DNA of 64,000 bases from Gordonibacter massiliensis (ex Traore et al. 2017) (lineage in GTDB: Bacteria; Actinomycetota; Coriobacteriia; Coriobacteriales; Eggerthellaceae). Shown piece by piece: positions 1 to 64,000 of the stretch (position 1 is its first letter; the number at the start of each line of letters is the position of its first letter). The DNA lies in NCBI GenBank assembly GCA_900170005.1, contig LT827128.1, positions 1,426,001 through 1,490,000 on the forward strand. Reading direction: 5' to 3'. The notes under the pieces are model-generated. The model was not told the DNA's origin. It saw nothing but the letters and a program-made list of their open reading frames with translations, and did no database searches. The position numbers were made by a program, and so were the translations under genes.

Positions 1-406
1 GGCGCTCGAAGGATTCGTCGGCGCGCGCGATCTCGGCCATGCGGGCCTCGATGGCGGCGAAGTCGTCCGGCGACAGCGCGCGATCGAGCTTCACGTCGTA
101 GTAGAAGCCATCCTCGATGGCGGGCCCCACGCCGAACTGCACGTCGCCGTAGAGGTCGACGAGCGCGGCTGCCATGACGTGCGCGGTGGAGTGGCGCAGA
201 AGCTCCAGGCCCTCGTCGCTCTTGGCCGTGACGATGGCCACCGAGTCGCCCTCGACCACGGGGGCGGCGAGGTCGACCGGCTGGTCGTTCACGATGCCCG
301 CGAGCGCGGCCTTCGCCAGGCCCGCACCGATGGACGCGGCCACGTCGGCGACGGTGGCGCCGTCGGCGAGCTCCTTGTTCGAGCCGTCGGGAAGTACGAT
401 GTTCAT
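1..406 (-). CDS. thrS: Threonyl-tRNA synthetase, N-terminal part (runs off the window)
   Basis: Charges tRNA-Thr with threonine in the cytoplasm. Only the first 135 codons are in the window, and the frame is still open at base 1. The visible protein starts MNIVLPDGSNKELADGATVA, a typical TGS (ubiquitin-like) domain. It continues into the editing-domain region with LLRHSTAHVMAAAL, where HSTAH is the usual HxxxH zinc/editing signature, and then FGVGPAIEDGFYYD, also diagnostic of ThrRS. The start is ATG at 406-404, preceded on the minus strand by an AGGAAAGGAA Shine-Dalgarno stretch. The gene stands alone, transcribed away from the surface cassette. I saw no T-box-like leader in the upstream spacer. 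Certain as to family. Confidence 0.95.
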   Translation of the reverse strand, partial: MNIVLPDGSNKELADGATVADVAASIGAGLAKAALAGIVNDQPVDLAAPVVEGDSVAIVTAKSDEGLELLRHSTAHVMAAALVDLYGDVQFGVGPAIEDGFYYDVKLDRALSPDDFAAIEARMAEIARADESFER

Positions 407-765
407 GATGGTTCCTTTCCTGCCGGGTGCAGACAAAGCACCTGCATCGATTGAGGCCGCGTCTTGAGTGCGCGACCGTGTCCAGTATGCCACGAACGGC
501 CTGGCGGCCAGCCGCGTCCACGATTTCAACAAACGCCGGATCGGGTGAAACGGCACGATCCGCTCCATCAGGACCCCGCGCCCGGCACGATGGAAACGGG
601 CCATGATCCTGCCTTGTGAATAAATGCTATGGGAAAAGCAACAGATAGGTGACAGGAACGGCACCGGCGTCTCCTTCCCGTTACCATAGGGCCTCGCAAA
701 ATACTAAAGCGATTTACTAGAAATTAGAGAAAGCGCACTGAAGCGCTGGACGTGGAACGGAATCG
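407..765. other. Intergenic region between divergent thrS and the surface cassette
   Basis: This roughly 360-bp spacer has no convincing gene. Its cassette-proximal part (about 605-735) is clearly more AT-rich than its surroundings and should hold the promoter of the plus-strand cassette, but I could not find a well-spaced -35/-10 pair. A GGAACGG stretch at 754-760 looks like a ribosome binding site, but it is followed in frame only by ATC and ATA codons. Confidence 0.5.
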
Positions 766-807
766 ATCATAGGCAACTTCGGGAAAACCATACGCCACGG
801 CGTTGTT

Positions 808-3525
808 GTGCTGCTGGCAGTCGTGCTGGCGGCGGGGACCTGCGCGCCCTCCTTCGAGCGCGCGTTCGCCTCCTCGCAGGCCCCCGCCGAAAGCGCGGGG
901 ATGCCGCAGGGCGAAGCGCGCGACGACGCGGCCGACCGGGACGAGCTCGACGACGCGGGCGAACTCTCGCACGAACCCGAGGCGGAGCCGGAAGCGGCCG
1001 AGCCGGAGCGCGGCGGCGCGGATGCCGCCGCAGCAGAAGAGCCCGCTCCCCCCGCCGCCCCGAACGACGTCGAAGACGGCGGCGCGTCCGCAGAACCCCT
1101 CGACGCGGCCGAAGAGGGGCGCGCAAGCTCCCTGGTGACCACGTTCCAAGAGCTTTCCGCAGCCGTCGCCGCGCCGGACGTCGACGCGATCGTCCTCGGC
1201 GGCGACATCGTTATGACCGGGCATATCACCATCCCCGCCGCCAAAACCGCGCTGACGATAGACGGCCAGGGCCGCTACGCGCTCGAGCAGCAGGGAGCGA
1301 CCACGCTCATCTCGTCTTCGACCGCGCGCCCCGTGTACACGCTGAGGAACATGACGATCGTCGGGCGAACCTACTACGGCGTGGTCTGGTGCACCGCGGC
1401 GTCCGGTGCGCCGACCATCGTCCTCGACAACGTCGACTACACGGGCCCCCAGCTCGTGTACAACCGATACGGCAACGTGTCGTTCGTCGGCGAGAACAAC
1501 GTGCTCGTCAAGTCGAACGGAAGCAACTCGAACACGGCCGAGGAGATAGGCGAGGTGCACGGCGTTTCCGTGCTCGGCAAGCTCACCGTCGAATCGACGT
1601 CGGTCGGCAGCGCCTTCTTCTGGATGTTCGGCGCAGGGTCCGAGAAGCCCTTTCTCACGATCGCGAGCGGGGCGCAGGCGTCCTTCAAGACTTCCGCCAA
1701 CACCGGCCGGGGCTTCTTCTGGATCGAGGGCACGACCTACAACGTCGTCTTGAACGTCGAGGATGGCGCGTCCCTCCTTGTCGACATAACGGGATACAAC
1801 CCGCTGAGCACGGCGGAGGACCACCGCGTCGACTCGATGCGCATCGGAAGGAACGCCACGGCGGTGTTCAACTTCGCCGGAGGCATCGCCCTTTCCAACG
1901 AGCTCGTCGTGGAGGAGGGCGCCATCCTGCGGATGAACTACCTCAACAAGCCGGGAACGAACGGCTCTGCGTACGCGTACCCGCTGTTCCGCTTCCTCAG
2001 CCCGGCCGGAGGCGACCCCGTCGTGCAGATCGACCGGGCGAAAGCGGTGGTCTTCGCCGTGCAGCCCTCGAACAGGCCCATCTTCGGCTTGGCGCAGGCG
2101 AACTCCCTGCGGTTCGCCACGACGGACTTCAACTACTGGCCGACCTACGCATCTGCGGCCGCGCAGGAGAAGCCCGCCCGCATGTGGTCCTCCGAAGACC
2201 CCGACGGACTCCTTGCAACCCTCGATTTGGCCGCAGGCCAAGACGTGCTGAAGTCCATCGCCTCGAACGACGACGGCCTCGCCGCCGAGTTCGACCCCAA
2301 GGGCGCCCGCGTCATCCAGGTGGGCACCGAGCCCCTGCTCCTGGCCCCCGAGCGGCAGTGGGTCCACTCCGCCGCCGCAACCGGATCGACGGAGCCCGCC
2401 GCGCGGGTCTACGTCGACTACGCAGGCAACGACGGTTCGGAGCGGAGCTTTTCGGGAACCAGCGACGACGCCGGGCGTTACTCCGTGGCGATAGACAACA
2501 CGGCCGTCGACTCCCGAACCGCGCTCGAGGTGACCGCGGTCCACGACTTCGTCGCCCTCAAGAGGAAGGTCGCGGTGCTCGAAGCCGAAAGCCCCTCGGC
2601 CGACCCCGTCCTCCAAATCGTCAGGCAGGGCGACCCGTTCCCTATGGACGCATGGGCGCTTATCGAGAACGCCGACGCCGGCGACGAGGGCCCCTTGCAG
2701 GCCGTCATCGCCGAGGCGCCCGGCACCGACGTCGTCGGGCCGGCCGTCGCCAAAGTCGCGCTGACCAACGCCACGGGGAAAGGCGCCCTCGTGACGGTGC
2801 CCGTGTTCGTCACCGACGAGAGCACCGTCGTGGACGCGGCGCGCCGCGTCGCGCTGCGCGCGGAGGACTTCTCGTTCCGAATGGGCGAATTCCCCCGCGA
2901 CGACGCGGCGAGGTTCGTCCTGGATCGGAGCCGCGCCCAGGCGTGGGACGTTCTGACCGGTGAGGACCTGTCCCCGGAGATCGCCCTGCCCGACGACCCT
3001 TTGGCGGAAGCGGCGGGGACGCAAACCGTCACGCTGTCGGCGCGGGGCGTCGAGCGCGCCATCGCGGTCACCATCGTCGACGAGGCTCAGTGGGTCGACG
3101 TCCGCATCCCCACGAAGATGCTCTTCGGGACGCTCGACGTGTACGAGGGCGGCAAGATCGTCTCTCCGCTCTACGAGATAGAGAACGGCTCCAGCCTCCC
3201 CCTGAGCGTGTCCCTTGCCGGGTTCGACGTCGCGGAAGGCGACGGGGTCAACCTGATGAGCGGGCTCGAAGCGGCATCGGGCGGCAACGACCTCAAGCTC
3301 GACCTCAGCGTCGACGGGGCGACGGCCCTCGAGTACCTGCACCCCTTCGCCGCCGAGAGCCCGTCGGCCGGCTGGCGGGCGACGCTCGCCCCGTCAGCGC
3401 GCAGCCGCCTTGCCTTTTCCGGCACCTACCTCGGAGCCTTCTCGCCCGGAGTGGTGCACCGCCCCTCATATTCCCTGGTGTGGTCGTTCGCACCGGTGTT
3501 CGAAGGAGAAACCTATGATCGATAA
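808..3525 (+). CDS. Secreted pectate-lyase-like adhesive protein with a novel C-terminal surface domain
   Basis: Predicted exported surface protein of about 905 residues. A hydrophobic signal segment (LLAVVLAAGT) ends near FERAFAS and is followed by an acidic, Ala/Glu-rich low-complexity stretch to about residue 105. Residues about 110-370 look like the right-handed beta-helix 'pectate lyase-like adhesive' domain: LTIDGQGRYAL, TLRNMTIVGRTYYGVVW, and VDYTGPQLVYNRYGNVSF. In Firmicutes that domain is often joined to WxL cell-wall modules. Two Ig-like beta modules follow. The last 150 residues, beginning WVDVRIPTKMLFGTL and ending near YSLVWSF, are homologous to the protein at 4161-4823. The GTG at 808 lacks the positively charged n-region, and in-frame sequence upstream (GKTIRHGVVV) would supply it. 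The true start may therefore be a rare codon near 766-769. The gene overlaps the next one by 11 bases. Confidence 0.7.
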   Translation: MLLAVVLAAGTCAPSFERAFASSQAPAESAGMPQGEARDDAADRDELDDAGELSHEPEAEPEAAEPERGGADAAAAEEPAPPAAPNDVEDGGASAEPLDAAEEGRASSLVTTFQELSAAVAAPDVDAIVLGGDIVMTGHITIPAAKTALTIDGQGRYALEQQGATTLISSSTARPVYTLRNMTIVGRTYYGVVWCTAASGAPTIVLDNVDYTGPQLVYNRYGNVSFVGENNVLVKSNGSNSNTAEEIGEVHGVSVLGKLTVESTSVGSAFFWMFGAGSEKPFLTIASGAQASFKTSANTGRGFFWIEGTTYNVVLNVEDGASLLVDITGYNPLSTAEDHRVDSMRIGRNATAVFNFAGGIALSNELVVEEGAILRMNYLNKPGTNGSAYAYPLFRFLSPAGGDPVVQIDRAKAVVFAVQPSNRPIFGLAQANSLRFATTDFNYWPTYASAAAQEKPARMWSSEDPDGLLATLDLAAGQDVLKSIASNDDGLAAEFDPKGARVIQVGTEPLLLAPERQWVHSAAATGSTEPAARVYVDYAGNDGSERSFSGTSDDAGRYSVAIDNTAVDSRTALEVTAVHDFVALKRKVAVLEAESPSADPVLQIVRQGDPFPMDAWALIENADAGDEGPLQAVIAEAPGTDVVGPAVAKVALTNATGKGALVTVPVFVTDESTVVDAARRVALRAEDFSFRMGEFPRDDAARFVLDRSRAQAWDVLTGEDLSPEIALPDDPLAEAAGTQTVTLSARGVERAIAVTIVDEAQWVDVRIPTKMLFGTLDVYEGGKIVSPLYEIENGSSLPLSVSLAGFDVAEGDGVNLMSGLEAASGGNDLKLDLSVDGATALEYLHPFAAESPSAGWRATLAPSARSRLAFSGTYLGAFSPGVVHRPSYSLVWSFAPVFEGETYDR

Positions 3526-4120
3526 CGACATGAACGATAGGGGCGCAAGGCAAGCGCCCATCCAAACGGAACCGCCCGACGCGTCGGAAGGCGCGCGGGA
3601 AAAGCGGCGGAGGAACAGGAAGCTGTTGCTCGCGCTCCTCCTCCTTCTGCTCCTGCTCGTTTTGGGCACGTGCACGGCTGCGCGCTTCCTCGGCGACAAG
3701 CAGGAAGACGCGCCGGCCGCCGTCGCGATCATGCCCGGGCTCGACGCGAACGCCGAGGACATCGCCGATCGCGAGGGCATGGAGAACGCCATGCAGAACA
3801 CGGCCGACGCGAACTACTTCACGCTGCAGGTCAACCCCGAAGCGTCCTTCTCCTCGCAGACGGGCGAAGGAAGGTTCGAACTGGTCAACCCGTTCGACAA
3901 CGTCTTTCCCATCTCGTTCGATATAACCCTCGACGAGAGCGGGCGGACGATCTACCAATCGGGGGCGGTCATGCCCGGCAAGCAGATCAGGGGCATCACG
4001 CTCGCCTCGAAGCCTGATCCCGGCTCTTACCAGGCAACCGTCAATGTTTTCATATACGACCGGCAGACGCAGGAAAAGGAAGGTGAGACCAAAGTGAAAA
4101 TTACCCTGAACGTCGAATAA
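3515..4120 (+). CDS. Membrane-anchored beta-sandwich protein of the surface cassette
   Basis: A 201-residue type II membrane protein of unknown function. A cytoplasmic head (residues 1-36) ends in the very basic REKRRRNRK. One leucine-rich transmembrane helix follows (about 37-56, LLLALLLLLLLLVLG), and the rest is extracytoplasmic. Residues about 100-201 form an all-beta domain with FELVNPFDNVFPISFDITL, an IYQSGAVMPGKQI turn and PGSYQATVNVFIYD. This pattern recurs in small Gram-positive surface proteins that bind other wall proteins, though I cannot name the family. ATG 3515 follows AAGGAGAAACCT and overlaps the upstream adhesin gene by 11 bases, indicating translational coupling. Its role is probably to anchor or assemble the two neighbouring secreted proteins, which is inference from context. 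Confidence 0.8.
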   Translation: MIDNDMNDRGARQAPIQTEPPDASEGAREKRRRNRKLLLALLLLLLLLVLGTCTAARFLGDKQEDAPAAVAIMPGLDANAEDIADREGMENAMQNTADANYFTLQVNPEASFSSQTGEGRFELVNPFDNVFPISFDITLDESGRTIYQSGAVMPGKQIRGITLASKPDPGSYQATVNVFIYDRQTQEKEGETKVKITLNVE

Positions 4121-4160
4121 GGCATCGATCGAAAGCAACGCACACGACAAGGAGTCGACC

Positions 4161-4823
4161 ATGACCAAGAACAAAAAGCTCTTGTCCGTTTTCCTGGTGT
4201 TCGGGTTGGTCGCGGCCATCGCCCTGACCCCCCTCGCCGCGTACGCATGGGAAGACGGATCGGAAGGCAACAGCGAGAACGCGAACAGCAGCGGCGTCCA
4301 GGGCACGTCGGACGGAAAGACCGACGTCGAAGGCTGGATAGGCACCTTCGACGGCGGGGAGGACCCGAACCGCCCCGATCCCCCCGCCGAATCGTGGGTG
4401 AACGTCAAGATCCCCACGACCGCGCTTTTCGGATCGCTTTCGAGCGACGCCGGAGCGGTGTACTCCCCCGTCTACCGCATCTACAACCACTCGGCACGCG
4501 GCGTGACCGTGGAGCCGACGGGCTTCACCAAGATCTCTGAGCCCCTCGAGCTTGCGGGGATGGTGCTGAACCTGAACTTCACGCACCCGAACAGCCTGAC
4601 CGTGCCGTTGAGAAGCGCCGACGACGCCTTTCTGGGCGCCGGCTTGACGAGCCCGGGATCGATCACCCTGGGCGCAGGATCCGAGTCCTCGCCGCAGACC
4701 GCGGCCTTCACCATGAGCGGCCAGCTGCCCGAGGGCTTCAACTATCCCAGCAACGCGCCCCATCAGCCCAGGTACGGCCTGGTGTTCAGCTTCACCGCGG
4801 AACCGCCCGCAGCCGTGCAGTAA
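4161..4823 (+). CDS. Small secreted protein sharing the C-terminal domain of the upstream adhesin
   Basis: A 220-residue exported protein. The signal peptide is MTKNKKLLSVFLVFGLVAAI through AYA (cleavage near residue 29), followed by a Ser/Asn/Gly-rich linker. Residues about 75-210 carry the same domain as the end of the 808-3525 protein: WVNVKIPTTALFGSL here versus WVDVRIPTKMLFGTL there, then SPVYRIYNHS versus SPLYEIENGS, and a closing YGLVFSF versus YSLVWSF. The layout (VxIP..LFG opening strand, Y-x-L-V-aromatic-S-F closing strand) is reminiscent of WxL wall-binding domains but too divergent to assign. ATG 4161 has a clean AAGGAG ribosome site, 40 bases after the preceding stop, so the three genes form one operon ended by the hairpin at 4883. 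Confidence 0.8.
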   Translation: MTKNKKLLSVFLVFGLVAAIALTPLAAYAWEDGSEGNSENANSSGVQGTSDGKTDVEGWIGTFDGGEDPNRPDPPAESWVNVKIPTTALFGSLSSDAGAVYSPVYRIYNHSARGVTVEPTGFTKISEPLELAGMVLNLNFTHPNSLTVPLRSADDAFLGAGLTSPGSITLGAGSESSPQTAAFTMSGQLPEGFNYPSNAPHQPRYGLVFSFTAEPPAAVQ

Positions 4824-4882
4824 GGGAGGAGGCGCGCATGTCCGCCCGCGAGACGCGGGCTGGCATGCGGTCCCCAAACGAC

Positions 4883-4928
4883 GAGAACCGCCCCGTGCTC
4901 CAAGGAACACGGGGCGGTTCTCTTTCTT
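4883..4928. terminator. Strong intrinsic terminator closing the surface cassette
   Basis: A perfect 15-bp stem (4883-4897 with 4908-4922, opening GAGAACCGCCCCGTG) and a 10-nt loop are followed by TTTCTT. It lies between convergent genes, 60 bases after the cassette stop and 14 bases before the stop of the zinc-ribbon gene. Confidence 0.85.
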
Positions 4929-4941
4929 GGCGATGCGGGTT

Positions 4942-5490
4942 CTACTGGATGGGCGGCTCGCCTTGCGGAGCGCGCGAGCGAACCTGCCTCTGCTGAGCAG
5001 CCGCCTGCTGCGGCTGCTGCGCGCGGGCTCGCGGGGCGCTGCGACGCGCCGCCGGGGCCGCGCCGCCCACGGGGGTGGCGCAGTACGGGCACACGGTCCA
5101 CGAGGGGTCGAGCGCGTGGTTGCAGGTTCCGCACAGGTTCTTCAGGCGCTGATGGCAGTTCGGGCAGAGCACGAAGTCGGCCTCCACCGGATAGCCGCAG
5201 TTCGCGCATTCGCCGTACTTCATGAGCTCGCGTTGCTTGAGCGCGATCTCCAGCTCCTGCTCGTCGCGGTCGATCTGCAGAAGCGGCGGACGCAGCAGGC
5301 AGTAGGCGATGATGCCGAGCAGCGGGATGAGCGCCACGATGGCCCACACGTACCAGTAGGAGCCGCGCAGGTAGGCGTCGCGGACGACCCAGACGATGGA
5401 CAGCACGTACAGGATAACCAGCAGCACCACGACCACGGTGAACGCGGCTTGCAGTTCGGGGGTCCACAGCTGGGCCAGCAGTTCGTTCAT
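4942..5490 (-). CDS. Membrane protein with PLD_N-like helices and a double zinc ribbon
   Basis: 182 residues, function unknown. Two transmembrane helices at about residues 15-36 and 43-66 flank WVVRDAYLRGSYWYVW. This is the pattern of the small phospholipase-D nuclease N-terminal (PLDc_N-like) membrane module. After a charged coiled stretch (RDEQELEIALKQRELMKY) come four CxxC knuckles, CANC, CPNC, CGTC and CPYC, forming a double zinc ribbon on the cytoplasmic side. The last 45 residues are Ala/Gln/Arg-rich and probably disordered. It lies downstream of valS on the same strand but appears to have its own extended -10 promoter. The family link is by motif only. Confidence 0.8.
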   Translation of the reverse strand: MNELLAQLWTPELQAAFTVVVVLLVILYVLSIVWVVRDAYLRGSYWYVWAIVALIPLLGIIAYCLLRPPLLQIDRDEQELEIALKQRELMKYGECANCGYPVEADFVLCPNCHQRLKNLCGTCNHALDPSWTVCPYCATPVGGAAPAARRSAPRARAQQPQQAAAQQRQVRSRAPQGEPPIQ

Positions 5491-5576
5491 GTCAACCTCG
5501 TTTTCTTACGTTTGCCCGCGGCGTGCGCCGGCATCCGACTGCCGTGCCGGCCGCCGAAGCGCCGACACGAAAAGTC

Positions 5577-5585
5577 ATTATAGCA
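5577..5585 (-). promoter_or_regulatory. Extended -10 promoter for the zinc-ribbon membrane protein
   Basis: The minus strand reads TGCTATAAT, a perfect -10 hexamer with the TGN extension, within the 120-base spacer after valS. The -35 region is weak, as is common for extended -10 promoters. Predicted transcription start is about 80 bases before the ATG at 5490. Confidence 0.5.
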
Positions 5586-5610
5586 AAGTTGCCGGAAGGC
5601 GCACGCCTGT

Positions 5611-8295
5611 TCAGGCAATTTCCGCAAGCTGGGCCTCCACGCGGGCCAGCTTGTCGGCGAGCTCGGCGTGCTTGGCGCGGTCCTTCTCCACGATCTCGGG
5701 CGCGGCCTTCGCCAAAAAGCCCGGATTGGACAGCTTCTTCTCGAGCTTGCCCGCGTCGGCGGCCAGCTTCGCGCGCTCCTTCTCCAGGCGGGCGCGCTCG
5801 GCGGCGAAGTCCACCAAGCCCGACAGCGCGATGTACACCTCGAGCCCCGCGCCCAGCGTGACGCTGGACTCGGCCGGCTTCTCGGCGTCGGCGGCCATCG
5901 CGAGCGAGGACGTGTTGCCCATGCCCTCGATGAGCCCGCGCTGCGCCTCGAGCAGCGCGACGTCGGCCTCCCCTGCCTTCACCGTCACCGCGAGCGGCGT
6001 CTTCGGCGAGATGCCGTAGCGGGCGCGCGTGCTGCGGATGGCCGACACGCACTCGCACACCATCTCGATGGCGCGCTCGGCCTCTTCGTCCACGTAGGCC
6101 GCGAGCGCCGCGGCGTCCGGCCACGCCGCCCCGATGAGGTACGGAGCGTCCGCACGGTCCAGGGGCAGCTCCTGGTAGATCTCCTCGGTCACGAACGGCA
6201 TGATGGGGTGCAGCAGGCGCAGCGCCTGGTCGAGCACGAACACGAGGTTGCGCTGGCACGCCGCGCGATCCTCCGGCGAACCGGCGAGGCGCGCCTTCGA
6301 GAACTCGATGTACCAGTCGCAGAACTCGTTCCAGAAGAACGAGTACAGCTCGCGCGTGGCCTCGCCGAACTCGAAGGAGTCGAACGCCGCGTCGAGGCGC
6401 GCCACCAAGCCGGCCAGCCGCGAGAATATCCAGCGGTCCGCGGGCGTCGTGGGCTCGGGGTCGCCGGGCTCGAAGCCGTCCAGGTTCATCATGACGAAGC
6501 GGGCGGCGTTGCGGATCTTGTTCGCGAAGTTGCGCGAGCTTTCCAGCTTCGCCTCGTTGAACTTGAGGTCCTGGGCGCCCGTCACCTGCATGAGCAGGCC
6601 GAAGCGCATGCCGTCGGCGCCGTAGTCCTCCATGAGGCGCAGCGGGTCCACGCCGTTGCCGCGGCTCTTGGACATGGGCTTGCCGTCGGCGGCCATCACC
6701 GTGGGGTGGATGATGACGTGCTCGAAGGGGATCTGGTCGGTGCAGTACATCGACGCCATCACCATGCGCGCCACCCACAGGCCCATGATGTCGCGGGCGG
6801 TGGAGAGCACCTGCGTGGGGTACGCGGCGCGCATCTCGGGCGCGTCGACCCCCTCCTCCGTCCAGCCCATCGTGGCGAACGGCCACAGCTGCGACGAGAA
6901 CCACGTGTCCAGCACGTCCTCGTCTTGGCGCACGGGCTTGCCGCACACGGGGCACACGTCGATGTCCTCCACGCTGGCGTCTTCCCAGCCGCACTCGTCG
7001 CAGTAGAACATGGGGATGCGATGCCCCCACCACAGCTGGCGCGAGATGCACCAGTCCTTGAGGTTGGCCAGCCAGTCGAGGTAGACCTGGCGCCAGCGCT
7101 CGGGATGGAACTGGATGGAGCCGTCCTCCACCACGCGCGCCGCGTCCTCTTTGAGGCCGTCCACGGCCACGAACCACTGCTCGGACTCCCAGGGCTCCAG
7201 CTTCGTGTGGCAGCGGTAGCACGTCATGACCGAGTGGTCGTGGTCCTCCACCTTTTCCAACAGCCCCAGCTCGTCGAACGCGGCCACCACGGCCTCGCGG
7301 GCCTCGTCGCGGTCCATGCCGCTGAACTTCCCGTAGCCGTCCACCACGTGCGCCGTCTCGTCGAAGATGTTGATGCGCGCAAGGCCGTTGCGCTCGCCCA
7401 TGGCCCAGTCGTTCGGGTCGTGCGACGGCGTCACCTTCACGCAGCCGGTGCCGAACTCCCTGTCCACATGCCAGTCGGCGAAGATGGGGATCTCGCGGTC
7501 CACGAGCGGCAACTTCACCGTCTTGCCCACGAGGTGCTTGAAGCGCTCGTCCTTCGGGTTCACTGCCACGCCCGTGTCGCCGAGCATCGTCTCGGGGCGC
7601 GTCGTGGCCACCACGAGGTACTCCAGGCCGTCCTCCGGCTCGGTGAGCGGGTAGCGCAAGTACCACAGGTGCCCCGTCTCGTCCACGTACTCGGCCTCGT
7701 CGTCGGAGATGGACGTGGTGCAGTGCGGGCACCAGTTCACGATGCGCTTGCCCTTGTAGATGAGGTCGTCGTGGTACCAGTCCACGAACAGCTTCCGCAC
7801 GGCCTTCACGTACGCCGGCTCCAGCGTGAAGTGCTCGTCGTCGTAGTCGCACGAGCAGCCCATGCCCTTGATCTGGTTCACGATGGTGGTGCCGTACTCC
7901 TTGTACCAGTCGTAGCACGCCTCGATGAACGCCTCGCGGCCGATCTCCAAGCGGCTGATGCCCTGGTCGGCCAGCTTCTTGTCCACCTTGGTCTGCGTGG
8001 AGATGCCGGCGTGGTCGGTGCCCAGGATCCAGCGCGTGGGACGCCCCTGCATGCGCGCGCGGCGGATGCACGTGTCCTGGATGGTGTCGTTGAGGGCATG
8101 GCCCATGTGCAGCACGCCCGTGATGTTCGGCGGCGGGATGACGATGGTGTAGGGCTCGCCCTTCTTGGCGCCGAAGCCCTCGCCGCGCTGGAAGTAGCCG
8201 GCGTCTTTCCACGCCTGGAAAAGCGGGCGCTCGTGCGCCGCGAAGTCGTAGTCGATCTTCTTCGCCCCGGTGCTCTCGTTCGTGTTCTCGGCCAT
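5611..8295 (-). CDS. valS: Valyl-tRNA synthetase
   Basis: Class Ia aminoacyl-tRNA synthetase that attaches valine to tRNA-Val, 894 residues, full length for the bacterial enzyme. The HIGH signature is HMGH at residues 63-66 after PPPNITGVL, and the KMSKS loop is MSKSR at 541-545. In between lie the editing domain (TTRPETMLGDTGVAVNP near 231) and a zinc-knuckle insert with CDEC and CPVC at about 432-451. The C-terminus ends in the usual Val-RS coiled coil (FAAERARLEKERAKLAAD). ATG 8295 is preceded by a weak GAAAGAG ribosome site. It is separated from clpX by a repeat-filled spacer, so it is probably transcribed on its own. Confidence 0.97.
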   Translation of the reverse strand: MAENTNESTGAKKIDYDFAAHERPLFQAWKDAGYFQRGEGFGAKKGEPYTIVIPPPNITGVLHMGHALNDTIQDTCIRRARMQGRPTRWILGTDHAGISTQTKVDKKLADQGISRLEIGREAFIEACYDWYKEYGTTIVNQIKGMGCSCDYDDEHFTLEPAYVKAVRKLFVDWYHDDLIYKGKRIVNWCPHCTTSISDDEAEYVDETGHLWYLRYPLTEPEDGLEYLVVATTRPETMLGDTGVAVNPKDERFKHLVGKTVKLPLVDREIPIFADWHVDREFGTGCVKVTPSHDPNDWAMGERNGLARINIFDETAHVVDGYGKFSGMDRDEAREAVVAAFDELGLLEKVEDHDHSVMTCYRCHTKLEPWESEQWFVAVDGLKEDAARVVEDGSIQFHPERWRQVYLDWLANLKDWCISRQLWWGHRIPMFYCDECGWEDASVEDIDVCPVCGKPVRQDEDVLDTWFSSQLWPFATMGWTEEGVDAPEMRAAYPTQVLSTARDIMGLWVARMVMASMYCTDQIPFEHVIIHPTVMAADGKPMSKSRGNGVDPLRLMEDYGADGMRFGLLMQVTGAQDLKFNEAKLESSRNFANKIRNAARFVMMNLDGFEPGDPEPTTPADRWIFSRLAGLVARLDAAFDSFEFGEATRELYSFFWNEFCDWYIEFSKARLAGSPEDRAACQRNLVFVLDQALRLLHPIMPFVTEEIYQELPLDRADAPYLIGAAWPDAAALAAYVDEEAERAIEMVCECVSAIRSTRARYGISPKTPLAVTVKAGEADVALLEAQRGLIEGMGNTSSLAMAADAEKPAESSVTLGAGLEVYIALSGLVDFAAERARLEKERAKLAADAGKLEKKLSNPGFLAKAAPEIVEKDRAKHAELADKLARVEAQLAEIA

Positions 8296-8396
8296 GGTCT
8301 GCTCTTTCGTGTCGAACCGAAAAGCGGGCGCGGCGCCTCTCGCACCTGCCCGCTCCCTCTCCTACTTTGCCCCGCGTGGCGGGGAAACGCCGCTCG

Positions 8397-8585
8397 CCCG
8401 TCATCCTGAGCGCAGCAGCGTGCAGCGCGCCCACTCGTCATCCTGAGCGAGGCGCAGCGCCCCTCTGTCATCCTGAGCGAGCGGAGCGAGTCGAAGGATC
8501 CCGTGCGGCGCCAGCGGCGACGTTCCCAGCTGCCGCCGCACGGGATCCTTCGACTCCGGCGCTTCGCGCCTGCGCTCAGGATGAC
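8397..8585. repeat. Dispersed intergenic repeat, family I: three direct copies plus inverted arm
   Basis: GTCATCCTGAGCG occurs at 8400, 8437 and 8467 and, inverted, at 8573-8585. From 8467 to 8585 the sequence is a long imperfect palindrome: the left arm runs GTCATCCTGAGCGAGCGG to CGAAGGATCCCGTGCGG, and the right arm is its complement. The element fills most of the 348-base valS-clpX spacer, where no gene is visible. Related copies lie at 25461, 27476, 37101-37215 and 41123-41175. Confidence 0.85.
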
Positions 8586-8643
8586 AACCTAATCCTTCGC
8601 CTCAGGCGGCAACCCTTCCGCTCGCTTGAGGCGACGGCCTATC

Positions 8644-10014
8644 CTACGCGCTCTTCTCCACTGCCTCGGCCACCGGCTCGATGGCCGGCTTCGTCTCGCC
8701 CGTGATGTCGCTTGCGCGCACCGTGACGGACGTGGCCCCCTCGTGCTCGGGCAGGTCGTACATCACGTCCATGAGCACACGCTCGCAGATAGAGCGCAAG
8801 CCGCGGGCGCCCGTGCCGTGTTCCACGGCCTCGTGGGCGATGGCCGTGAGCGCCTCCGGCTCGAACACGAGCACGGAGTCCTCGAAGTCGAACATCTTCG
8901 TGTACTGCTTCACCAGCGCGTTCTTGGGCTCGGTGAGGATGCGCACGAGGTCTTCCTCCGACAGCTCGGCAAGCGACGTGACCACGGGGATGCGGCCCAC
9001 GAACTCGGGGATCATGCCGTACTTGTTCAAGTCCTCCGGCAACACCTGCGCCAAAAGCTCGGCTTCGGCGTGCTTCTTGGACTCGGGCATCTCGGCGTTG
9101 AAGCCCAGGCCGCTCTTGCCCACGCGCTCGGCGATGATGTCGGCGAGCCCGACGAACGCCCCGCCCAGGATGAACAGGATGTTCGTGGTGTCGATGTGCA
9201 GAAGCTCCTGCTGCGGGTGCTTGCGGCCGCCCTGCGGCGGAACGCTCGCCTCCGTGCCCTCGACGATCTTCAGCAGCGCCTGCTGCACGCCCTCGCCCGA
9301 CACGTCGCGCGTGATGGACAGGTTCTCGGCCTTGCGGGCCACCTTGTCGATCTCGTCGATGTAGATGATGCCGATCTCGGCGCGCGGGATGTCGAAGTCG
9401 GCGGCCGTCATGAGCTTGAGCAGGATGTTCTCCACGTCCTCGCCCACGTAGCCCGCCTCGGTGAGGGTGGTGGCGTCGGCGATGGCGAAGGGCACCTTCA
9501 GCGTGCGCGCGAGCGTCTGCGCCAGCAGCGTCTTGCCGGAGCCCGTGGGACCCAGCAGCATGATGTTGCTCTTGGCCAGCTCCACGTCGCCCTCGGCGGC
9601 GTCGGCTCCCAAGCTGATGCGCTTGTAGTGGTTGTACACGGCCACGGACAGCGCCCGCTTGGCCGCCTCCTGGCCCACCACGTGCTCGGACAGCTCGCCG
9701 TAGAGCTCGTGGGGCGTGGGCAGGTCGGCCAGCACGTCTTCGGGCGCGGGTTCGGCGTCCGCGACGTAGGGCTCGCCCGCGTGCTTGGCGTGGCGGCCCT
9801 GCGGCTCGGGCTCCATCGGGGCCGTCGCCTCGGGCGGAACGGAGAGCCCCAGGTCGCGCATCATGGCGTCGGCGCACACGGAGATGCACTCGTCGCAGAT
9901 GTAGATGCCGTTGGGACCCGAGATCATCGCGGCGACTTCATGCGGGTGCTTGCCGCAGAAAGCGCACGCGATGTCGTCCCGGCCCGAGAATTCCTCGTGA
10001 ATGTCGTTCGTCAT
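8644..10014 (-). CDS. clpX: ATP-dependent protease ATPase subunit ClpX
   Basis: AAA+ unfoldase that recognises substrates and feeds them to ClpP. 456 residues. The N-terminal zinc-binding domain has CAFC (residues 17-20) and CDEC (40-43). Walker A is GPTGSGKT at 155-162 and Walker B IIYIDEID at 216-223. The sensor/arginine region shows EFVGRIPV and GARGLRSI. The ClpP-docking IGF-type loop appears as SGLGFNAE. The linker between the zinc finger and the AAA+ domain (residues about 60-100) is longer and more acidic than in E. coli. It starts 6 bases after the clpP stop, so the two are co-transcribed. Order on the strand is tig, clpP, clpX, the standard arrangement. Confidence 0.97.
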
Positions 10015-10020
10015 AGCGGG

Positions 10021-10656
10021 TTATTCGCTCTTCTTCTCTTCGGTGCCCGCAGCGGTCGCGCGCGACGTGGTGATGCGGTCGACCAGACCGTACGCCAGCG
10101 CCTCCTCGGCGGTCATGTAGTTGTCGCGCTCGGTGTCGGCCTGGATGGTCTCGAGCGTCTGGCCCGTGTTGTCCGCCAGGATCTTGTTCAGGCGGTTGCG
10201 GGTCTTCAGCATGAAGTCGGCCACGATGGCGATCTCGGTCTGCTGCCCCTGCGCGCCGCCGGACGGCTGGTGGATGAGCACCATGGAGTTCGGCAGGCAC
10301 ATGCGCTTGCCCTTGGCGCCGTTGGACAGCAGCACGGCTGCCATGGAGGCGCACTCGCCCAGGCAGATGGTGGACACGTCGCACTTGATGAAGTCCATCG
10401 TGTCGAGGATGGCCAGGCCCGCCGTGACGGAGCCGCCCGGCGAGTTGATGTAGAGGGAGATGTCCTTCTCGGGGTCGGCGCTCTCCAAGTGCAGCAGCTG
10501 CGCCACCACGGAGTTCGCCACGTTGTCGTCGATCTGCTCGCCCAGGAAGATCACGCGGTCGTTCAGCAGGCGGGAGTAGATGTCGTAGCTGCGCTCGCCG
10601 CGCGGGGACTGTTCGATGACGTAGGGGATCAATGCTGCTTTGGTATCGTAACTCAT
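10021..10656 (-). CDS. clpP: ATP-dependent Clp protease proteolytic subunit
   Basis: Serine peptidase that assembles into the 14-mer degradation chamber of ClpXP/ClpCP. 211 residues from the chosen start. The catalytic triad is visible: Ser104 in GECASMAA, His129 in [11 protein letters not shown] and Asp178 in [29 protein letters not shown] is the usual N-terminus after the processed leader. ATG 10656 is chosen because GAGGCAA lies just upstream and the protein then begins [11 protein letters not shown] as in relatives; an open frame extends 15 codons further up without support. The 170-base gap from tig could hold a separate promoter, but I could not define one. Confidence 0.97.
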
Positions 10657-10784
10657 AGCTTGTTGCCTCGCTTTCGCTCGCGGCCCCTGCGGGCGCCGCA
10701 CAAAATCGTCTTATGCCATAGTGATGTACGCTTCGCCGCCACGCAAGGCCAGGCTACCGTTTCGTTACCCACGGCGAGACGAAC

Positions 10785-10808
10785 GGACGCGCCCCGAGGG
10801 GCGCGTCC
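10785..10808. terminator. Hairpin downstream of trigger factor
   Basis: A perfect 11-bp inverted repeat (GGACGCGCCCC at 10785-10795 with its complement at 10798-10808) lies 18 bases after the tig stop. There is no U-tract on the minus strand, so it may attenuate or protect the transcript rather than end it. Confidence 0.45.
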
Positions 10809-10826
10809 CGCTTGCCGCTCGCGGCG

Positions 10827-12335
10827 CTATTCGGCGTCCGCGGCCTTGTCGGCTTCGGCGGACTCGTCCTTCTTGGCCTTCTTCGGGGCGGCCTTCTTGG
10901 CCGGCTTCTTCTCGGTTGCCTCGGGCTCGGCTGCGGCATCGGCCTTGGCCTCGTCCTTCTTAGCGGTCTTCTTGGCCGCGGCTTTCTTGGCGGGCTTCTT
11001 CTTCTCGTCGGCGGGCTTGCCCGGCTCGATCTCGGTCACGACGGCCTTCTCCATGACGTCTTGCGCGGCCCTCGTGCGGGCAATGCCGTTCTTCACCATG
11101 TGGAGCTGGCCGTTCTTGCGCCACTCCTCCTGGAGCTTCTTCGGATCCTCCACGCCGCTCTTCACGAACTCCTCGGCCACGTCCTCGTCGGTGACCTCCA
11201 TGCCGAAGTGGCGGGCCCACGCGTCGAGCGCGAGGTCCTGCTTCGTCATGTCGGCCGCCTGGGCCTTCACGTCCTCCTTGAACTGGTCGGGCTTGATGCC
11301 CTGCTGCGCGAGGTAGGCGTCGAAGCTCATGCCCTGGCGCTGCAGCTGCTGGAAGAAGTCCTGCAGAAGGCTGGTCTCGGCCTCTTCGCACATGGCCTCG
11401 GGCGCCTCGCCCTGCAGGCGGTCGGCCAGCTTGGACAGGCACTGGTTCTCCTTGATGCGGGGCAGCACGTCGGCCTTTTGCTCCTCGATGGACTCGGCCA
11501 CGCGGCTGCGCAGGTCGGCCACGTTCTCGAAGCCGAGCGTGTCCTTGGCCCACTCGTCGGTGACCTCGGGCAGCACCTTGTTCTTGACGGAGATGACCTC
11601 GACCTCGAAGTTGATCTTGGTCGTCTTGCCCATGAGGGGCTGCGTCATGACGGTCGGCTCGGCCGGCACGTCGATGGAGAACTCCTTCTTCTGGCCCTTC
11701 TTCATGCCCACGAGCTCGGCGTCGAACTCGGCCGGGAACAGGCCCGTGCCCAGGCCGTACAGGCGCGTGGGCGTGGTCAGCGACTCGATGTCGGCTCCGG
11801 CGTCGTCGGTGGCCTTCATGCCGAGGTCGAGGTAGCTGTCCTCCTTGACCTTCGTGGCCGCCGCGGCGTCCTCGTAATCGTAGTAGTGCTCGCGCAGCTG
11901 GTCGATCTGATCGTCGATCTCGGCGTCGCTCACGCCCTCGGCGGGCATCTCGATCTCGACCGGATCGTAGCTCGAAAGCTCGAGCTCGGGCTTCACTTCG
12001 ACCTCGAGCGAGTACTCGAAGGGCTTGCCCGCCTCGACGAGGCCCATGTCCTCGTCGAACGTCGGCTTCGAGACGGGGTACAGGTTGCTGCCGTCGATGG
12101 CGAGGGGATAGGTTTCGTTCACCACATCGTCCGTCACCGTGGCGGGAACCGCTGCGGCGCCCAGCGCGTTGTCGATGATCGGGCGCGGGGCCTTGCCGGC
12201 ACGGAACCCGGGGAAGTTGTACTTGTGCGCGAAGTCCTTGTAGGTCTTCTTGATGCGGGCGTCGATATCCTTGGCATCGACGGTAACGGTCACTTTGACG
12301 CGGTTATCCTGCAATGCCTCAACTTTTGTTTCCAC
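10827..12335 (-). CDS. tig: Trigger factor (ribosome-associated chaperone, prolyl isomerase)
   Basis: Binds the ribosome exit tunnel and helps nascent chains fold. About 502 residues. The N-terminal ribosome-binding domain shows FAHKYNFPGFRAGKAPRPII with the GFRxGKxP signature. The FKBP-type PPIase domain spans the middle (KGQKKEFSIDVP region), and a helical C-terminal arm domain follows. The last ~65 residues are an unusual Lys/Ala/Glu-rich tail (KKPAKKAAAKKTAKK), absent from typical trigger factors and probably disordered. GTG 12335 is chosen over ATG 12353: a perfect GGAGG lies 8 bases before the GTG, inside what would otherwise be coding sequence, and the protein then begins METKVEALQDNRVKV. 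It heads the tig-clpP-clpX group. Confidence 0.95.
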   Translation of the reverse strand: METKVEALQDNRVKVTVTVDAKDIDARIKKTYKDFAHKYNFPGFRAGKAPRPIIDNALGAAAVPATVTDDVVNETYPLAIDGSNLYPVSKPTFDEDMGLVEAGKPFEYSLEVEVKPELELSSYDPVEIEMPAEGVSDAEIDDQIDQLREHYYDYEDAAAATKVKEDSYLDLGMKATDDAGADIESLTTPTRLYGLGTGLFPAEFDAELVGMKKGQKKEFSIDVPAEPTVMTQPLMGKTTKINFEVEVISVKNKVLPEVTDEWAKDTLGFENVADLRSRVAESIEEQKADVLPRIKENQCLSKLADRLQGEAPEAMCEEAETSLLQDFFQQLQRQGMSFDAYLAQQGIKPDQFKEDVKAQAADMTKQDLALDAWARHFGMEVTDEDVAEEFVKSGVEDPKKLQEEWRKNGQLHMVKNGIARTRAAQDVMEKAVVTEIEPGKPADEKKKPAKKAAAKKTAKKDEAKADAAAEPEATEKKPAKKAAPKKAKKDESAEADKAADAE

Positions 12336-12661
12336 GTAACTATCCTCCATCATTTCCTGTCAATCGCCTCGCGGCGGCGTGCGGCGCGCCCGGCGGGTGC
12401 CCCTTGCGGCGCTCATCCGCATCGGTTTCGCAAGCAATCCGATTCGCGCTCTGAGCACACCGAAACGGAATTATCGCACATATGGAACGGTTGAGGAAGG
12501 AGGTTCACGAAGAACCGACGAAACACGCGGACGAGTCAAGCCGCAGGCGGGCCCCTGTAACGCAGCGTTGACTGATCTCCGGGTATTCTCCATACCGCGC
12601 CTCCTCCCCGAACGAGTATCATGGAACCTTACAAGAGGAATCATTGATCGAGAGGCGACGC
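12336..12661. other. Divergent spacer between tig and the membrane-protein/ATP-grasp pair
   Basis: No gene seen in these 326 bases. On the plus strand TTGACT (12568-12573), 17 bases, then CATACC (12591-12596) is a weak candidate promoter for the genes at 12662 onward. On the minus strand GATAAT near 12470-12476 is a possible -10 for tig without a good -35. Confidence 0.35.
12344..12348 (-). promoter_or_regulatory. Ribosome binding site that fixes the tig start
   Basis: GGAGG on the minus strand, 8 nt upstream of GTG 12335. It lies just downstream of the tandem ATG codons at 12353 and 12350, so the annotated ATG starts would be followed, not preceded, by the Shine-Dalgarno. Confidence 0.7.
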
Positions 12662-13021
12662 GTGTCCATCGTTTTGAACATACCGCAGGAACGCGAGCTG
12701 GCACGGCTCATCGACTACGAGCGGGCGACGTGCAGCGTGGACGGCGAGCTCGTGTACCGCTGCGCCTTCCCCTACCGCCCCGACGACGAGTTGCAGGCCG
12801 AGCTCATCGATTGCGGCGCGCTGGCCGCGAAGGCCGAGGGCAAGCGCGGCACCATCGTGGTCATCACGTCGGACGGCTACTCCTTCTTCCTCGAGCGCAA
12901 CCGCGCCGAGCGCGAGCGCGCCCGCCGCGAGAAGCGCGACGCGCGCCTCATCGGCCTTTCGGCCTTCTTCGCCGCGCTTTGCATGGCCGTCGGGTTCTTG
13001 CTGGGCAGGTTCTTGGCGTAG
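12662..13021 (+). CDS. Small protein with a C-terminal membrane anchor, unknown function
   Basis: 119 residues (125 if the TTG at 12644 is used). The soluble part begins VSIVLNIPQERELARLIDYE and has alternating beta/alpha character. A highly charged helix, FLERNRAERERARREKRDARL, leads into a single C-terminal transmembrane segment (LSAFFAALCMAVGFLLGRFLA). It is thus a tail-anchored protein with its body in the cytoplasm. GTG 12662 has GAGAGG six bases upstream; TTG 12644 has AGAGG five bases upstream, and GTG is preferred. The stop codon abuts the ATG of the ATP-grasp gene with no gap, so the two are translationally coupled and may work together. No family recognised. Confidence 0.75.
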   Translation: MSIVLNIPQERELARLIDYERATCSVDGELVYRCAFPYRPDDELQAELIDCGALAAKAEGKRGTIVVITSDGYSFFLERNRAERERARREKRDARLIGLSAFFAALCMAVGFLLGRFLA

Positions 13022-14254
13022 ATGCCGGCGGCGATCGGGAACATGCCGCGCGAGAAAATCCTTTTGACCGAGGGCTCCAGCCTCACCGCGCGCGAGACGC
13101 TCACCGCGCTCGCGTCGTGCGGCTACGAGGTGCACGTGCTCACCTGCGCTCGGCTCCCCCTTTGCCTGTTCAGCCGGTGGAGAAGCAAGATCGTGCGCAC
13201 GGTCGACGCGAACGAGCAGCCCCTCGCCTATCTGCGGCACGTCGCGCGCCTCGTGGAGGACGAGGGCTATGCGGCCGTGCTGCCCACCCACGAGCAGGCT
13301 TGGCTCTTGGCCGAGGGGGCGAGCCTGCTGCCTGCGGAAGCGCCTGTCGCGGTCGCGTCGGCCGAGGCCTTCCGCCGCGCTCAGAGCAAGGTGCGCTTCG
13401 CGGAGCTCTTGGACGAGCTGGGACTTCCCCAACCCGCTTGGCGGCTTCTTGACGAAGAGGGCGGCCACCTCTCCTTCCCCTTCTGGGTAAAGGCCGAGTT
13501 CGGCACTGCCGGCCGATCGACACGCCGCGTGGCCGACGAGGCGCAGATGAGGGCGGCCGCCGCCGAACTTTCGTCGGGCGGTGGCCGTCTGATGGCGCAG
13601 GAAGAGGCTCCGGGAAGCTACGGCCAGGTTGCGGGATTGTTCGACCACGGCCGCCTTGCAGCCGTGCACACGACCGTGCAGACGGGCGTGGGTGCCGGGA
13701 ACTCGGCCGCCGCCCGGAGAAGCGTCGACTTCCCCGAAACCCGCCGGCATATCGAGGCCGTTGGCGAGCGCCTGCGCTGGCACGGACCCCTCACGCTGGA
13801 CTTCCTGCACGTCGACGGGCACCCGCGCTACCTGGAGTGCAACCCGCGCATGGTGGAGCCCGGCAACGCGGCGGTCGCCGGCGTGAATTTCCCCGCCCTG
13901 CTCGTAGAGCTGTCGTCGAAAGGCCACCTGAACGGCGGTTTGCGCGTGGGCGCGGCCGGCGTCGAAACGCGCAGCCTGCAGGCGCTGTTGCTGGGAGCTG
14001 CGGAGTCGTCGGGCACGAGGCGCGCCGTGCTGCGGACGCTGGGCCGCTACATGGGCGGCAAGGGCGGGGCCGAGGTGCTGACGCCCGTGCGCGCCGATCC
14101 CCCGAGCCTGGTGCCGCTCGCGGTGGTGCTGGCACGCCTGCTGGCCGACCCGCGCAGCGTGGCCGGCATCGCGGCCGGAGCCGTGCGCGCCTACAGCGTG
14201 CGGCCGGACGCGATCGACAAGCTGCGGCGCGCCGTCGCCGCCGAAGGCGCGTGA
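13022..14254 (+). CDS. ATP-grasp domain protein (carboxylate-amine ligase type)
   Basis: 410 residues. ATP-grasp enzymes join a carboxylate to an amine or thiol through an acyl phosphate. The N-terminal Rossmann-like half is KILLTEGSSLTARETLTALA, the pre-ATP-grasp fold, followed by LVEDEGYAAVLPTHEQAWLL. The ATP-grasp core has FPFWVKAEFGTAGRSTRRV (the Lys and Gly-rich loop), QEEAPGSYGQVAG, and the metal-binding end LTLDFLHVDG...YLECNPRMVEPGNAA, where ECNPR is diagnostic. The C-terminal ~110 residues are hydrophobic and Arg-rich with no known domain. Substrate is unknown and no biosynthetic cluster surrounds it. It directly follows the tail-anchored protein gene, suggesting a membrane-associated ligase. 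Confidence 0.85.
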   Translation: MPAAIGNMPREKILLTEGSSLTARETLTALASCGYEVHVLTCARLPLCLFSRWRSKIVRTVDANEQPLAYLRHVARLVEDEGYAAVLPTHEQAWLLAEGASLLPAEAPVAVASAEAFRRAQSKVRFAELLDELGLPQPAWRLLDEEGGHLSFPFWVKAEFGTAGRSTRRVADEAQMRAAAAELSSGGGRLMAQEEAPGSYGQVAGLFDHGRLAAVHTTVQTGVGAGNSAAARRSVDFPETRRHIEAVGERLRWHGPLTLDFLHVDGHPRYLECNPRMVEPGNAAVAGVNFPALLVELSSKGHLNGGLRVGAAGVETRSLQALLLGAAESSGTRRAVLRTLGRYMGGKGGAEVLTPVRADPPSLVPLAVVLARLLADPRSVAGIAAGAVRAYSVRPDAIDKLRRAVAAEGA

Positions 14255-14328
14255 GCGAGCGCGCAACCGACCCATGGAGCGGCCGTCCCTTCGCGCACGT
14301 GGCCCTCCGACGCGCGCCGCTTTCTTCG

Positions 14329-15648
14329 CTACGCGAAGAACGTCTGGGTGAGCCAGGGGCCGTACTCGCCTTCCCACATGCCGCCCAGCTGGGCGAACAC
14401 CTGCGGCCAGTCGATCGTCTGGCCGAACAGCAGCTCGAGGTAATGGCGATTGCCGATGCCGCGCTCGGGCGGCGCGCCCAGACACGCCTGGGCGACCGTG
14501 TAGGTGCAGGTGGGGCATGCGGTCACGAGCGTCTCGGCACCGGTTTTGCGCGCCTCGTCAATCACGCGCCACACACGCCGCTGCGTGACGTCGTCGTCGT
14601 AGGACGCCACGGCCCCGCCTGCACCGCAGCAGAGCGTGCCCTTGCGGTGGTGGTCCAGCTCCAAGCGCTCGGCGTCGGGCAGGTTGCGCGCCACGAGCGC
14701 GCGTATGGCGGCGCCGTGGCGGCCGTCGGCCCGATCGTGGCACGAGTCGAAGAACGTGACGCGGGCCTCGGGAAGCGGCGAGAATCCCGCGGGCTTGCCG
14801 GCCCGCTCGAGCGCGCGGCTCTTCTTCAGCAGCAGCTCCGGCAGGGGCACGATGTCCACCTCGTCGCCCATGAGCTCCGCGAACTCCTCGCCGCAACCAG
14901 GGCAGACCGTCACCACGCGCGTGATGCCCGCCGCGCGGATCTGGTCGAGGATGCGCTGACGCAGCGCCGCGGCACGGTCGAACAGCCCCGCGCTCATGAG
15001 CGGGCTGCCGCAGCAGTCATCGGAAAGCGCCCAGGCCATGCCGGCGTCGGTGAGCCACCGTCCCACCGTGCGGGTGAGCTCGGGCGCGTAGCTCACGAGC
15101 GAGCAACCGGGGAAGAACAGGGTGTCCACCGTGCCGGGGCCGAGCTCGGCCGCCTGCGCGAGCGAGGTGAACTCCGGATAGCCGATGCCGTAGATGGCGC
15201 GGTAGGCGCTGAAGATGTTCCACTCGTTGTCCACCATCACGAGCTTGGAATCGTCGGGCGGCATGAGCCCGGCGCGCATGAACAATACGCGCCAGTCGCG
15301 CATGCGCTCGGGCGCCAGCAGGTGGTGCTGGCAGGTGGCCGTGCAGTACCCGCAGAAGCAGCAGCGGCGCAGCGCGTGGTAGAGCTCGGGGCGCTCCTGC
15401 ACAACCTGCAACACCGCATCGGGCTGGTCGTCGAAAGGCAACGCGACAACGGCACGGTAGCCCTCCTCCACGAGGCCCATGTCGAGCGCGGGCTCCTTCA
15501 ACACCTCGCAGCGCAGCGTGCAGCGCTTGCAATGGGAGCAAGTGAGCCTCTTGTTCGCCCAGGCGGCCAGCATATCGAGCTTGGCCGAATCCAAGCCGGC
15601 TATCTGCTCCAGGTCTTCTTTCGAAAGCTTTTCGGGTCTTGTCTGCAT
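14329..15648 (-). CDS. (Fe-S)-binding CCG-domain oxidoreductase subunit (GlpC/HdrD-like)
   Basis: 439 residues, cytoplasmic or membrane-associated electron-transfer protein. Two [4Fe-4S] sites stand at the N-terminus: C37-x2-C40-x2-C43-x3-C47 and C96-x2-C99-x2-C102-x3-C106. Two CCG (cysteine-rich) domains follow: LFFPGCSLVSYAP with DDCCGSPLMSAG, then VTFFDSCHDRADG with LCCGAGGAVASYD and ACPTC. This is the layout of GlpC, HdrD and related subunits that reduce quinones or disulfides. No flavoprotein partner is adjacent, so it may act with a partner encoded elsewhere. ATG 15648 follows a GGAGGGGGAG site. Genomes of this group carry many such proteins, so the substrate cannot be inferred. Confidence 0.88.
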   Translation of the reverse strand: MQTRPEKLSKEDLEQIAGLDSAKLDMLAAWANKRLTCSHCKRCTLRCEVLKEPALDMGLVEEGYRAVVALPFDDQPDAVLQVVQERPELYHALRRCCFCGYCTATCQHHLLAPERMRDWRVLFMRAGLMPPDDSKLVMVDNEWNIFSAYRAIYGIGYPEFTSLAQAAELGPGTVDTLFFPGCSLVSYAPELTRTVGRWLTDAGMAWALSDDCCGSPLMSAGLFDRAAALRQRILDQIRAAGITRVVTVCPGCGEEFAELMGDEVDIVPLPELLLKKSRALERAGKPAGFSPLPEARVTFFDSCHDRADGRHGAAIRALVARNLPDAERLELDHHRKGTLCCGAGGAVASYDDDVTQRRVWRVIDEARKTGAETLVTACPTCTYTVAQACLGAPPERGIGNRHYLELLFGQTIDWPQVFAQLGGMWEGEYGPWLTQTFFA

Positions 15649-15820
15649 GCGAACTCCCCCTCCGATTCGCCGTCCAGTTTAGCGCAATGCGCCTTGAGCA
15701 AGGCGAGAATCAGGCAAGGAAGCGCATTTTGCACAGCGCACGGCACGCAAAAGGCGGCATGCGCCCAAACGCCCGGGATACGAGCACGGTAGCTTCAACG
15801 GGTCGTATCGAACGGACGGC

Positions 15821-16813
15821 CTAACGAACCAGCAAATCGCCCGCGCCTTTGAGAAACTTCTCTATTCCGTCCTTCGCAAGATGGTAATACACTTTTCCGT
15901 CGCGCTTTTCGATGTCTACGAAGCCCGCAGCGAGCAGGTTGTTCATATGGTGGGAGGTCGTGGCGGGGGTCAGCGCAACCTGCTCGGCAATCTCGAGGTT
16001 GTAAAGGCTTCCCTCCTTGAGCGCGAGGAGGATCGATATCTTGCTCGAATCGCTCAACGCCTTTGCCCCGATCAACAGCTCGGCTTTCGTGAAACCCGGC
16101 TCCTCCTCGTTTGTCAAGCGGTCGACGAGCAGACCGTAGAGGCACATCCTCTCCGCGATGCATACCATGAGCGGCTCGGCCAAAATCGGGACGATCTCGG
16201 TTTCCGCATCGATCTTCCGAGACAGTTTCATGAAGCTTGTCGGCCGCTCTTCCTTCGAACGCATCTCAAACCGATCCAAAAGGATATCCGCTTCGGACTT
16301 GACTTTCGCATAGGCGTGCTCGAAGGCGGGGAAGTTGTCCCGCACCGCTTGGGCTACCAGCTCGATGCGCTGTTTCGGCTGCTGGAAAAGCGCCATGATC
16401 TGCCACTTCGCCCGATCGGAGAAATCTCCGGACTCCAGCACGTCGACAACGCTCTCCCCGCTGCCTTCGGTGCCTTCGTTGAATACCTCCTCGACTGTCC
16501 GGAGCGCCGCCTCGTCATCTATCTCGACGGCAGGATCGAACCATTCGGGATGGCGCAGGAAAACGGCTGCGTACGCAAGCAGCGTCGCTTCGTCGCAGCC
16601 GTCGAACAGCTTCACCCCGGCCGACGGGACGATCCGTTTCCGGAACGCTGTGTAATAGCGTTCGATCACCTGAAAGTTCGCTTGGTAGAATACGGCTCCC
16701 TCGATGCCGAAGCCATCCAATACCTCTACCGCCTGCTGTTCGCTCTGCTCGTCCCAGTCCTTGTTCGCAAGAAGGAACAGCGTCTCGAAGTAGGGGTTCA
16801 CGCGATGGTCCAT
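15821..16813 (-). CDS. ArsR-type winged-helix regulator of the adjacent ABC exporter
   Basis: 330 residues. The C-terminal third is a winged helix: LSDSSKISILLALKEGSLYN, then LEIAEQVALTPATTSHHMNNLLAAGFVDIEKRDGK with the SHHM recognition helix, and YYHLAKDGIEKFL forming the wing. This is the ArsR pattern in the large regulators that carry a DUF5937-like N-terminal sensor. The N-terminal 240 residues are alpha-helical, mostly acidic, and probably form a ligand-sensing and dimerisation domain. ATG 16813 has AAGGAAA upstream. It lies 66 bases downstream of the ABC transporter gene on the same strand, and its most probable target is the 13+6+13 palindrome at the transporter start, giving an autoregulated unit. 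Confidence 0.85.
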   Translation of the reverse strand: MDHRVNPYFETLFLLANKDWDEQSEQQAVEVLDGFGIEGAVFYQANFQVIERYYTAFRKRIVPSAGVKLFDGCDEATLLAYAAVFLRHPEWFDPAVEIDDEAALRTVEEVFNEGTEGSGESVVDVLESGDFSDRAKWQIMALFQQPKQRIELVAQAVRDNFPAFEHAYAKVKSEADILLDRFEMRSKEERPTSFMKLSRKIDAETEIVPILAEPLMVCIAERMCLYGLLVDRLTNEEEPGFTKAELLIGAKALSDSSKISILLALKEGSLYNLEIAEQVALTPATTSHHMNNLLAAGFVDIEKRDGKVYYHLAKDGIEKFLKGAGDLLVR

Positions 16814-16879
16814 GCCGGATTTCCTTCTCCTCTGCCCGCGCTTGGTTCGCAAGCGCCTTCGCGCGACCGCATCCTGGGT

Positions 16880-18592
16880 TCAAGCGCTCGCGGCGTCGTC
16901 GTTCTGCGCGGCCTCGATATGCTGGAAAGATGCGAAACCGCCCTGTTTCTCGATGAGGGAATCATAGCCGCCCCTTTCCGCTATCTTTCCCTGTTCCATA
17001 TATAACACAGCATCGTAGCGCCTCAAAAGATCCGGTGCCAAATGGTGCGTGATGGTGATGACGGTCAAATCGTCTAGGTCCAGCAAGGCCGTTTCGATGT
17101 CGTAGGCGGTGCGAGCGTCGACGGCGCTCGTGCCTTCGTCGAGAACGAGGATCGGCTTGCGCTCTATAAGCGCCCGCGCAACCGCGACTCGCTGGCGTTG
17201 GCCGCCCGAAAGGCCGATGCCGTTCTCGCCGACGGGGGTCTCAAGGCCGCTCTCGGTTTGGGCGAGAAAGCGATCGACCCCGCTGATGTTCAAAGCCCTC
17301 TCCCACTCGTCTTCGCGGTAGTCGCGATGAAGGTCTATGTTCTCCCCGATCGTTTCGTCGAACAGGTACACGTCTTGATGGATGACGGACACCAAGGCGA
17401 GCAGCTTGTCGACGTCCAGCGACCGCAGCTCTTTCCCGTCGACACTGATGGAACCGGTATAGGAACCGTACCCGGCGCACAAGAGCTTGACGAGGGTGGT
17501 CTTCCCGCAGCCGCTGGCGCCGACGAGGGCGTACTTCTTCCCCTTCTCGAACGCCACATCGCAATCGTCCAGCACCGGACGACCGGGCAGATAGCCGAAC
17601 CCGACGCCCTCGAATGCGATCCGATGCTCGAAAACGGGCTCGACGGACCCCTGGAAGGCGGAAGGCTGATCGGCGCTCAATTCGCGTATGCGATCGAGCA
17701 CCGGCTTCGCCCCTTGGATTTTCGGAGCGTTCTGCATGATGACCGCAACCGGCTGGACCAGACAGCCCGAAAGCTGGAGGATCGCCAGAAGCGCGCCCGC
17801 CGCCATCTGGCCTCGCAACACGAAATAGGCCGTCACCAGCATGATACCGAGCTGGGAACCCACGCCGAGCATCTGGGAAAGGCCCTCGCTGCAGGCCACC
17901 AGGCGCTCCACTCCGTACTTGCGATCCGCGAGCTCGTCGTTCTGGCGAGCGAAATCCCTCCTCGTCCGGTCAAGCAAGCGAAACGAGCGGATGACCTCGT
18001 AGCCCGCGAATTGGTCCTTGAGTTTCGAAGTGAAGAGCGAAAGGCCCTTCGAATAGGCTTCTTGCCGCGTTCCGAGAGGCTTGCCCAAGCTCGAAGGCAG
18101 TAAGTACATCGCGGCCAAGCTCACGATCATCAGCCCTCCGATCAGGGGATTGTAGACGAACAAAGCGACCATCGCCATCACAAAGACAAGAGAGCTCTGA
18201 ATCGCCTGGAGGAAGGGCACGATGATGTTCTCCTCGACGATCTTCACGTCGTTCGTCAGAGCCGAGAGGTAATCGGCGGTATTGGTTTGCCGGTAACGCT
18301 CCGTGTCGCGCGAGAAGATGCCTCGATGCAAACCGGACCTGACATCTTGCACCGTGCGCACGGTCAGCTTCTTGTCTGCAAGGCTGCTGGCGGTCATCGC
18401 CACCGTCACCAAAGCGACGTACCCGATCGTCACCGCGATCATCTCATTGAAGAGCGCCCAATCGCCGTCTATCGCGGCGTTCAATATGCGCTCGAGCACG
18501 AACGCCACGCCGATGGTGAGCGCCGACAAAAGAACGTTCAGGGTGACGGCCGCTGCGAAAAGGGACTTGTGGTTCTTGAACAAAGCTAGCAT
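16880..18592 (-). CDS. ABC exporter half-transporter (permease fused to ATPase)
   Basis: 570 residues, type IV/MsbA-like exporter that should work as a homodimer. The first ~310 residues are a six-helix transmembrane domain (VTLNVLLSALTIGVAFVLER, YVALVTVAMTASSLA, SSLVFVMAMVALFVYNP, GGLMIVSLAAMYLLP). The nucleotide-binding domain has Walker A GASGCGKTT, a Q-loop at VIHQDVYLF, the signature LSGGQRQRVAVARAL, Walker B ILVLDEGTSAVD and the switch His in ITHH. Substrate unknown; such exporters commonly move drugs, peptides or lipids. ATG 18592 follows GGAGGAGCC, and that ribosome site lies against a perfect palindrome, so repressor binding would block transcription here. The companion regulator follows downstream. 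Confidence 0.92.
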   Translation of the reverse strand: MLALFKNHKSLFAAAVTLNVLLSALTIGVAFVLERILNAAIDGDWALFNEMIAVTIGYVALVTVAMTASSLADKKLTVRTVQDVRSGLHRGIFSRDTERYRQTNTADYLSALTNDVKIVEENIIVPFLQAIQSSLVFVMAMVALFVYNPLIGGLMIVSLAAMYLLPSSLGKPLGTRQEAYSKGLSLFTSKLKDQFAGYEVIRSFRLLDRTRRDFARQNDELADRKYGVERLVACSEGLSQMLGVGSQLGIMLVTAYFVLRGQMAAGALLAILQLSGCLVQPVAVIMQNAPKIQGAKPVLDRIRELSADQPSAFQGSVEPVFEHRIAFEGVGFGYLPGRPVLDDCDVAFEKGKKYALVGASGCGKTTLVKLLCAGYGSYTGSISVDGKELRSLDVDKLLALVSVIHQDVYLFDETIGENIDLHRDYREDEWERALNISGVDRFLAQTESGLETPVGENGIGLSGGQRQRVAVARALIERKPILVLDEGTSAVDARTAYDIETALLDLDDLTVITITHHLAPDLLRRYDAVLYMEQGKIAERGGYDSLIEKQGGFASFQHIEAAQNDDAASA

Positions 18593-18597
18593 GGCTC

Positions 18598-18629
18598 CTC
18601 CAATATTAGATATATTTCTAATATTGGAG
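18598..18629 (-). promoter_or_regulatory. Perfect AT-rich palindrome, likely operator of the exporter/regulator operon
   Basis: Arms CTCCAATATTAGA (18598-18610) and TCTAATATTGGAG (18617-18629) are perfect complements around a 6-base AT spacer. On the minus strand the palindrome runs into the GGAGG ribosome site, six bases before the ATG. A candidate -10, TATGAT, lies just upstream on the minus strand near 18638-18643. An AT-rich dyad of this size in GC-rich DNA is the expected site for the ArsR-type protein encoded downstream. Confidence 0.8.
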
Positions 18630-18815
18630 ACAATATCATATTCATCTAATTATCACTAGATGGCGATTCACGGAAAAGCGAAGAAGCCCAACCCATCACC
18701 CTGCTGCATGAGCACTACCGATTCTATTGCACACGTTAGCAGAAACCCGAAATGGGACGGTTCGGTTCAAGGGACGCTGGAGGTTAATTGCGCTGGAACT
18801 GGCGTTGAAAAGCAG

Positions 18816-18836
18816 AAAGGCCCTTTCGGGCGCTTT
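18816..18836 (-). terminator. Terminator of tRNA-Leu
   Basis: On the minus strand AAAG-C-GCCC, GAAA tetraloop, GGGC-CTTT forms an 8-bp stem with one bulged C, followed by CTGCTTTTC. It begins 15 bases after the tRNA 3' end. The rest of the 215-base spacer toward the exporter promoter (18631-18815) holds nothing I recognise. Confidence 0.55.
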
Positions 18837-18850
18837 GTCGAATAACTAAG

Positions 18851-18935
18851 TGGTGCGGGCGAAAGGACTTGAACCTTCACACCTTTCGGTACCAGAACCT
18901 AAATCTGGCGCGTCTGCCAATTCCGCCACGCCCGC
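18851..18935 (-). tRNA. tRNA-Leu (anticodon TAG)
   Basis: The minus strand begins GCGGGCGTGGCGGAATTGG and ends with the complementary CGCCCGC, discriminator A and an encoded CCA. The anticodon stem CCAGA/TCTGG encloses TTTAGGT, giving anticodon TAG (reads CUA and related Leu codons). A long class II variable arm (TACCGAAAGGTGT region) confirms leucine. The T arm has GGTTCAAGTCC. Confidence 0.97.
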
Positions 18936-18964
18936 ACGCCGTGCGCCGATTTCGCGCAGCGAAC

Positions 18965-19016
18965 ATGATAGCAGAAGTTGACGGCTTTCGGCCGAGACCG
19001 AAAGCTCTGCTATCAT
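18965..19016. promoter_or_regulatory. Symmetric divergent control region between tRNA-Leu and the sstT-like gene
   Basis: Nested inverted repeats: outer ATGATAGCAGA (18965-18975) with TCTGCTATCAT (19006-19016), inner CTTTCGG (18985-18991) with CCGAAAG (18998-19004). Each outer arm ends in TATCAT, a good -10, reading outward on opposite strands. The left one would serve tRNA-Leu and the right one the transporter. Matching -35 elements would fall within the symmetric core and are poor. Confidence 0.5.
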
Positions 19017-19055
19017 AGGCGCCCGAACCGGACGGAACCAGACCAAGGAGCGAAT

Positions 19056-20312
19056 GTGAACCTCAAGAGGATTGCGCGCGCGTACAACGACGTCAGCCTT
19101 ATCAAGCGCATCGTGGCGGGCCTCGTCGTGGGCGCGGTGCTGGGCATCGCCCTGCCCGGCGTGGAAGTGGTGGGGCTTTTGGGCACGCTGTTCGTGTCGG
19201 CGTTGAAGGCCGTGGCGCCCGTCTTGGTGTTCTTCCTCGTCATTAGCGCGCTCGCGAACGCGAAGGCCACCGGATCCATGAAGACCGTCGTGGTGCTGTA
19301 CGTGGTGAGCACGTTCGTGGCCGCGCTCGTGGCCGTGGCGGCCAGCTACCTGTTCCCCACCGAGCTGACGCTCGCTGCGCCGGCGGCCGAGCAGAGCTCT
19401 CCCTCGGGCATCGGCGAGGTGCTGGGCACGCTGGTCATGAACATGGTGGCGAACCCGATCGACGCGCTGGCGAATGCGAACTACCTGGGCATACTCGTGT
19501 GGGCCGTCGTGCTGGGCATCGCCCTGCGCGCGGCGAGCGGCACGGTGAAGGACGTGTTCACCAGCGTGTCGGACGCCGTGTCGACCGTGGTGCGCTGGGT
19601 CATCGCGCTCGCGCCGTTCGGCGTGCTGGGCCTCGTGTACACCACCGTGTCCGAGAACGGGCTCGACATCTTCGCCGAGTACGGCCGGCTCATCCTCGTG
19701 CTCGTGGGCTGCATGCTGTTCATCGCGTTCGTCACGAACCCGCTCATCGTGTTCGCCAACGTGCGCAAGAACCCCTATCCACTCGTGCTGCGCTGCCTGA
19801 AGGACAGCGGCATCACGGCGTTCTTCACGCGCAGCTCGGCGGCGAACATCCCCGTGAACATGGAGCTTTGCCGCAAGCTCGGCCTGGACAAGGACAACTA
19901 CTCAGTGTCCATTCCGCTGGGCGCCACCATCAACATGGCGGGCGCGGCCGTCACCATCACCGTCATGGCCATGGCGGCCGCCCACACGCTGGGCGTGTCG
20001 GTGGACCCGGTCACCGCGGTGGTGCTGAGCGCGCTGGCCGCCGCGTCCGCCTGCGGCGCCTCGGGCGTGGCCGGCGGGTCGCTTCTGCTCATACCGCTGG
20101 CGTGCTCGCTGTTCGGCATCGGCAACGACGTGGCCATGCAGGTGGTGGCCATCGGCTTCATCATCGGCGTGGTGCAGGACTCGTGCGAGACGGCGCTGAA
20201 CTCGTCGTCCGACGTGCTGTTCACCGCCACGGCGGAGTACCGCGCGTGGCGGCGCGAGGGCCGGGATTTCCGTCTGGGCCGCGACGCGTTCAGCGAGGAC
20301 GAGCTGGCGTAA
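19056..20312 (+). CDS. sstT: Sodium/serine-threonine symporter, SstT-like
   Basis: Dicarboxylate/amino acid:cation symporter (DAACS) family, 418 residues, close to the 414 of E. coli SstT. It opens [29 protein letters not shown], the SstT-style amphipathic start, then multiple membrane helices. The re-entrant loop and substrate region are visible as [34 protein letters not shown] (cation/substrate binding) and [21 protein letters not shown] 19056 is chosen because AAGGAGCGAAT sits immediately upstream; an in-frame ATG 78 bases earlier has no ribosome site and adds a polar leader. The acidic C-terminal tail is short. Likely imports Ser/Thr with Na+. Confidence 0.9.
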
Positions 20313-20392
20313 CGCGGGCGCGCGGCGAGAACCCGCGGATCGCAGGCGGGATGGCGAGCGCTTGCGAAGCCGGAGGCGCTTGGTGCGCTCGC

Positions 20393-20448
20393 CGTAGGGG
20401 CGGCCTGCTGGCCGCCACCGCGCCGGCGGCCAGCAGGCCGCCCCTACG
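20393..20448. repeat. Dispersed palindrome, family II, full copy
   Basis: A perfect 24-bp inverted repeat (20393-20416 with 20425-20448), arms opening CGTAGGGGCGGCCTGCTGG, with an 8-base spacer. It lies between the convergent sstT and DUF4230 genes and would form a strong hairpin in either transcript. Related copies are at 28466-28561, 31492-31517 and 34498-34604. Confidence 0.85.
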
Positions 20449-20474
20449 AGGGTCTTTCGGCTTCGGGAACGAGG

Positions 20475-21050
20475 TTACGCGTCCACGATCTGCAGCGTGT
20501 AGGCGTTGTCGCCCACGGTGAACGGGTGCAGCAGGTTCTCCACGAGGGTGCGGGCCTGCTCGTTGGCCTGCTCGATCATGCCGGTTTGGTTGACCCGCTC
20601 CTCGGCATCGGTCTGGGCCGTTTTGAGGGCTTCGGCCGTGTCCTGCTTGTTCTCCCAGTTGAACAGCGCGAACGCCGAATCGTAGAACTCGATGGAGTTC
20701 GGGTCGATCTCGATGCCCAGAAGCTGCGCCTGCGGCAGGCGCACGGTGACGGTGCGGCCGCTCACGTCGACGGACGCCTGCGCCAGGTCGACGCCCGCGC
20801 GCACCTCGGCGTCGTAGACCATGGTGAAGCCCTTCTTGTTGATGAAGTCGATGTCGCCGTTTTCGTAGCGCACGAGGCCCCGGTACTCGAGCTTGGCCGT
20901 GGCCAGCTCGCTCGAGTTCGAAAGCTGCTCCTGGATGGACGTGGTGGTGAGCTTGACGCTGGGCTCGAACGCGCGCTGGAACGCAAGCGTGCCCACGACG
21001 CCGACGGCGACGAGCGCCACGGCCACGACGATCATGAGTATCTTCTTCAT
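20475..21050 (-). CDS. DUF4230-like membrane-anchored protein
   Basis: 191 residues, function unknown. An N-terminal signal anchor (KKILMIVVAVALVAVGVVGTLAF, residues 2-24) is followed by an extracytoplasmic domain with the DUF4230 pattern: TTTSIQEQLSNSSELATAKLEYRGLV, then KKGFTMVYDAEVRAGVDLAQ and VTVRLPQAQLLGIEIDPNSIEFYD. A helical end follows (ALKTAQTDAEERVNQTGMIEQANEQARTL) before a final strand NAYTLQIVDA. ATG 21050 is chosen as the first methionine ahead of the basic n-region. It is a single gene flanked by a family II palindrome on its 3' side. Family call by overall pattern. Confidence 0.75.
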   Translation of the reverse strand: MKKILMIVVAVALVAVGVVGTLAFQRAFEPSVKLTTTSIQEQLSNSSELATAKLEYRGLVRYENGDIDFINKKGFTMVYDAEVRAGVDLAQASVDVSGRTVTVRLPQAQLLGIEIDPNSIEFYDSAFALFNWENKQDTAEALKTAQTDAEERVNQTGMIEQANEQARTLVENLLHPFTVGDNAYTLQIVDA

Positions 21051-21378
21051 GGATGCATCCTTCTCGATCTAACGGGTGTCTCGACGGCAGGATACCACGG
21101 ACGGACAAACGCCCGTCGCCCGTCAACAATCGGTTAAGGCTTCGTGGACGCGCGAGGCGAAGGGCTGAGGCCGGAAGCAGAAAGCCGCCCGAGAAAGCCC
21201 CGAGGGGGCCCAGCAGACCGCCACGCGAGGCGCACCGAGGCCCGTGGGCAAATCCCCAGCTCCCTGGCGAACCGCGATGCCGTGCGCGGATCGTCCGCCG
21301 CGCTCACCGCATGCGCACCGAGCTTCGCCGGTGCCCATGCGGTTCAAAACGTCGTCAGCGCATGGCGCGGAGAAGCGC
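21051..21378. other. Intergenic spacer between the NYN/OST-HTH gene and the DUF4230 gene
   Basis: No credible gene in these 328 bases. An imperfect hairpin at 21306-21343 (ACCGCATG..CACCG pairing with CGGTG..CATGCGGT, a 2-base internal mismatch) lies 36 bases past the NYN gene stop and may help end its transcript, though it lacks a U-tract. Confidence 0.4.
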
Positions 21379-23196
21379 CTATTTGGCCAATCGGGCGTAG
21401 AACTGGCCGTCCCGCTCTTCCACGTCGATGCCCGCCATGTCGACCAGGTAGGGTCGGAACTGGGCGTATCCCAGATCGCGCAGCTTGAACGTACGGAACT
21501 TGCCGCGCACGCGCTTGCCGAGCGTGGCCAGCGCTATGCCGTCGGGCTCCGCATCGGCCACCGTCTGGCGGATGAACGCCTCGGGGTCGGACGGAGCGGG
21601 CTCCGCCTTCGCGGGCGCCTTCGCCTTCGGGGCCGTCTGCTTGGAGGACGCCTTCGAGGAAGGGCGCTTCGACTGCACCTTCCCTGCGGGCTTCCCCGCC
21701 GCCTTCGCGGGAACCGGAGCCTCGGAAGGCTGCGCGGGCTCCTCGACCGGGGCCTCGGCCGCCTTCGGGACGGTCTGGGACGCCTTGGCCTTCGGGGGCA
21801 CCGCTTTGGCGGACTTGGCCGCCGGCTTGCGCTTCGCCGGCGCGGCTGGTTCCTGCTCGCCCGGCGCCTTGGCAGCCTGATCAACGGCGGGAGCGCCCTG
21901 CTCCGCCGGCGCCTTTTCGGGCTGCGCCGCCTTGGCGGGCTTGCGGCTCTTCAGCGCATCGGCCCAAGCGGCCGCCGCGCGCTTGCGGGCGGCGCGGCCG
22001 GGCCGGTTGTCGACGGGAGCCTCCTCGACAGGTTCGGGCTCGACGGTCTCGGGCTGCGTGGCGGCAGGCTGCCGTTCCTCGGACGCAGGGGCGTCGGAGG
22101 CCGCCTTCGCGTCGGGCGCCTGCTCGACGGAGGCCTTCGCCGCGTCCTTCTGCGCGGCGCGACGAGCCGCCATGCGCGTCGAACGACGAGGCTTCTTCTC
22201 GGGCACCTCCGCGTCGTCCGTGGGAACGTCCTGCTTGTCGGATGCGTTGTCGGATGCGGCTGCCTCGACGTCGGAGGGCGCGGCATCGACCGGCGCCGCG
22301 GATGCGTCCTCGGCGGGTTGCGCGTCAGACGCCTCCCCCTTCGGCGCCTGCGGCTCCTCGGCCGGAACGTCCGCGCGCGCGGCCTCGTTGCCGTGCGCGG
22401 CGTCTTTGCCGTGGCCGTTCTTGCGCTCGCGGTCGTCGCCCGCCAGCTCCACCGTGACCGAGCTGCCGTCCTTCGTGATCTGGACGCTTTGGAACTCGTC
22501 GAGCAGCTTCGACAGCAGGTTCGTGCCGTAGCTGCGCACGTCGAAGTCCGGGTAGCGCTTCAGCAGGCGGCTGCCCACCTCGCCGAGGCCCGTGGACTTG
22601 CCGTTGTTCTGGTTGTCGGTGATGATGTTCACCACGGCCTGCTCGATCTCGTCCTTGCTCGCGGTGGCCGTGCCGGCACCCGAGCCGCCGCTCGTCGCGC
22701 CGGCCTGGTCGCTCCGGCCCTTGCCGCGGCCGCTGGACTTGCCGCCCGTGTCGCCCAGCAGAAGCTCCAGCGTGGTGAAGATGTCGCACGCCTTCCTGAA
22801 CGGCGTGGGCGTCTTCTTCTCGCCCATGCCGATGACCGTGAGGCCGCTCTCGCGGATGCGGCTGGCCAGGCGCGTGAAGTCGCTGTCGCTCGACACGATG
22901 CAGAAGCCCTCCACCGAGCGCGTGTACAGGATGTCCATCGCGTCGATGATCATGGCCGAGTCGGTGGCGTTCTTGCCCTGGGTGTAGCCGAACTGCTGGA
23001 TGGGCGTGATGGAGTTCTCCAGCAGCGCGTCCTTCCACTTGGCGTGGAGCGTGAGCGTCCAGTCGCCGTAGATGCGCTTGTAGGTGACGGTGCCGTACTT
23101 CGACAGCTCGTCGGTGATGGGCTTGATGTACTTCGCCGACACGTTGTCGGCGTCGATCAAGAGGGCGAATCGTTTTTCAGATGATTGCTTTTCCAC
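21379..23196 (-). CDS. NYN (PIN-like) ribonuclease-fold protein with two OST-HTH domains
   Basis: 605 residues. Residues 1-150 are an NYN/LabA (DUF88) domain with the metal-binding acids in LLIDADNVS, DSAMIIDAMDILY and SSDSDFTRLA, as in PIN-type RNases. OST-HTH (LOTUS) domain 1 follows at about 180-260 (IEQAVVNIITDNQN, GLGEVGSRLLKRYPDF). A very long Ala/Lys/Pro/Glu-rich disordered linker of about 270 residues comes next. OST-HTH domain 2 ends the protein (FIRQTVADAEPDGIALATLG). LOTUS domains bind RNA, often G-quadruplex RNA, so this is probably an RNA-processing or RNA-silencing nuclease. GTG 23196 is chosen for its GAGGAG ribosome site; the frame stays open upstream without one. Two OST-HTH modules on one bacterial NYN protein is uncommon. 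Confidence 0.88.
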   Translation of the reverse strand: MEKQSSEKRFALLIDADNVSAKYIKPITDELSKYGTVTYKRIYGDWTLTLHAKWKDALLENSITPIQQFGYTQGKNATDSAMIIDAMDILYTRSVEGFCIVSSDSDFTRLASRIRESGLTVIGMGEKKTPTPFRKACDIFTTLELLLGDTGGKSSGRGKGRSDQAGATSGGSGAGTATASKDEIEQAVVNIITDNQNNGKSTGLGEVGSRLLKRYPDFDVRSYGTNLLSKLLDEFQSVQITKDGSSVTVELAGDDRERKNGHGKDAAHGNEAARADVPAEEPQAPKGEASDAQPAEDASAAPVDAAPSDVEAAASDNASDKQDVPTDDAEVPEKKPRRSTRMAARRAAQKDAAKASVEQAPDAKAASDAPASEERQPAATQPETVEPEPVEEAPVDNRPGRAARKRAAAAWADALKSRKPAKAAQPEKAPAEQGAPAVDQAAKAPGEQEPAAPAKRKPAAKSAKAVPPKAKASQTVPKAAEAPVEEPAQPSEAPVPAKAAGKPAGKVQSKRPSSKASSKQTAPKAKAPAKAEPAPSDPEAFIRQTVADAEPDGIALATLGKRVRGKFRTFKLRDLGYAQFRPYLVDMAGIDVEERDGQFYARLAK

Positions 23197-23399
23197 GTGG
23201 TGCCGCTCCTCGATGATGGTGGTGATGGCGGCCGCGCTCGCTTGCGCGACGCCGGGGCTCGCGTCGCGCTGCGGGCGGGACCACAGCGCCAACCTGCGTC
23301 CGACCGCGAAAACACGACGTTCCGGGTGTCTATACTACTCGAAATAGGCCGATCAACGCCCAATTGCAGCAAGGCTGATACAATTTGTCCATAATCCTC

Positions 23400-23428
23400 T
23401 TGCGCTCGGCGAAGAAAATCCGTATACT
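23400..23428 (+). promoter_or_regulatory. Promoter of tRNA-His
   Basis: TTGCGC (23400-23405), 17 bases, TATACT (23423-23428). The tRNA begins 17 bases after the -10. Confidence 0.7.
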
Positions 23429-23444
23429 TCCACCTTGCGCCTTG

Positions 23445-23521
23445 GTGGCTATAGTTCAGTTGGCTAGAACGCCAGATTGTGGCTCTGGAGGTCGTCGGTT
23501 CGAGTCCGATTAGCCACCCCA
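23445..23521 (+). tRNA. tRNA-His (anticodon GTG)
   Basis: Acceptor GTGGCTA pairs with TAGCCAC, followed by C and an encoded CCA. The base before the acceptor is G, giving the tRNA-His-specific G-1 opposite C73. The anticodon stem CCAGA/TCTGG encloses TTGTGGC, so the anticodon is GTG. T arm GGTTCGAGTCC. Confidence 0.97.
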
Positions 23522-23543
23522 GCGCGCTTTTTGAAATTAGGGC

Positions 23544-23572
23544 TTGCAATCGCAGGTTGCATGCTTTAAGAT
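23544..23572 (+). promoter_or_regulatory. Promoter of tRNA-Lys
   Basis: TTGCAA (23544-23549), 17 bases, TAAGAT (23567-23572), ending 38 bases before tRNA-Lys. The tRNA could also be read through from tRNA-His. Confidence 0.5.
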
Positions 23573-23610
23573 AACTCAGCGCTTTGCGCACTTTGACATA
23601 TCTTTTCTTT

Positions 23611-23686
23611 GGACCGTTAGCTTAGTTGGTAGAGCAGGGGACTCTTAATCCCAAGGTCCGGGGTTCGAGTCCCCGACGGTCCACCA
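23611..23686 (+). tRNA. tRNA-Lys (anticodon CTT)
   Basis: Acceptor GGACCGT pairs with ACGGTCC, discriminator A and encoded CCA. D arm AGCTTAGTTGGTAGAGC; anticodon loop CTCTTAA gives CTT; T arm GGGGTTCGAGTCCCC. A strong terminator follows. Confidence 0.97.
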
Positions 23687-23699
23687 TCGAAAACCCACA

Positions 23700-23729
23700 G
23701 GCCAGCCGGCAAAACCGGCTGGCCTTTTT
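23700..23729 (+). terminator. Rho-independent terminator after the tRNA-His/tRNA-Lys pair
   Basis: 10-bp perfect stem GGCCAGCCGG/CCGGCTGGCC with CAAAA loop (23700-23724), followed by TTTTTG. A 9-C run at 23743-23751 lies just beyond. Confidence 0.9.
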
Positions 23730-23860
23730 GTTGCGTAGCGCACCCCCCCCCGGACCGGCGGCCAAGGTTTCGAGCAAACGGATTGGAGCCAGACCGCTCG
23801 CGCCCGGTTCCCGCAAAGCGAGAAAAGGCGTCGAGGGCCGGATCGTCGGCCCCACAACGT

Positions 23861-23893
23861 GAAGAGAGGGCCGGCTATGTCGGCCCTCTCTTC
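23861..23893. terminator. Hairpin between tRNA cluster and serA 3' end
   Basis: 13-bp perfect stem GAAGAGAGGGCCG / CGGCCCTCTCTTC with a 7-base loop. It lies 67 bases past the serA stop. U-tracts are poor on both strands, so its role as a terminator is uncertain. Confidence 0.5.
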
Positions 23894-23959
23894 TTCAACG
23901 GAAAAGCCATGGCCGCCGCGAGCCGAAGAAACAGGCGGGGCGGATGCGGGTATCGGCTC

Positions 23960-25126
23960 CTAGCACACCACCCTCACGCGGCGGACGCCTTCGAGGGCTT
24001 CGAGCTTCGCCACGGCGGTGTCCGGGACGGGCTGGTCGAGATCGAGCATGGTGTAGGACACGTCGCCGCGGGACTTGTTCATCATGTTCTCGATGTTGAC
24101 GCCTTCCTCGCCGAACACGTCGGTGACGCGGCTGATCATGCTCGGGATGTTCTTGTGCATGACGGCGGCGCGGCTCATGCCTTCGGGGCAGACGCCCATG
24201 TCGCACGCCGGGTAGTTCACGGAGTTCCTGATGTTGCCGTTCTCCAGGTAGTCCATCATCTCCTGCACGGCCATGGCGGCGCAGTTGTCCTCGGCCTCGG
24301 CCGTCGACGCGCCCAGGTGCGGCAGCACGATGGCGTGCTCCATATGCATGACCTCGGGCGTGGCGAAGTCGGTGATGTAGGCGCCCACCTTTCCCGATGC
24401 CAGCGCGGAGGCCATGGCGGCGTTGTCCACGAGCGTGTTGCGCGAGAAGTTCAGCACCACGGCGCCGTCCTTCATGAGCGAGCAGGCGCGCCCGCCGATC
24501 ATACCGATGGTGCCTTCCATGGCCGGCACGTGGATGGTGAGGTAGTCGCAGGTGCGGAACAGGTCGTCCAGGTTCGTGACGTGGTGGACGGCGCTCGAGA
24601 GGCGCCAGGCCGCGCCCACCGACACGTACGGATCGTAGCCGTAGACGTCCATGCCCAGGGCGACGGCCGCGTTGGCAACTTCGGCGCCGATGGCGCCCAA
24701 GCCGATCACGCCCAGCTTCTTGCCCAGTATCTCGCGCCCGGCGAACGCCTTCTTCGCTTTCTCGGCCGCCTTGGCGATGTTCTCGTCGCCCGCGTTGTCG
24801 CGGCACCACGCGATGCCGTCCACGATGCCGCGGCTTCCCAGCAGAAGCGCGCACAGCACGATCTCCTTCACGGCGTTGGCGTTGGCTCCCGGCGTGTTGA
24901 ACACGACGACGCCGTCCTCGGCGCAGCGATCGAGCGGTATGTTGTTCACGCCCGCCCCCGCGCGCGCGATGGCCAGCAGCTCGTCGCCGAACTCCATGTC
25001 GTGCATGGCGGCGCTGCGCACGAGGATGGCGGACGCCTTCGCCGGATCGTCGGTGAGCTCGTAGGAGTCGGTGAGCAGATCGGTGCCGTGCGAGGAAATG
25101 TTGTTCAAGCAATGGACGTAGCGCAT
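23960..25126 (-). CDS. serA: D-3-phosphoglycerate dehydrogenase
   Basis: First step of serine synthesis: oxidises 3-phosphoglycerate with NAD. 388 residues, the short form with one C-terminal ACT domain. NAD-binding GLGAIG is at residues 142-147, and catalytic Arg229 (NFSRNTL), Glu258 (ATPEV) and His270 (LPHLGAST) are in place. GAGVNNIPLD and NTPGANANAVKE are the usual substrate-domain motifs. The ACT end has IPSMISRVTDVFGEEGVNI, a likely serine-responsive regulatory site. ATG 25126 follows GAAGGAGAAG. It is monocistronic; AGTATA on the plus strand at 25232-25237 (TATACT on the coding strand) is a weak candidate -10. A scrap of the same gene occurs at 28331. Confidence 0.93.
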   Translation of the reverse strand: MRYVHCLNNISSHGTDLLTDSYELTDDPAKASAILVRSAAMHDMEFGDELLAIARAGAGVNNIPLDRCAEDGVVVFNTPGANANAVKEIVLCALLLGSRGIVDGIAWCRDNAGDENIAKAAEKAKKAFAGREILGKKLGVIGLGAIGAEVANAAVALGMDVYGYDPYVSVGAAWRLSSAVHHVTNLDDLFRTCDYLTIHVPAMEGTIGMIGGRACSLMKDGAVVLNFSRNTLVDNAAMASALASGKVGAYITDFATPEVMHMEHAIVLPHLGASTAEAEDNCAAMAVQEMMDYLENGNIRNSVNYPACDMGVCPEGMSRAAVMHKNIPSMISRVTDVFGEEGVNIENMMNKSRGDVSYTMLDLDQPVPDTAVAKLEALEGVRRVRVVC

Positions 25127-25778
25127 GGTTCTTCTCCTTCTCGTGTGTAAGGTGAGGCCGAGGGCTGTCGTCGCGCAGGAGGAACCGCGCCGTCGTTGCG
25201 TGGAAGCCGAGCCGCTTTAGCCTGCTGTAGCAGTATACTCCCTCCCCGCCCGACGTGCAGCGAAACGATGGCGCCCGAGCGAACGCGCGCGTGGACGGAG
25301 GGCGTGAACGCAAGCAACGGCGCGGACCATCGGCACCGTGCCCCGCTGAAGGCCCTTCTGATCTTTTGCCCTCCCGCAGCCTTCAAGCCGCGCCCCTTCG
25401 CGCGAAACCCCGCTGCTCCGCTAAATTGCCCTTGGCAAAGCACACCGGCCCGGCCGGATTGTCATCCTGAGCGGATTCTCCGCGTGCTCGGGAGCTCGAC
25501 AGCCCGCCGGACCTTCGGACGCACCGCCCGCCCATGACGACGACGCATCGGCTCGCGGTACGCCGATGGCGGTTTGACGGCGGATCGGGGCCGGATTGCA
25601 CGAAAATCACCGATGCCCCCGTAGCGTCGGGCCCTCTGACAAGACTTCTCCTTGCTCGGAATGCTGCGACCTGCGAAAACACATTCAGCGAGCAAGCGCT
25701 TGCGTGGCGAAGGCCATCGGAACCCGCTTCGAGCGGGGGACGTCGGTGATTTTTGCACCGAACGGGAGGATGCTCTAT
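25127..25778. other. Long spacer between serA and the insertion sequence, with a truncated family I repeat
   Basis: No gene supported in these 650 bases; reading frames here lack ribosome sites and protein-like composition. GTCATCCTGAGCG (family I) stands at 25461-25473 without its opposite arm. The end, from about 25755 to 25784 (CTCTATGTTAAA), is the left half of a repeat unit interrupted by the insertion sequence. Confidence 0.6.
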
Positions 25779-25784
25779 GTTAAA

Positions 25785-25808
25785 CACACCTTCCCGGTTT
25801 TTTAGGTA
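25785..25808 (+). repeat. Left terminal inverted repeat of the insertion sequence
   Basis: CACACCTTCCCGG then six T and AGGTA. The transposase stop codon (TAA on the minus strand at 25804-25802) is within this repeat. GTTAAA precedes it. Confidence 0.92.
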
Positions 25809-27253
25809 TGCAGCGCCTCGACCGACAGCGGGGTGTTAAGCGCCTCGAAGAGCCGCTGGTGGGCGCCCTTGCAGTTCGCGCACGACCATGCGCCGTCTCT
25901 TTTGTTCAGCTTGATCATTCTGGCGTCCAGCAGGCATTCGCGCATCGTCTTGCCTTTCACCTGCGCCGTCGCATCTTTGAGCCGTTTGTGAATGAGCGCA
26001 GAGACGAGCATGACGAAGGCGAGGCCTTGGGTTTTGTAGTAATCTTTAAGATAGAGCGAATGGTACCCGATGTCGTTTTTGAGGTAGTTGAAGAACGTCT
26101 CTATGGACCATCTGCGCTTGTAGAGCTTGAAGACCTCGTCGGCAGGCTCGGAAAGGTTTGTCTGCAGCACGATCACGCCCATCAGGTCCTTCATCTTTTC
26201 GAAGCGCTCCTCGGTGTAGCTTTTCCTGCCCTGCTCGATATATCGCAGGTAGTTGGACTGCTCGAGCGCCGCCATGTTCAGGTCGCGGTAGGCGATGATC
26301 CGCCTTCCCGGCTCGTCGCGCGAGGCCCAGTACTCGACGGCCGAGGCTTTCCTATCCCTTTGATAGACGAACCTTCCATCGACGTGTGCGAGAGCAACCG
26401 CGTCCATGCATCCTTTGAGCCTGCGATGCAAAGGGATGACGTAGGAGTTGTTCCGGGAGGAGAGCGTCCGCACGTTCTCCTCGCTGTAGAAGCCGCTGTC
26501 CAGGATGAAGAGCATGTCGTGGAGCTCCTCGCGCGCGAGGACGTCCTTGACGCTGAGCTTGTCGAGGTTCCCTCCTTCGAAGGCGCGCGAGAGCAGCGGG
26601 GTCCCGTCGTTCACGTCGTAGGCCATGAGGACGTTCACCTGCCCCTCGTGCAGCATCGCCGACCTGTAGCCCTTCTCGGCCAGGTCGTTGCATGCGGAGG
26701 CGCTACCCACGACGTGCCCGTCGATGGCCGTCACGCGCGAGCAGCGGCTTGCGAGCAGGGCCTCGAAGGCCATGACGCCGCCCTGCCTGCGTCCGAGCAC
26801 ATCGTAGAGCGAGCCGACGGCGTCCGGCCCCATCTTCAGGCCGGGGAAGGCGAGCGACATGCAGCTCATCTCGTAGAGCTTCCCGACGTCGCGCATGCGG
26901 GTGAGGCCCTGGGTGAGGTGCGTGAGCGCGACGAGGTAGATGCGCGTCGCGTCGAGCGCGTCGAAGCACTCCTTGAGCAGGCCGAGCACGTCCAGCGAGT
27001 TGCGCATCGCCACGGCCCAGTCGCCGAACTCGAGCGTCGTCACCTCCCCTTGCGAGCTGCGCCGCCCGTTGGCGACGAACCCGATCCCCTCCTTGATGGA
27101 GCCGATGCACTTTCCCATCTTCGTGCGTCTCTTGCCGCCGCCGTCCTTGACGCTGCGGTACTCGTAGACGTAGTAGTTGCCCGCTATGGCCTTGACCATC
27201 GTCCCTTTGGGCTTGCACGCGCGGATGTGCTCCGGAACCGAATACCCTCCCAT
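25802..27253 (-). CDS. IS1634-family DDE transposase
   Basis: 483 residues, catalyses cut-and-paste movement of the element. The catalytic acids fit the IS4-superfamily layout: Asp in TAIDGHVVGSA, Asp in FILDSGFYSEENV and Glu in YKRRWSIETFFNYLK (the Y-R-x3-E signature). A helical N-terminal region (GGYSVPEHIRACKPKGT, YYVYEYRSVKDGGGKRRTK) is probably for DNA binding. The C-terminus ends ...EALHT at a stop codon formed by the left inverted repeat. ATG 27253 is preceded by AAGGAGGG. Length is near that expected for the family and no frameshift is seen, so it should be functional. Confidence 0.95.
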   Translation of the reverse strand: MGGYSVPEHIRACKPKGTMVKAIAGNYYVYEYRSVKDGGGKRRTKMGKCIGSIKEGIGFVANGRRSSQGEVTTLEFGDWAVAMRNSLDVLGLLKECFDALDATRIYLVALTHLTQGLTRMRDVGKLYEMSCMSLAFPGLKMGPDAVGSLYDVLGRRQGGVMAFEALLASRCSRVTAIDGHVVGSASACNDLAEKGYRSAMLHEGQVNVLMAYDVNDGTPLLSRAFEGGNLDKLSVKDVLAREELHDMLFILDSGFYSEENVRTLSSRNNSYVIPLHRRLKGCMDAVALAHVDGRFVYQRDRKASAVEYWASRDEPGRRIIAYRDLNMAALEQSNYLRYIEQGRKSYTEERFEKMKDLMGVIVLQTNLSEPADEVFKLYKRRWSIETFFNYLKNDIGYHSLYLKDYYKTQGLAFVMLVSALIHKRLKDATAQVKGKTMRECLLDARMIKLNKRDGAWSCANCKGAHQRLFEALNTPLSVEALHT

Positions 27254-27272
27254 GGCGGCCCTCCTTGCGAAA

Positions 27273-27321
27273 CATACCTAATACATACCTAAATTGTAGC
27301 ACGGAGAATCCGAACAAGCAA
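27273..27321 (-). promoter_or_regulatory. Transposase promoter overlapped by CATACCTAA iterons
   Basis: On the minus strand TTGCTT (plus 27316-27321), 17 bases, TACAAT (plus 27293-27298) with a TG extension. Directly downstream, over the expected start site, CATACCTAA occurs twice 11 bases apart (27273-27281, 27284-27292). The same motif ends the left inverted repeat (25802-25810) and a variant begins the right one, pointing to transposase binding and autoregulation. Confidence 0.7.
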
Positions 27322-27414
27322 GGGAAAGAAGCTCGCGCTATGCCGTTTCACCAGGCAATTCACTTCTCGATCCGCAGCCGCTGGAGCGGGTGGCCGCAAC
27401 GACGTGCGGCGGTG

Positions 27415-27438
27415 TACCTAAAAATCCGGGAAGGTGTG
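27415..27438 (-). repeat. Right terminal inverted repeat of the insertion sequence
   Basis: Complement of the left end with one mismatch; read on the minus strand CACACCTTCCCGG then ATTTTTAGGTA. GTTAAA follows at 27439-27444 as the target duplication. The 93 bases between this end and the transposase promoter hold no gene. Confidence 0.92.
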
Positions 27439-27444
27439 GTTAAA

Positions 27445-27540
27445 CCGCCGTTGACATTGCGCAAGCCGGCGCGTTGCCATCCTGAGCGAACGAAGCGGGC
27501 GCAGGGAGGCCGCGAAGCGGGGGCGCGGAGGATCCCGCAC
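27445..27540. repeat. Right half of the interrupted family I repeat
   Basis: After the target duplication the sequence continues CCGCCGTTGACATTGC, then GCCATCCTGAGCG at 27476-27488 and GGAGGATCCCGCAC at 27527-27540. It matches the uninterrupted unit at 41123-41175, so together with 25773-25784 this is one repeat split by the insertion sequence. Confidence 0.75.
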
Positions 27541-27709
27541 GGAGCTGGCCGGGATGCCCCTGCCGGCGCCTCGTCGTGCGATTTGAAAACCGTCGCAGCA
27601 CGGCCGGGGCGGACACGGTACAATCGGCGGCAACGGAGAGGGCCACGCGGCGGGCGGGAAACGGCGCGCGAACGGAAAGACCCGAAGCAGACGAGGAAAG
27701 GTGGAGGCC

Positions 27710-28303
27710 ATGGGAAAGAGCGTGCTGGTGCTGAACGGAAGCCCGCGCCGCGAGGGGAACACGGCGGCGCTCGTGGACGCGTTCGCGGAAGGGGCCGAGC
27801 GGGCGGGCCACGCCGTGGTGCGGTTCGACGTGGCGCTCATGGACGTCGCGCCGTGCCGCGGCTGCTTGGGCGGCGGCGCCGATGCGAGCAGCCCCTGCGT
27901 GCAGAAGGACGACATGGACGCCGTCTACGCCGCCTACCGCGCCGCCGACGTGGTGGTGCTGGCCTCGCCCATGTACTGCTGGAGCTTCACGGCGCAGATG
28001 AAGGCCGCGCTCGACCGCCTGTTCGCGCTCATGGAGGCGGGCATGCGGGCCGCGGCGGCGGGGGGCGAGGCCGCGGCCGCGGCGGCGGCAGAGGCGGGAG
28101 GCAAGGAATGCGCGCTGCTCATGCCCGCCGAGGAGGACACCGAGCGCAACTTCGCCCCCGTCGTTTCCTACTACGAAACGCTGTGCAAGCGCATGGGCTG
28201 GCGCGATGCGGGGCGCGTGCTGGTGGGCGGCGTGTATCGGACGGGCGACATAGCCGGCAATCCCGCTCTCGACGAGGCCCGCGCCTTGGGCGCCTCGCTA
28301 TAG
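27710..28303 (+). CDS. NADPH-dependent FMN reductase / flavodoxin-fold protein
   Basis: 197 residues. Flavodoxin-like fold binding FMN: the phosphate loop is LNGSPRREGNTAALVDAF (residues 7-24). CRGCLGGG is the paired-cysteine segment typical of iron-sulfur-flavoprotein-like reductases, and LASPMYCWSFTAQMKAALDR is the flavin-side loop and dimer helix. An Ala/Gly-rich insertion (AAAAGGEAAAAAAAEAGG) precedes the ECALLMPAEED strand and is unusual. Likely reduces flavins, quinones or nitro compounds with NAD(P)H; the substrate is unknown. ATG 27710 is preceded by GGTGGAGG; an upstream GTG at 27701 would put the ribosome site inside the gene. Stands alone downstream of the insertion sequence. Confidence 0.88.
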   Translation: MGKSVLVLNGSPRREGNTAALVDAFAEGAERAGHAVVRFDVALMDVAPCRGCLGGGADASSPCVQKDDMDAVYAAYRAADVVVLASPMYCWSFTAQMKAALDRLFALMEAGMRAAAAGGEAAAAAAAEAGGKECALLMPAEEDTERNFAPVVSYYETLCKRMGWRDAGRVLVGGVYRTGDIAGNPALDEARALGASL

Positions 28304-28330
28304 GACGCGCGCACGCGCGAAGCGAAGCGT

Positions 28331-28372
28331 GCCAACGCCAACGCCGTGAAGGAGATCATGCTGCGCGCGCTG
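28331..28372 (+). pseudogene. Fragment of serA (phosphoglycerate dehydrogenase)
   Basis: 42 bases translate to ANANAVKEIMLRAL, matching residues 81-94 (ANANAVKEIVLCAL) of the SerA encoded at 23960-25126 at 12 of 14 positions. The DNA itself is nearly identical to serA over this stretch (complement of about 24847-24886), so it is a copied fragment rather than convergent sequence. It is flanked by GACGCGCGC..GCGAAGCGAAGCG on both sides (28303-28329, 28375-28398). No start or flanking reading frame survives. Confidence 0.6.
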
Positions 28373-28465
28373 CAGGACGCGCGCGCGAAGCGAAGCGGGC
28401 GTTGCGGTGCGAACAGCGGCGGACGCGTTGCAGGGAGTGCGTCAAAAGCCGTCGAAAAACACCCT

Positions 28466-28561
28466 TCGTAGGGAGGCTTGCCCCGCCCGCTCGCGAAGCG
28501 CGAGAACGTGGCCCGCAGTTGCTTTTTCGGCTGCGCCGGAACGGGCGCTCTGGAGAGCGTC
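28466..28561. repeat. Dispersed repeat, family II, diverged copy
   Basis: Begins CGTAGGGAGGC and includes CGCGAAGCGCGAGAACG and GGCTGCGCCGGAACGGGCGC before a final GAGAGCGTCCCTG. The order and spacing of these blocks match the intact copy at 34498-34604, with several substitutions. Confidence 0.65.
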
Positions 28562-28638
28562 CCTGTGGAAACCGCCAGCGCTGCGAGCCGCTTTCCGGTT
28601 TTGCCGGAACGGGGCCGTATCAGAAAGGCCGATTCTCC

Positions 28639-28730
28639 GCTCTTGCAAGGCAAGGGCTCTGCCCTTGCCGTTCGGCGGGCAGCGTTTCCGCGAGCCATCG
28701 GAAAGGGCAGAGTCCTTGCCTTGCAAGAGC
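28639..28730. repeat. 28-bp inverted repeat with 36-base loop
   Basis: Left arm 28639-28666 opens GCTCTTGCAAGGCAAGGGCT; right arm 28703-28730 is its complement with one mismatch. It would fold into a very stable hairpin in RNA on either strand. It has no adjacent U-tract and lies more than 330 bases after the nearest upstream gene, so it is not an ordinary terminator. Confidence 0.8.
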
Positions 28731-28768
28731 GATGCCGAAAACACACGGTTTGACGGCTTTTGATACAG

Positions 28769-28782
28769 CCCCCCCCCCCCCC
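28769..28782. repeat. Homopolymeric run of 14 C
   Basis: Fourteen consecutive C, 105 bases upstream of the sigma-factor start, following CTTTTGATACAG. Runs of this length slip during replication and sequencing, so the length may vary. Confidence 0.85.
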
Positions 28783-28886
28783 AGGACAGCCGGCAAGCGC
28801 GTTACGGCAACTTTTGATACAGTCTCTTTAAAAACCGCAACAAAAGGCAACCCCTTCTCCGTGTTCGTGGGGAGAGGAGATGGAAT

Positions 28887-29612
28887 ATGGACGAATCAGG
28901 CGAGATGGCGATGCCGGCGAGCTTCGGCGGCGCGGCGCGAGGACGGCCGGACGCGGCGCGGCCCTCGCGCGACGGCAGATGCGAGCACGACGACATGTCC
29001 GCGAGCACCGCGATTCGCAACGTTCCCGAGCGCGCTGCGAGCCCCGACCCCCTCGGCCGCGTGCCGAGCACCGAAGGGCCCGGCGACGCCGAAAGCCGCA
29101 ACGACCAACGCGTCGCAGAAGCGGCGGCACGGCTCGAAAATGCCCTCACACGCTGGGGTGACACGGTGTACGGGCTGGCGGCGCGGCGCACGGGCAACCG
29201 CGCCGACGCCGAGGACGTGACACAAACCGTGTTCCTACGCCTGCACCAAAGCGGGAAGCGCTTCCGCGACGACGAGCACCTGAAGGCGTGGCTTTTGCAT
29301 GTGACCGTGAACTGCTGCCACGACCTGCGGCGCAGCCCGTGGCACAAGCGTCGCACCGAACTCGACGACGAAAGCATGGAGCGCCTGCGCACGCAGCCCG
29401 AGCCGGAAGACGGCGAAGGGCGCGACGACGAGCTGGAAGCCGCCCTCGCCCGCCTGAGCGACAAGCAGCGCACGGCCGTGCTGCTGCACTATTACGAGGG
29501 GTACGCAACCGACGAGATAGCCCAGATCACCGGCGAGCGCCCCGCCACCGTCCGATCCCACCTCCATCGAGCACGCAAGGCCCTCAAGATCGATTTAGGA
29601 GCGCACTCATGA
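28887..29612 (+). CDS. ECF-type RNA polymerase sigma factor
   Basis: 241 residues. Region 2 spans about residues 85-155: DTVYGLAARRTGNRADAEDVTQTVFLRLHQ, then HLKAWLLHVTVNCCHDLRR, the core-binding and -10 recognition helices. Region 4 is at about 180-235: LARLSDKQRTAVLLHYYEGYATDEIAQITGE and TVRSHLHRARKAL, the -35 recognition helix-turn-helix. The first ~80 residues are a polar, Ala/Arg/Asp-rich extension not found in minimal ECF factors; later methionines (residues 8 and 37) are possible starts, but ATG 28887 has AGAGGAG upstream. The stop codon overlaps the start of the anti-sigma-like gene (ATGA), the classic coupled sigma/anti-sigma arrangement. Confidence 0.92.
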   Translation: MDESGEMAMPASFGGAARGRPDAARPSRDGRCEHDDMSASTAIRNVPERAASPDPLGRVPSTEGPGDAESRNDQRVAEAAARLENALTRWGDTVYGLAARRTGNRADAEDVTQTVFLRLHQSGKRFRDDEHLKAWLLHVTVNCCHDLRRSPWHKRRTELDDESMERLRTQPEPEDGEGRDDELEAALARLSDKQRTAVLLHYYEGYATDEIAQITGERPATVRSHLHRARKALKIDLGAHS

Positions 29613-31429
29613 ACGAGGACGAATTCCGCGAGCGTTTGGCCGCCGCACAGGACAACATCAAGGCCTCCCCCGAACTGAAGCACCGCGTCGTGGCCGAAGC
29701 CCTGCAGGCCGACGCCGCAAGCGGCGAAAATCGCGCCGCGCAATCGCACGCCGCGCCGACGATCCGCCCGACCCGCCGCAGGCCCCAACCGGCGAAGCGC
29801 GCACCCGGAGCCGCGACCCGCGCCCGCCGCTGGGCCCTTCCGGCCGCCGCCTGCCTCGTGGCCGGCGCCCTCGTCGTGGCCGGCGTGCCGGCGCTCACCT
29901 CCGCACTGCACGGCGGATCTTCCGCAACGTCCTCCATCGCCCTTGACGAGGCGGCCGCGCGCTGCGGATTCTCCGTGCGCGCCTACGCCGCCGACGGCAG
30001 CGCGCCGCTCGCGCCCGGCGAGGGCGGCACCGTGGCGTTCGACCGGGACCTGGGATATCGCTTCCCCGGCGGCGACGACTACCAGACGAGCGGCTTTTTC
30101 ACCGGCTGCCTCTTCCACGTGGAGGGCGAGGGCATCGTCCGCGTGCAAGCCAACCTGTCGGGCGGGGCATTGTACCGCGTGACCTTCGAGGATCCGCCGA
30201 CCGAGAGAGACGATCCGCGCATGGGCGAGCTGGCAAGCTGGAAGCCCACCTCACGCGGCACGGGCGACTACTACGGCGGCTACGACTTCGTGGGCGGCGC
30301 CACGGTGGAGGGCGAGAACAAGATAAGCCTCGCGAAGCTCATGGGCTCCACCATCGACGTCTCGGCAAGCGACGACCCTGGAATCGCGGACGGCACGACG
30401 AGCTTCGGGCTCTGGACGAACGAGGGAGAGGCCCCCGAAAACGTCATGAACGATCCGCAATCCCCCCTCATCGACCAGTTCGACGGGCAGACGCTCACCG
30501 TCACCGTAACGTTCGCCGACGGCAGCGCCTCGACGCAGACTATCGAACTGCACGTGGCCAACTTCGAGGCCGAAGTGGTCGACGGCAACCTCCGGCTAAC
30601 GACCCGGCTTGCATCGACCGGCGAGGATGACGGCGGAGTGCCTCCGGTGAAGTCCCTCTACGGCACCGTGACGGAGGCGGGAAATGAGCCGTTCCCCTTC
30701 CCGCTGGACAACGCGAACGACCGCGCCGGCGAGGTGCTGCCTGCTTCGACCTTCTCGCGCGTGGACGACATGTGGACCTATGAGTCCGACAAGCCTCGCG
30801 CGACGCTGCCCGAGGACGCGCTCGTGAAGCCCGACGGCGAGATCGACTTCGACTATCGGTACGAAAACCCCGCCTACCACTACGACGACCCTGATATCCC
30901 GCGAGAGCTGTCGGCCGGGCTGACGATGAGCGCTCCCTCCCTCTCGCTCTCCGACACGCTGCCGGACGGCAAGACACTCGACGACTGCCTTTTCGTGATC
31001 GACGGATGGCTCGGTAACGCCGCGTACATGGACAAGTGCTCGCGCGAGCTGTTCGGGTACGGCTACAACGACGACGGCACGCTCACGAGCGACGAGCACC
31101 GCTACGTGTCCACGACGGTGACGGTGCGCAACCGCAGCGACGCGGCGGTGTCCATCTGGGCACGTGTGCTCTACGACTTCGCACTACGCTACGACGACGG
31201 CACGTTCGACGTCGTGCGCACGGGTTACGATCTGGACTTCGAGGCAACGGGCGACACCCTGCCCTCCGACAACCCCCAGCACGTCACGATCGCGCCGGGC
31301 GGCACCGTGCAGATCACCGTGCTGCGCGTCCTGCCCACCTACATCCTGTCCAGCGAGGGCTTGACGCTCATGCCGACCGGCACAGGAAGCTCCCTCGCGC
31401 GCGCCTTCGTTCTCGGCGCGCAGATGTGA
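29609..31429 (+). CDS. Probable transmembrane anti-sigma factor with a large exported domain
   Basis: 606 residues. The N-terminal cytoplasmic segment (MNEDEFRERLAAAQDNIKAS, then a basic RPTRRRPQPAKR) would bind the sigma factor. One transmembrane helix lies at about 75-97 (WALPAAACLVAGALVVAG). The remaining ~505 residues face outside and are mostly beta-rich and acidic: GFFTGCLFHVEGEGIVRV, YYGGYDFVGGATVEGENK, LTVTVTFADGSASTQTIEL, and a C-terminal domain starting LSDTLPDGKTLDDCLFVIDG and ending FVLGAQM. Two cysteines (YQTSGFFTGC and DDC) may form a disulfide. ATG 29609 overlaps the sigma-factor stop (ATGA), with AGGAG upstream. The anti-sigma role is inferred from coupling and topology; no standard zinc anti-sigma motif is present. 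Confidence 0.78.
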   Translation: MNEDEFRERLAAAQDNIKASPELKHRVVAEALQADAASGENRAAQSHAAPTIRPTRRRPQPAKRAPGAATRARRWALPAAACLVAGALVVAGVPALTSALHGGSSATSSIALDEAAARCGFSVRAYAADGSAPLAPGEGGTVAFDRDLGYRFPGGDDYQTSGFFTGCLFHVEGEGIVRVQANLSGGALYRVTFEDPPTERDDPRMGELASWKPTSRGTGDYYGGYDFVGGATVEGENKISLAKLMGSTIDVSASDDPGIADGTTSFGLWTNEGEAPENVMNDPQSPLIDQFDGQTLTVTVTFADGSASTQTIELHVANFEAEVVDGNLRLTTRLASTGEDDGGVPPVKSLYGTVTEAGNEPFPFPLDNANDRAGEVLPASTFSRVDDMWTYESDKPRATLPEDALVKPDGEIDFDYRYENPAYHYDDPDIPRELSAGLTMSAPSLSLSDTLPDGKTLDDCLFVIDGWLGNAAYMDKCSRELFGYGYNDDGTLTSDEHRYVSTTVTVRNRSDAAVSIWARVLYDFALRYDDGTFDVVRTGYDLDFEATGDTLPSDNPQHVTIAPGGTVQITVLRVLPTYILSSEGLTLMPTGTGSSLARAFVLGAQM

Positions 31430-31436
31430 GGGCGAA

Positions 31437-31470
31437 AACGTCCTGAGGAGGGCCGCCTCCTCAGGACGTT
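31437..31470 (+). terminator. Hairpin terminator after the sigma/anti-sigma operon
   Basis: 15-bp perfect stem AACGTCCTGAGGAGG / CCTCCTCAGGACGTT with a GCCG loop, starting 7 bases after the stop. The tail is GCGTTTCC. Confidence 0.75.
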
Positions 31471-31491
31471 GCGTTTCCAGCAACCCGCGCC

Positions 31492-31517
31492 GGGCGGCCT
31501 GCTGGCCGCCCCTACGG
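31492..31517. repeat. Dispersed repeat, family II, single arm
   Basis: GGGCGGCCTGCTGG then CCGCCCCTACGG, the right arm of the 20393-20448 element, itself a small palindrome. It lies between convergent operons. Confidence 0.7.
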
Positions 31518-31536
31518 GGATCGCCGGCGGCGCGGG

Positions 31537-33642
31537 CTACCCCCGGATCATCCGTCGGGCGCCGAGGTAGGTGACGGCGAAGTAGGCGCCATACACGGCG
31601 AGGAAGCAAGCCGCGCAGGTGAGGGCCATCGAGCCGATGTCCAGGTGCCCGAACACGGCCACGACGTCGGTGACCACCGCCAGAGCGCAGCAGGCGTGCG
31701 CCACGGCCAGCAGCAGCGGGAACAGGAAGTACACCAGCACCTGCGCGAACAGGGCGCCGTTTATCATGCCCTCGGGCGCGCCGAGCTTGCGCAGCAGGCC
31801 GTAGCGGCGCACGTTGTCGGACGCGTCGGAGAGCTGTTGGATGGCGAGTATCGCCGCGCAGGCGATGACCAGCACGAAGCCCAGGTAGATGGCCAGGTAC
31901 GCCACCACGGTGGACAGGCTCAGGCTCTGCTCGTAGACCTCGGCGCGCGTGAACGTGTTCGACAGGGGCCACGTGTCGGGATCGTTCGTGTCGGAAACCG
32001 CAGCCAGCAGCTCGCCGAGCGCGCGCTCGTCTTCGTCGCTTGCGCACTGCACGTCCAGCGTCGATTGCAGGATGACGGCGTCGTCGGGCACTGCGTCGTC
32101 GCTCACCACGACCGTGCCCGTGTTCAGGGGAAACGGCACCGTCATGAGCGACTCGCCGGAGAACCTCGCCACCCTCAGATCGCGCCCGCTCACGGGCAGC
32201 ACCGTACCGCGCTCGACCATGTCGCGATAGAACTCGGACGTGATGTCGGAGTCGCTCATCACCGCGCACTCGCCCTCCCCCAGCGACAGCGGCTCCTTGC
32301 CCGCCAGTTCGAGGGCCTCGTTCACCTGCGACAACTTGGTCAGGCACACCGGGTAGCGCACGTAGCCGGGGTTGACGGACGTACCGGCCGTGTCCGCAAG
32401 CGACAGCCCGCTGGCTGCCTCCACGTCGCCCATGGTGAGCGCGTCGGAAACGTCGACGTACTGGTCGACCTGCGCCGTGTCCCGCACGAGCGCGTCGAAG
32501 TCGCCCGCGCCCAGCGTCTCGGCGCTCATCCGCAGGCCTGCGGCCATGTCGTAGCCCTGTTCCTCGGCGAAATGGGCATAGGGCTCGATGGCGGGGTCGG
32601 CCGCATAGCCCGCCTCGGCGTCGAACGAGCCGAACACGCTGACGGCGCTCGCGCTGTACGCGGTGCCCTTCTCCAAGCTGCCCTCCACGGCGTTGCGGAT
32701 GCCGATGCCGCCGCACACGCTGGTGATGGCCAGGAACAGCGTGAGGCACACGATGGACAGCGTGGCGAACGTCGTGTTCACCTTGGCGTTGAGCTGGCGC
32801 AGGGTGAACATGTTGAGCCCCCGCAGATACAGCGGCCGGACGAGCTGCACGAGCTTCAGCAAGAAACCGGACAGCGCGTAGAAGAACAGCACCGTGCCCA
32901 CGCACACCAGCACCGTGGCGGCCGCGAACTCGGGCGACGGCTCCATGAGCCCGTTGTCGACGAGCAGCTTGTACGACACGCCGATGACGCACACCGACAC
33001 CGCGAACAGCACGAGGGAAAGCGGCAGGCTGGTGAGCTTCATGTCCTCGACCCTGCTCTCGGCATGCATAAGGTCAATGAGCCGGGCCTTCGCCACCGCG
33101 CGCGCGTTCAACAACGCCGCGAGCACGAAGATGGCGGCGAACACCGCGACCGTCTTCGCCAGCGCGTCGGCCGAGAACACGAACGCGAACCCGCTCGCGG
33201 CGGCCACATCGGCCTGGAACAGCGCCGAGGTCACATACAGCAGAAGCTGCGACAGTCCCACGCCCACCGCCAGGCCGACGACGAGCGACGCCGCGCCCAC
33301 GACGAGCGACTCCAGCGCCACGATCCTCACCACGTCGCCGGTGCGCATGCCCAGCATGAGGTACAGGCCGAACTCCTTCTTGCGCCGCTTCACCAGAAAG
33401 CGGTTGGCGTACACCACCAAGAACACGAGCACGAACGCGATGAACACCGACACGCCGCCGATGACCATGCCCAACAGGTCGAACATCTTGCTCTGCGTCT
33501 CGGAGAACGCGAGCACGCCCTGCTGCGCGGCCATGGAGTTGAAGGCGTAGAACACCGCCACGCCCAGAAGCACCGTGAGGAAGTAGATGCCGAAGTCCGC
33601 GACGGACTTGCGCACGTTGCCGAGCGCCAGCCTAGCAAGCAT
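31537..33642 (-). CDS. FtsX-like ABC transporter permease (BceB-type)
   Basis: 701 residues, membrane subunit of a peptide-resistance or sensing ABC transporter. It opens MLARLALGNVRKSVADFGIYFLT, the usual BceB/FtsX start. Ten transmembrane helices are expected: four before about residue 230, two around 245-315, one at ~330 and three after ~590. A large extracytoplasmic domain (about 355-580) separates the two halves, where BceB proteins sense peptide antibiotics. FKRRKKEFGLYLMLGM-like sequence (VKRRKKEFGLYLMLG) is the FtsX coupling helix. It overlaps the ATPase gene by 11 bases, with the ATPase upstream in the operon. Confidence 0.92.
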   Translation of the reverse strand: MLARLALGNVRKSVADFGIYFLTVLLGVAVFYAFNSMAAQQGVLAFSETQSKMFDLLGMVIGGVSVFIAFVLVFLVVYANRFLVKRRKKEFGLYLMLGMRTGDVVRIVALESLVVGAASLVVGLAVGVGLSQLLLYVTSALFQADVAAASGFAFVFSADALAKTVAVFAAIFVLAALLNARAVAKARLIDLMHAESRVEDMKLTSLPLSLVLFAVSVCVIGVSYKLLVDNGLMEPSPEFAAATVLVCVGTVLFFYALSGFLLKLVQLVRPLYLRGLNMFTLRQLNAKVNTTFATLSIVCLTLFLAITSVCGGIGIRNAVEGSLEKGTAYSASAVSVFGSFDAEAGYAADPAIEPYAHFAEEQGYDMAAGLRMSAETLGAGDFDALVRDTAQVDQYVDVSDALTMGDVEAASGLSLADTAGTSVNPGYVRYPVCLTKLSQVNEALELAGKEPLSLGEGECAVMSDSDITSEFYRDMVERGTVLPVSGRDLRVARFSGESLMTVPFPLNTGTVVVSDDAVPDDAVILQSTLDVQCASDEDERALGELLAAVSDTNDPDTWPLSNTFTRAEVYEQSLSLSTVVAYLAIYLGFVLVIACAAILAIQQLSDASDNVRRYGLLRKLGAPEGMINGALFAQVLVYFLFPLLLAVAHACCALAVVTDVVAVFGHLDIGSMALTCAACFLAVYGAYFAVTYLGARRMIRG

Positions 33643-34453
33643 GGGCGGCCTCCTCTCCTTCGCCGCCCATGTCGGCCACCACGTCCGCGATCTTGTGGTA
33701 GAACACGGAGCGCGCGGCCCCCTGGCGCCGCAGCTCGCCGTAGAGGCGGCCGTCCTTGATGAACACGATGCGGCCGCAGTAGCTGGCCGACGTGGCGTCG
33801 TGCGTGACCATGAGGATGGTGGAGCCCAGCTCGTTCAGGTACGCGAGCGACTCAAGCAGCTGCACGGCCGACTTCGAGTCGAGCGCGCCGGTGGGCTCAT
33901 CGGCCAGCACGAGGCTCGGGTTCGTCACCGTGGCGCGCGCGGCGGCCACGCGCTGCTTCTGGCCGCCCGACATCTGGTAGGGGTGCTTGCCCAGCACGTC
34001 GGCTATGCCCAGCTGCGCAGCCGCCGCACGCACCCGCGCGTCGATGTCGCGGGCCGGAACCTTCTGGATGGTGAGCGCGAGGGCTATGTTCTCGTAGGCC
34101 GTGAGCGTGTCCAGCAGGTTGGCGTCTTGGAACACGAAGCCCAGCTCGTCACGACGGAAGGCGGAAAGCTCCTTGCCGCGCAGAGCCGTGACGTCGCGCC
34201 CGCCGACCACGATCTGGCCGCTCGTGGGCGCGTCGATGGTGGCCAGGCAGTTCAGCAGCGTGGACTTGCCCGAGCCGCTGGGGCCCATGATCCCCACGAA
34301 CTCGCCCGACCCCACGGCGAAGCTCACCCCGTCGAGCGCCTGCGTGACGCTGGCGTCCGACCGCTTCCCCCCTTGGACGCCGTAGCGCTTGCTCACGTTG
34401 CGCACCTCCACCACGGTTGGATTCGGTTGACCTGCGTGCTTTCCCGTTGGCAT
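33632..34453 (-). CDS. ABC transporter ATPase (BceA-type)
   Basis: 273 residues, MacB/BceA-class nucleotide-binding protein. Walker A is GPSGSGKST, the Q-loop FVFQDANLL, the signature MSGGQKQRVAAARA, Walker B LVLADEPTGALDS and the switch His in VTHDATSA. The C-terminal ~35 residues (YGELRRQGAARSVFYHKIADVV) form a tail often present in Bce-type ATPases. ATG 34453 is the first in-frame methionine; a later start near TVVEVRNVSKRYG is possible. It is divergent from the response regulator/kinase pair at 34821-37092, the standard layout of antimicrobial-peptide detoxification modules. Confidence 0.93.
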   Translation of the reverse strand: MPTGKHAGQPNPTVVEVRNVSKRYGVQGGKRSDASVTQALDGVSFAVGSGEFVGIMGPSGSGKSTLLNCLATIDAPTSGQIVVGGRDVTALRGKELSAFRRDELGFVFQDANLLDTLTAYENIALALTIQKVPARDIDARVRAAAAQLGIADVLGKHPYQMSGGQKQRVAAARATVTNPSLVLADEPTGALDSKSAVQLLESLAYLNELGSTILMVTHDATSASYCGRIVFIKDGRLYGELRRQGAARSVFYHKIADVVADMGGEGEEAAHAC

Positions 34454-34497
34454 GCTTCTGCTCCTTTTCTTGTCTGGTTAACCCTCCCGGTTGACCC

Positions 34498-34604
34498 CGT
34501 AGGGGCGCTCTCCAGAGCGCCCGTTCGCGCGAAGCGCGAAAACGACGGCCTTCGGCTGGTTTTCCGGCTGCGCCGGAACGGGCGCTCCGGAGAGCGCCCC
34601 TACG
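34498..34604. repeat. Dispersed repeat, family II, intact copy with nested palindromes
   Basis: Outer inverted repeat 34498-34526 with 34576-34604; each arm (CGTAGGGGCGCTCTCCAGAG and its complement with CCGG in the centre) is itself a palindrome. The interior holds CGCGCGAAGCGCG and CCGGCTGCGCCGG dyads. It lies in the divergent transporter/two-component spacer (34454-34820), which contains no gene. Confidence 0.85.
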
Positions 34605-34712
34605 AAAGCCGATTCGGTGCGGACATCGTGCCGAGCGAGCGCCGACTCACACGGCCGATTTCGTCGTGCAACCAAAGTCTACGCAGGCGGCCTTACGGGC
34701 TCCCGCTCCCAG

Positions 34713-34750
34713 CCTTGCGTTTTCCTTACCGAACCTTGCATTTGCCTTAC
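34713..34750 (+). promoter_or_regulatory. Four phased half-sites upstream of the response regulator gene
   Basis: CCTTGC (34713), CCTTAC (34724), CCTTGC (34734) and CCTTAC (34745) repeat every 10-11 bases on one strand, i.e. one face of the helix. Together they make a 17-bp unit (CCTTGCGTTTTCCTTAC) repeated with a 21-base period. OmpR/PhoB-family regulators bind exactly such direct repeats. An extra CCTTAC lies at 34691. These sites are 43-80 bases before the candidate -10. Confidence 0.65.
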
Positions 34751-34755
34751 GAGGG

Positions 34756-34798
34756 AAGGGGAATCGCCCTTCCTCGACGAGCGGGTGTGACATAATGC
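34756..34798 (+). promoter_or_regulatory. Candidate promoter region of the two-component operon
   Basis: CATAAT at 34793-34798 is a plausible -10, 22 bases before the ATG, without a good -35, consistent with activator dependence. A dyad GGAAGGG (34756-34762) / CCCTTCC (34769-34775) lies across the expected -35 area. Confidence 0.4.
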
Positions 34799-34820
34799 GG
34801 GATGAGAGAAAGGGGCTTGC

Positions 34821-35570
34821 ATGGCTATGGCGGGCGGGTTCGGCGGCGTGGAGCGGCATCTGCGGGACAAGCGCATCTTGCTGGTGGACGACGAGGCGGA
34901 GCTTGCGGACATGGTGGCGACCATCCTGCACGGCGCAGGGTTCTCGAACGTGGACGTGGCGCATGCGAGCACCGAAGCGCTGGCTTGCATCGACGAGCGC
35001 GCGGCGTCTCCCGAGAGCGCTTACCAGCTGTTCGTTTTGGACGTGATGCTGCCGGGCATGGACGGCTTCGAGCTGCTCGCGCGCATACGCGGGCGTACCG
35101 CGCACGCCTCGACGCCCGTGCTGTTCCTCACGGCGAAGGACGAGCCCTTCGACCGCGTGTCGGGGCTGTCGCTGGGGGCGGACGATTACCTGACGAAGCC
35201 GTTTCTGCCCCAGGAGCTCGTGCTGCGCATCGCCGCCGTGCTGCGCCGCTGCTACGCCGAGGAGAACCCCCTGCTCGAGTTGGAAGCGAGCCGCGTGAAC
35301 TTCGCCACGGCCGAGGTGGAGCGCGCCGACGGGGACACGGTGCTGCTCACGGCGAAGGAGCACGAGATATTGAGCGTGCTCGCGCGCAACGCCGGGCGCA
35401 TCGTCACCATCGACGCGCTGTGCGAGGCGTGCTGGGGCACGTCGTTCGGCTACGAGAACTCGCTCATGGCCCACATCCGCCGCCTGCGCGAGAAGATAGA
35501 GGCCAACCCCTCGAGGCCCGCGTCCCTCGTGACCGTGAAGGGACTGGGATACAAGCTGGTGAAGCGATGA
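34821..35570 (+). CDS. OmpR-family response regulator
   Basis: 249 residues. Receiver domain at 16-135: acidic pair in ILLVDDEAEL, phosphorylation Asp74 in FVLDVMLPGMDG, Thr104/Ala in LFLTAKDE, and Lys126 in DDYLTKPF. The DNA-binding winged helix at ~150-249 has LLTAKEHEILSVLARNAGRIV, then YENSLMAHIRRLREKIE (recognition helix) and VTVKGLGYKLVKR. It is the partner of the downstream kinase, 7 bases later, and likely controls the divergent ABC transporter, its own operon, or both. ATG 34821 has AAGGGG upstream. Direct repeats at 34713-34750 are its best candidate sites. Confidence 0.95.
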   Translation: MAMAGGFGGVERHLRDKRILLVDDEAELADMVATILHGAGFSNVDVAHASTEALACIDERAASPESAYQLFVLDVMLPGMDGFELLARIRGRTAHASTPVLFLTAKDEPFDRVSGLSLGADDYLTKPFLPQELVLRIAAVLRRCYAEENPLLELEASRVNFATAEVERADGDTVLLTAKEHEILSVLARNAGRIVTIDALCEACWGTSFGYENSLMAHIRRLREKIEANPSRPASLVTVKGLGYKLVKR

Positions 35571-35577
35571 GGCTCCC

Positions 35578-37092
35578 GTGAGCAGACGCTCCGACAAGGC
35601 TAACCGCGGCGCGCAGACCAGCTTCCCGCGCTTCTTCACCAAGCAGCTGCTGGCGTTTCTGCTGTTGGCGTTCCTCGTGGTGGTAGTCGACTTCTTCCTG
35701 TACGCGGCCATCGCCTACAGCGAGTCGGAGAACAACTTCAACGACGGCACCCCCATCACCACGGTGCGCGCCGTCGACGCGGGGCTCGCGCAGGAGGATG
35801 GCACCTACGCGCTCTCGCCCGAGGCAGGCGACGTGCTGGCCGAGCAGGGGGCATGGGCCCTGCTCATGGACGACGCGGGGGCGGCGGTGTGGGAGAAGGA
35901 CGTTCCGGCCGACGTGCCGCGCTCGTTCACGCCCGCCGACACGGCCATGGCCGCCCACTACGGCACGCTGGCCGACCACCCCGCGTTCTTCTGGAGCCGC
36001 GACGACGGCCTGCTCGTCGTGGGCTTCCCGAAAGACACGTACTGGCACATGACGATGGCCCTTCCCGCCTCCACCATACGCAACCTGCCCTTGTACCTGC
36101 TGCTGCTGTTCGCCGTGGACCTGGCCATCTTCTTCGCCACGTACTTCGTGTCGCGCCGCCGCACGCAGCGCGCCGTGGCGCCCATCTTGGGCGCGCTCGA
36201 CAACCTGTCGGAGGGCCGCCCGTCCACCCTGCGCCTCAAAGGCGACCTGGCCGACGTGGGCGAGCGCATCACCGAGGCGTCGGCGCTGCTCGAGCAGAAG
36301 GATGCGGCGCGGGCGAACTGGATCCGCGGCGTGTCGCACGACATCCGCACGCCGCTGTCGATGATCATGGGCTACGCCGACGCCGTCGCGCACGACGAAC
36401 GCGCGTCCGAGGACGTGCGCGCCCAAGCGGCCGTCATCCGCGCGCAGGGCCTGCGGATAGCCGACCTGGTGACCGACCTGAACACGGCCTCGCGGCTCGA
36501 TTACGACATGCAGCCGCTCGATTTGGAGCGCATCCACCTCGCGCGCACGCTGCGCTCCGTCGTAGCCGCGCATGCGAACGACGGGCTGGACGAGGCGCAC
36601 CCCATCGAGCTCGAGGTGGACGACGACGCGGCCGATGCCGTGGTGCTGGGCGACGAGCGCCTGATCGCGCGCGCCGTGGAGAACGTCCTCGCCAACGCGC
36701 GCTTGCACAACGAACGCGGCTGCAGCGTGTCCGTGCGGCTATCGGCGCGCCCGTCGGAAAAGGCGTCGTGCGGCGGACGCGACGCGGACGCGAGTCCGGC
36801 GGCGGCCGCGGCCGCCGAGTCCGCCGGCTTCGCCGTCATCCGCGTGGCCGACGACGGCGGGGGCATCTCGCGCGAAGACCTCGCCGCCCTCGAAGCGCGC
36901 CTCGCCCGCTCGCGCACCGCCGCGAGCGCCTCGGGCTGCGCCGTGGGCTCCCCCAGCTCCACCGCCACGGCCGAGCACGGGTTGGGCCTCGTGCTGGTGG
37001 ATCGCATCGCACGAGCCCACGGGGGCTTCATCGCCCTCGGCGGCACCCCCGGCGAGGGTTTCACGGTGGAGATAAGTCTGCCCCTCGCCTGA
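35578..37092 (+). CDS. Two-component sensor histidine kinase
   Basis: 504 residues. Transmembrane helices at about 23-46 and 169-191 flank an external sensor of ~120 residues (YSESENNFNDGTPITTV to DGLLVVGFPKDTYWHM). A HAMP-like linker follows. The H-box is GVSHDIRTPLSMIMGYAD with His254; the N-box is RAVENVLANARLHN, G1 VADDGGGIS and G2 HGLGLVLVDRIARAHGG. Ala/Ser-rich insertions sit between the N and G1 boxes and before G2. GTG 35578 follows GAGG close to the regulator stop. The extended sensor domain differs from the short-loop BceS kinases normally paired with BceAB transporters. Confidence 0.93.
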   Translation: MSRRSDKANRGAQTSFPRFFTKQLLAFLLLAFLVVVVDFFLYAAIAYSESENNFNDGTPITTVRAVDAGLAQEDGTYALSPEAGDVLAEQGAWALLMDDAGAAVWEKDVPADVPRSFTPADTAMAAHYGTLADHPAFFWSRDDGLLVVGFPKDTYWHMTMALPASTIRNLPLYLLLLFAVDLAIFFATYFVSRRRTQRAVAPILGALDNLSEGRPSTLRLKGDLADVGERITEASALLEQKDAARANWIRGVSHDIRTPLSMIMGYADAVAHDERASEDVRAQAAVIRAQGLRIADLVTDLNTASRLDYDMQPLDLERIHLARTLRSVVAAHANDGLDEAHPIELEVDDDAADAVVLGDERLIARAVENVLANARLHNERGCSVSVRLSARPSEKASCGGRDADASPAAAAAAESAGFAVIRVADDGGGISREDLAALEARLARSRTAASASGCAVGSPSSTATAEHGLGLVLVDRIARAHGGFIALGGTPGEGFTVEISLPLA

Positions 37093-37100
37093 CGCATGTT

Positions 37101-37215
37101 GTCATCCTGAGCGGAGGCGCGTAGCGCCGCAGTCGAAGGATCTTCAACAACGGAAAACTTCTCTGGTGGCGGAGATCCTTCGACTGCGCGCCTGCGGCGC
37201 TCCGCTCAGGATGAC
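37101..37215. repeat. Dispersed repeat, family I, intact inverted pair
   Basis: Left arm 37101-37143 (GTCATCCTGAGCGGAGGCGC to CAGTCGAAGGATCT) and right arm 37173-37215, its near-complement, around a 29-base spacer. It lies between the convergent kinase and degV genes and would fold as a long hairpin in either transcript. The rest of the spacer (37216-37354) holds nothing recognised. Confidence 0.88.
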
Positions 37216-37354
37216 AGGACGAAGCGCACCTTCGCGTTCTCGCCCGGAACGACAACTGGTCGGCTGGCGAGGCGGGGGTTCTCTTCCTTCGTCATCGGAA
37301 GGCGCATCTATTGTCCCATAGGCTGACAGGGCAGAGCGCCGTCGAGCCTTGGCC

Positions 37355-38209
37355 TTACGCGCCGCAGACGCCGATACCGATCAGTCCCGGCCCCGTGTGC
37401 ACCACCAGGACGGGGCTGATCTGCCCCTCGTACCACGTATCGACGTTGGGCACCCGCGCGCCCAGCTCGGCGCGCACGGCCGCGGCCTCGTCCGCGGCGT
37501 CGCCGTTCACCACGGCCATGGAGCAGCGCGGGAACCCGGCGGCGAACTTCTCGGCCGCCGCCATGGCCTTCTTGAGCGACTGGCGCCGGCCCTTCGCCTT
37601 CGCCACCGTCACGTACACGCCCTGCTCGTTGCAGGTGATGACGGGCCGCATGTCCAGCAAGCTGCCCACGGCGTACGTCACGTTGCCGATGCGCCCGCCC
37701 TTGTGCAAATACTCCAGCGTGTCCACGCAGAAGAACACCTTGGTGTCGCGCACGATGCGCGCGCTCTCGCGCCGCACGTCGTCGAGCGACGCGCCCGCCG
37801 CGAGCATGCGCGCCACGGCCAGCGCCACGAGGCCCGCCCCCATGCCGATGTTCTTCGTGTCCACGATGGCGCACTCCAGACCGGCCATGCCCGACGCCAC
37901 CGAGCGCATGAGATCGTAGGTGGCGGAAAGCCCGCTCGATATGGTCACGATCACCGCCTGCCCGTAACCGTCGGCCACCACCCGCTCCAGCACCTCGCGC
38001 GCCACGGCGGGCGTGGGCGTGGACGTGGTGGGCACCTCCTCCGCGAAACGGTCGTACACCTGCTGCGGCGTGATGGTGACCTTGTCGAGGTACGTCTCGT
38101 GCTCGTAGTTCACCTGCAGCGGAACGACGTACATGCCGTAGCGCTCCACGTCCTCGGGCGGAACGTCCGTGCACGAATCGACGACGAGCGCTATGCGGCT
38201 GGGTTCCAT
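37355..38209 (-). CDS. DegV family fatty-acid-binding protein
   Basis: 284 residues. DegV/FakB proteins bind a fatty acid and present it to a kinase for incorporation into membrane lipid. The N-terminus IALVVDSCTDVPPEDVERYG carries the usual VxDSxxDxP signature; VTISSGLSATYDLM is the ligand-carboxylate loop; VDTKNIGMGAGLVAL and HKGGRIGNVTYAVGSLLDMRPVI (the RLS/GRI loop) follow; HTGPGLIGIG closes the domain. ATG 38209 is chosen as MEPSRIALVVDS, with GGGAAGCAGG upstream, over a longer frame to 38269 that would cover the promoter. It is transcribed divergently from a DUF1836 regulator. Confidence 0.93.
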   Translation of the reverse strand: MEPSRIALVVDSCTDVPPEDVERYGMYVVPLQVNYEHETYLDKVTITPQQVYDRFAEEVPTTSTPTPAVAREVLERVVADGYGQAVIVTISSGLSATYDLMRSVASGMAGLECAIVDTKNIGMGAGLVALAVARMLAAGASLDDVRRESARIVRDTKVFFCVDTLEYLHKGGRIGNVTYAVGSLLDMRPVITCNEQGVYVTVAKAKGRRQSLKKAMAAAEKFAAGFPRCSMAVVNGDAADEAAAVRAELGARVPNVDTWYEGQISPVLVVHTGPGLIGIGVCGA

Positions 38210-38234
38210 ATGGCCTGCTTCCCTGGTCGAACTC

Positions 38235-38281
38235 AATCTAGTAATTGAAACTAGATTATAAACTTGCAATTACTATGTCAA
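38235..38281 (-). promoter_or_regulatory. degV promoter with overlapping palindromic operator
   Basis: On the minus strand TTGACA (plus 38276-38281), 15 bases, TATAAT (plus 38255-38260): both hexamers match the consensus exactly. An inverted repeat AATCTAGT (38235-38242) / ACTAGATT (38250-38257) covers the -10 and start point, and a second pair AGTAATTG (38240-38247) / CAATTACT (38267-38274) interleaves with it. The region is strongly AT-rich for this genome. Confidence 0.75.
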
Positions 38282-38294
38282 GCGGTTACGTGAA

Positions 38295-38323
38295 TTGACG
38301 CAAAAAGCATCTCTTGGTATGCT
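38295..38323 (+). promoter_or_regulatory. Promoter of the DUF1836 regulator gene
   Basis: TTGACG (38295-38300), 17 bases, TATGCT (38318-38323), 37 bases before ATG 38361. Its position excludes longer upstream starts for the gene. It is 14 bases from the divergent degV -35, so a protein bound to the degV operator could affect both. Confidence 0.7.
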
Positions 38324-38360
38324 CGGAGCCACGCAAGCGCACGAACGGAAGGCACGGCAC

Positions 38361-38915
38361 ATGAGAGACGTCAGCGCAACGCCCTACTCCCAAAGGCTCC
38401 TCGAACTGCATCTCCCCCGCTACGAGGAGATTCCCCGCATCGACCTGTACATGGACCAGCTCGTGGGCTTTCTCGAAGAGACGCTCGCGCCCCTGTACCA
38501 ACCGCACGAGAAGATCATCACGCGCTCCATGGTGAACAACTACGTGAAGCAGGGCGTGCTCGCGGGCGCGACCGGCAAGAAGTACTCGCGCTCCCACGTG
38601 GCCTACCTCGTGGTCATCTGCACGCTCAAGCAAACGTTCTCGCTATCCGAGATCGACCTGCTCATACGCCGGCAGATCGCCACGTTCGACACGCGCGTGG
38701 CTTACGACTACTACTGCGACGCCCTCGAAGCGGCCGTCCGGGCGCTGTTCAACCCCGTGCCGTCGAACCCCCGCGGGCTCGCGAGCGGCGAGGAGGCGGG
38801 AGACTTCGAGCGCGACCTCGTGCTGGCCTCGACCGCGGCCGTGGCCTACACGCTCTATATTAAGGCAAGCGTCGCGTTCGTGCAGGCCGAAGCGCCGGGT
38901 CGAACCGCAACGTAA
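38361..38915 (+). CDS. DUF1836 family putative transcription regulator
   Basis: 184 residues. DUF1836 proteins are small helix-turn-helix proteins with a MerR-like fold. The helical DNA-binding part is visible as EKIITRSMVNNYVKQGVLAGATGKKYSRSHVAYLVVICTLK, where RSMVNNYVKQGVL followed by KKYSRSHVAYL matches the family. An N-terminal segment LPRYEEIPRIDLYMDQLVGFLEE precedes it, and a helical C-terminal half (FERDLVLASTAAVAYTLYIKASVAF) may bind a ligand. ATG 38361 is supported by GGAAGG upstream and by the promoter at 38295-38323. It is divergent from degV and is the likely binder of the palindrome there, which would tie it to fatty-acid use. Confidence 0.85.
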   Translation: MRDVSATPYSQRLLELHLPRYEEIPRIDLYMDQLVGFLEETLAPLYQPHEKIITRSMVNNYVKQGVLAGATGKKYSRSHVAYLVVICTLKQTFSLSEIDLLIRRQIATFDTRVAYDYYCDALEAAVRALFNPVPSNPRGLASGEEAGDFERDLVLASTAAVAYTLYIKASVAFVQAEAPGRTAT

Positions 38916-38942
38916 CCAACACGAAAAACCCTCGTCTTCCAG

Positions 38943-38967
38943 AACCGACCGTGCGGCGCGGTCGGTT
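38943..38967. terminator. Hairpin between the DUF1836 gene and the antiporter
   Basis: Perfect 9-bp inverted repeat AACCGACCG / CGGTCGGTT with a 7-base loop, 28 bases after the DUF1836 gene stop. No U-tract follows, so it could equally be an operator for the antiporter gene. Confidence 0.4.
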
Positions 38968-39033
38968 ACAATGAAGGGGTCGAGCCGATCGGCCGACGCT
39001 CAAAACGCACTCGCATTCGAAGGAGGACAGCCC

Positions 39034-41079
39034 TTGGAAACGCTCATGCTCGCACTGCTCATGCTCGCCGCTGTCCTGCTCTCATCCGTCATCGACCAGC
39101 TCGTTCCCAAGATATCCTCCCCCCTTATTCAAATCGGCTTGGGCCTGCTCATAGCCTTGTTCGCCTCCTCGCAAATCAACATCACGCTCGATCCCGATCT
39201 GTTCCTGGTCATGTTCATCGCACCCCTGCTGTACGACGAGGCCAAAAACGTGGACAAGGGCGCCCTGTGGAAGAACCGCCGCCCGGTGCTGTCCCTGGCC
39301 ATCGGCCTGGTGGTGGTCACGGCCCTCATCATCGGCTTCGCCGTCGAATGGCTGGAACCCTCGATCAGCCTGTTCGCCGCCTTCGCGCTGGGCGCGGCGC
39401 TCGGTCCCACCGACGCCGTGGCCGTGGCCTCGCTGTCCAAGGACACGGACATCGCGCCGCGCAACAAGAGCATCCTGGAGGGCGAGTCGCTCATCAACGA
39501 CGCCTCGGGCATCGTGGCGTTCCAGTTCGCCATCGCCGCAGCCACCACGGGCACGTTCTCGCTGCTGAACGCGTCGCTCGACTTCGTGGTCAGCTTCTTC
39601 GGCGGCATCATCATCGGCGTGGCGCTGGGCTACTTCGGCAACTTCCTCGTGCGCCGCGTGCGCTCGTGGGGGCTGGAGAACACGACGTTCCACGTACTGT
39701 TCGAGGTGTTCACGCCGTTCATCGTCTACCTGGTGGCCAACGCGCTCGGCACGAGCGGCATCATCGCCGTGGTGGCGGCCGGCCTGGTGAACGTCATCTC
39801 CCCGCGCACCATCGGCCCGTCCATCTCGCGCATGAACATCGTCTCGTCCAGCGTGTGGCGCGTGCTGTCGTTCGCGCTGAACGGCATCGTGTTCGTGTTC
39901 TTGGGCACCCAGCTGCCGAAGGCCATGCGCAGCACCTGGGACGACGTGAGCATCGACAACGGCATGCTCATCGGTTACGTGCTGCTGCTCACGCTCATCT
40001 ACGTGGTGGTGCGCTTCGTGTGGCTGTTCGCCATGGAGCGGGTCCATGGCCACAAGGAGCCTGCTGATCGGAAACCGGGCTGGCGCGCCGACCTGCACTC
40101 GGCCCTGGTCATGGCGCTCGCCGGGCCGAAGGGCACCATCACGCTGGCCGTGGTGCTCACCATACCGCTGTACTACCTCGACCCCGCGAAGGGCATGGTG
40201 GCCTTCCCCCAGCGCGAGCTCATCATATTCCTGGCTTGCGGCGTGATCGTGGTCACGCTGCTGCTGGCCACGTTCGTGGTGCCCCTCCTCGCGCCGAAGA
40301 AGCCCCTGACCGATGAGGACGCGCGCTGCGACGAGACGCAAGTGAGCCTGGAGATACTGCGCTCCGTCATAGAGGAGCTGGCGGCACGCCAAACCATCGA
40401 GAACCGCGCGGCCACGCAGACCGTCATCCATTCGTACAACCAGCGCATCGCACGCATCAAGGGAAGCAACGACATCGTGGACGAGCCGAACACCGAGTTG
40501 CGCCTGCGGGCCCTGGAATGGGAGCAGGACTACGTGCTGAAGCTCATCGAGAGCGAGGAGGTCTACCCCATCGTGGGCTACCAGTACCTCAGTCGCCTCG
40601 CGCACATCGAGAACCTGCTCAAGCACCACGCGGGACGCTGGTCGCTGCAAAACGCCTACCTGCGCCTGCGCGCGCTCGCCCGCACGGGCTGGCACCGGCT
40701 GCTCAGCGGCCTGCCCGGCGTGAGCCCCACCGAGCGCACCCAGGCCATCCGCGCGCTGCAGATCAGCGGATCCGAGCACGTCATCGAGAAGTTGCAGGCC
40801 ATGCTCACCTCGCCCGAGTGCGACGAGCCGGCCGAGGACGTGAGCGCGCTGGTCATGGAGTACCAGCGCACCATAACGCTCCTGCGCAACGCGAACCCTT
40901 CCATCACCGCGTTCACGAACACCGCCGACAAGGCCGTGGACATCGAGCGCCTGGGCCTGCGCCTGGAACTCGAGCAGATACAGACCCGCTACGAGGACGG
41001 CCAGCTCTGCCGCTCCTCCGCCAAACGCCTCCGCGAGAACGTGTACCTGATGCAAGTCGACCTGGAAGACAACGTCTAG
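39034..41079 (+). CDS. CPA1-family Na+/H+ antiporter (NhaP-like) with a long cytoplasmic tail
   Basis: 681 residues. Exchanges Na+ (or K+) for H+ across the membrane. About 12-13 helices occupy residues 1-415. Ion-site motifs are visible: LGPTDAVAVASL on the fourth unwound helix and EGESLINDASGIVAFQ with the conserved Asn-Asp pair, plus MALAGPKGTITLAVVL. The final ~250 residues are a soluble helical tail (SLEILRSVIEELAARQTIE, ELRLRALEWEQDYVLKLIESEE), probably regulatory. TTG 39034 is chosen because a perfect AGGAGG lies 7 bases upstream (39021-39026). An upstream in-frame ATG at 38971 has no ribosome site and would add 21 polar residues. Confidence 0.92.
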   Translation: METLMLALLMLAAVLLSSVIDQLVPKISSPLIQIGLGLLIALFASSQINITLDPDLFLVMFIAPLLYDEAKNVDKGALWKNRRPVLSLAIGLVVVTALIIGFAVEWLEPSISLFAAFALGAALGPTDAVAVASLSKDTDIAPRNKSILEGESLINDASGIVAFQFAIAAATTGTFSLLNASLDFVVSFFGGIIIGVALGYFGNFLVRRVRSWGLENTTFHVLFEVFTPFIVYLVANALGTSGIIAVVAAGLVNVISPRTIGPSISRMNIVSSSVWRVLSFALNGIVFVFLGTQLPKAMRSTWDDVSIDNGMLIGYVLLLTLIYVVVRFVWLFAMERVHGHKEPADRKPGWRADLHSALVMALAGPKGTITLAVVLTIPLYYLDPAKGMVAFPQRELIIFLACGVIVVTLLLATFVVPLLAPKKPLTDEDARCDETQVSLEILRSVIEELAARQTIENRAATQTVIHSYNQRIARIKGSNDIVDEPNTELRLRALEWEQDYVLKLIESEEVYPIVGYQYLSRLAHIENLLKHHAGRWSLQNAYLRLRALARTGWHRLLSGLPGVSPTERTQAIRALQISGSEHVIEKLQAMLTSPECDEPAEDVSALVMEYQRTITLLRNANPSITAFTNTADKAVDIERLGLRLELEQIQTRYEDGQLCRSSAKRLRENVYLMQVDLEDNV

Positions 41080-41122
41080 CGGAACCGCGTTTGGGGCTTC
41101 TGGACGAAGCCGATTTCTGGGC

Positions 41123-41175
41123 CTCTATGCTAAACCGCTGTTGGCATGCACCCAGCCAGGTTGTCATCCTGAGCG
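41123..41175. repeat. Dispersed repeat, family I, uninterrupted unit
   Basis: CTCTATGCTAAACCGCTGTT (41123-41142) then GTCATCCTGAGCG at 41163-41175. This is the intact version of the unit split by the insertion sequence at 25785-27438. The opposite arm of the family I hairpin is missing here. No gene lies in the 41080-41355 spacer. Confidence 0.75.
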
Positions 41176-41296
41176 GAGGCTGATCGTGCCGGAAGGCTTG
41201 AAACCGCCCGGTGCAAGGGCGATCTGCGGCATAGAAGCACGGGATGGCCATTCTTTAGCGTTCTGGGCCGCAAGAAGCCCGAGGCTGTTCACATGA

Positions 41297-41329
41297 AAAG
41301 GCCGCCCGGCTCGATGCCGGGCGGCCTTT
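41297..41329. terminator. Bidirectional terminator after argS and the antiporter gene
   Basis: 14-bp perfect stem AAAGGCCGCCCGGC / GCCGGGCGGCCTTT with a 5-base loop. The tail is TTTGTTG on the plus strand and TTTTCATG on the minus strand, 26 bases past the argS stop. Confidence 0.88.
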
Positions 41330-41355
41330 GTTGAGGCGCTTTTGCTTTCCGCTGC

Positions 41356-43083
41356 TTACATCTTGGCGGGAGCGGTGACGCCCAGCAGGTCCAGCGTTTT
41401 TGCAAGGACGATACGGGTGGCGTCCACCAGGGCCAGGCGAGCGTTCTTCACGCTCTCCTCCTCGCCGATGACGTGGCAGTTCGTGTAGAACGAGTGGAAC
41501 AGCGACGCCAGGTCCTGCGCGTAGTGCGTCAGGCGGAACGCGGCGCGGTCGCGGGCGGCCTGGGCCACGAGCGGGCCGAAGTCGTCCATCTTGCGCATGA
41601 GGGCAAGCTCGGACTCGTGCGTGAGCGGCGAGAGGTCGACGTTCGCCGGGATCACCTTCGCGGCCAGCTCGTCCATGGACATATCGCCGGCCTCGGCGGC
41701 TGCGGCGTCGTTGGGGCCTGCCGCCTTACGCAGGATGGAGCAGATGCGGGCGTGCGCGTACTGCACGTAGTACACCGGGTTCGACGCGTCCTTCTTCTTC
41801 GCCACCTCGATGTCGAAGTCGATGGGCTGGTCGGAGGACTTCGCCAGCATGAGGTAGCGCGTGGCGTCCACGCCCACCTCGTCGATGAGCTCCTCGAACG
41901 TGATCATCTCGCCCGTGCGCTTGGACATGCGCACGGCCTCGCCGTCGCGGAACAGGTTCACCAGCTGGCCGAGCATGATCTCCAGCGCGCCGGGCCAGCC
42001 CCACGCGGCCAGCATGGCCTCGCAGCGGGCGATGTAGCCGTGGTGGTCGGCGCCCCAGATGTTGATGAGGTGGTCGAAGCCGCGCTCCATCTTGTTGTAG
42101 TGGTACGCCACGTCGCTCATGAAGTACGTCATCTCGCCGTTGGCCTTGATGAGCACGCGGTCCTTCTCGTCGTCGAACGCGCTCGACTTGAACCAGGTGG
42201 CGCCGTCCTTGACGTAGATGTAGCCCTTCTCGTCCATGGCCTCGAGGCTGCGGTCGACCGCGCTCTTGCCCGTCTCGTCGGGCACGTACAGGCTGCGCTC
42301 GGAAAACCAGCACTCGAACGTGGTGCCGAAGCGCTCGGTCACGCGGTGCTGCTCGGCCAGCTCGTAGGCGTAGGCGCGCTCGCGGAAGTTCTCCATGCGC
42401 TCCTTCGGGTCGGCGTCGAGCCACTTGTCGCCGTCCTCGTCGATGATGGCCTGCGCGATGTCCTTCACGTAGGAGCCGGCGTAGCACGCCTCCGGCATCT
42501 CCACGTCGCGGCCCAGCAACTGCTGGTAGCGCACGGCCACCGACTCGCCGAAGTTGTCCATCTGCGTGCCGGCGTCGTTGATGTAGAACTCCTCGAACAC
42601 GTCGTAGCCCGCATGGCGCATGACGCGCGCCGTGGCGTCGCCCAGCGCGGCCCAGCGGCCGTGGCCCACGTGCAGGGGGCCGGTGGGGTTCGCCGAGATG
42701 TACTCGAGGTTGATCTTGCGCTCGCCCTCGGGGATCTCGCCCTTGCCGAAGTCGCCCTTCTCCGCGCGCGCCGTGGCGACGACGCCCTGCAGGACGGCGT
42801 TAGCCAAGCGGATGTTGATGAAGCCGGGACCGGCGATGTCCACCGAGGCGACCAGGTCGTTCTCGGGAAGGTGGTCGACTATGATCTGGGCGATCTCGCG
42901 GGGGTTCTTCTTGGCGAGCTTCGCCGAGCGCATGGCCACGGTGGAGGCCCAGTCGCCGTTGCTCTCGTCGCGCGGACGTTCCAGCGCCGCTTCGGGAGCC
43001 TGCTCGAGCTCGAGCGATCCGTCCTCGCACGCGGCCGCGACGGCTGCGTCGATCAGCTGTTCAAGTTGTTCGCGAATTTGCAT
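41356..43083 (-). CDS. argS: Arginyl-tRNA synthetase
   Basis: Attaches arginine to tRNA-Arg; class Ia enzyme, 575 residues. The HIGH-type motif is HVGHG at residues 128-132 in EYISANPTGPLHVGHGRWAALGD, and the KMSKS-equivalent is VRMSKRTGEMITFEELID. The N-terminal Add-1 domain (MQIREQLEQLIDAAVAAAC) and the C-terminal anticodon-binding DALR domain (QDLASLFHSFYTNCHVIG) are both present. ATG 43083 follows AGGAAAGACGC; a further upstream in-frame ATG at 43113 would place that site inside the gene. It is divergent from the acetyltransferase gene. Confidence 0.96.
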   Translation of the reverse strand: MQIREQLEQLIDAAVAAACEDGSLELEQAPEAALERPRDESNGDWASTVAMRSAKLAKKNPREIAQIIVDHLPENDLVASVDIAGPGFINIRLANAVLQGVVATARAEKGDFGKGEIPEGERKINLEYISANPTGPLHVGHGRWAALGDATARVMRHAGYDVFEEFYINDAGTQMDNFGESVAVRYQQLLGRDVEMPEACYAGSYVKDIAQAIIDEDGDKWLDADPKERMENFRERAYAYELAEQHRVTERFGTTFECWFSERSLYVPDETGKSAVDRSLEAMDEKGYIYVKDGATWFKSSAFDDEKDRVLIKANGEMTYFMSDVAYHYNKMERGFDHLINIWGADHHGYIARCEAMLAAWGWPGALEIMLGQLVNLFRDGEAVRMSKRTGEMITFEELIDEVGVDATRYLMLAKSSDQPIDFDIEVAKKKDASNPVYYVQYAHARICSILRKAAGPNDAAAAEAGDMSMDELAAKVIPANVDLSPLTHESELALMRKMDDFGPLVAQAARDRAAFRLTHYAQDLASLFHSFYTNCHVIGEEESVKNARLALVDATRIVLAKTLDLLGVTAPAKM

Positions 43084-43239
43084 GGTGAGCGTCTTTCCTG
43101 TTCGATAGTCCAAACGGTTGCATATCGGACGATTTTACCACCTTTTCCCCACACGGGGGGCCGCGCGCTCCCAACGTCCGGACGGCGTGGCTCGTTATGC
43201 AGAAAACGCACACACGACCTCGGACAAGACCCGCCGCCT

Positions 43240-43261
43240 TGCGCAGGTTCGCCCACCTGCG
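43240..43261. promoter_or_regulatory. Dyad in the argS/acetyltransferase divergent spacer
   Basis: GCGCAGGT (43240-43247) and ACCTGCGC (43254-43261) with a 6-base spacer, 47 bases before the acetyltransferase ATG. It may be an operator or 5' hairpin; no clear promoter hexamers could be fixed around it. Confidence 0.35.
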
Positions 43262-43307
43262 CGCCTTGTGGTATCGTGGACGCCGACACCCACGGGAAAG
43301 GACGTTC

Positions 43308-43745
43308 ATGGAATACCGGTTCGAGCAAGGGAACTTCGCGGACGCGCGCATCGTGCGCACCCGCGTGTTCATGGAGGAGCAGGGGTTCGCCAACGAATTC
43401 GACGACGTCGACGAGGATCCGCGCACCGTCCACGTGACCATGTACGACGCCGACGGGGCGCTCGTGGGCTGCGCGCGGACGTTCCCCGACCCCGACCATA
43501 CGGACGAGCCGGGTCGTTGGGTGTTCGGACGCTTGGCGGTGCTGCCCGAGGCGCGCCACGGCGGACGCGGTGCGGCGCTGCTGGCCGAGTCCGAGCGCCT
43601 GGCACGGGCGGCCGGCGCCGTGGAGATGCACCTGCACGCCCAATGCCGCGTCACCTCGTTCTACGAGCGCGTGGGCTACGAGCAGTACGGCCCCGTGGAG
43701 CTCGACGAGCACGTGGAGCACATTTGGATGAGGAAAACGCTCTGA
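43308..43745 (+). CDS. GNAT family N-acetyltransferase
   Basis: 145 residues. Transfers an acetyl group from acetyl-CoA to an amine. The acetyl-CoA loop is RLAVLPEARHGGRGAALLAESERLA (R/QxxGxG/A variant as RHGGRGA). HLHAQCRVTSFYERVGYEQYG is the typical C-terminal strand and Tyr-bearing loop, as in ElaA-like members. The N-terminus (YRFEQGNFADARIVRTRVFMEEQGF) matches the ElaA-type substrate side. Acceptor unknown. ATG 43308 has GGAAAGG upstream. A long perfect inverted repeat and then a terminator follow. Confidence 0.9.
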   Translation: MEYRFEQGNFADARIVRTRVFMEEQGFANEFDDVDEDPRTVHVTMYDADGALVGCARTFPDPDHTDEPGRWVFGRLAVLPEARHGGRGAALLAESERLARAAGAVEMHLHAQCRVTSFYERVGYEQYGPVELDEHVEHIWMRKTL

Positions 43746-43753
43746 GTCTTGTC

Positions 43754-43850
43754 CCCCTTGCCTCGGTTGGGCGGAAGCCGTGCGGCACTCCTCGCACACT
43801 TCGCGAAAGCTCGTCGTACCGCACGGCTTCCGCCCAACCGAGGCAAGGGG
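43754..43850. repeat. Perfect 32-bp inverted repeat downstream of the acetyltransferase
   Basis: Left arm 43754-43785 (opens CCCCTTGCCTCGGTTGGGCG) and right arm 43819-43850 are exact complements around 33 bases. It begins 9 bases after the GNAT stop and lies ahead of the terminator at 43888. Unrelated in sequence to families I and II. Confidence 0.88.
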
Positions 43851-43887
43851 CGCGCCACAGATCTTGTGGGTGAGGGGGAAAGACAGA

Positions 43888-43924
43888 AGGAGGGAGGGGC
43901 TTTGTTCCCCTCCCTCCTCTTTTT
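43888..43924. terminator. Terminator between the acetyltransferase and the first giant adhesin
   Basis: 12-bp perfect stem AGGAGGGAGGGG / CCCCTCCCTCCT (43888-43899, 43907-43918) with a CTTTGTT loop and a CTTTTT tail on the plus strand. The adhesin stop codon overlaps the tail, so it may serve both convergent genes. Confidence 0.85.
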
Positions 43925-46900
43925 AGTTGCGGTTGCGGCGGCGGATTATGATCGCTGCTGCGATGGCTATCGCGGCCACGACGGCGGCGCCGACGATGAC
44001 GGGGATGAACGGCGCCCAAGGGTCGCCGGTGCGGACGGCGGGATACGCGGCCGCTTTGGCGGGCGCCGGGACGCGCTGGTCCGTCATCTCCACGCGCTGG
44101 ACGTGGTCCTCGCCGGGCGCGACACGGGGATTCTCGACGGTGAACGTCACGTCGTCGGCCTTCAGGTAGCCGGACGGGGGCTCGAGCTCCTGCAGGCGGT
44201 ACGTCTTTCCCGCCGCAAGCTCGCCCTCGATCGCTCGGCCCTCGCTCGACGAGGACGTCCACGGCTCCCCCACGGCGACGCCAGCCTGGTCGACCACTTG
44301 CAGCTTGGCGCCAGCCAGCAGGTTGCCCTCGGGGTCCTTCTTCTCGAACAACATCGTCACCTGGGGTTCGTTCCATACGATGACGCCGTTCTCGTCGATC
44401 TTGGCCGTGCCCAAGCCGTCATCGAACGCGACGACCTTCGGCACGCCGTCGTCGCCCAGCGCGAACGTGACGGACACGGGGTTCTTCGACACCAGGCATC
44501 CGTCGGGAGCCTCGAGCTCGCAGATCACGTACTCCTGATCCATGACGACGCCTTCGAACGCCAGGTGCCCGTCGGCGTCGGTGACGGCCTTCGTGATGAG
44601 CTGCAGGCCGCCTGCGGGCGCCGGATCGGCCGAAGCCTGCGCGGGAGCGCGCTGGTAAAGCCCGTACGTGGAACCGGGCAGCACCTTGCCCTCGTCGGTT
44701 TCCGAAACCTTCTTGAGATGGATGTCGGCGCGGTGCACGTCGTTCACCACCTGGGTCAGCACGCCGTCCCCGCCTACGGGGGCGAAGCGCTCGATGGTGC
44801 CATCCGCCGCGATAACCAGCTCGTAGACCGCGCCGTCCGACACGCGGCCGTCGGGAACCGTCGTCTCGTGCACGTAGTAGGTGCCGGCGGGAACCCTGTC
44901 GAACCTCACCTGTCCGTCGACGCCGCTCGTCGCCGCATCGACGGGTTGCGCGAGGGACGAGTCGCGGCAGATCGTGAACTCCGCATCCTCGAGCGGTCGC
45001 AGGGCGGCGGGGTCTTCGGCCCCCAAGCTCGGGTCCGAACAGCTCTCAACGTACTGCTCCACCTTCGCGAAGCCGAACTCGATGGGGTCGTTGCGCACCG
45101 CGCCCAGGTCGACGGACGGCGTTTGATCGGCGTTGGTGCTTCCGACAGAGAACGCGAGCTTGTCGCCGAGCACCCGGTAGCCGTCGGCCCTCGTCTCCTG
45201 CAGGTAGTAGTCTCCCCAAGTCAGCCCCGCGATATCGAGCGCGCCCGAAGCAGCCGGCGCACCTGCGGCATCGCCGGGCGACGCGTACGCATAGCCGGTC
45301 TTGAACGTGCCGAGCGCCGTTCCAGGGTCTGCGGCGTCGTAGAGCTCGAACTCCACGTCGTCGAGCGCGGCGCTCGTCTCCGCATCGACCTTCTGCAGCG
45401 AAACCGAGCCGAGCTTGCGCTCGTTAGCCACGGTGCCGTCGCGGTACAGCGCGTTCTCCACGCTCAGGCGGTACTTGTCGACCGTGGCTTGGTCGACGCT
45501 CTCGCGCAGCTCGAGCTCCCCGCCCTGGAAGTCGGCCGTGTTCTCCACCGTGAACGTGGCGGTGTAGGGGTTGTCGGCGTCCAGCGCGTAGCCCGGCGCC
45601 GCCTGCGTCTCCTGGACGCGGTACGTCCCCTTCTCCGTCATCGCGAACGCCACCATGCCGAACTCGTTCGTGGAGACGGGCGGCCCCACGGCGACGAACC
45701 CGCCCGCGCCGTCCGACTTCGACAAGGCGAATTGGGCGCCCGCCAACGGCTCGCCGCTGGTTTCGTCGACCTTGTACACCGACACGGACGAATGGAAGCT
45801 CGCGTTGTCCACGAGCACGTCCACCGTGGTGCCGTGCTGCGCCTCGCCGACGGAGAACGTCCGGTGCGTCCGGTCGATCACCGCATCGTCGGGCGCAGCG
45901 GTTTCCACGAAGTAATAGCTTCCCTCGGGAAGGCCCTCCACCCGTATCTTGCCGTCCGGGTCGGTTGCGAGCCCGCTTCGCAGCGCGCTGGGAGCCCCCT
46001 GCTGGTAGAGGTCGAACACGACGCCCTCGAGCGGCCCCGCCCCGTCGCGGGTCTTGGTCAGCTCGACGTCCGCCTTGACGGCCACGTTGCGCAGCGAAAG
46101 CCGCAGGCCGTCGGGGGACACGCAAGCGGCGGGCGAGCCGTCCCGCAGATCGGGATTGCCCGTCACCTCGATGGCGCCCGCGTCGTTCAGCTTGAACGTT
46201 ACGGCGTCGGACCAGGTGAGGTAACCGCTCAGACGATCGGACTCCGTCAGCGTGTACGTTTCGCCCACGATGAGCTCGCCCGCGAATTCGCGGGAATCCG
46301 TCCCCGATGTCCAGGAAACGTCGGAGTCGGCGGTGCCGGCGAACCGGCCCGAAAGCTTCAGATGCGCGCCGGCGAGCGGGCTGCCCCCGTCGTCGGTCTT
46401 GGCGATGGACACCTGCGTCTTGGCGTTGCCGACGGACCCGAGGTCGATGCCGGAAGCAGCGTTGCCCGCATCGATAATGAACGTGTCGGAATAAGGCGCG
46501 TCGCCAAGCCGATAGCCGTCGGGCGCCTTCGTCTCCGCGATGGCGTAGGAACCCCAGGCGAGATCGCTCGCGCTCAACGTGCCGTCGGGACCGGTCGTGT
46601 ACGTGACAGTGTTGCCGTCAGGGCCGGTCAGCTCGAACTCGGCTCCCCCGAGCTCCACGGCCATGCCCTCCTCCACCTTGGTCAGCGTCATCGAGCCGGG
46701 AATGCGCGTGTTCGTGACGCCCGCGCCGGTCCAGGTGCCGCCCGTTTTGGTCACCACGACGCCGGGCGCCGCCGTGCCCTCGTTGACCTCGACCGTCTTG
46801 CCGCTGTCGCCTTCCGCCAATTCGAACGTGGCCGAGAAGGCGTCGCGGTAGCCCACCGGCACCGTCGTCTCCGTCAAGGTGTAGACGCCCTTTTTCAGGT

Positions 46901-49900
46901 TGGAGGCGGCGAACCTTCCGTCCGCGCTCGTCAAGACGGTGTTCGCGACGGAACCGCCGCTGGCGGGCTGGTAGGACAGCGTGAACTCCGCGCCCGCCAG
47001 CGCCTCGCCGCTCGTGCCGTCCAGCTTGTCCAGCACCAGCGACGCCGAGAACGGGGCGTTGACGGCGGACACGGCGACCGGCGCGCCCGTGGCGCGGTAG
47101 TCGTCAGCGTTCGTGACGGAGAAATCCCAATGCCGGGCGTCGAGCACGGTGTCGTCGGTGGCCTTGGTTTCCACGAAATAGTAGTCGCCCACCTCGAGGC
47201 CGCCATTCAGCGGAGGCGCGGCGGTCGCGGAGCTCCACGTTCCGGACGCGCCGATCGCAAGGTGCTCGGCCAGCAGCGTGCCGTCGCCCTCGTACAGGCT
47301 GAACTCGGTGCCGCGAACCGTGCCCGGCGCGCCGCCTTCGATGGTCTTGGTCAGCTCCACCTGGGCTTTCGCAAGGCGGTCCTTCATGGTGATCGTGATG
47401 CCGCCGGCCACGCTGCCCGAAACCGCGCCGAGCGTCGTGCTCGCGATGGACCCGTCGGGTTTGAGCGTGAACGGGATGTCGACCGCGGTGGCGTAGACCG
47501 CCGGCGTCTTCGTCTCTTTGAGCACGTAGCTGCCGGCCGGCAGGCCGAGCAGCTCGTTGTTCGACCCCACGCTCATCGTCGCCCCGAGCACCGTCGCGCT
47601 CACGTCGCCGGAAGCGCTGCGCTTCCACACCGCCAACGCGGGATCGGACGGGGACGCGCCGGCCTGGAACACCGACAGCTCCACGTCGTTCACGGGCATG
47701 CCCGTGTCGGCGTCGACCTTGTCCAGCTTGAAGGCGGTCAGCTCGTTGGCCACGACCCTGCTGCCGGCCGCGCCGTCGCCCACCACGTGCACCTGCCCCG
47801 GCGCGTCGGCCGTCACCGTCACGGGGTAGCTGCCCGCGTTCAAAGCGTAGCCGGGAGCCGGAGCCGTCTCGGTCACGGTGTAGGTTCCCGCAGGAACGTT
47901 GGCGAACACCGCCTGGCCCTTCTCCACCGGCGTGGAGTGGTCGCCGTTGTTCGAGTCTTTCCAGCTCACCGCGCCGTCGGCAGAGGCCGACACGACGGTT
48001 CTCGTGTACGAGGCGCCCGACGAGGTGGTGCCGGACAACTTGAACGTGGCTCCGGGCAGCGGTTGGCTGGGCACGCCTCCCACGGTTCCCACCTTGTTGG
48101 CGATCACTGCGGCATCGAGCGGGGTGTTGGACAGGGCGCTGGTCCCGTAGACGGAAACGACGTGCCTTAGGGCGTTCGCCCCCACGGTTTGCCAGGTGTA
48201 GCGGTTCGAGCCGTCGGCCTCGACGGTGAACGCGGGGGTGTTCGCGGCGCCGCCCTGCGGCAGCACGAAGTCATCGTGCGTGGCCACCTCTTTGAAGTAG
48301 TAGCTGCCCGGCGTGAGGCCGTTGCCGATCGGCTCGCCGGTGAAGTCGTTGACGAGGGACGAGCCCTTCGTCGTCACCGTGCCGTCCGCGCTGCTCGAGA
48401 AGCTGCCGCTCCGGTTCACCTTCGCATCGTCGCTTCCATCGCCAGCTGCGCCCACTCGGTACAGGTCGAACCGCACGTCCTTCAGCGGAGTGCCGTTGTC
48501 GTCGGTTTTATCGAACGAGGCGTGGCCCACGATGCGCTCGTTGCGCATGGTGACGGTTCTGGAGCCGGCGCTCGCCGCGTTGCCGTACGCCGCGTTCGCA
48601 TCGAGCCCGGCAGGGTTGTGCAGGTCGAGCACCGTCATCTTGCCGAATTCGTCGATTGAGAACTCGATGCAGGCGAGGATGCCCGATTCCAACGCCCCGT
48701 CGTTCACGGCCAGGTGGCCGCCGGGAACCTCCGTCTCGATGAAGCGGTACGTCGCGTCGCGGGCCACCGTGACGGACTTGTCGGTACCGGCGGCCGTTTC
48801 GTACGCTTCGACCGTTTCCCACGAAGAGCCGTTCTGCCTCTGCAGTTCGACCTTGGCCCCCTGCACGCGAACGCCGAACTGGTCGAGCTTCGCCAGCTTG
48901 ACGGGAGCGGTGCCGTCCGACACCTTGATGGCTTTCCCGTCGACGGCGCCCGGACCGGACAGCACGCGCGCCTTGCCGTACGCGTCGACCGAGAACTTCA
49001 CGTCTTGGAACTTGACGAGCTGCAGATCGTCGGGCGCCTGGTCTTCGGCCAGCACGTACGTGCCGGCAGGCAGCCCGGCCAGACTCCAGGCGAACGTCTG
49101 GGTGTCGGGGTCGGTCACCGTCACGGTGAACGGATTGCCGTCGAAGGGGCTCTTGGCGATGTCCGACCCCTTGTTCCCCGCCGCGTCGGTCTTGTACACC
49201 GAAAGCTTCGCGCCGGTGAGCGAGGTGCCGCCCGGCGAGGTCTTCACCGCTTCGAGCACCGTCTTCTCGTTCTCGATCGTCGAGGTGTCGACGCCGGTGC
49301 CGCGCGGATCGTAGTTCACGCCCCACACGTCGCTACCCTGGTCGTCCATCCCGTACGTGACTTCGAAGTACTTCATGCCCTCATAGGCCGCGTAGCCGTC
49401 CTGGGGGCTCGTCTCCTCCAGAGCGTAGCAGCCCCACGGCAGGCCCGCGATCTCGATCGATCCGTCCGACGCCTTGCTCGCGACGACCCCGTCCGGCGAG
49501 GCATCGCGGTCGAACGCGTACGCGCCGTCGCCGCCCGTCAGGCCCACCGGCACCTTCTTGGCGTTGCCGTAGCCGTCCGGGTAGAGCCAGAGCTTGAACT
49601 CGGACACGGGGTTGGCTATGTTGCCGGGGCTGTCGAACGTCTTGCTGACCCCGACCAGCCCGTCGGTCGTCTTGCGCGCGTTCGTCACCGCGACGTCCTT
49701 CGCGTTCGCCTTTCCGGCGTCGCCCGTTGTCAGATCGCCCTCGAGCACCTGGCCGCTGTAGCCGACCGGAGCCGACGTTTCTTTGTAGTAGTACGTCGTG
49801 TTCGCGGCCAAACCGTAGAACGGGACGGTGCCGTCGTCGCGCGACACGCCCGTCTTGAACAGCTGGGTGAACGCCGGATCCTTGTACAGCTCGAACACCA

Positions 49901-52900
49901 CGCCCTTGAGCGGCTGCTGGGCGCCGCCGAACTCGTCTTGCTTCACCAGCCTGAGAAGCGCCGTCGCATCGAGCCAGCCCCAGGAATCCACCTTCACTTC
50001 CGTGAAGGCGGTGTCCTCGCCGCGCTTCTGGCCGTCGACCGAGAGCGCGGCGTGGTTGCTCACCCCGCCCCCGTCGACCAGGCCCACGACGTTCGTGCGG
50101 TACTCCAGCACGTAGGACTCGCTGCCGTTCGGCAGGCTCACCTCGAACTGGGTCTTGCCGTCGTCCGAAAGCGACATGCCCACGGTGCAGCCCGGCACCT
50201 CGCCGCCGTGGTCGCTGGCAATGGAGCCGTCCGCGTTGTGCTTCGCGTAGTACACCTTCACCGACGCGTAATCGAGCTCGAGCGAGTCGGGCAGCACGTC
50301 GGTGACCTTCGCGTCGTGCAGCTCGCTGCCGAGCGCGTTGATCTGGACGGTCCACCCGATGTACGAGGGATCGGAGTCGGTTCCCTTCGCGAACGAGCCG
50401 CTCTTGCCCACCACGTCGTTCGCGAAGCTGCCCGTTTCGCCGCCGGTGGTGAAGTCGACGCTGCAGGCGTTGCCGCCGTCGAAGTTCGCGTCGGACGCCC
50501 AGGCGGTGTTCTTCGTCGCGACCGTGCAGCCGTCGTGCTCGATGAGCTTGGCCTTGCCCGCCGCGTTCAGCTTCACCGTGAGCTCGATCTCGTAGGTCGA
50601 CGACGTGGCCCCGAAATGGGCGCTGAACTTCTTGCCCGCGAAGCCCCACGTCCCGTCGCCGCTGCCGCTCGAGACGGGCACGCCGTCCCTCGTCACCGAG
50701 ACCCTTTCCACGTCCCAGTCGGAGGCGTCGAGGGTGCCCGCGAGCGAGCCGCCCGCATCGCGGATATCGCTCGCAAGGGCTCCCAGGTCGTCTTCGACCT
50801 CCAACCCGGCGCAGTCCATCTTGCTCGCGTTGACCGTGAGCTTGAAGCGCAGCAGGCTGTCGCTCGTGCCGGGCGCGGATCCGTCGACCGCCTCGAACGA
50901 GGCCGTCTTCTGCAGGAACGTGTTGGGAAACGCCCTGCTCGCATTGTCGTAGGCGTTGAAGGGAGCGCGGCCGCTCTTCTGCACCTCGAGGTGCGCCGCG
51001 TTTGCGTACGTGTGGTTCTGCGCGTTCTCGTGCAGGTAGTTCACGGCCTTCGTGTCCAGCGTTACGGCGATCTCGCCGATGCGCTGGGCGTAGCCCCCGT
51101 CGTCTTTGGCGGGATCGATCGACACCGACAGCTTGGTGGTGGGCACGCCTCCAACCGCGAAGGCGTCCGCCGAAACGATGCACTTGTCCGTGATGTCCAC
51201 GCCGCCGCACCACACGGCCAGGGAGCCGGGCTCGTAGGTTTGATCGGCTCGAACGGTGCCGCCCGCGTCGGTGTAGGTTCCCAACGCGTAGCCCGATCCG
51301 TTCCACGTCGCACCGATCACGTCCTCGATCATCCAGCCGTCGTAGCCGGCCGTGCGCGTGGAGGGCGTGATGGACCACGAGACGACGCCCGTCCGCGAAT
51401 CGGCGCCCGTCGCCTCCTTGCTCACGTAGGCCACCTGGAAGTCCGTGCCGATGGCCGGCATCCGGTGCTCGAACGAGGGCCCCGGCCCCGTGCCGATCGG
51501 CCAGCGGCCGTCGAGCGTGGCCGCGTTCTGGAAGTTCAGGTCGGCGTCCTTCTGCTCGTCGTCCACCAGGTTGATGGCGGCGTCGAACGAGATGCGATGC
51601 GCCTCGGCCAACAGGTCGTTCGCAGCGGCGTTCTTGAAATGGACCTCGATCGTGGGAAGGCCGTCGGTTTGCAGGTAGGTGACGTAGGTCGTGCTCTCGT
51701 CGGGCACCGGAAGGGACGTGTGCGCCTCGAGGGCGACCCCGTCGACGGTCACCCAGTAGCGGCCCTGCTCGTCGGCCTTCAGCGTGGCGAAGTTGCCCGC
51801 GTCGTCGCGGCCGAGCGCGTCGGTGACCACGGCGTCGTAGATGCTGCCGCTTCCGTCCTCGTTCACCGCGATGTCGTAGTGGATGGTGTTCGCGTCCAGC
51901 TGCGAGCCGTGCTTGGTGAGCGAGGGCGTGTCGACCGGGACGCGGTCGCTCGAGGTTTCGGCCGCGGGCACGCTCACCCGGCCCTTCTGCGGCGGCAGCG
52001 TCGCCTCGTTCGAGGCCGCGTACCCGCCTTCGCTCGCCCGCTTCAGAGCCTCCTCGGTCAGGCTCGTCGTCACCTCGATGGTTTGGGGCGCCGTGAGCGC
52101 GCTGTCGGCCGGGAACGTGCCGACGAGGTGCCCGTCTTCTTCGGAGAAGGCGAATTCCTCGCCCTGCACCGTCGCCCGGTCCAAGACCAGGCCCTCGCCC
52201 AGCGTGTCGATCACGTTCACGCCGGCCAGCGGAACGCCGGGGGTGTCCTTGCCCACCACGATGCTCCACGTGATGGTGGAGTCCTTCTTGTTGAACGCGC
52301 CGGTTTTCTCGATGCCGCCCAGCAAAGGCGTCTTCGGCGGCGCGACGATGGTGAGCCTGCTGCCCTCGTCGCCCTGCAGATCGAGGTCGATGTCGGAGGG
52401 GTTCTCGTCGTCGAGGCCGTCGGCGTTGAGCCTGAACTCGCACTCGCACCCGCCCCTGATGTTCTGGTTGCCCTCGTCGAGGTTGACGGCCTGCGAGAAC
52501 GTCACCGTCACCACGTTGTTCACGATGGAGTATTCGCCCAGCTCGACGCCGTTTTGGGCGGTGATCTTGCCCGCTGCGTCCGTGACGGTGAAATACCGCG
52601 AGTCGAGCGTGTAGCGGTAGAAGTCGCCCGCCTCGATGTTGCGGCCCTCGTCGTCCTTCAAAATGGAGAAGTCGATGCGCATGTTGAGCGTGTCGATGGA
52701 CTCGAGCGGAATGGAGGACAGGTCGACGGTCTGGTTGCCCTGCGCGTCGGTGACGATGTCGATGGGATGCACGACGCCGTTCTTGTCCCGGTAGGTAAGG
52801 GACCCGGCCGCGAGCTTGAGCTGGTTCGTGTCCTCCGTCAAGTCGCTGCCGGCCTCGAGGGCGGCAGTCGGTGCGGGGGTCGCGCGGTCGGCGGCTTGCG

Positions 52901-53705
52901 GCTCCGCGGCGCCGTTCGAAGCGGGAAGCGCCATGTCGACGGACGCGCGGGCCTCGAACGAGTTCGCCGCACGATCGCCGGCCGCATTCGGGACGGAGAG
53001 CTTGGCGGTCGCCGTGACGGTCACGGGCTCGCCCGTAGCCTTTTCGCGCAAGGCGTCGCTCGGAACGGCGACGACGGTGACGACGCAGGGCGCCGCGACG
53101 GAAGCGCCGGGATCGACGGTGCGCGCCGTGGCGAGCGCTTCCGACAGGGGAAGCGCGGCGGCCCCGTCGGCCGCTTCGACGGCCAAGGGCTCGCGGGTCT
53201 CCGGATGGCGCAGGGCGTCCGTCACGTCGGCTCCGCCGGAGGCGCTGCCCAAGTACACGGCCGCTAGGTCGAGTTGGCTTTCGTCGTAGCTCCACGTCAA
53301 CTCGCTGCTCGAAAGATCGGCTCCCGGCGAGTCCGCGCCCAGCTCGATCGTCCAAACAATCCGGCCCGACGCCTGGTCGAACGAGGCCGCATGCGCGATC
53401 CCCGACGCGCTCGCAGGTGCCGGCAAGGCGTCAGCCGGTTCGCGTTCGGTCAACGCGGGGTTGTCGAACGTTAACGGTTCGGTTGACGGGGCGTTATCGA
53501 CGCCGTCCTCGACTGTGGTACCCTCTTCTTCGAACGGTTCGACGGCTTTCTCAAGCTCCCCCGCCGTTGCGACCAGCCCGTCTCCCTGCTCGGGCACGTC
53601 GTCGGCCATAGCGAAAAGCGGCTGGTAGACGGCGTTGTTACAGGTGAAGATAAGGGCGAACGCCAAAAAGAGCGAAAGAGCGCGGCGCATTCTTTCCTTG
53701 TGCAT
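43923..53705 (-). CDS. Giant SpaA/Cna-B repeat cell-wall adhesin A
   Basis: 3260 residues, exported and wall-anchored. Signal peptide MRRALSLFLAFALIFT to about residue 33. Residues ~90-1300 hold several Ig-like/collagen-binding-type modules (TPLLGGIEKTGAFNKKDSTI; TPSLTKHGSQLDANTIHYDI). From about residue 1310 I count roughly 17 SpaA/Cna-B repeats, each with an opening VxLxKxD strand, an AGAxFxL segment and a closing GxYxxxETxAPxGY strand; the opening Lys and closing Glu are the residues that support internal isopeptide bonds. It ends RTGDPWAPF, a hydrophobic helix and RRRNRN, a sortase-type signal lacking LPXTG. ATG 53705 has AGGAGG upstream. Its C-terminal ~430 residues are homologous to adhesin B. 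Probably a fibrous adhesin; ligand unknown. Confidence 0.9.
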   Translation of the reverse strand: MHKERMRRALSLFLAFALIFTCNNAVYQPLFAMADDVPEQGDGLVATAGELEKAVEPFEEEGTTVEDGVDNAPSTEPLTFDNPALTEREPADALPAPASASGIAHAASFDQASGRIVWTIELGADSPGADLSSSELTWSYDESQLDLAAVYLGSASGGADVTDALRHPETREPLAVEAADGAAALPLSEALATARTVDPGASVAAPCVVTVVAVPSDALREKATGEPVTVTATAKLSVPNAAGDRAANSFEARASVDMALPASNGAAEPQAADRATPAPTAALEAGSDLTEDTNQLKLAAGSLTYRDKNGVVHPIDIVTDAQGNQTVDLSSIPLESIDTLNMRIDFSILKDDEGRNIEAGDFYRYTLDSRYFTVTDAAGKITAQNGVELGEYSIVNNVVTVTFSQAVNLDEGNQNIRGGCECEFRLNADGLDDENPSDIDLDLQGDEGSRLTIVAPPKTPLLGGIEKTGAFNKKDSTITWSIVVGKDTPGVPLAGVNVIDTLGEGLVLDRATVQGEEFAFSEEDGHLVGTFPADSALTAPQTIEVTTSLTEEALKRASEGGYAASNEATLPPQKGRVSVPAAETSSDRVPVDTPSLTKHGSQLDANTIHYDIAVNEDGSGSIYDAVVTDALGRDDAGNFATLKADEQGRYWVTVDGVALEAHTSLPVPDESTTYVTYLQTDGLPTIEVHFKNAAANDLLAEAHRISFDAAINLVDDEQKDADLNFQNAATLDGRWPIGTGPGPSFEHRMPAIGTDFQVAYVSKEATGADSRTGVVSWSITPSTRTAGYDGWMIEDVIGATWNGSGYALGTYTDAGGTVRADQTYEPGSLAVWCGGVDITDKCIVSADAFAVGGVPTTKLSVSIDPAKDDGGYAQRIGEIAVTLDTKAVNYLHENAQNHTYANAAHLEVQKSGRAPFNAYDNASRAFPNTFLQKTASFEAVDGSAPGTSDSLLRFKLTVNASKMDCAGLEVEDDLGALASDIRDAGGSLAGTLDASDWDVERVSVTRDGVPVSSGSGDGTWGFAGKKFSAHFGATSSTYEIELTVKLNAAGKAKLIEHDGCTVATKNTAWASDANFDGGNACSVDFTTGGETGSFANDVVGKSGSFAKGTDSDPSYIGWTVQINALGSELHDAKVTDVLPDSLELDYASVKVYYAKHNADGSIASDHGGEVPGCTVGMSLSDDGKTQFEVSLPNGSESYVLEYRTNVVGLVDGGGVSNHAALSVDGQKRGEDTAFTEVKVDSWGWLDATALLRLVKQDEFGGAQQPLKGVVFELYKDPAFTQLFKTGVSRDDGTVPFYGLAANTTYYYKETSAPVGYSGQVLEGDLTTGDAGKANAKDVAVTNARKTTDGLVGVSKTFDSPGNIANPVSEFKLWLYPDGYGNAKKVPVGLTGGDGAYAFDRDASPDGVVASKASDGSIEIAGLPWGCYALEETSPQDGYAAYEGMKYFEVTYGMDDQGSDVWGVNYDPRGTGVDTSTIENEKTVLEAVKTSPGGTSLTGAKLSVYKTDAAGNKGSDIAKSPFDGNPFTVTVTDPDTQTFAWSLAGLPAGTYVLAEDQAPDDLQLVKFQDVKFSVDAYGKARVLSGPGAVDGKAIKVSDGTAPVKLAKLDQFGVRVQGAKVELQRQNGSSWETVEAYETAAGTDKSVTVARDATYRFIETEVPGGHLAVNDGALESGILACIEFSIDEFGKMTVLDLHNPAGLDANAAYGNAASAGSRTVTMRNERIVGHASFDKTDDNGTPLKDVRFDLYRVGAAGDGSDDAKVNRSGSFSSSADGTVTTKGSSLVNDFTGEPIGNGLTPGSYYFKEVATHDDFVLPQGGAANTPAFTVEADGSNRYTWQTVGANALRHVVSVYGTSALSNTPLDAAVIANKVGTVGGVPSQPLPGATFKLSGTTSSGASYTRTVVSASADGAVSWKDSNNGDHSTPVEKGQAVFANVPAGTYTVTETAPAPGYALNAGSYPVTVTADAPGQVHVVGDGAAGSRVVANELTAFKLDKVDADTGMPVNDVELSVFQAGASPSDPALAVWKRSASGDVSATVLGATMSVGSNNELLGLPAGSYVLKETKTPAVYATAVDIPFTLKPDGSIASTTLGAVSGSVAGGITITMKDRLAKAQVELTKTIEGGAPGTVRGTEFSLYEGDGTLLAEHLAIGASGTWSSATAAPPLNGGLEVGDYYFVETKATDDTVLDARHWDFSVTNADDYRATGAPVAVSAVNAPFSASLVLDKLDGTSGEALAGAEFTLSYQPASGGSVANTVLTSADGRFAASNLKKGVYTLTETTVPVGYRDAFSATFELAEGDSGKTVEVNEGTAAPGVVVTKTGGTWTGAGVTNTRIPGSMTLTKVEEGMAVELGGAEFELTGPDGNTVTYTTGPDGTLSASDLAWGSYAIAETKAPDGYRLGDAPYSDTFIIDAGNAASGIDLGSVGNAKTQVSIAKTDDGGSPLAGAHLKLSGRFAGTADSDVSWTSGTDSREFAGELIVGETYTLTESDRLSGYLTWSDAVTFKLNDAGAIEVTGNPDLRDGSPAACVSPDGLRLSLRNVAVKADVELTKTRDGAGPLEGVVFDLYQQGAPSALRSGLATDPDGKIRVEGLPEGSYYFVETAAPDDAVIDRTHRTFSVGEAQHGTTVDVLVDNASFHSSVSVYKVDETSGEPLAGAQFALSKSDGAGGFVAVGPPVSTNEFGMVAFAMTEKGTYRVQETQAAPGYALDADNPYTATFTVENTADFQGGELELRESVDQATVDKYRLSVENALYRDGTVANERKLGSVSLQKVDAETSAALDDVEFELYDAADPGTALGTFKTGYAYASPGDAAGAPAASGALDIAGLTWGDYYLQETRADGYRVLGDKLAFSVGSTNADQTPSVDLGAVRNDPIEFGFAKVEQYVESCSDPSLGAEDPAALRPLEDAEFTICRDSSLAQPVDAATSGVDGQVRFDRVPAGTYYVHETTVPDGRVSDGAVYELVIAADGTIERFAPVGGDGVLTQVVNDVHRADIHLKKVSETDEGKVLPGSTYGLYQRAPAQASADPAPAGGLQLITKAVTDADGHLAFEGVVMDQEYVICELEAPDGCLVSKNPVSVTFALGDDGVPKVVAFDDGLGTAKIDENGVIVWNEPQVTMLFEKKDPEGNLLAGAKLQVVDQAGVAVGEPWTSSSSEGRAIEGELAAGKTYRLQELEPPSGYLKADDVTFTVENPRVAPGEDHVQRVEMTDQRVPAPAKAAAYPAVRTGDPWAPFIPVIVGAAVVAAIAIAAAIIIRRRNRN

Positions 53706-53877
53706 GGGATTCCCTCCTGTTGCGCCTGGGCATGGGTGAACCCAAGCGAGCTCGCGCGTTCATTTTTGCGCACCCCTTCTGCCGATCGCATCCATGCAAG
53801 GGAGCGTTAGAGGCTCGTTGGTCATTCGTTGACGTACCGTTGATCTCCCGAATACTGCCGCGTTCTCCGAGAACGAA

Positions 53878-53908
53878 AACGGCCGGCGGACAAAAGCCGC
53901 CGGCCGTT
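53878..53908. terminator. Terminator downstream of giant adhesin B
   Basis: 12-bp perfect stem AACGGCCGGCGG / CCGCCGGCCGTT with ACAAAAG loop. On the minus strand the tail reads TTTTCGTTCTC, 54 bases past the adhesin B stop. It separates the two giant genes, which are therefore probably not one transcript. Confidence 0.85.
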
Positions 53909-53913
53909 CTTGC

Positions 53914-53938
53914 GAAGCGCCGCTTGAGGCGGCGCTTC
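53914..53938. terminator. Second hairpin in the adhesin A/B spacer
   Basis: 10-bp stem GAAGCGCCGC / GCGGCGCTTC with a TTGAG loop, between the adhesin B stop and the stronger terminator at 53878. The 172 bases from here to the adhesin A start hold its promoter, which I could not pinpoint. Confidence 0.5.
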
Positions 53939-53961
53939 TTTCGCTTGGTGCGCTCAGGCGC

Positions 53962-56900
53962 CTAACCCCTGCGTCGGCGCCTGAGCACCGAGGCCCCTGC
54001 GACGCCCGCAGCGGCAACCAGCACGCCACCCGCCAAGGCGCCCGCAGATGCCCAGGGATCGCCCGTGCGGGTCATGGCACCCTTCGCGGCCGCCGGAATG
54101 CGCTGGTCGATCATCTCCACGAGCTGGGTATGATCCTCGTCCGGAGCCACCTTCGGGTCGTCCACGGTGAACGGCACGTCGTCGGCCTTGGCGTAGCCCG
54201 CCGGCGCCTCAAGCTCCTGCAGGCGGTACGTCTTGCCCGCCGCCAGCACGCCTTCCACCACGCGGCCCTCGGACGCGGACGTCCACGGCTCCACCGCCAC
54301 GTTGCCGTCGGCGTCGACCACCTGCAGCTTCGCGCCCTCCAGCAGGCCGCCCTCGGGGTTCTTCTTGTCTATGCGCACCAGCACCTGCGGCTCTTTCCAC
54401 ACGATGTTGCCGTCGGCGTCGAGCTCGGCGGTGCCGGAGCCATCGTCGAACGAGACGATCTTCACCGCGCCGCTCTCGTCCACCGCAAACGTGATGGCGA
54501 TGGGGTTCTTGGAAACCAGGCTGCCGTCGGGCGACGCAAGCTCCTGAACCACGTACTCCTGATCCATGAGGACGCCCTTGAACACCAGGAAGCCGTCCGT
54601 GCCGGTGGTCGCCTTGGCTATGAGCTGCAGGCCGTCCGCGGAAACCGCCGGCGTCCCGCCGTACGCGAACGCTTCGGGCGCGCCGACGGCCAGGCGCTTG
54701 TACAGCCCGTAGGTGGAATCGGGCAGCGTCTTGGTGGGGTCGCTGTCCGCCACCTTCTTGATGCGGATGTCGGCGCGATGCACGTCGTTCACCACCTGGG
54801 CGAGCACGCCGTCCTCCCCCACAGGCGTGAAGCGCTCGACGGTACCGTCCGCGGCCACGTCGAGGCGGTACGTGAGGCCGTTCGACACGCGCCCGTCGGG
54901 AACCTGCGTCTCGCGCACGTAGTACGTGCCGGCATTGAACAGCGAGAACGCCACCGTGCCGTCGGCGTCGCTCACGGCGGCCATGTCCTTGCCCTCCACC
55001 GTCTTGGCAACCGTCGTGCACGCCTCGTCCTCATAGGCCGTGAACCTGGCGCCCTCCAGCGCGCGCACCGCGTCCGCGCCCTCGGCGCCCAGGCCGGCGT
55101 CCGAGCAGCTCTCCGCGTACAGCTCCAGCTTGTCGAAGGAGAACGCGATGGGATCGTTCGTCACCGTGCCCAAGTCGACCTTGGCCTTGCCGGCGGCCTC
55201 TTCCTCGCCGATGGTGAAGGGGTGCTTGCTGCCGCCCATGCGGTAGCCGTCGGCCTTCGTCTCCTGCAGGTAGTAGTCTCCCAAATCGAGCCCTGCAACG
55301 CTCAGCGTGCCCGCCTCAGCCGCCTTCGCGCTCCAATCCTGCGCATCGTAGGCGTTGCCCGTGGCCAGCCCGTCGTGAATCAGCTCGCCCTCGCCGTCGT
55401 ACAGGGCGAACTCCACCCCGTCGAGCGGCACGGCGTCGGCGCCGGAGCTCGTCTTCACCAGCTCCACCTCGCCCGCCGTCTTCACGTTGCGCACGAGCAG
55501 GGCAAGCCCGTCGGTCGAGACGCTGGCGGAATCGCCCAGACCGTACTCGTAGCGCGGATGGTCCTTCAGCGCGAGGGTGCCGTCGCCGTTCACCGTGAAC
55601 GTGATGGCGCCGGGAAGCGCGAAGTACCCGGTCAGCCGCGACGTCTCCGTGAGCGTGTACGTCTCGCCGGCGATGAGCTTGCCCTCGAACGCCTCGGCGG
55701 CGTCCTTGCCGGAGGTCCACCGGTACGGGCTGGGCGTGCCGTCTGCGAACGTACCTTCAAGGCTGAGCTCGGCCCCGGCAAGTGTCCCGCCATCCTGGTC
55801 CATCTTGGCGATGCCCACCTTGGTGGGAGCATCCGTCACCGTGACGACGGCGCTCGCGGAATCGACGCTCACGCCGGCGGGCAGCTGGCCCACGGGCCTT
55901 ATCGTGCCGTCGGCGTTCATCTTCACTTGGAAGTCGGGCACCGTCGTGCAGCCGTCGGGCGGCGTGACCTCGTGCACCGTGTAGGTCCGGCCCGCGACCA
56001 GGCGGCCCGTGACGGAGCCGTCCGACGCGCTGCGGTCGTCCGCCGAGTTCAGCAGCGGGATAGTCTGGCGAGCCACCGTGCCGTCGGCGTTCACGATATC
56101 GCCCTCGATGGTGAACACGGCACCCGCAAGGGCGGCGCCCACCGCGTCCTGCTTGTACAGGGAGAGCTTGTTCTGCGCGTCCTTGACGGCCACGGCGTTG
56201 CCGCCGACGAGATTCCACCCGCCATCCTGCGTCTTATAGTTCAGCCGCCCCCAGCTGTCCATCTTCACGGTGAGCGAGGAGCCGTCAGCGGGGGCGGCAT
56301 CCGCGTAGCTGTCCGTGAAGGGGCTGATCACGTAGCCGGCGGCCGCGGCCGTCTCGGTCAGCACGTACTCGCTGCCGGCGACCAGCTTGCCCTCGAACGG
56401 CTGCGCCTCGGCGGTGGTGGGCCACACTTCCGTCTTCTCGGCCGCCTCTCCGGCGAACGTGCCCTTCAAGCTGAACTGCGCACCGGTCACGCCGACGGAT
56501 CCGTCGGCGTTCTTCTTGGCGAACGTGGCCTTGTTCTGCGCGTCGACCACCTTGACGACGTTACCCTCGATGGAGACGCCGTCCGGCAGGTCGCCTTCAG
56601 CGCTCAGCGTGCCGTCGAAGCCCATGGCAACCGTGAAAGCGTCGCAGATGGCATAGCCGGCGGGCGGCACGGTCTCCTCGATGAAGTAGCTATGGCCGCC
56701 GATGAGCTGACCGATCCAGGTGGCGGACTGCTTGCCAACGAGCAGTTCCCTCGTCTCCTCCGAATTTCCGCCGACGAACTTCCCCCCTATCGTAAGCGTC
56801 GCGCCCTCGAGGCCGACGCCGTCGGCGTCGAATTTGGCAACAGTGAACTCGTTCTGCTTGTTCACGATGGCACCGTCGCCCGCCATCGTGAAGCTCTTGG

Positions 56901-59900
56901 TAAGCGCGCCCTTCCCGATGGTGAATTCGTGCCCGGCCGCATCCTTCGCGTACCCGTCGGGCACGGCGGTTTCCACGAGGACGTAGCTGCCCCACGGCAT
57001 ATTGGAGAAGGAGAGCTTGCCGCCGTCGGCGGTCGTGCCCTGATGCACGTACGTACCGCCGGCACCGCGCAGCTCGAACGTCACGCCGTCGAGCGGCTTG
57101 CCGTCGGCGTCTTGCTTCTCGATGTCGACCGACCCTAAAACGCGCTCGTTGGAAAGCGACGACGAATTCAGGTGGTCCTCATCGGCCTCGATCTGCAAGT
57201 TGAAGAGCGTCTTGTCCCCCACCGTGTCGGAGTTGATGGCCAGCGTTTTGCCTTGGCATGCGTCGGTTACCGTGAAGGTTGCCTTGAAGCCGCCGTTTTG
57301 GTAGCTGTCAGTGGCGTCCGTCTCGGTGAGCGTGTAGGTGCCCTTGGCGAGGGACGGCGCGAAGATGTCGCCGCTCTCGTCGGTGGTGAGCGTTTTCTCG
57401 ACCGCCGTGCCGCCGGAGGCGGGCTGGTATTCCAGCTTGAACGTCACGCCTGCCACCGGGTCGGAGGGTGCCGAGACGTCCACCTTGTGCAGGGTCATGG
57501 CCGCGTTCATCTTGGCGTTGACGACGGTTGTTCCGACCTCGGTCTCGTTCGTGGCGTTGTCCGTCGTGAATTCATGATGGTCAGGGTTGAGGCAGTAATC
57601 GTCCGATCCCGTCGCCGTCTCCACGAAGTAGTACGTCCCGTTGGCCAGGCCCTTGTTGAGCGGCTGCCCCGTGTCGTGGTTTTTCACCGTATCGGGCTGG
57701 GACGCCGTCGTCCAAACCGCCTCGGCGCCCGCGCCCATAGGCTTGATGTTCTTGCGGATGAGCAGGTCGCCGCCGTTTTGTCCCGCACCCTTCTTATACA
57801 GGCTGAACGTCGTGCCTTCAAGCGGTTTGCCGTCCGCGCCGATCTTGGTCAGCTTCGCCTGCGTCAGCGAGCGCTGGTTCACGAACGTGAACGCGTTGCC
57901 TTCCACGTTCCTCCACTCGTACGACCCCTCTTGGCCGCTGCGCACCTGCAGTTGACCGAGGGGAGCAACGCGGATCGTCTGGCTTTCAGCCGGCAGATAG
58001 CCGTCGGGCGTCATCGTCTCGGAAAGCACGTACTCGTTGCCGGCGACGAGCTTACCGAGGAGCCAAAACGGGTCAGAACCTGCCGTGATCCACGAAATGC
58101 TCGTTCTGCTATCTGCGAACACTCCCCTGAGCTCCAGGATGGCACCGGGCACGTTTTCGCCGAACTGGTTCTTCTTGGCGATGGTCAAGTCGGTCTTCAC
58201 GTCTTGGACGACAATGGTATTGCCATCTCTGATGCCCACGGTTTCAGGCCACGTGCCGACCTTGACCAGATTGCCGTCCTCGCCCATCTTCACCTGGAAC
58301 GCGGGGCGCGCCGCGTAGCCCGGCGGGGGCGTCGTCTCGGTCACCGTGTAGGTGTTGCCCGCGATCATCTCGCCCAAGCGAGCTTCCGGCGACGCACTGG
58401 GTTTAACTTCACGCGTTTCCTTTTCCGTCTTCCCAGCGAACACGCCGGTGACCTCGAATGTCGATCCTTCAATTAGGTAGCCGCCCGCATCATGCTTCCA
58501 AATCGTGTAGGAAGTTTGCGTGTTGACGACGTTCGTACTGCCGTCGAAGTAGGAAACCCACCATCCCTCGGGAACCGTGCGCTCCTTCACCGAGTATCGG
58601 TAGAGTAAAATGTCGGTATAGTGCACCGGCAAGCCGGTGTATTCGTACGTCCACTTGTCGCCCTCGGCGCTCTTGTTAGTCCACTTTGGCTGACCGTCGG
58701 GAACCTCCACCTTTTCCAGGGCAGTGATGCCAGGCACCTCGCGGTACAGGTCGAGCTGCACTGAGTCGGGATGGGGGCTTGCGCTCCAGGTTTTCGTCCC
58801 CGTGAGCGAGGTAGTTTCCAGGGTGTTTGTCAGGGTGGTCTCGAACCCTCCGGTAACCGACTTGGTTTCCGCGTCCACCGTGTATCCGACGGGTACGGTT
58901 TCCTTCGCGCGATAGTAATAGGGATTGCCACTCGAATCGTATTTCGGAAGGCTCTCGTACGTCACCATAGTCGGGGTGCCGCTTTCTTTTATCGTGCGCT
59001 TGTCCCCGATGTCACTCCACGAACTCTCCTCGCCAGTAGTGGAGCTCTGTAGTTGCACCTGTATCTCCCATATGCTCGGGTTCGATCCAAGGCGCGTTTT
59101 GTAGAAGTTGTCCTGGTCGTGCCAGGTCTTGATCACCTTGAGCGACGTTCCCTTGTCCGTCAGCTTGTTGGTGATGGTTGTCGTGCTGCCTGACACGGAT
59201 CCCGAAACCTCGTAGGCATGATTGCCGGAAGTGACGTAGGTATACGTACCGTCGTTGCCAACGGAGAGTTTCTCGTGTTCGTCGGTGCCGATCTGCGTCT
59301 CGACCACGCGGTACTGATACGTCACGGTTGTGCCGCCGGACGTTTTTCCGGCGGGCAGGTTGTCGAACGTGTCGCTCCAAGGCGATTCGAGCTTTTTCTC
59401 AAACGCGTAGTCGGGCATGCTCGACCCGAGCGCCGTACTCGCATCGGTCCAGGTCGATCCCGAGTCCGTCGACACCTGCAACTTTACCGTAACGCTTGCT
59501 GGGCGCATGCCGTAGGCGTTGTCGCCGTCATCCCAATTCTTTTCGACCTGCGCCCGGGTGTCGAGCTTGTTTTTAAGCGGATCGAACGTCACGACGCCAT
59601 CTTTGTCCGCCTCGCTGGCAGACTTTTGGACGTTTTGCGTCGTTGCCACGTAATCGTTGGGCGCTGTCTCTTCAACCTTGTACGTCCACGGCATGCCGTT
59701 CGGCGCATACCTGGCAAGCGGAGCGTACCCGTCGGCATCCCTTATGGTAAACGTCCACGCCTTGTCATCAGACCGATCCCATTCGATGTTTATTTCTGAG
59801 ACCGGCACCGTTTCCCAGCCGATCGCGTTGTCCTGCCCCAGCTGAGCTGGCGCCATGCGCTCGAGCGTGAGCTCGAGGTCGGCAGGGCGAAGGCCGAACG

Positions 59901-62900
59901 CGTCGGCGTAATCGTTCCATTCCTTCGTTACTTTGAGAACGACCGATCCCATGTTCTCGTAGGTGTTGATGATGGTGCCGGCATCGGTCGTCGCGTTGGC
60001 CGTCAGCGCGGTCGAATTCGTCGGGCTGCCCGTCGTCTTGTAGCCGACGACGGCGGCTTCCTCGACGTAGTACTGGTATTTCTGTCCGTCGGGGGCATAC
60101 ACCAGCAGGTTCTCGAACGTTACCTCGGTGATGCCCTTGACGCTCTCGGCGTTGCCGAGGACCTTCTCGGCCACCGCCTCGTCCACCGTGGACTTGTCTG
60201 CCTTCGCATACGTGCGGTGCAGCGTGAACGTCGCCGCCGGGTAGGGCTTGCCGTCCGGGTGATCCTTCCATTCCTTGGTGACCTTCAGGCCGCCCACGTT
60301 GCCGTCGCTCGTGTTGAACACGTTTTCAAGCGTGAGCGCGACGCTCGGCTGCGGCGGGTAGATCTGCGCCCACGTACCTGAATCGGCGGGCGTTCCTTCG
60401 ATCGTCTCGCGCACCTGGTAGGCGTACAGCTCGCCCTTGTCGTCGTATTTCGGTAGGCTTGCGCCGCTATCCGGGTTGTTCGTTCCCGCCTTGGATATAT
60501 CGAACGTGAAGTCGTTCGTGCTCTCCGGCGTCGTCAAGCCGGTGAGCGTGGCGATGTTCTCCGTGATTTTGCCCTCTCCCAGGTACTGGTCGAGGTACAC
60601 GGTGAGCTTCGGCAGCTGTGCCGAGGGGAAGCCGGCGGGCATGTTCTTCCAGAACTTCTTGCCCTCGATGACCACGTTGTTCTCGATGGCGTTCACGAAC
60701 GTGCCGCCCTCTTTGAGGGCGTCTTTCCCCGTCAAACCGCCCACGGCGATGACTTCGTCGCCGTCTCCAAAGGTGACCGGCGTGTAGTCGAAGGCTGCGG
60801 CGTTCGACTGCATGGCCTCTTGGGCGTAGTAGGTTATCGCGGCGCCGGCGGCATCGTACTTCGGCATGCCCGAGAACGTGGCCGTCCACTCGTTGTCCGC
60901 GTCGATGACGCTGCCGTCCCCGTTCACACGCGCGGACCACTGGCACTCCTTGAAGCCGGTGCCGCCCACGAGCGACGCGTCGGTCGCGTCGGTTTTCTGC
61001 CACAGGGTGAGGTAGATGTCGGGGCGCTTGCCGTTCTGGTAGGCGTAGGCGTCCCTCCAACGCTTGTGGATGAGCACGTCCTTCGTGCCGCTGCGCTGGT
61101 TCGTCACCTCGATGGCCTGCTGGTCGTGCGTGTGGGTGACGGTGCCCACCTCGTAGCCCGTCTGCGTGACGAACGCGTGGTAGTCGGCGCCCGCGAACGC
61201 GGATGCGTCGTCGGGGTTCTCCTCCACCGCGTAGTGGATGACCTTGCCCGTGGCGTCGTACTTCGGCAGGTTGAAGAACGTGTAGGTTGATTCCGTCGCA
61301 TCCTGCGCCGCGTTCACCTGCTGCGACGACGTGGTCTGCTTTCCCTCCTTGTCAAGGATGGGCAGGGAGTTGCTGTCGGGCAGCACGATGGAGCCCGTCT
61401 GCACGGCATCAGGGTATTCCAGGCATTTGAGCTGGAGCTTTGCGCCGGGCCGATTGGTCTCGTTGCCCACGTCCACCCACTTCTTCGTCACCGTGAGGTC
61501 GATGACGCCGATGCGCTTGTTCGTGACGGTGAGCATGTTCAGCTCTTTGTTGGCGCCCGAAGTCACCTGGTAGATGTGCTTGTCCGTGGTGACGGTGAGT
61601 AAGCCGTTGTAGTCGGCGGTGTTCGGCACGTAGACCTCGGTTTGAGACTTCGTGAGCGCCGTCTCCTCTAGCACGTAGTCGTCGATGCCCGTGCCCTCGG
61701 GAACCGATACCCACTCCCACCAGTTGTTCTCGGGCGACAGGATCACCGGGCCGCCCACGGCATCGCCTGCCGAGCCGTCGGCGTTCTTCTTGTGAACCTG
61801 CACCGTCACCGGGTAGCGGTGGTCCACGTCGCTGTCGTCGATCCACTCCTTCTGCACGCGGATGAGGTTGCCGCGCACGCCGGGGGTGTTCGTGATGGTG
61901 GTGGTGCGCTTCGCTATGTCGTAGACGTAGTCGGAGAAGTACCCATCGTAACCCTTCACCTCTTCGGCCACGTAGGTGTACAACCGGCCTTCGTCGTCAT
62001 ATTTCGGCAGGTCGTTCACATAGAGGTGCCAGGGGCTGGTTTCGCGATCGTGCACCGTACCGTTGAGCGTGTAGACGCGGTCGGCCATGGCCTTGCCGTT
62101 CTGGTAGATGCCCACCGTGATGGACGCACCTTCGGGGGCGGCTACGGTGTTGCCGCTCGCATCCTTCCACACCTTGTCGATGGTGTAGTCAACCGTGCCC
62201 GCTATGCGGTTGACCACCCAGGTTCCCTGGTCGGGGTCGTTCGGATTGATAGGCTCCACACTCGATGCGAAGTGCTCGGGGGCGTTCTCGTCGGCCTCGC
62301 TCGTCGCCTTGCTGCAGGCGAGCTGAAACGTACCGTCGGACTGGAGCAGCTCTTCGTCGCCGTCCCCCTCCTTCACCGACGTTTCCATCCAGCGGTACTC
62401 CAGCTCGCGCCCGAGCGCATCGTAGAGCGTCGCGCTCGCCTCCGCCGTGCGCGTCATGATCTCGGCCTTGAAGTCCGTCAGCACCTGCGACGTGATCGTG
62501 TTCGTCCAATCGCCCTCGCCCGTGCCCTTCGGGCGCGACTGGAGCGTCATCGTCACCTTGGCGTTGGCGATCTGGTTCTGGTAGACCGACGCCTTCCACG
62601 TCTTCATCGAGGACGTTGACGTGGTGCCGGTGCGGCGGTTGCTCAGCGTGCCGCCGTTGTACAGGGAGCGATCTGCGCCGTCGCGCGTCCAGCCGTCGCG
62701 ACTATCGGGCGCGGTGTCGCGCACTGTGCCGTTTTCGTGCACCTCGCCGAACACCTGCTCGTAGGAGCACGCACCGCCCGACAACGTCTCGCGCGTGAGA
62801 TAGACGTAGGGGTAGCCCTCGGCATCGTACTTGGGCAGGCTTTGCAGGGTGCTGTCGGGCGACTTGTCGCCCTTGACCATGAACCCGAACGTGTCGTATC

Positions 62901-64000
62901 CCTTGTCGTCGCCCGTCAGCTTGACTTCGATGGGCGTGTTGTTGTCGTCGCGCACCTGCGCGGCTTCCTTGAAGCTGTTGTTACCCTTGTCGGTGTAGCG
63001 CCACAGGTAGAACGCGGCGTCGGGGCGATCCTCCGCCTGGGCATGATCGTCCAGCCACGCCTTCGTGCCCGTGTACACCGCTTCGCCCGCCAGCGTGAGG
63101 TTGATGGTGCCGCCGTCATAGCATTCGGTGACGTTCGTGCCGTGGTTCACCACGGCGGCGTTGTCGTATTCGGGATAGTAGTAGTCCTCGGTCGGCTCGT
63201 CGGGCGCATCGGGTGCCTTCGCGCAGTAGGTGATGGGCTTGCCGTCGAGGTCGTACATCGGCAGGTTCAGCGCCGTGTAGGTGCCCGTGCCGTCATTGTT
63301 GTTGAACTCCCAGGTTGACTCGAAGCCCTCGATTGGCGAGTCGGAATCGGGGGCGTTGTAGAGTTGGAACTTGCCTACGGGCTCCGGATCATCGTGCTTC
63401 CCGCCGTCGCGCACGGTCACCTTCGCCGTGAACTCGGTGGTTTTCACGTTGTAGAGCTGGTTGTCGGCGTCGAACTGCTGCACGTAGCCATGGCCGAGCG
63501 CCTTATCGGGGCCTTCCTTGATGGTGTAGGTTATGGGCTTAGACGTGCCGCCCACCTTCACCGTGCTCGGCAAACCCGTGCACGTGTAGTCGGTATGGCT
63601 CGTGCCGTTCGGCGTCGCCGTTATCGAGGGGATGTCGCCCGTGATGCCCACTTGGTCTTTCGTGTCGACGGTGAGCAGGGTTTCGGTGCCGCCGTCGATG
63701 CTGAACCACACGCCCAGCGTGCCGTCGGTCGCGATCTTCTCCCACGGACGACCAACATCGTTGTTGTCGCGCCATTCCTTCCCGAGCGTTACCGTGGCGC
63801 CGTTGGCGGCGAGGGCGTTCGCGGACGCGGCCAGGGAGGCCGACGCGTCCGACGTCTCGGGCGCGGGCTTCGCCGGCAGCACCAGCGTAGCGGCTTCGTC
63901 GCCCTGCAGTGCCAACGCCACCTCGGAGGGCTCGCCGGCCAGGTCGGCGGCCGCAAGCTCCACCGGCACCCGCACGTCCAGCTCGAAGGGCTCGGCGGCG
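53962..64000 (-). CDS. Giant two-block Cna-B/SpaA repeat adhesin B (N-terminus beyond the window)
   Basis: At least 3345 residues; the frame is open to the window edge, so signal peptide and start are missing. The N-terminal half has about 12-13 Cna-B repeats of the 'K-x-W-x-D' type (VTKKWVDVGNE, VTKEWNDYADAFGLRP, VEKNWDDGDNAYGMRP), most with an LPKYDxxGxxxxY loop before the closing Glu. The C-terminal half has about 13 SpaA-type repeats (VAKFDADGVGLEGATL, YTLTETSRLTGYF). The very end, MTRTGDPWASAGALAGGVLV with RRRRRG, is a sorting signal of the same non-LPXTG kind as adhesin A. Lys/Glu pairs in most repeats predict isopeptide cross-links. It lies 256 bases upstream of adhesin A on the same strand, with terminators between. 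Confidence 0.9.
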   Translation of the reverse strand, partial: AAEPFELDVRVPVELAAADLAGEPSEVALALQGDEAATLVLPAKPAPETSDASASLAASANALAANGATVTLGKEWRDNNDVGRPWEKIATDGTLGVWFSIDGGTETLLTVDTKDQVGITGDIPSITATPNGTSHTDYTCTGLPSTVKVGGTSKPITYTIKEGPDKALGHGYVQQFDADNQLYNVKTTEFTAKVTVRDGGKHDDPEPVGKFQLYNAPDSDSPIEGFESTWEFNNNDGTGTYTALNLPMYDLDGKPITYCAKAPDAPDEPTEDYYYPEYDNAAVVNHGTNVTECYDGGTINLTLAGEAVYTGTKAWLDDHAQAEDRPDAAFYLWRYTDKGNNSFKEAAQVRDDNNTPIEVKLTGDDKGYDTFGFMVKGDKSPDSTLQSLPKYDAEGYPYVYLTRETLSGGACSYEQVFGEVHENGTVRDTAPDSRDGWTRDGADRSLYNGGTLSNRRTGTTSTSSMKTWKASVYQNQIANAKVTMTLQSRPKGTGEGDWTNTITSQVLTDFKAEIMTRTAEASATLYDALGRELEYRWMETSVKEGDGDEELLQSDGTFQLACSKATSEADENAPEHFASSVEPINPNDPDQGTWVVNRIAGTVDYTIDKVWKDASGNTVAAPEGASITVGIYQNGKAMADRVYTLNGTVHDRETSPWHLYVNDLPKYDDEGRLYTYVAEEVKGYDGYFSDYVYDIAKRTTTITNTPGVRGNLIRVQKEWIDDSDVDHRYPVTVQVHKKNADGSAGDAVGGPVILSPENNWWEWVSVPEGTGIDDYVLEETALTKSQTEVYVPNTADYNGLLTVTTDKHIYQVTSGANKELNMLTVTNKRIGVIDLTVTKKWVDVGNETNRPGAKLQLKCLEYPDAVQTGSIVLPDSNSLPILDKEGKQTTSSQQVNAAQDATESTYTFFNLPKYDATGKVIHYAVEENPDDASAFAGADYHAFVTQTGYEVGTVTHTHDQQAIEVTNQRSGTKDVLIHKRWRDAYAYQNGKRPDIYLTLWQKTDATDASLVGGTGFKECQWSARVNGDGSVIDADNEWTATFSGMPKYDAAGAAITYYAQEAMQSNAAAFDYTPVTFGDGDEVIAVGGLTGKDALKEGGTFVNAIENNVVIEGKKFWKNMPAGFPSAQLPKLTVYLDQYLGEGKITENIATLTGLTTPESTNDFTFDISKAGTNNPDSGASLPKYDDKGELYAYQVRETIEGTPADSGTWAQIYPPQPSVALTLENVFNTSDGNVGGLKVTKEWKDHPDGKPYPAATFTLHRTYAKADKSTVDEAVAEKVLGNAESVKGITEVTFENLLVYAPDGQKYQYYVEEAAVVGYKTTGSPTNSTALTANATTDAGTIINTYENMGSVVLKVTKEWNDYADAFGLRPADLELTLERMAPAQLGQDNAIGWETVPVSEINIEWDRSDDKAWTFTIRDADGYAPLARYAPNGMPWTYKVEETAPNDYVATTQNVQKSASEADKDGVVTFDPLKNKLDTRAQVEKNWDDGDNAYGMRPASVTVKLQVSTDSGSTWTDASTALGSSMPDYAFEKKLESPWSDTFDNLPAGKTSGGTTVTYQYRVVETQIGTDEHEKLSVGNDGTYTYVTSGNHAYEVSGSVSGSTTTITNKLTDKGTSLKVIKTWHDQDNFYKTRLGSNPSIWEIQVQLQSSTTGEESSWSDIGDKRTIKESGTPTMVTYESLPKYDSSGNPYYYRAKETVPVGYTVDAETKSVTGGFETTLTNTLETTSLTGTKTWSASPHPDSVQLDLYREVPGITALEKVEVPDGQPKWTNKSAEGDKWTYEYTGLPVHYTDILLYRYSVKERTVPEGWWVSYFDGSTNVVNTQTSYTIWKHDAGGYLIEGSTFEVTGVFAGKTEKETREVKPSASPEARLGEMIAGNTYTVTETTPPPGYAARPAFQVKMGEDGNLVKVGTWPETVGIRDGNTIVVQDVKTDLTIAKKNQFGENVPGAILELRGVFADSRTSISWITAGSDPFWLLGKLVAGNEYVLSETMTPDGYLPAESQTIRVAPLGQLQVRSGQEGSYEWRNVEGNAFTFVNQRSLTQAKLTKIGADGKPLEGTTFSLYKKGAGQNGGDLLIRKNIKPMGAGAEAVWTTASQPDTVKNHDTGQPLNKGLANGTYYFVETATGSDDYCLNPDHHEFTTDNATNETEVGTTVVNAKMNAAMTLHKVDVSAPSDPVAGVTFKLEYQPASGGTAVEKTLTTDESGDIFAPSLAKGTYTLTETDATDSYQNGGFKATFTVTDACQGKTLAINSDTVGDKTLFNLQIEADEDHLNSSSLSNERVLGSVDIEKQDADGKPLDGVTFELRGAGGTYVHQGTTADGGKLSFSNMPWGSYVLVETAVPDGYAKDAAGHEFTIGKGALTKSFTMAGDGAIVNKQNEFTVAKFDADGVGLEGATLTIGGKFVGGNSEETRELLVGKQSATWIGQLIGGHSYFIEETVPPAGYAICDAFTVAMGFDGTLSAEGDLPDGVSIEGNVVKVVDAQNKATFAKKNADGSVGVTGAQFSLKGTFAGEAAEKTEVWPTTAEAQPFEGKLVAGSEYVLTETAAAAGYVISPFTDSYADAAPADGSSLTVKMDSWGRLNYKTQDGGWNLVGGNAVAVKDAQNKLSLYKQDAVGAALAGAVFTIEGDIVNADGTVARQTIPLLNSADDRSASDGSVTGRLVAGRTYTVHEVTPPDGCTTVPDFQVKMNADGTIRPVGQLPAGVSVDSASAVVTVTDAPTKVGIAKMDQDGGTLAGAELSLEGTFADGTPSPYRWTSGKDAAEAFEGKLIAGETYTLTETSRLTGYFALPGAITFTVNGDGTLALKDHPRYEYGLGDSASVSTDGLALLVRNVKTAGEVELVKTSSGADAVPLDGVEFALYDGEGELIHDGLATGNAYDAQDWSAKAAEAGTLSVAGLDLGDYYLQETKADGYRMGGSKHPFTIGEEEAAGKAKVDLGTVTNDPIAFSFDKLELYAESCSDAGLGAEGADAVRALEGARFTAYEDEACTTVAKTVEGKDMAAVSDADGTVAFSLFNAGTYYVRETQVPDGRVSNGLTYRLDVAADGTVERFTPVGEDGVLAQVVNDVHRADIRIKKVADSDPTKTLPDSTYGLYKRLAVGAPEAFAYGGTPAVSADGLQLIAKATTGTDGFLVFKGVLMDQEYVVQELASPDGSLVSKNPIAITFAVDESGAVKIVSFDDGSGTAELDADGNIVWKEPQVLVRIDKKNPEGGLLEGAKLQVVDADGNVAVEPWTSASEGRVVEGVLAAGKTYRLQELEAPAGYAKADDVPFTVDDPKVAPDEDHTQLVEMIDQRIPAAAKGAMTRTGDPWASAGALAGGVLVAAAGVAGASVLRRRRRG

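Follow-up and report, generated by a model that had tools for sequence, protein, structure and literature searches.

In the WxL clusters of Bacilli, a large adhesin and a small secreted protein have a common C-terminal domain (WxL), and a membrane-tethered partner of Ig type (WxLIP) is encoded alongside. WxLIP combines DUF916 and DUF3324, two Ig domains, with a C-terminal helix. A hairpin strand of WxLIP has been predicted to fit a gap in WxL, completing its sandwich (PMC10599100). The PDB holds a WxL/EfmWxLIP1 entry (9i25), and the roles of the WxL domain and WxLIP are still argued largely from models. In Listeria innocua, the gene for the large WxL adhesin adjoins those for a small WxL protein and a DUF916/DUF3324 protein, and pectate-lyase-like adhesins are also found in Enterococcus clusters; the clusters used here for comparison were taken from plasmids (Listeria innocua L086, Enterococcus L082-L089).

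Here, we describe a three-gene cassette in a 64,000-nucleotide stretch of DNA (the window) from the gut bacterium Gordonibacter massiliensis (Eggerthellaceae, Coriobacteriia). We found no description of this locus in the literature. As in the Bacilli clusters, a large adhesin and a small secreted protein have a common C-terminal domain, which we call domC, and a membrane-tethered Ig-type protein is encoded with them. Judged by its sequences, the locus is WxL-like in kind and homologous to a WxL system in its adhesin body, but it differs from one in both the C-terminal domain and the partner; how it would work we infer from these parts and from their distribution among genomes.

Layout and genomic sites of the cassette

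Genes 1, 2, and 3 run in one direction and form a transcription-unit-like cassette. Gene 1 (positions 808 to 3525, forward strand) encodes the secreted large adhesin, which has 905 residues when read from GTG 808; the open reading frame and its orthologues indicate that the true start may lie upstream, at 766 to 792. Gene 2 (3515 to 4120, forward strand) is an open reading frame for the membrane-tethered partner of 201 residues, and gene 3 (4161 to 4823, forward strand) is one for a small secreted protein of 220 residues, with a signal peptide and with orthologues in Gordonibacter 28C (G003) and G196. Genes 1 and 2 overlap by exactly 11 bases (3515 to 3525), and the spacing from gene 2 to gene 3 is 40 bases. 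Past gene 3 lies a strong, symmetric hairpin with a T-rich tail (4883 to 4928; -35 kcal/mol and z -7.0 in the fold analysis) that resembles a bidirectional terminator and was not picked up by a consensus terminator scan. It may also terminate the convergent gene at 4942 to 5490. The gene overlap, the terminator after the third gene, and a membrane-anchored beta-sandwich protein between the adhesin and the small protein had been pointed out in an initial annotation of this DNA, and we find all three in place.

GTG 808 is a doubtful start codon for gene 1, because the charged segment of the signal peptide lies upstream of it. At 790 to 792 the window reads ATA, in contrast to the ATG of the Gordonibacter 28C orthologue, and in the third species with the cassette (G196) gene 1 starts at an ATG further upstream. 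Given this doubt about the start codon in the window's genome, expression of gene 1 is uncertain.

On the strand opposite to the cassette, thrS lies to its left and a zinc-ribbon gene and valS to its right. Three species, belonging to two genera, carry all three genes of the cassette. In Gordonibacter 28C it occupies the same genomic place as in the window genome, with 87% DNA identity, and in G196, which belongs to the second genus, it sits beside other genes at an unrelated site. The equivalent site is empty in three other Gordonibacter species, which lack the segment from 539 to 4934: blastn places the junctions at 538 and at 4935 or 4951, with about 54 to 84 bases between. The cassette is a mobile unit, or one that has been lost in some species and kept in others. 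The three complete trios and the three empty sites agree with the earlier expectation that the three genes are kept together in related genomes.

Adhesin body and C-terminal domain

The gene 1 protein carries a Pectate_lyase_5 (PF20585) beta-helix adhesive domain at 1135 to 1461 (forward strand; residues 110 to 218, hmmscan E 2.7e-11). The body around it, at 1063 to 3141 on the same strand (residues 86 to 778, numbered from 808), is homologous to that of the Listeria innocua large WxL adhesin, with 27% over 720 columns and an E-value of 4e-64 in BLASTP. The gene 1 orthologues in Gordonibacter 28C and G196 are 80% and 60% identical, respectively. The gene 1/Listeria alignment extends no further than the C-terminal domain's first strand, at WVDVRIPTKMLFGTLDV / LKFNHVPATMSFESIEL, and every other gene 1 match in the plasmid collection likewise stops short of domC. 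Because the body homology ends at the domain boundary, with nothing detectable beyond it, we conclude that homologous adhesin bodies carry two distinct C-terminal domains. Beyond domC, gene 1 has neither a membrane helix nor an LPXTG-type motif.

DomC occupies positions 3085 to 3510 of gene 1 (WVDVRIPTKMLFGTL to YSLVWSF) and forms the core of the gene 3 protein at 4392 to 4796 (WVNVKIPTTALFGSL to YGLVFSF), both on the forward strand; BLASTP and profiles delimit both copies, together with a structural model for gene 3. The C-terminus of gene 1 (3085 to 3525) is identical to gene 3 at 44 of 143 aligned positions (31%, BLASTP E 4e-8). A domC profile from which all window and Gordonibacter 28C sequences had been left out also detects the domain in genes 1 and 3 and in their orthologues, with scores of 13 to 21 bits, compared with at most 3.3 bits for WxL controls. 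These results confirm that a single domain makes up both the C-terminal ~140 residues of gene 1 and the core of gene 3, as had been proposed. The domC family has no credible Pfam or NCBIfam match.

Whether domC belongs to the WxL family is a separate matter, and the search of domC against WxL and the rest of Pfam gave no sign of it. PF13731 has no match in the whole genome, genes 1 to 3 included, but this profile is a weak test, as it also misses the large WxL domain of Listeria innocua and stays below its cut-off on a large WxL of G087. Profile-profile comparison of domC with WxL returned 0.1 to 0.5% (0.5% with large WxL, A7 versus A8; 0.15% for A3 versus A8), whereas the positive controls gave 98.6% for large versus small WxL and 98.9% for the window domC versus the class-wide domC, a pair that shares members. 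The domC/WxL profile score was equalled by a column shuffle, and scoring with WxL and domC profiles keeps the two sets of proteins apart. In place of the D-x-R-G motif and the first W-x-L motif, both absent from domC, the two copies have IENGSSLPLSV / IYNHSARGVTV. Only the last W-x-L motif has counterparts, in some relatives: 16 of 51 domC proteins end in W-x-V/L/I (e.g., VVWTLAAV). Membership of domC in the WxL family is therefore rejected at the sequence level by Pfam, by profile-profile comparison, and by motif, with the reservation that Pfam is insensitive to large WxL domains. The fold matches listed for the domC model do not include the solved WxL (chain A of 9i25), an absence that excludes nothing.

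Genuine WxL loci do occur in the same class, separate from the gene-2/domC system, in 3 of 296 Coriobacteriia genomes (G087, G039, and G060). Their large proteins have Pectate_lyase_5-type bodies related to gene 1, but they carry true PF13731 together with PF06030/PF11797. In G039 and G087 the related bodies end in WxL and DUF916 partners are found in the genome, whereas in G000, G003, and G196 they end in domC and are accompanied by gene 2. The WxL adhesins of G087 and G039 match the gene 1 body more weakly than the Listeria innocua protein does.

Gene 2, its comparison with WxLIP, and alternative origins of domC

Gene 2 encodes a K/R-rich N-terminus followed by a single transmembrane helix (3623 to 3682, forward strand, with REKRRRNRK just before it), which is indicated by both the sequence and the model. 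An Ig-like beta-sandwich at 3815 to 4117 on the same strand is predicted to lie outside the cytoplasm. AlphaFold2 modeled the sandwich with block-mean pLDDT values of 92 to 97, mostly above 90, and fold comparison placed PapD-type chaperones among its neighbors, beside many other Ig domains. Compared with the two Ig domains and C-terminal helix of WxLIP, gene 2 thus has one Ig-like domain and an N-terminal anchor. Neither gene 2 nor 23 of its relatives matched DUF916 (PF06030) or DUF3324 (PF11797), and hhalign gave probabilities of 3% for gene 2 against the DUF3324 region and 0.2% against the DUF916 region, so assignment to either family is not significant. Other known Pfam and NCBIfam families gave only chance-level matches, to low-complexity or transmembrane segments. 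The fold matches listed for gene 2 lack the WxLIP entries 9i1y and 9i25, which likewise excludes nothing.

The initial annotation had regarded the locus as a divergent actinobacterial counterpart of the WxL loci of Firmicutes. The architecture and the adhesin body agree with such a locus, the body more strongly than that annotation could have known; membership of domC in WxL is not supported, and gene 2 is not a DUF916/DUF3324 protein. Simply calling the locus an actinobacterial WxL would also misplace it, given the genuine WxL loci with DUF916 elsewhere in Coriobacteriia and the presence of the gene-2/domC system in Clostridia.

We considered whether this could instead be a WxL locus by descent. 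In that case domC would be a genuine WxL domain that has diverged to an extreme degree, and gene 2 would be a WxLIP cut down to a single Ig domain, with its anchor transferred to the N-terminus. DomC takes the same position after a homologous body, and several landmarks are collinear between domC and WxL: a first strand with [VI]P..[LM].F, a polar turn and hydrophobic middle strand (with Y.I.N.S..P..V in place of the WxL pattern V.D.RG...W.L), and a last strand of aromatic-x-aliphatic type. The W-x-V/L/I ends of some domC proteins point the same way, as does the comparison of gene 2 with the DUF3324 region, whose best local score exceeded all 40 of 40 column shuffles, yet at the low hhalign probability given above. 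The contrast in profile-profile values between domC and the WxL controls, the missing motifs, the shuffle that matches the domC/WxL score, and the coexistence of genuine WxL+DUF916 loci in the same class all argue against descent. Because the landmarks are collinear and WxL profiles barely detect even the large WxL domain of Listeria innocua, we retain remote homology between domC and WxL as a minority view of real weight.

A second alternative is suggested by structure. Archaeal pili, CanA, Fim/Pap pilin domains, and TasA consist of strand-exchanging subunits, and these are the top neighbors of the domC model, which is of moderate quality (pLDDT 71, pTM 0.68). The best match, the archaeal pilus 7ueg, has a Z-score of 8.1 (rmsd 3.6, 129 aligned), a middling value, and Ig-like sandwiches find matches of many kinds. 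DomC could accordingly be read as a fibre subunit of the TasA or donor-strand pilus type, with gene 3 polymerizing, gene 1 as the tip adhesin, and gene 2 as a membrane-bound assembly factor; the PapD-type neighbors of gene 2 and the sharing of one domain between a large protein and a small, free one suit such a scheme. The likeness to TasA (8aur), FimG, the PapG pilin domain, 7ueg, and CanA is confined to the overall sandwich, however, with no match in sequence, and a Z-score of about 8 or less may mean no more than a common arrangement. The cassette also has no sortase, usher, or SipW-like gene or other fibre assembly genes, and the C-terminal placement of domC in the large adhesin is anchor-like rather than pilus-tip-like. 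We consider a fibre unlikely.

Co-occurrence of gene 2 and domC and a possible mechanism

We surveyed 296 Coriobacteriia genomes for the two families. Gene 2 relatives were found in 67 genomes, 54 of them (counted from the table) at E 1e-10 or better. Several genomes hold about 12 or more copies, and one Adlercreutzia has at least 25. DomC was found at E 1e-5 in 46 of the 296 genomes, and gene 2 is present in all 46, according to genome lists compared by eye; conversely, domC was not found at this threshold in 8 of the 54 genomes with a strong gene 2 match. A domC gene lies directly beside gene 2, usually downstream, in 26 of 30 gene 2 loci, which were taken one per genome and include many from genomes that gave nothing to the domC profile. 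The phmmer search alone made P0003 appear restricted to two species; this is a limit of sensitivity, because profiles find domC in 46 genomes. Outside Coriobacteriia, a sample of 396 genomes from the phylum yielded no member of the gene 2 family, and the gene-2/domC system recurs in Oscillospiraceae and other Clostridia.

Ig-like modules move freely among surface proteins, so domC might be a generic module of this kind and the three genes mere neighbors with no joint mechanism, but the co-occurrence in 46 of 46 genomes, the adjacency in 26 of 30 loci, and the entire trio at two unrelated sites make this very improbable. The near-obligate pairing is the best evidence that the gene 2 and domC families act together, as they probably do.

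Our best reading is that gene 2 stands in place of WxLIP and domC in place of WxL, in a parallel or radically diverged WxL-type system. We think it probable, by a modest margin over even, that the cassette is a three-component locus for non-covalent surface display, WxL-like in its working but with a different domain and partner. The gene 1 protein would be exported and would present its beta-helix adhesin, perhaps acting on host or mucus ligands, while its last domain, domC, would serve as a retention module, of which gene 3 would supply a free copy. Gene 2, fixed in the membrane by its one N-terminal helix with the Ig-like domain outside, would receive, stabilize, or retain domC proteins. 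DomC may bind either gene 2 or the wall, a role favored by the near-obligate co-occurrence and by the domain swap at the exact position of WxL. Contact between domC and gene 2 would most likely occur through beta-strand pairing, in the manner of strand complementation; the middling fold scores that liken domC to strand-exchanging subunits and gene 2 to PapD-type chaperones fit this model-based idea and are no proof alone.

A more specific version is that Coriobacteriia and some gut Clostridia have a second, independently evolved WxL-type system, in which a chaperone-like Ig protein anchored in the membrane would complete or hold an unannotated C-terminal domain by beta-strand complementation, and related adhesin bodies would have passed between this anchor and WxL. 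We put this forward tentatively, as somewhat less probable than its negation. In either form, the proposal assigns a testable part in surface display to two unannotated families that accompany each other in dozens of species of gut Coriobacteriia. The naturally occurring exchange of C-terminal domains on a homologous adhesin body also offers a clean experiment on the roles of the WxL domain and WxLIP.

Larger relatives of the cassette have an extended gene order: a large domC protein carrying InlB-type repeats, gene 2, a small domC protein, another gene 2, and finally a large protein that ends in a TGD motif and a membrane tail. The window's own genome, 3.95 Mb in size, carries two more loci of the gene-2/domC kind.

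Start of the large adhesin gene

In the region where the large adhesin gene (gene 1) begins (766-808), positions 790-792 read ATA, and the orthologue in Gordonibacter 28C has ATG at the matching place. Expression of gene 1 in the strain studied here is uncertain.

Further loci of this kind in the genome

A second locus of the cassette kind lies at about 473.7-480.0 kb of the contig (L035:3684-9954). The reading of its large InlB-repeat gene spans two frames near L035 8060-8200, where the sequence is partly repeated, and this gene may therefore be interrupted or misassembled. At the third such locus, at about 3894.9-3897.6 kb (L036:6851-9647), the small protein ends in VVWTLAAV, its last strand being W-x-L-like.

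Relatives and true WxL loci in Coriobacteriia

Adlercreutzia sp. ZJ304 carries at least 25 copies of gene 2, the membrane partner gene, in a 2 Mb genome (e.g., loci L041-L044), accompanied by small and large genes with domC, the C-terminal domain common to genes 1 and 3. These gene numbers suggest that surface proteins have diversified in this organism.

Genuine WxL loci with DUF916/DUF3324 partners occur in a few Coriobacteriia, namely genomes G087 (loci L138 and L139), G039 (L141 and L156), and G060 (L142); G087 also encodes a gene-2 family member, on a different contig from its WxL loci. In Listeria innocua, the large WxL protein (L086:7578-10043) is annotated as hypothetical and is missed by PF13731, so databases probably list fewer large WxL proteins than actually exist.
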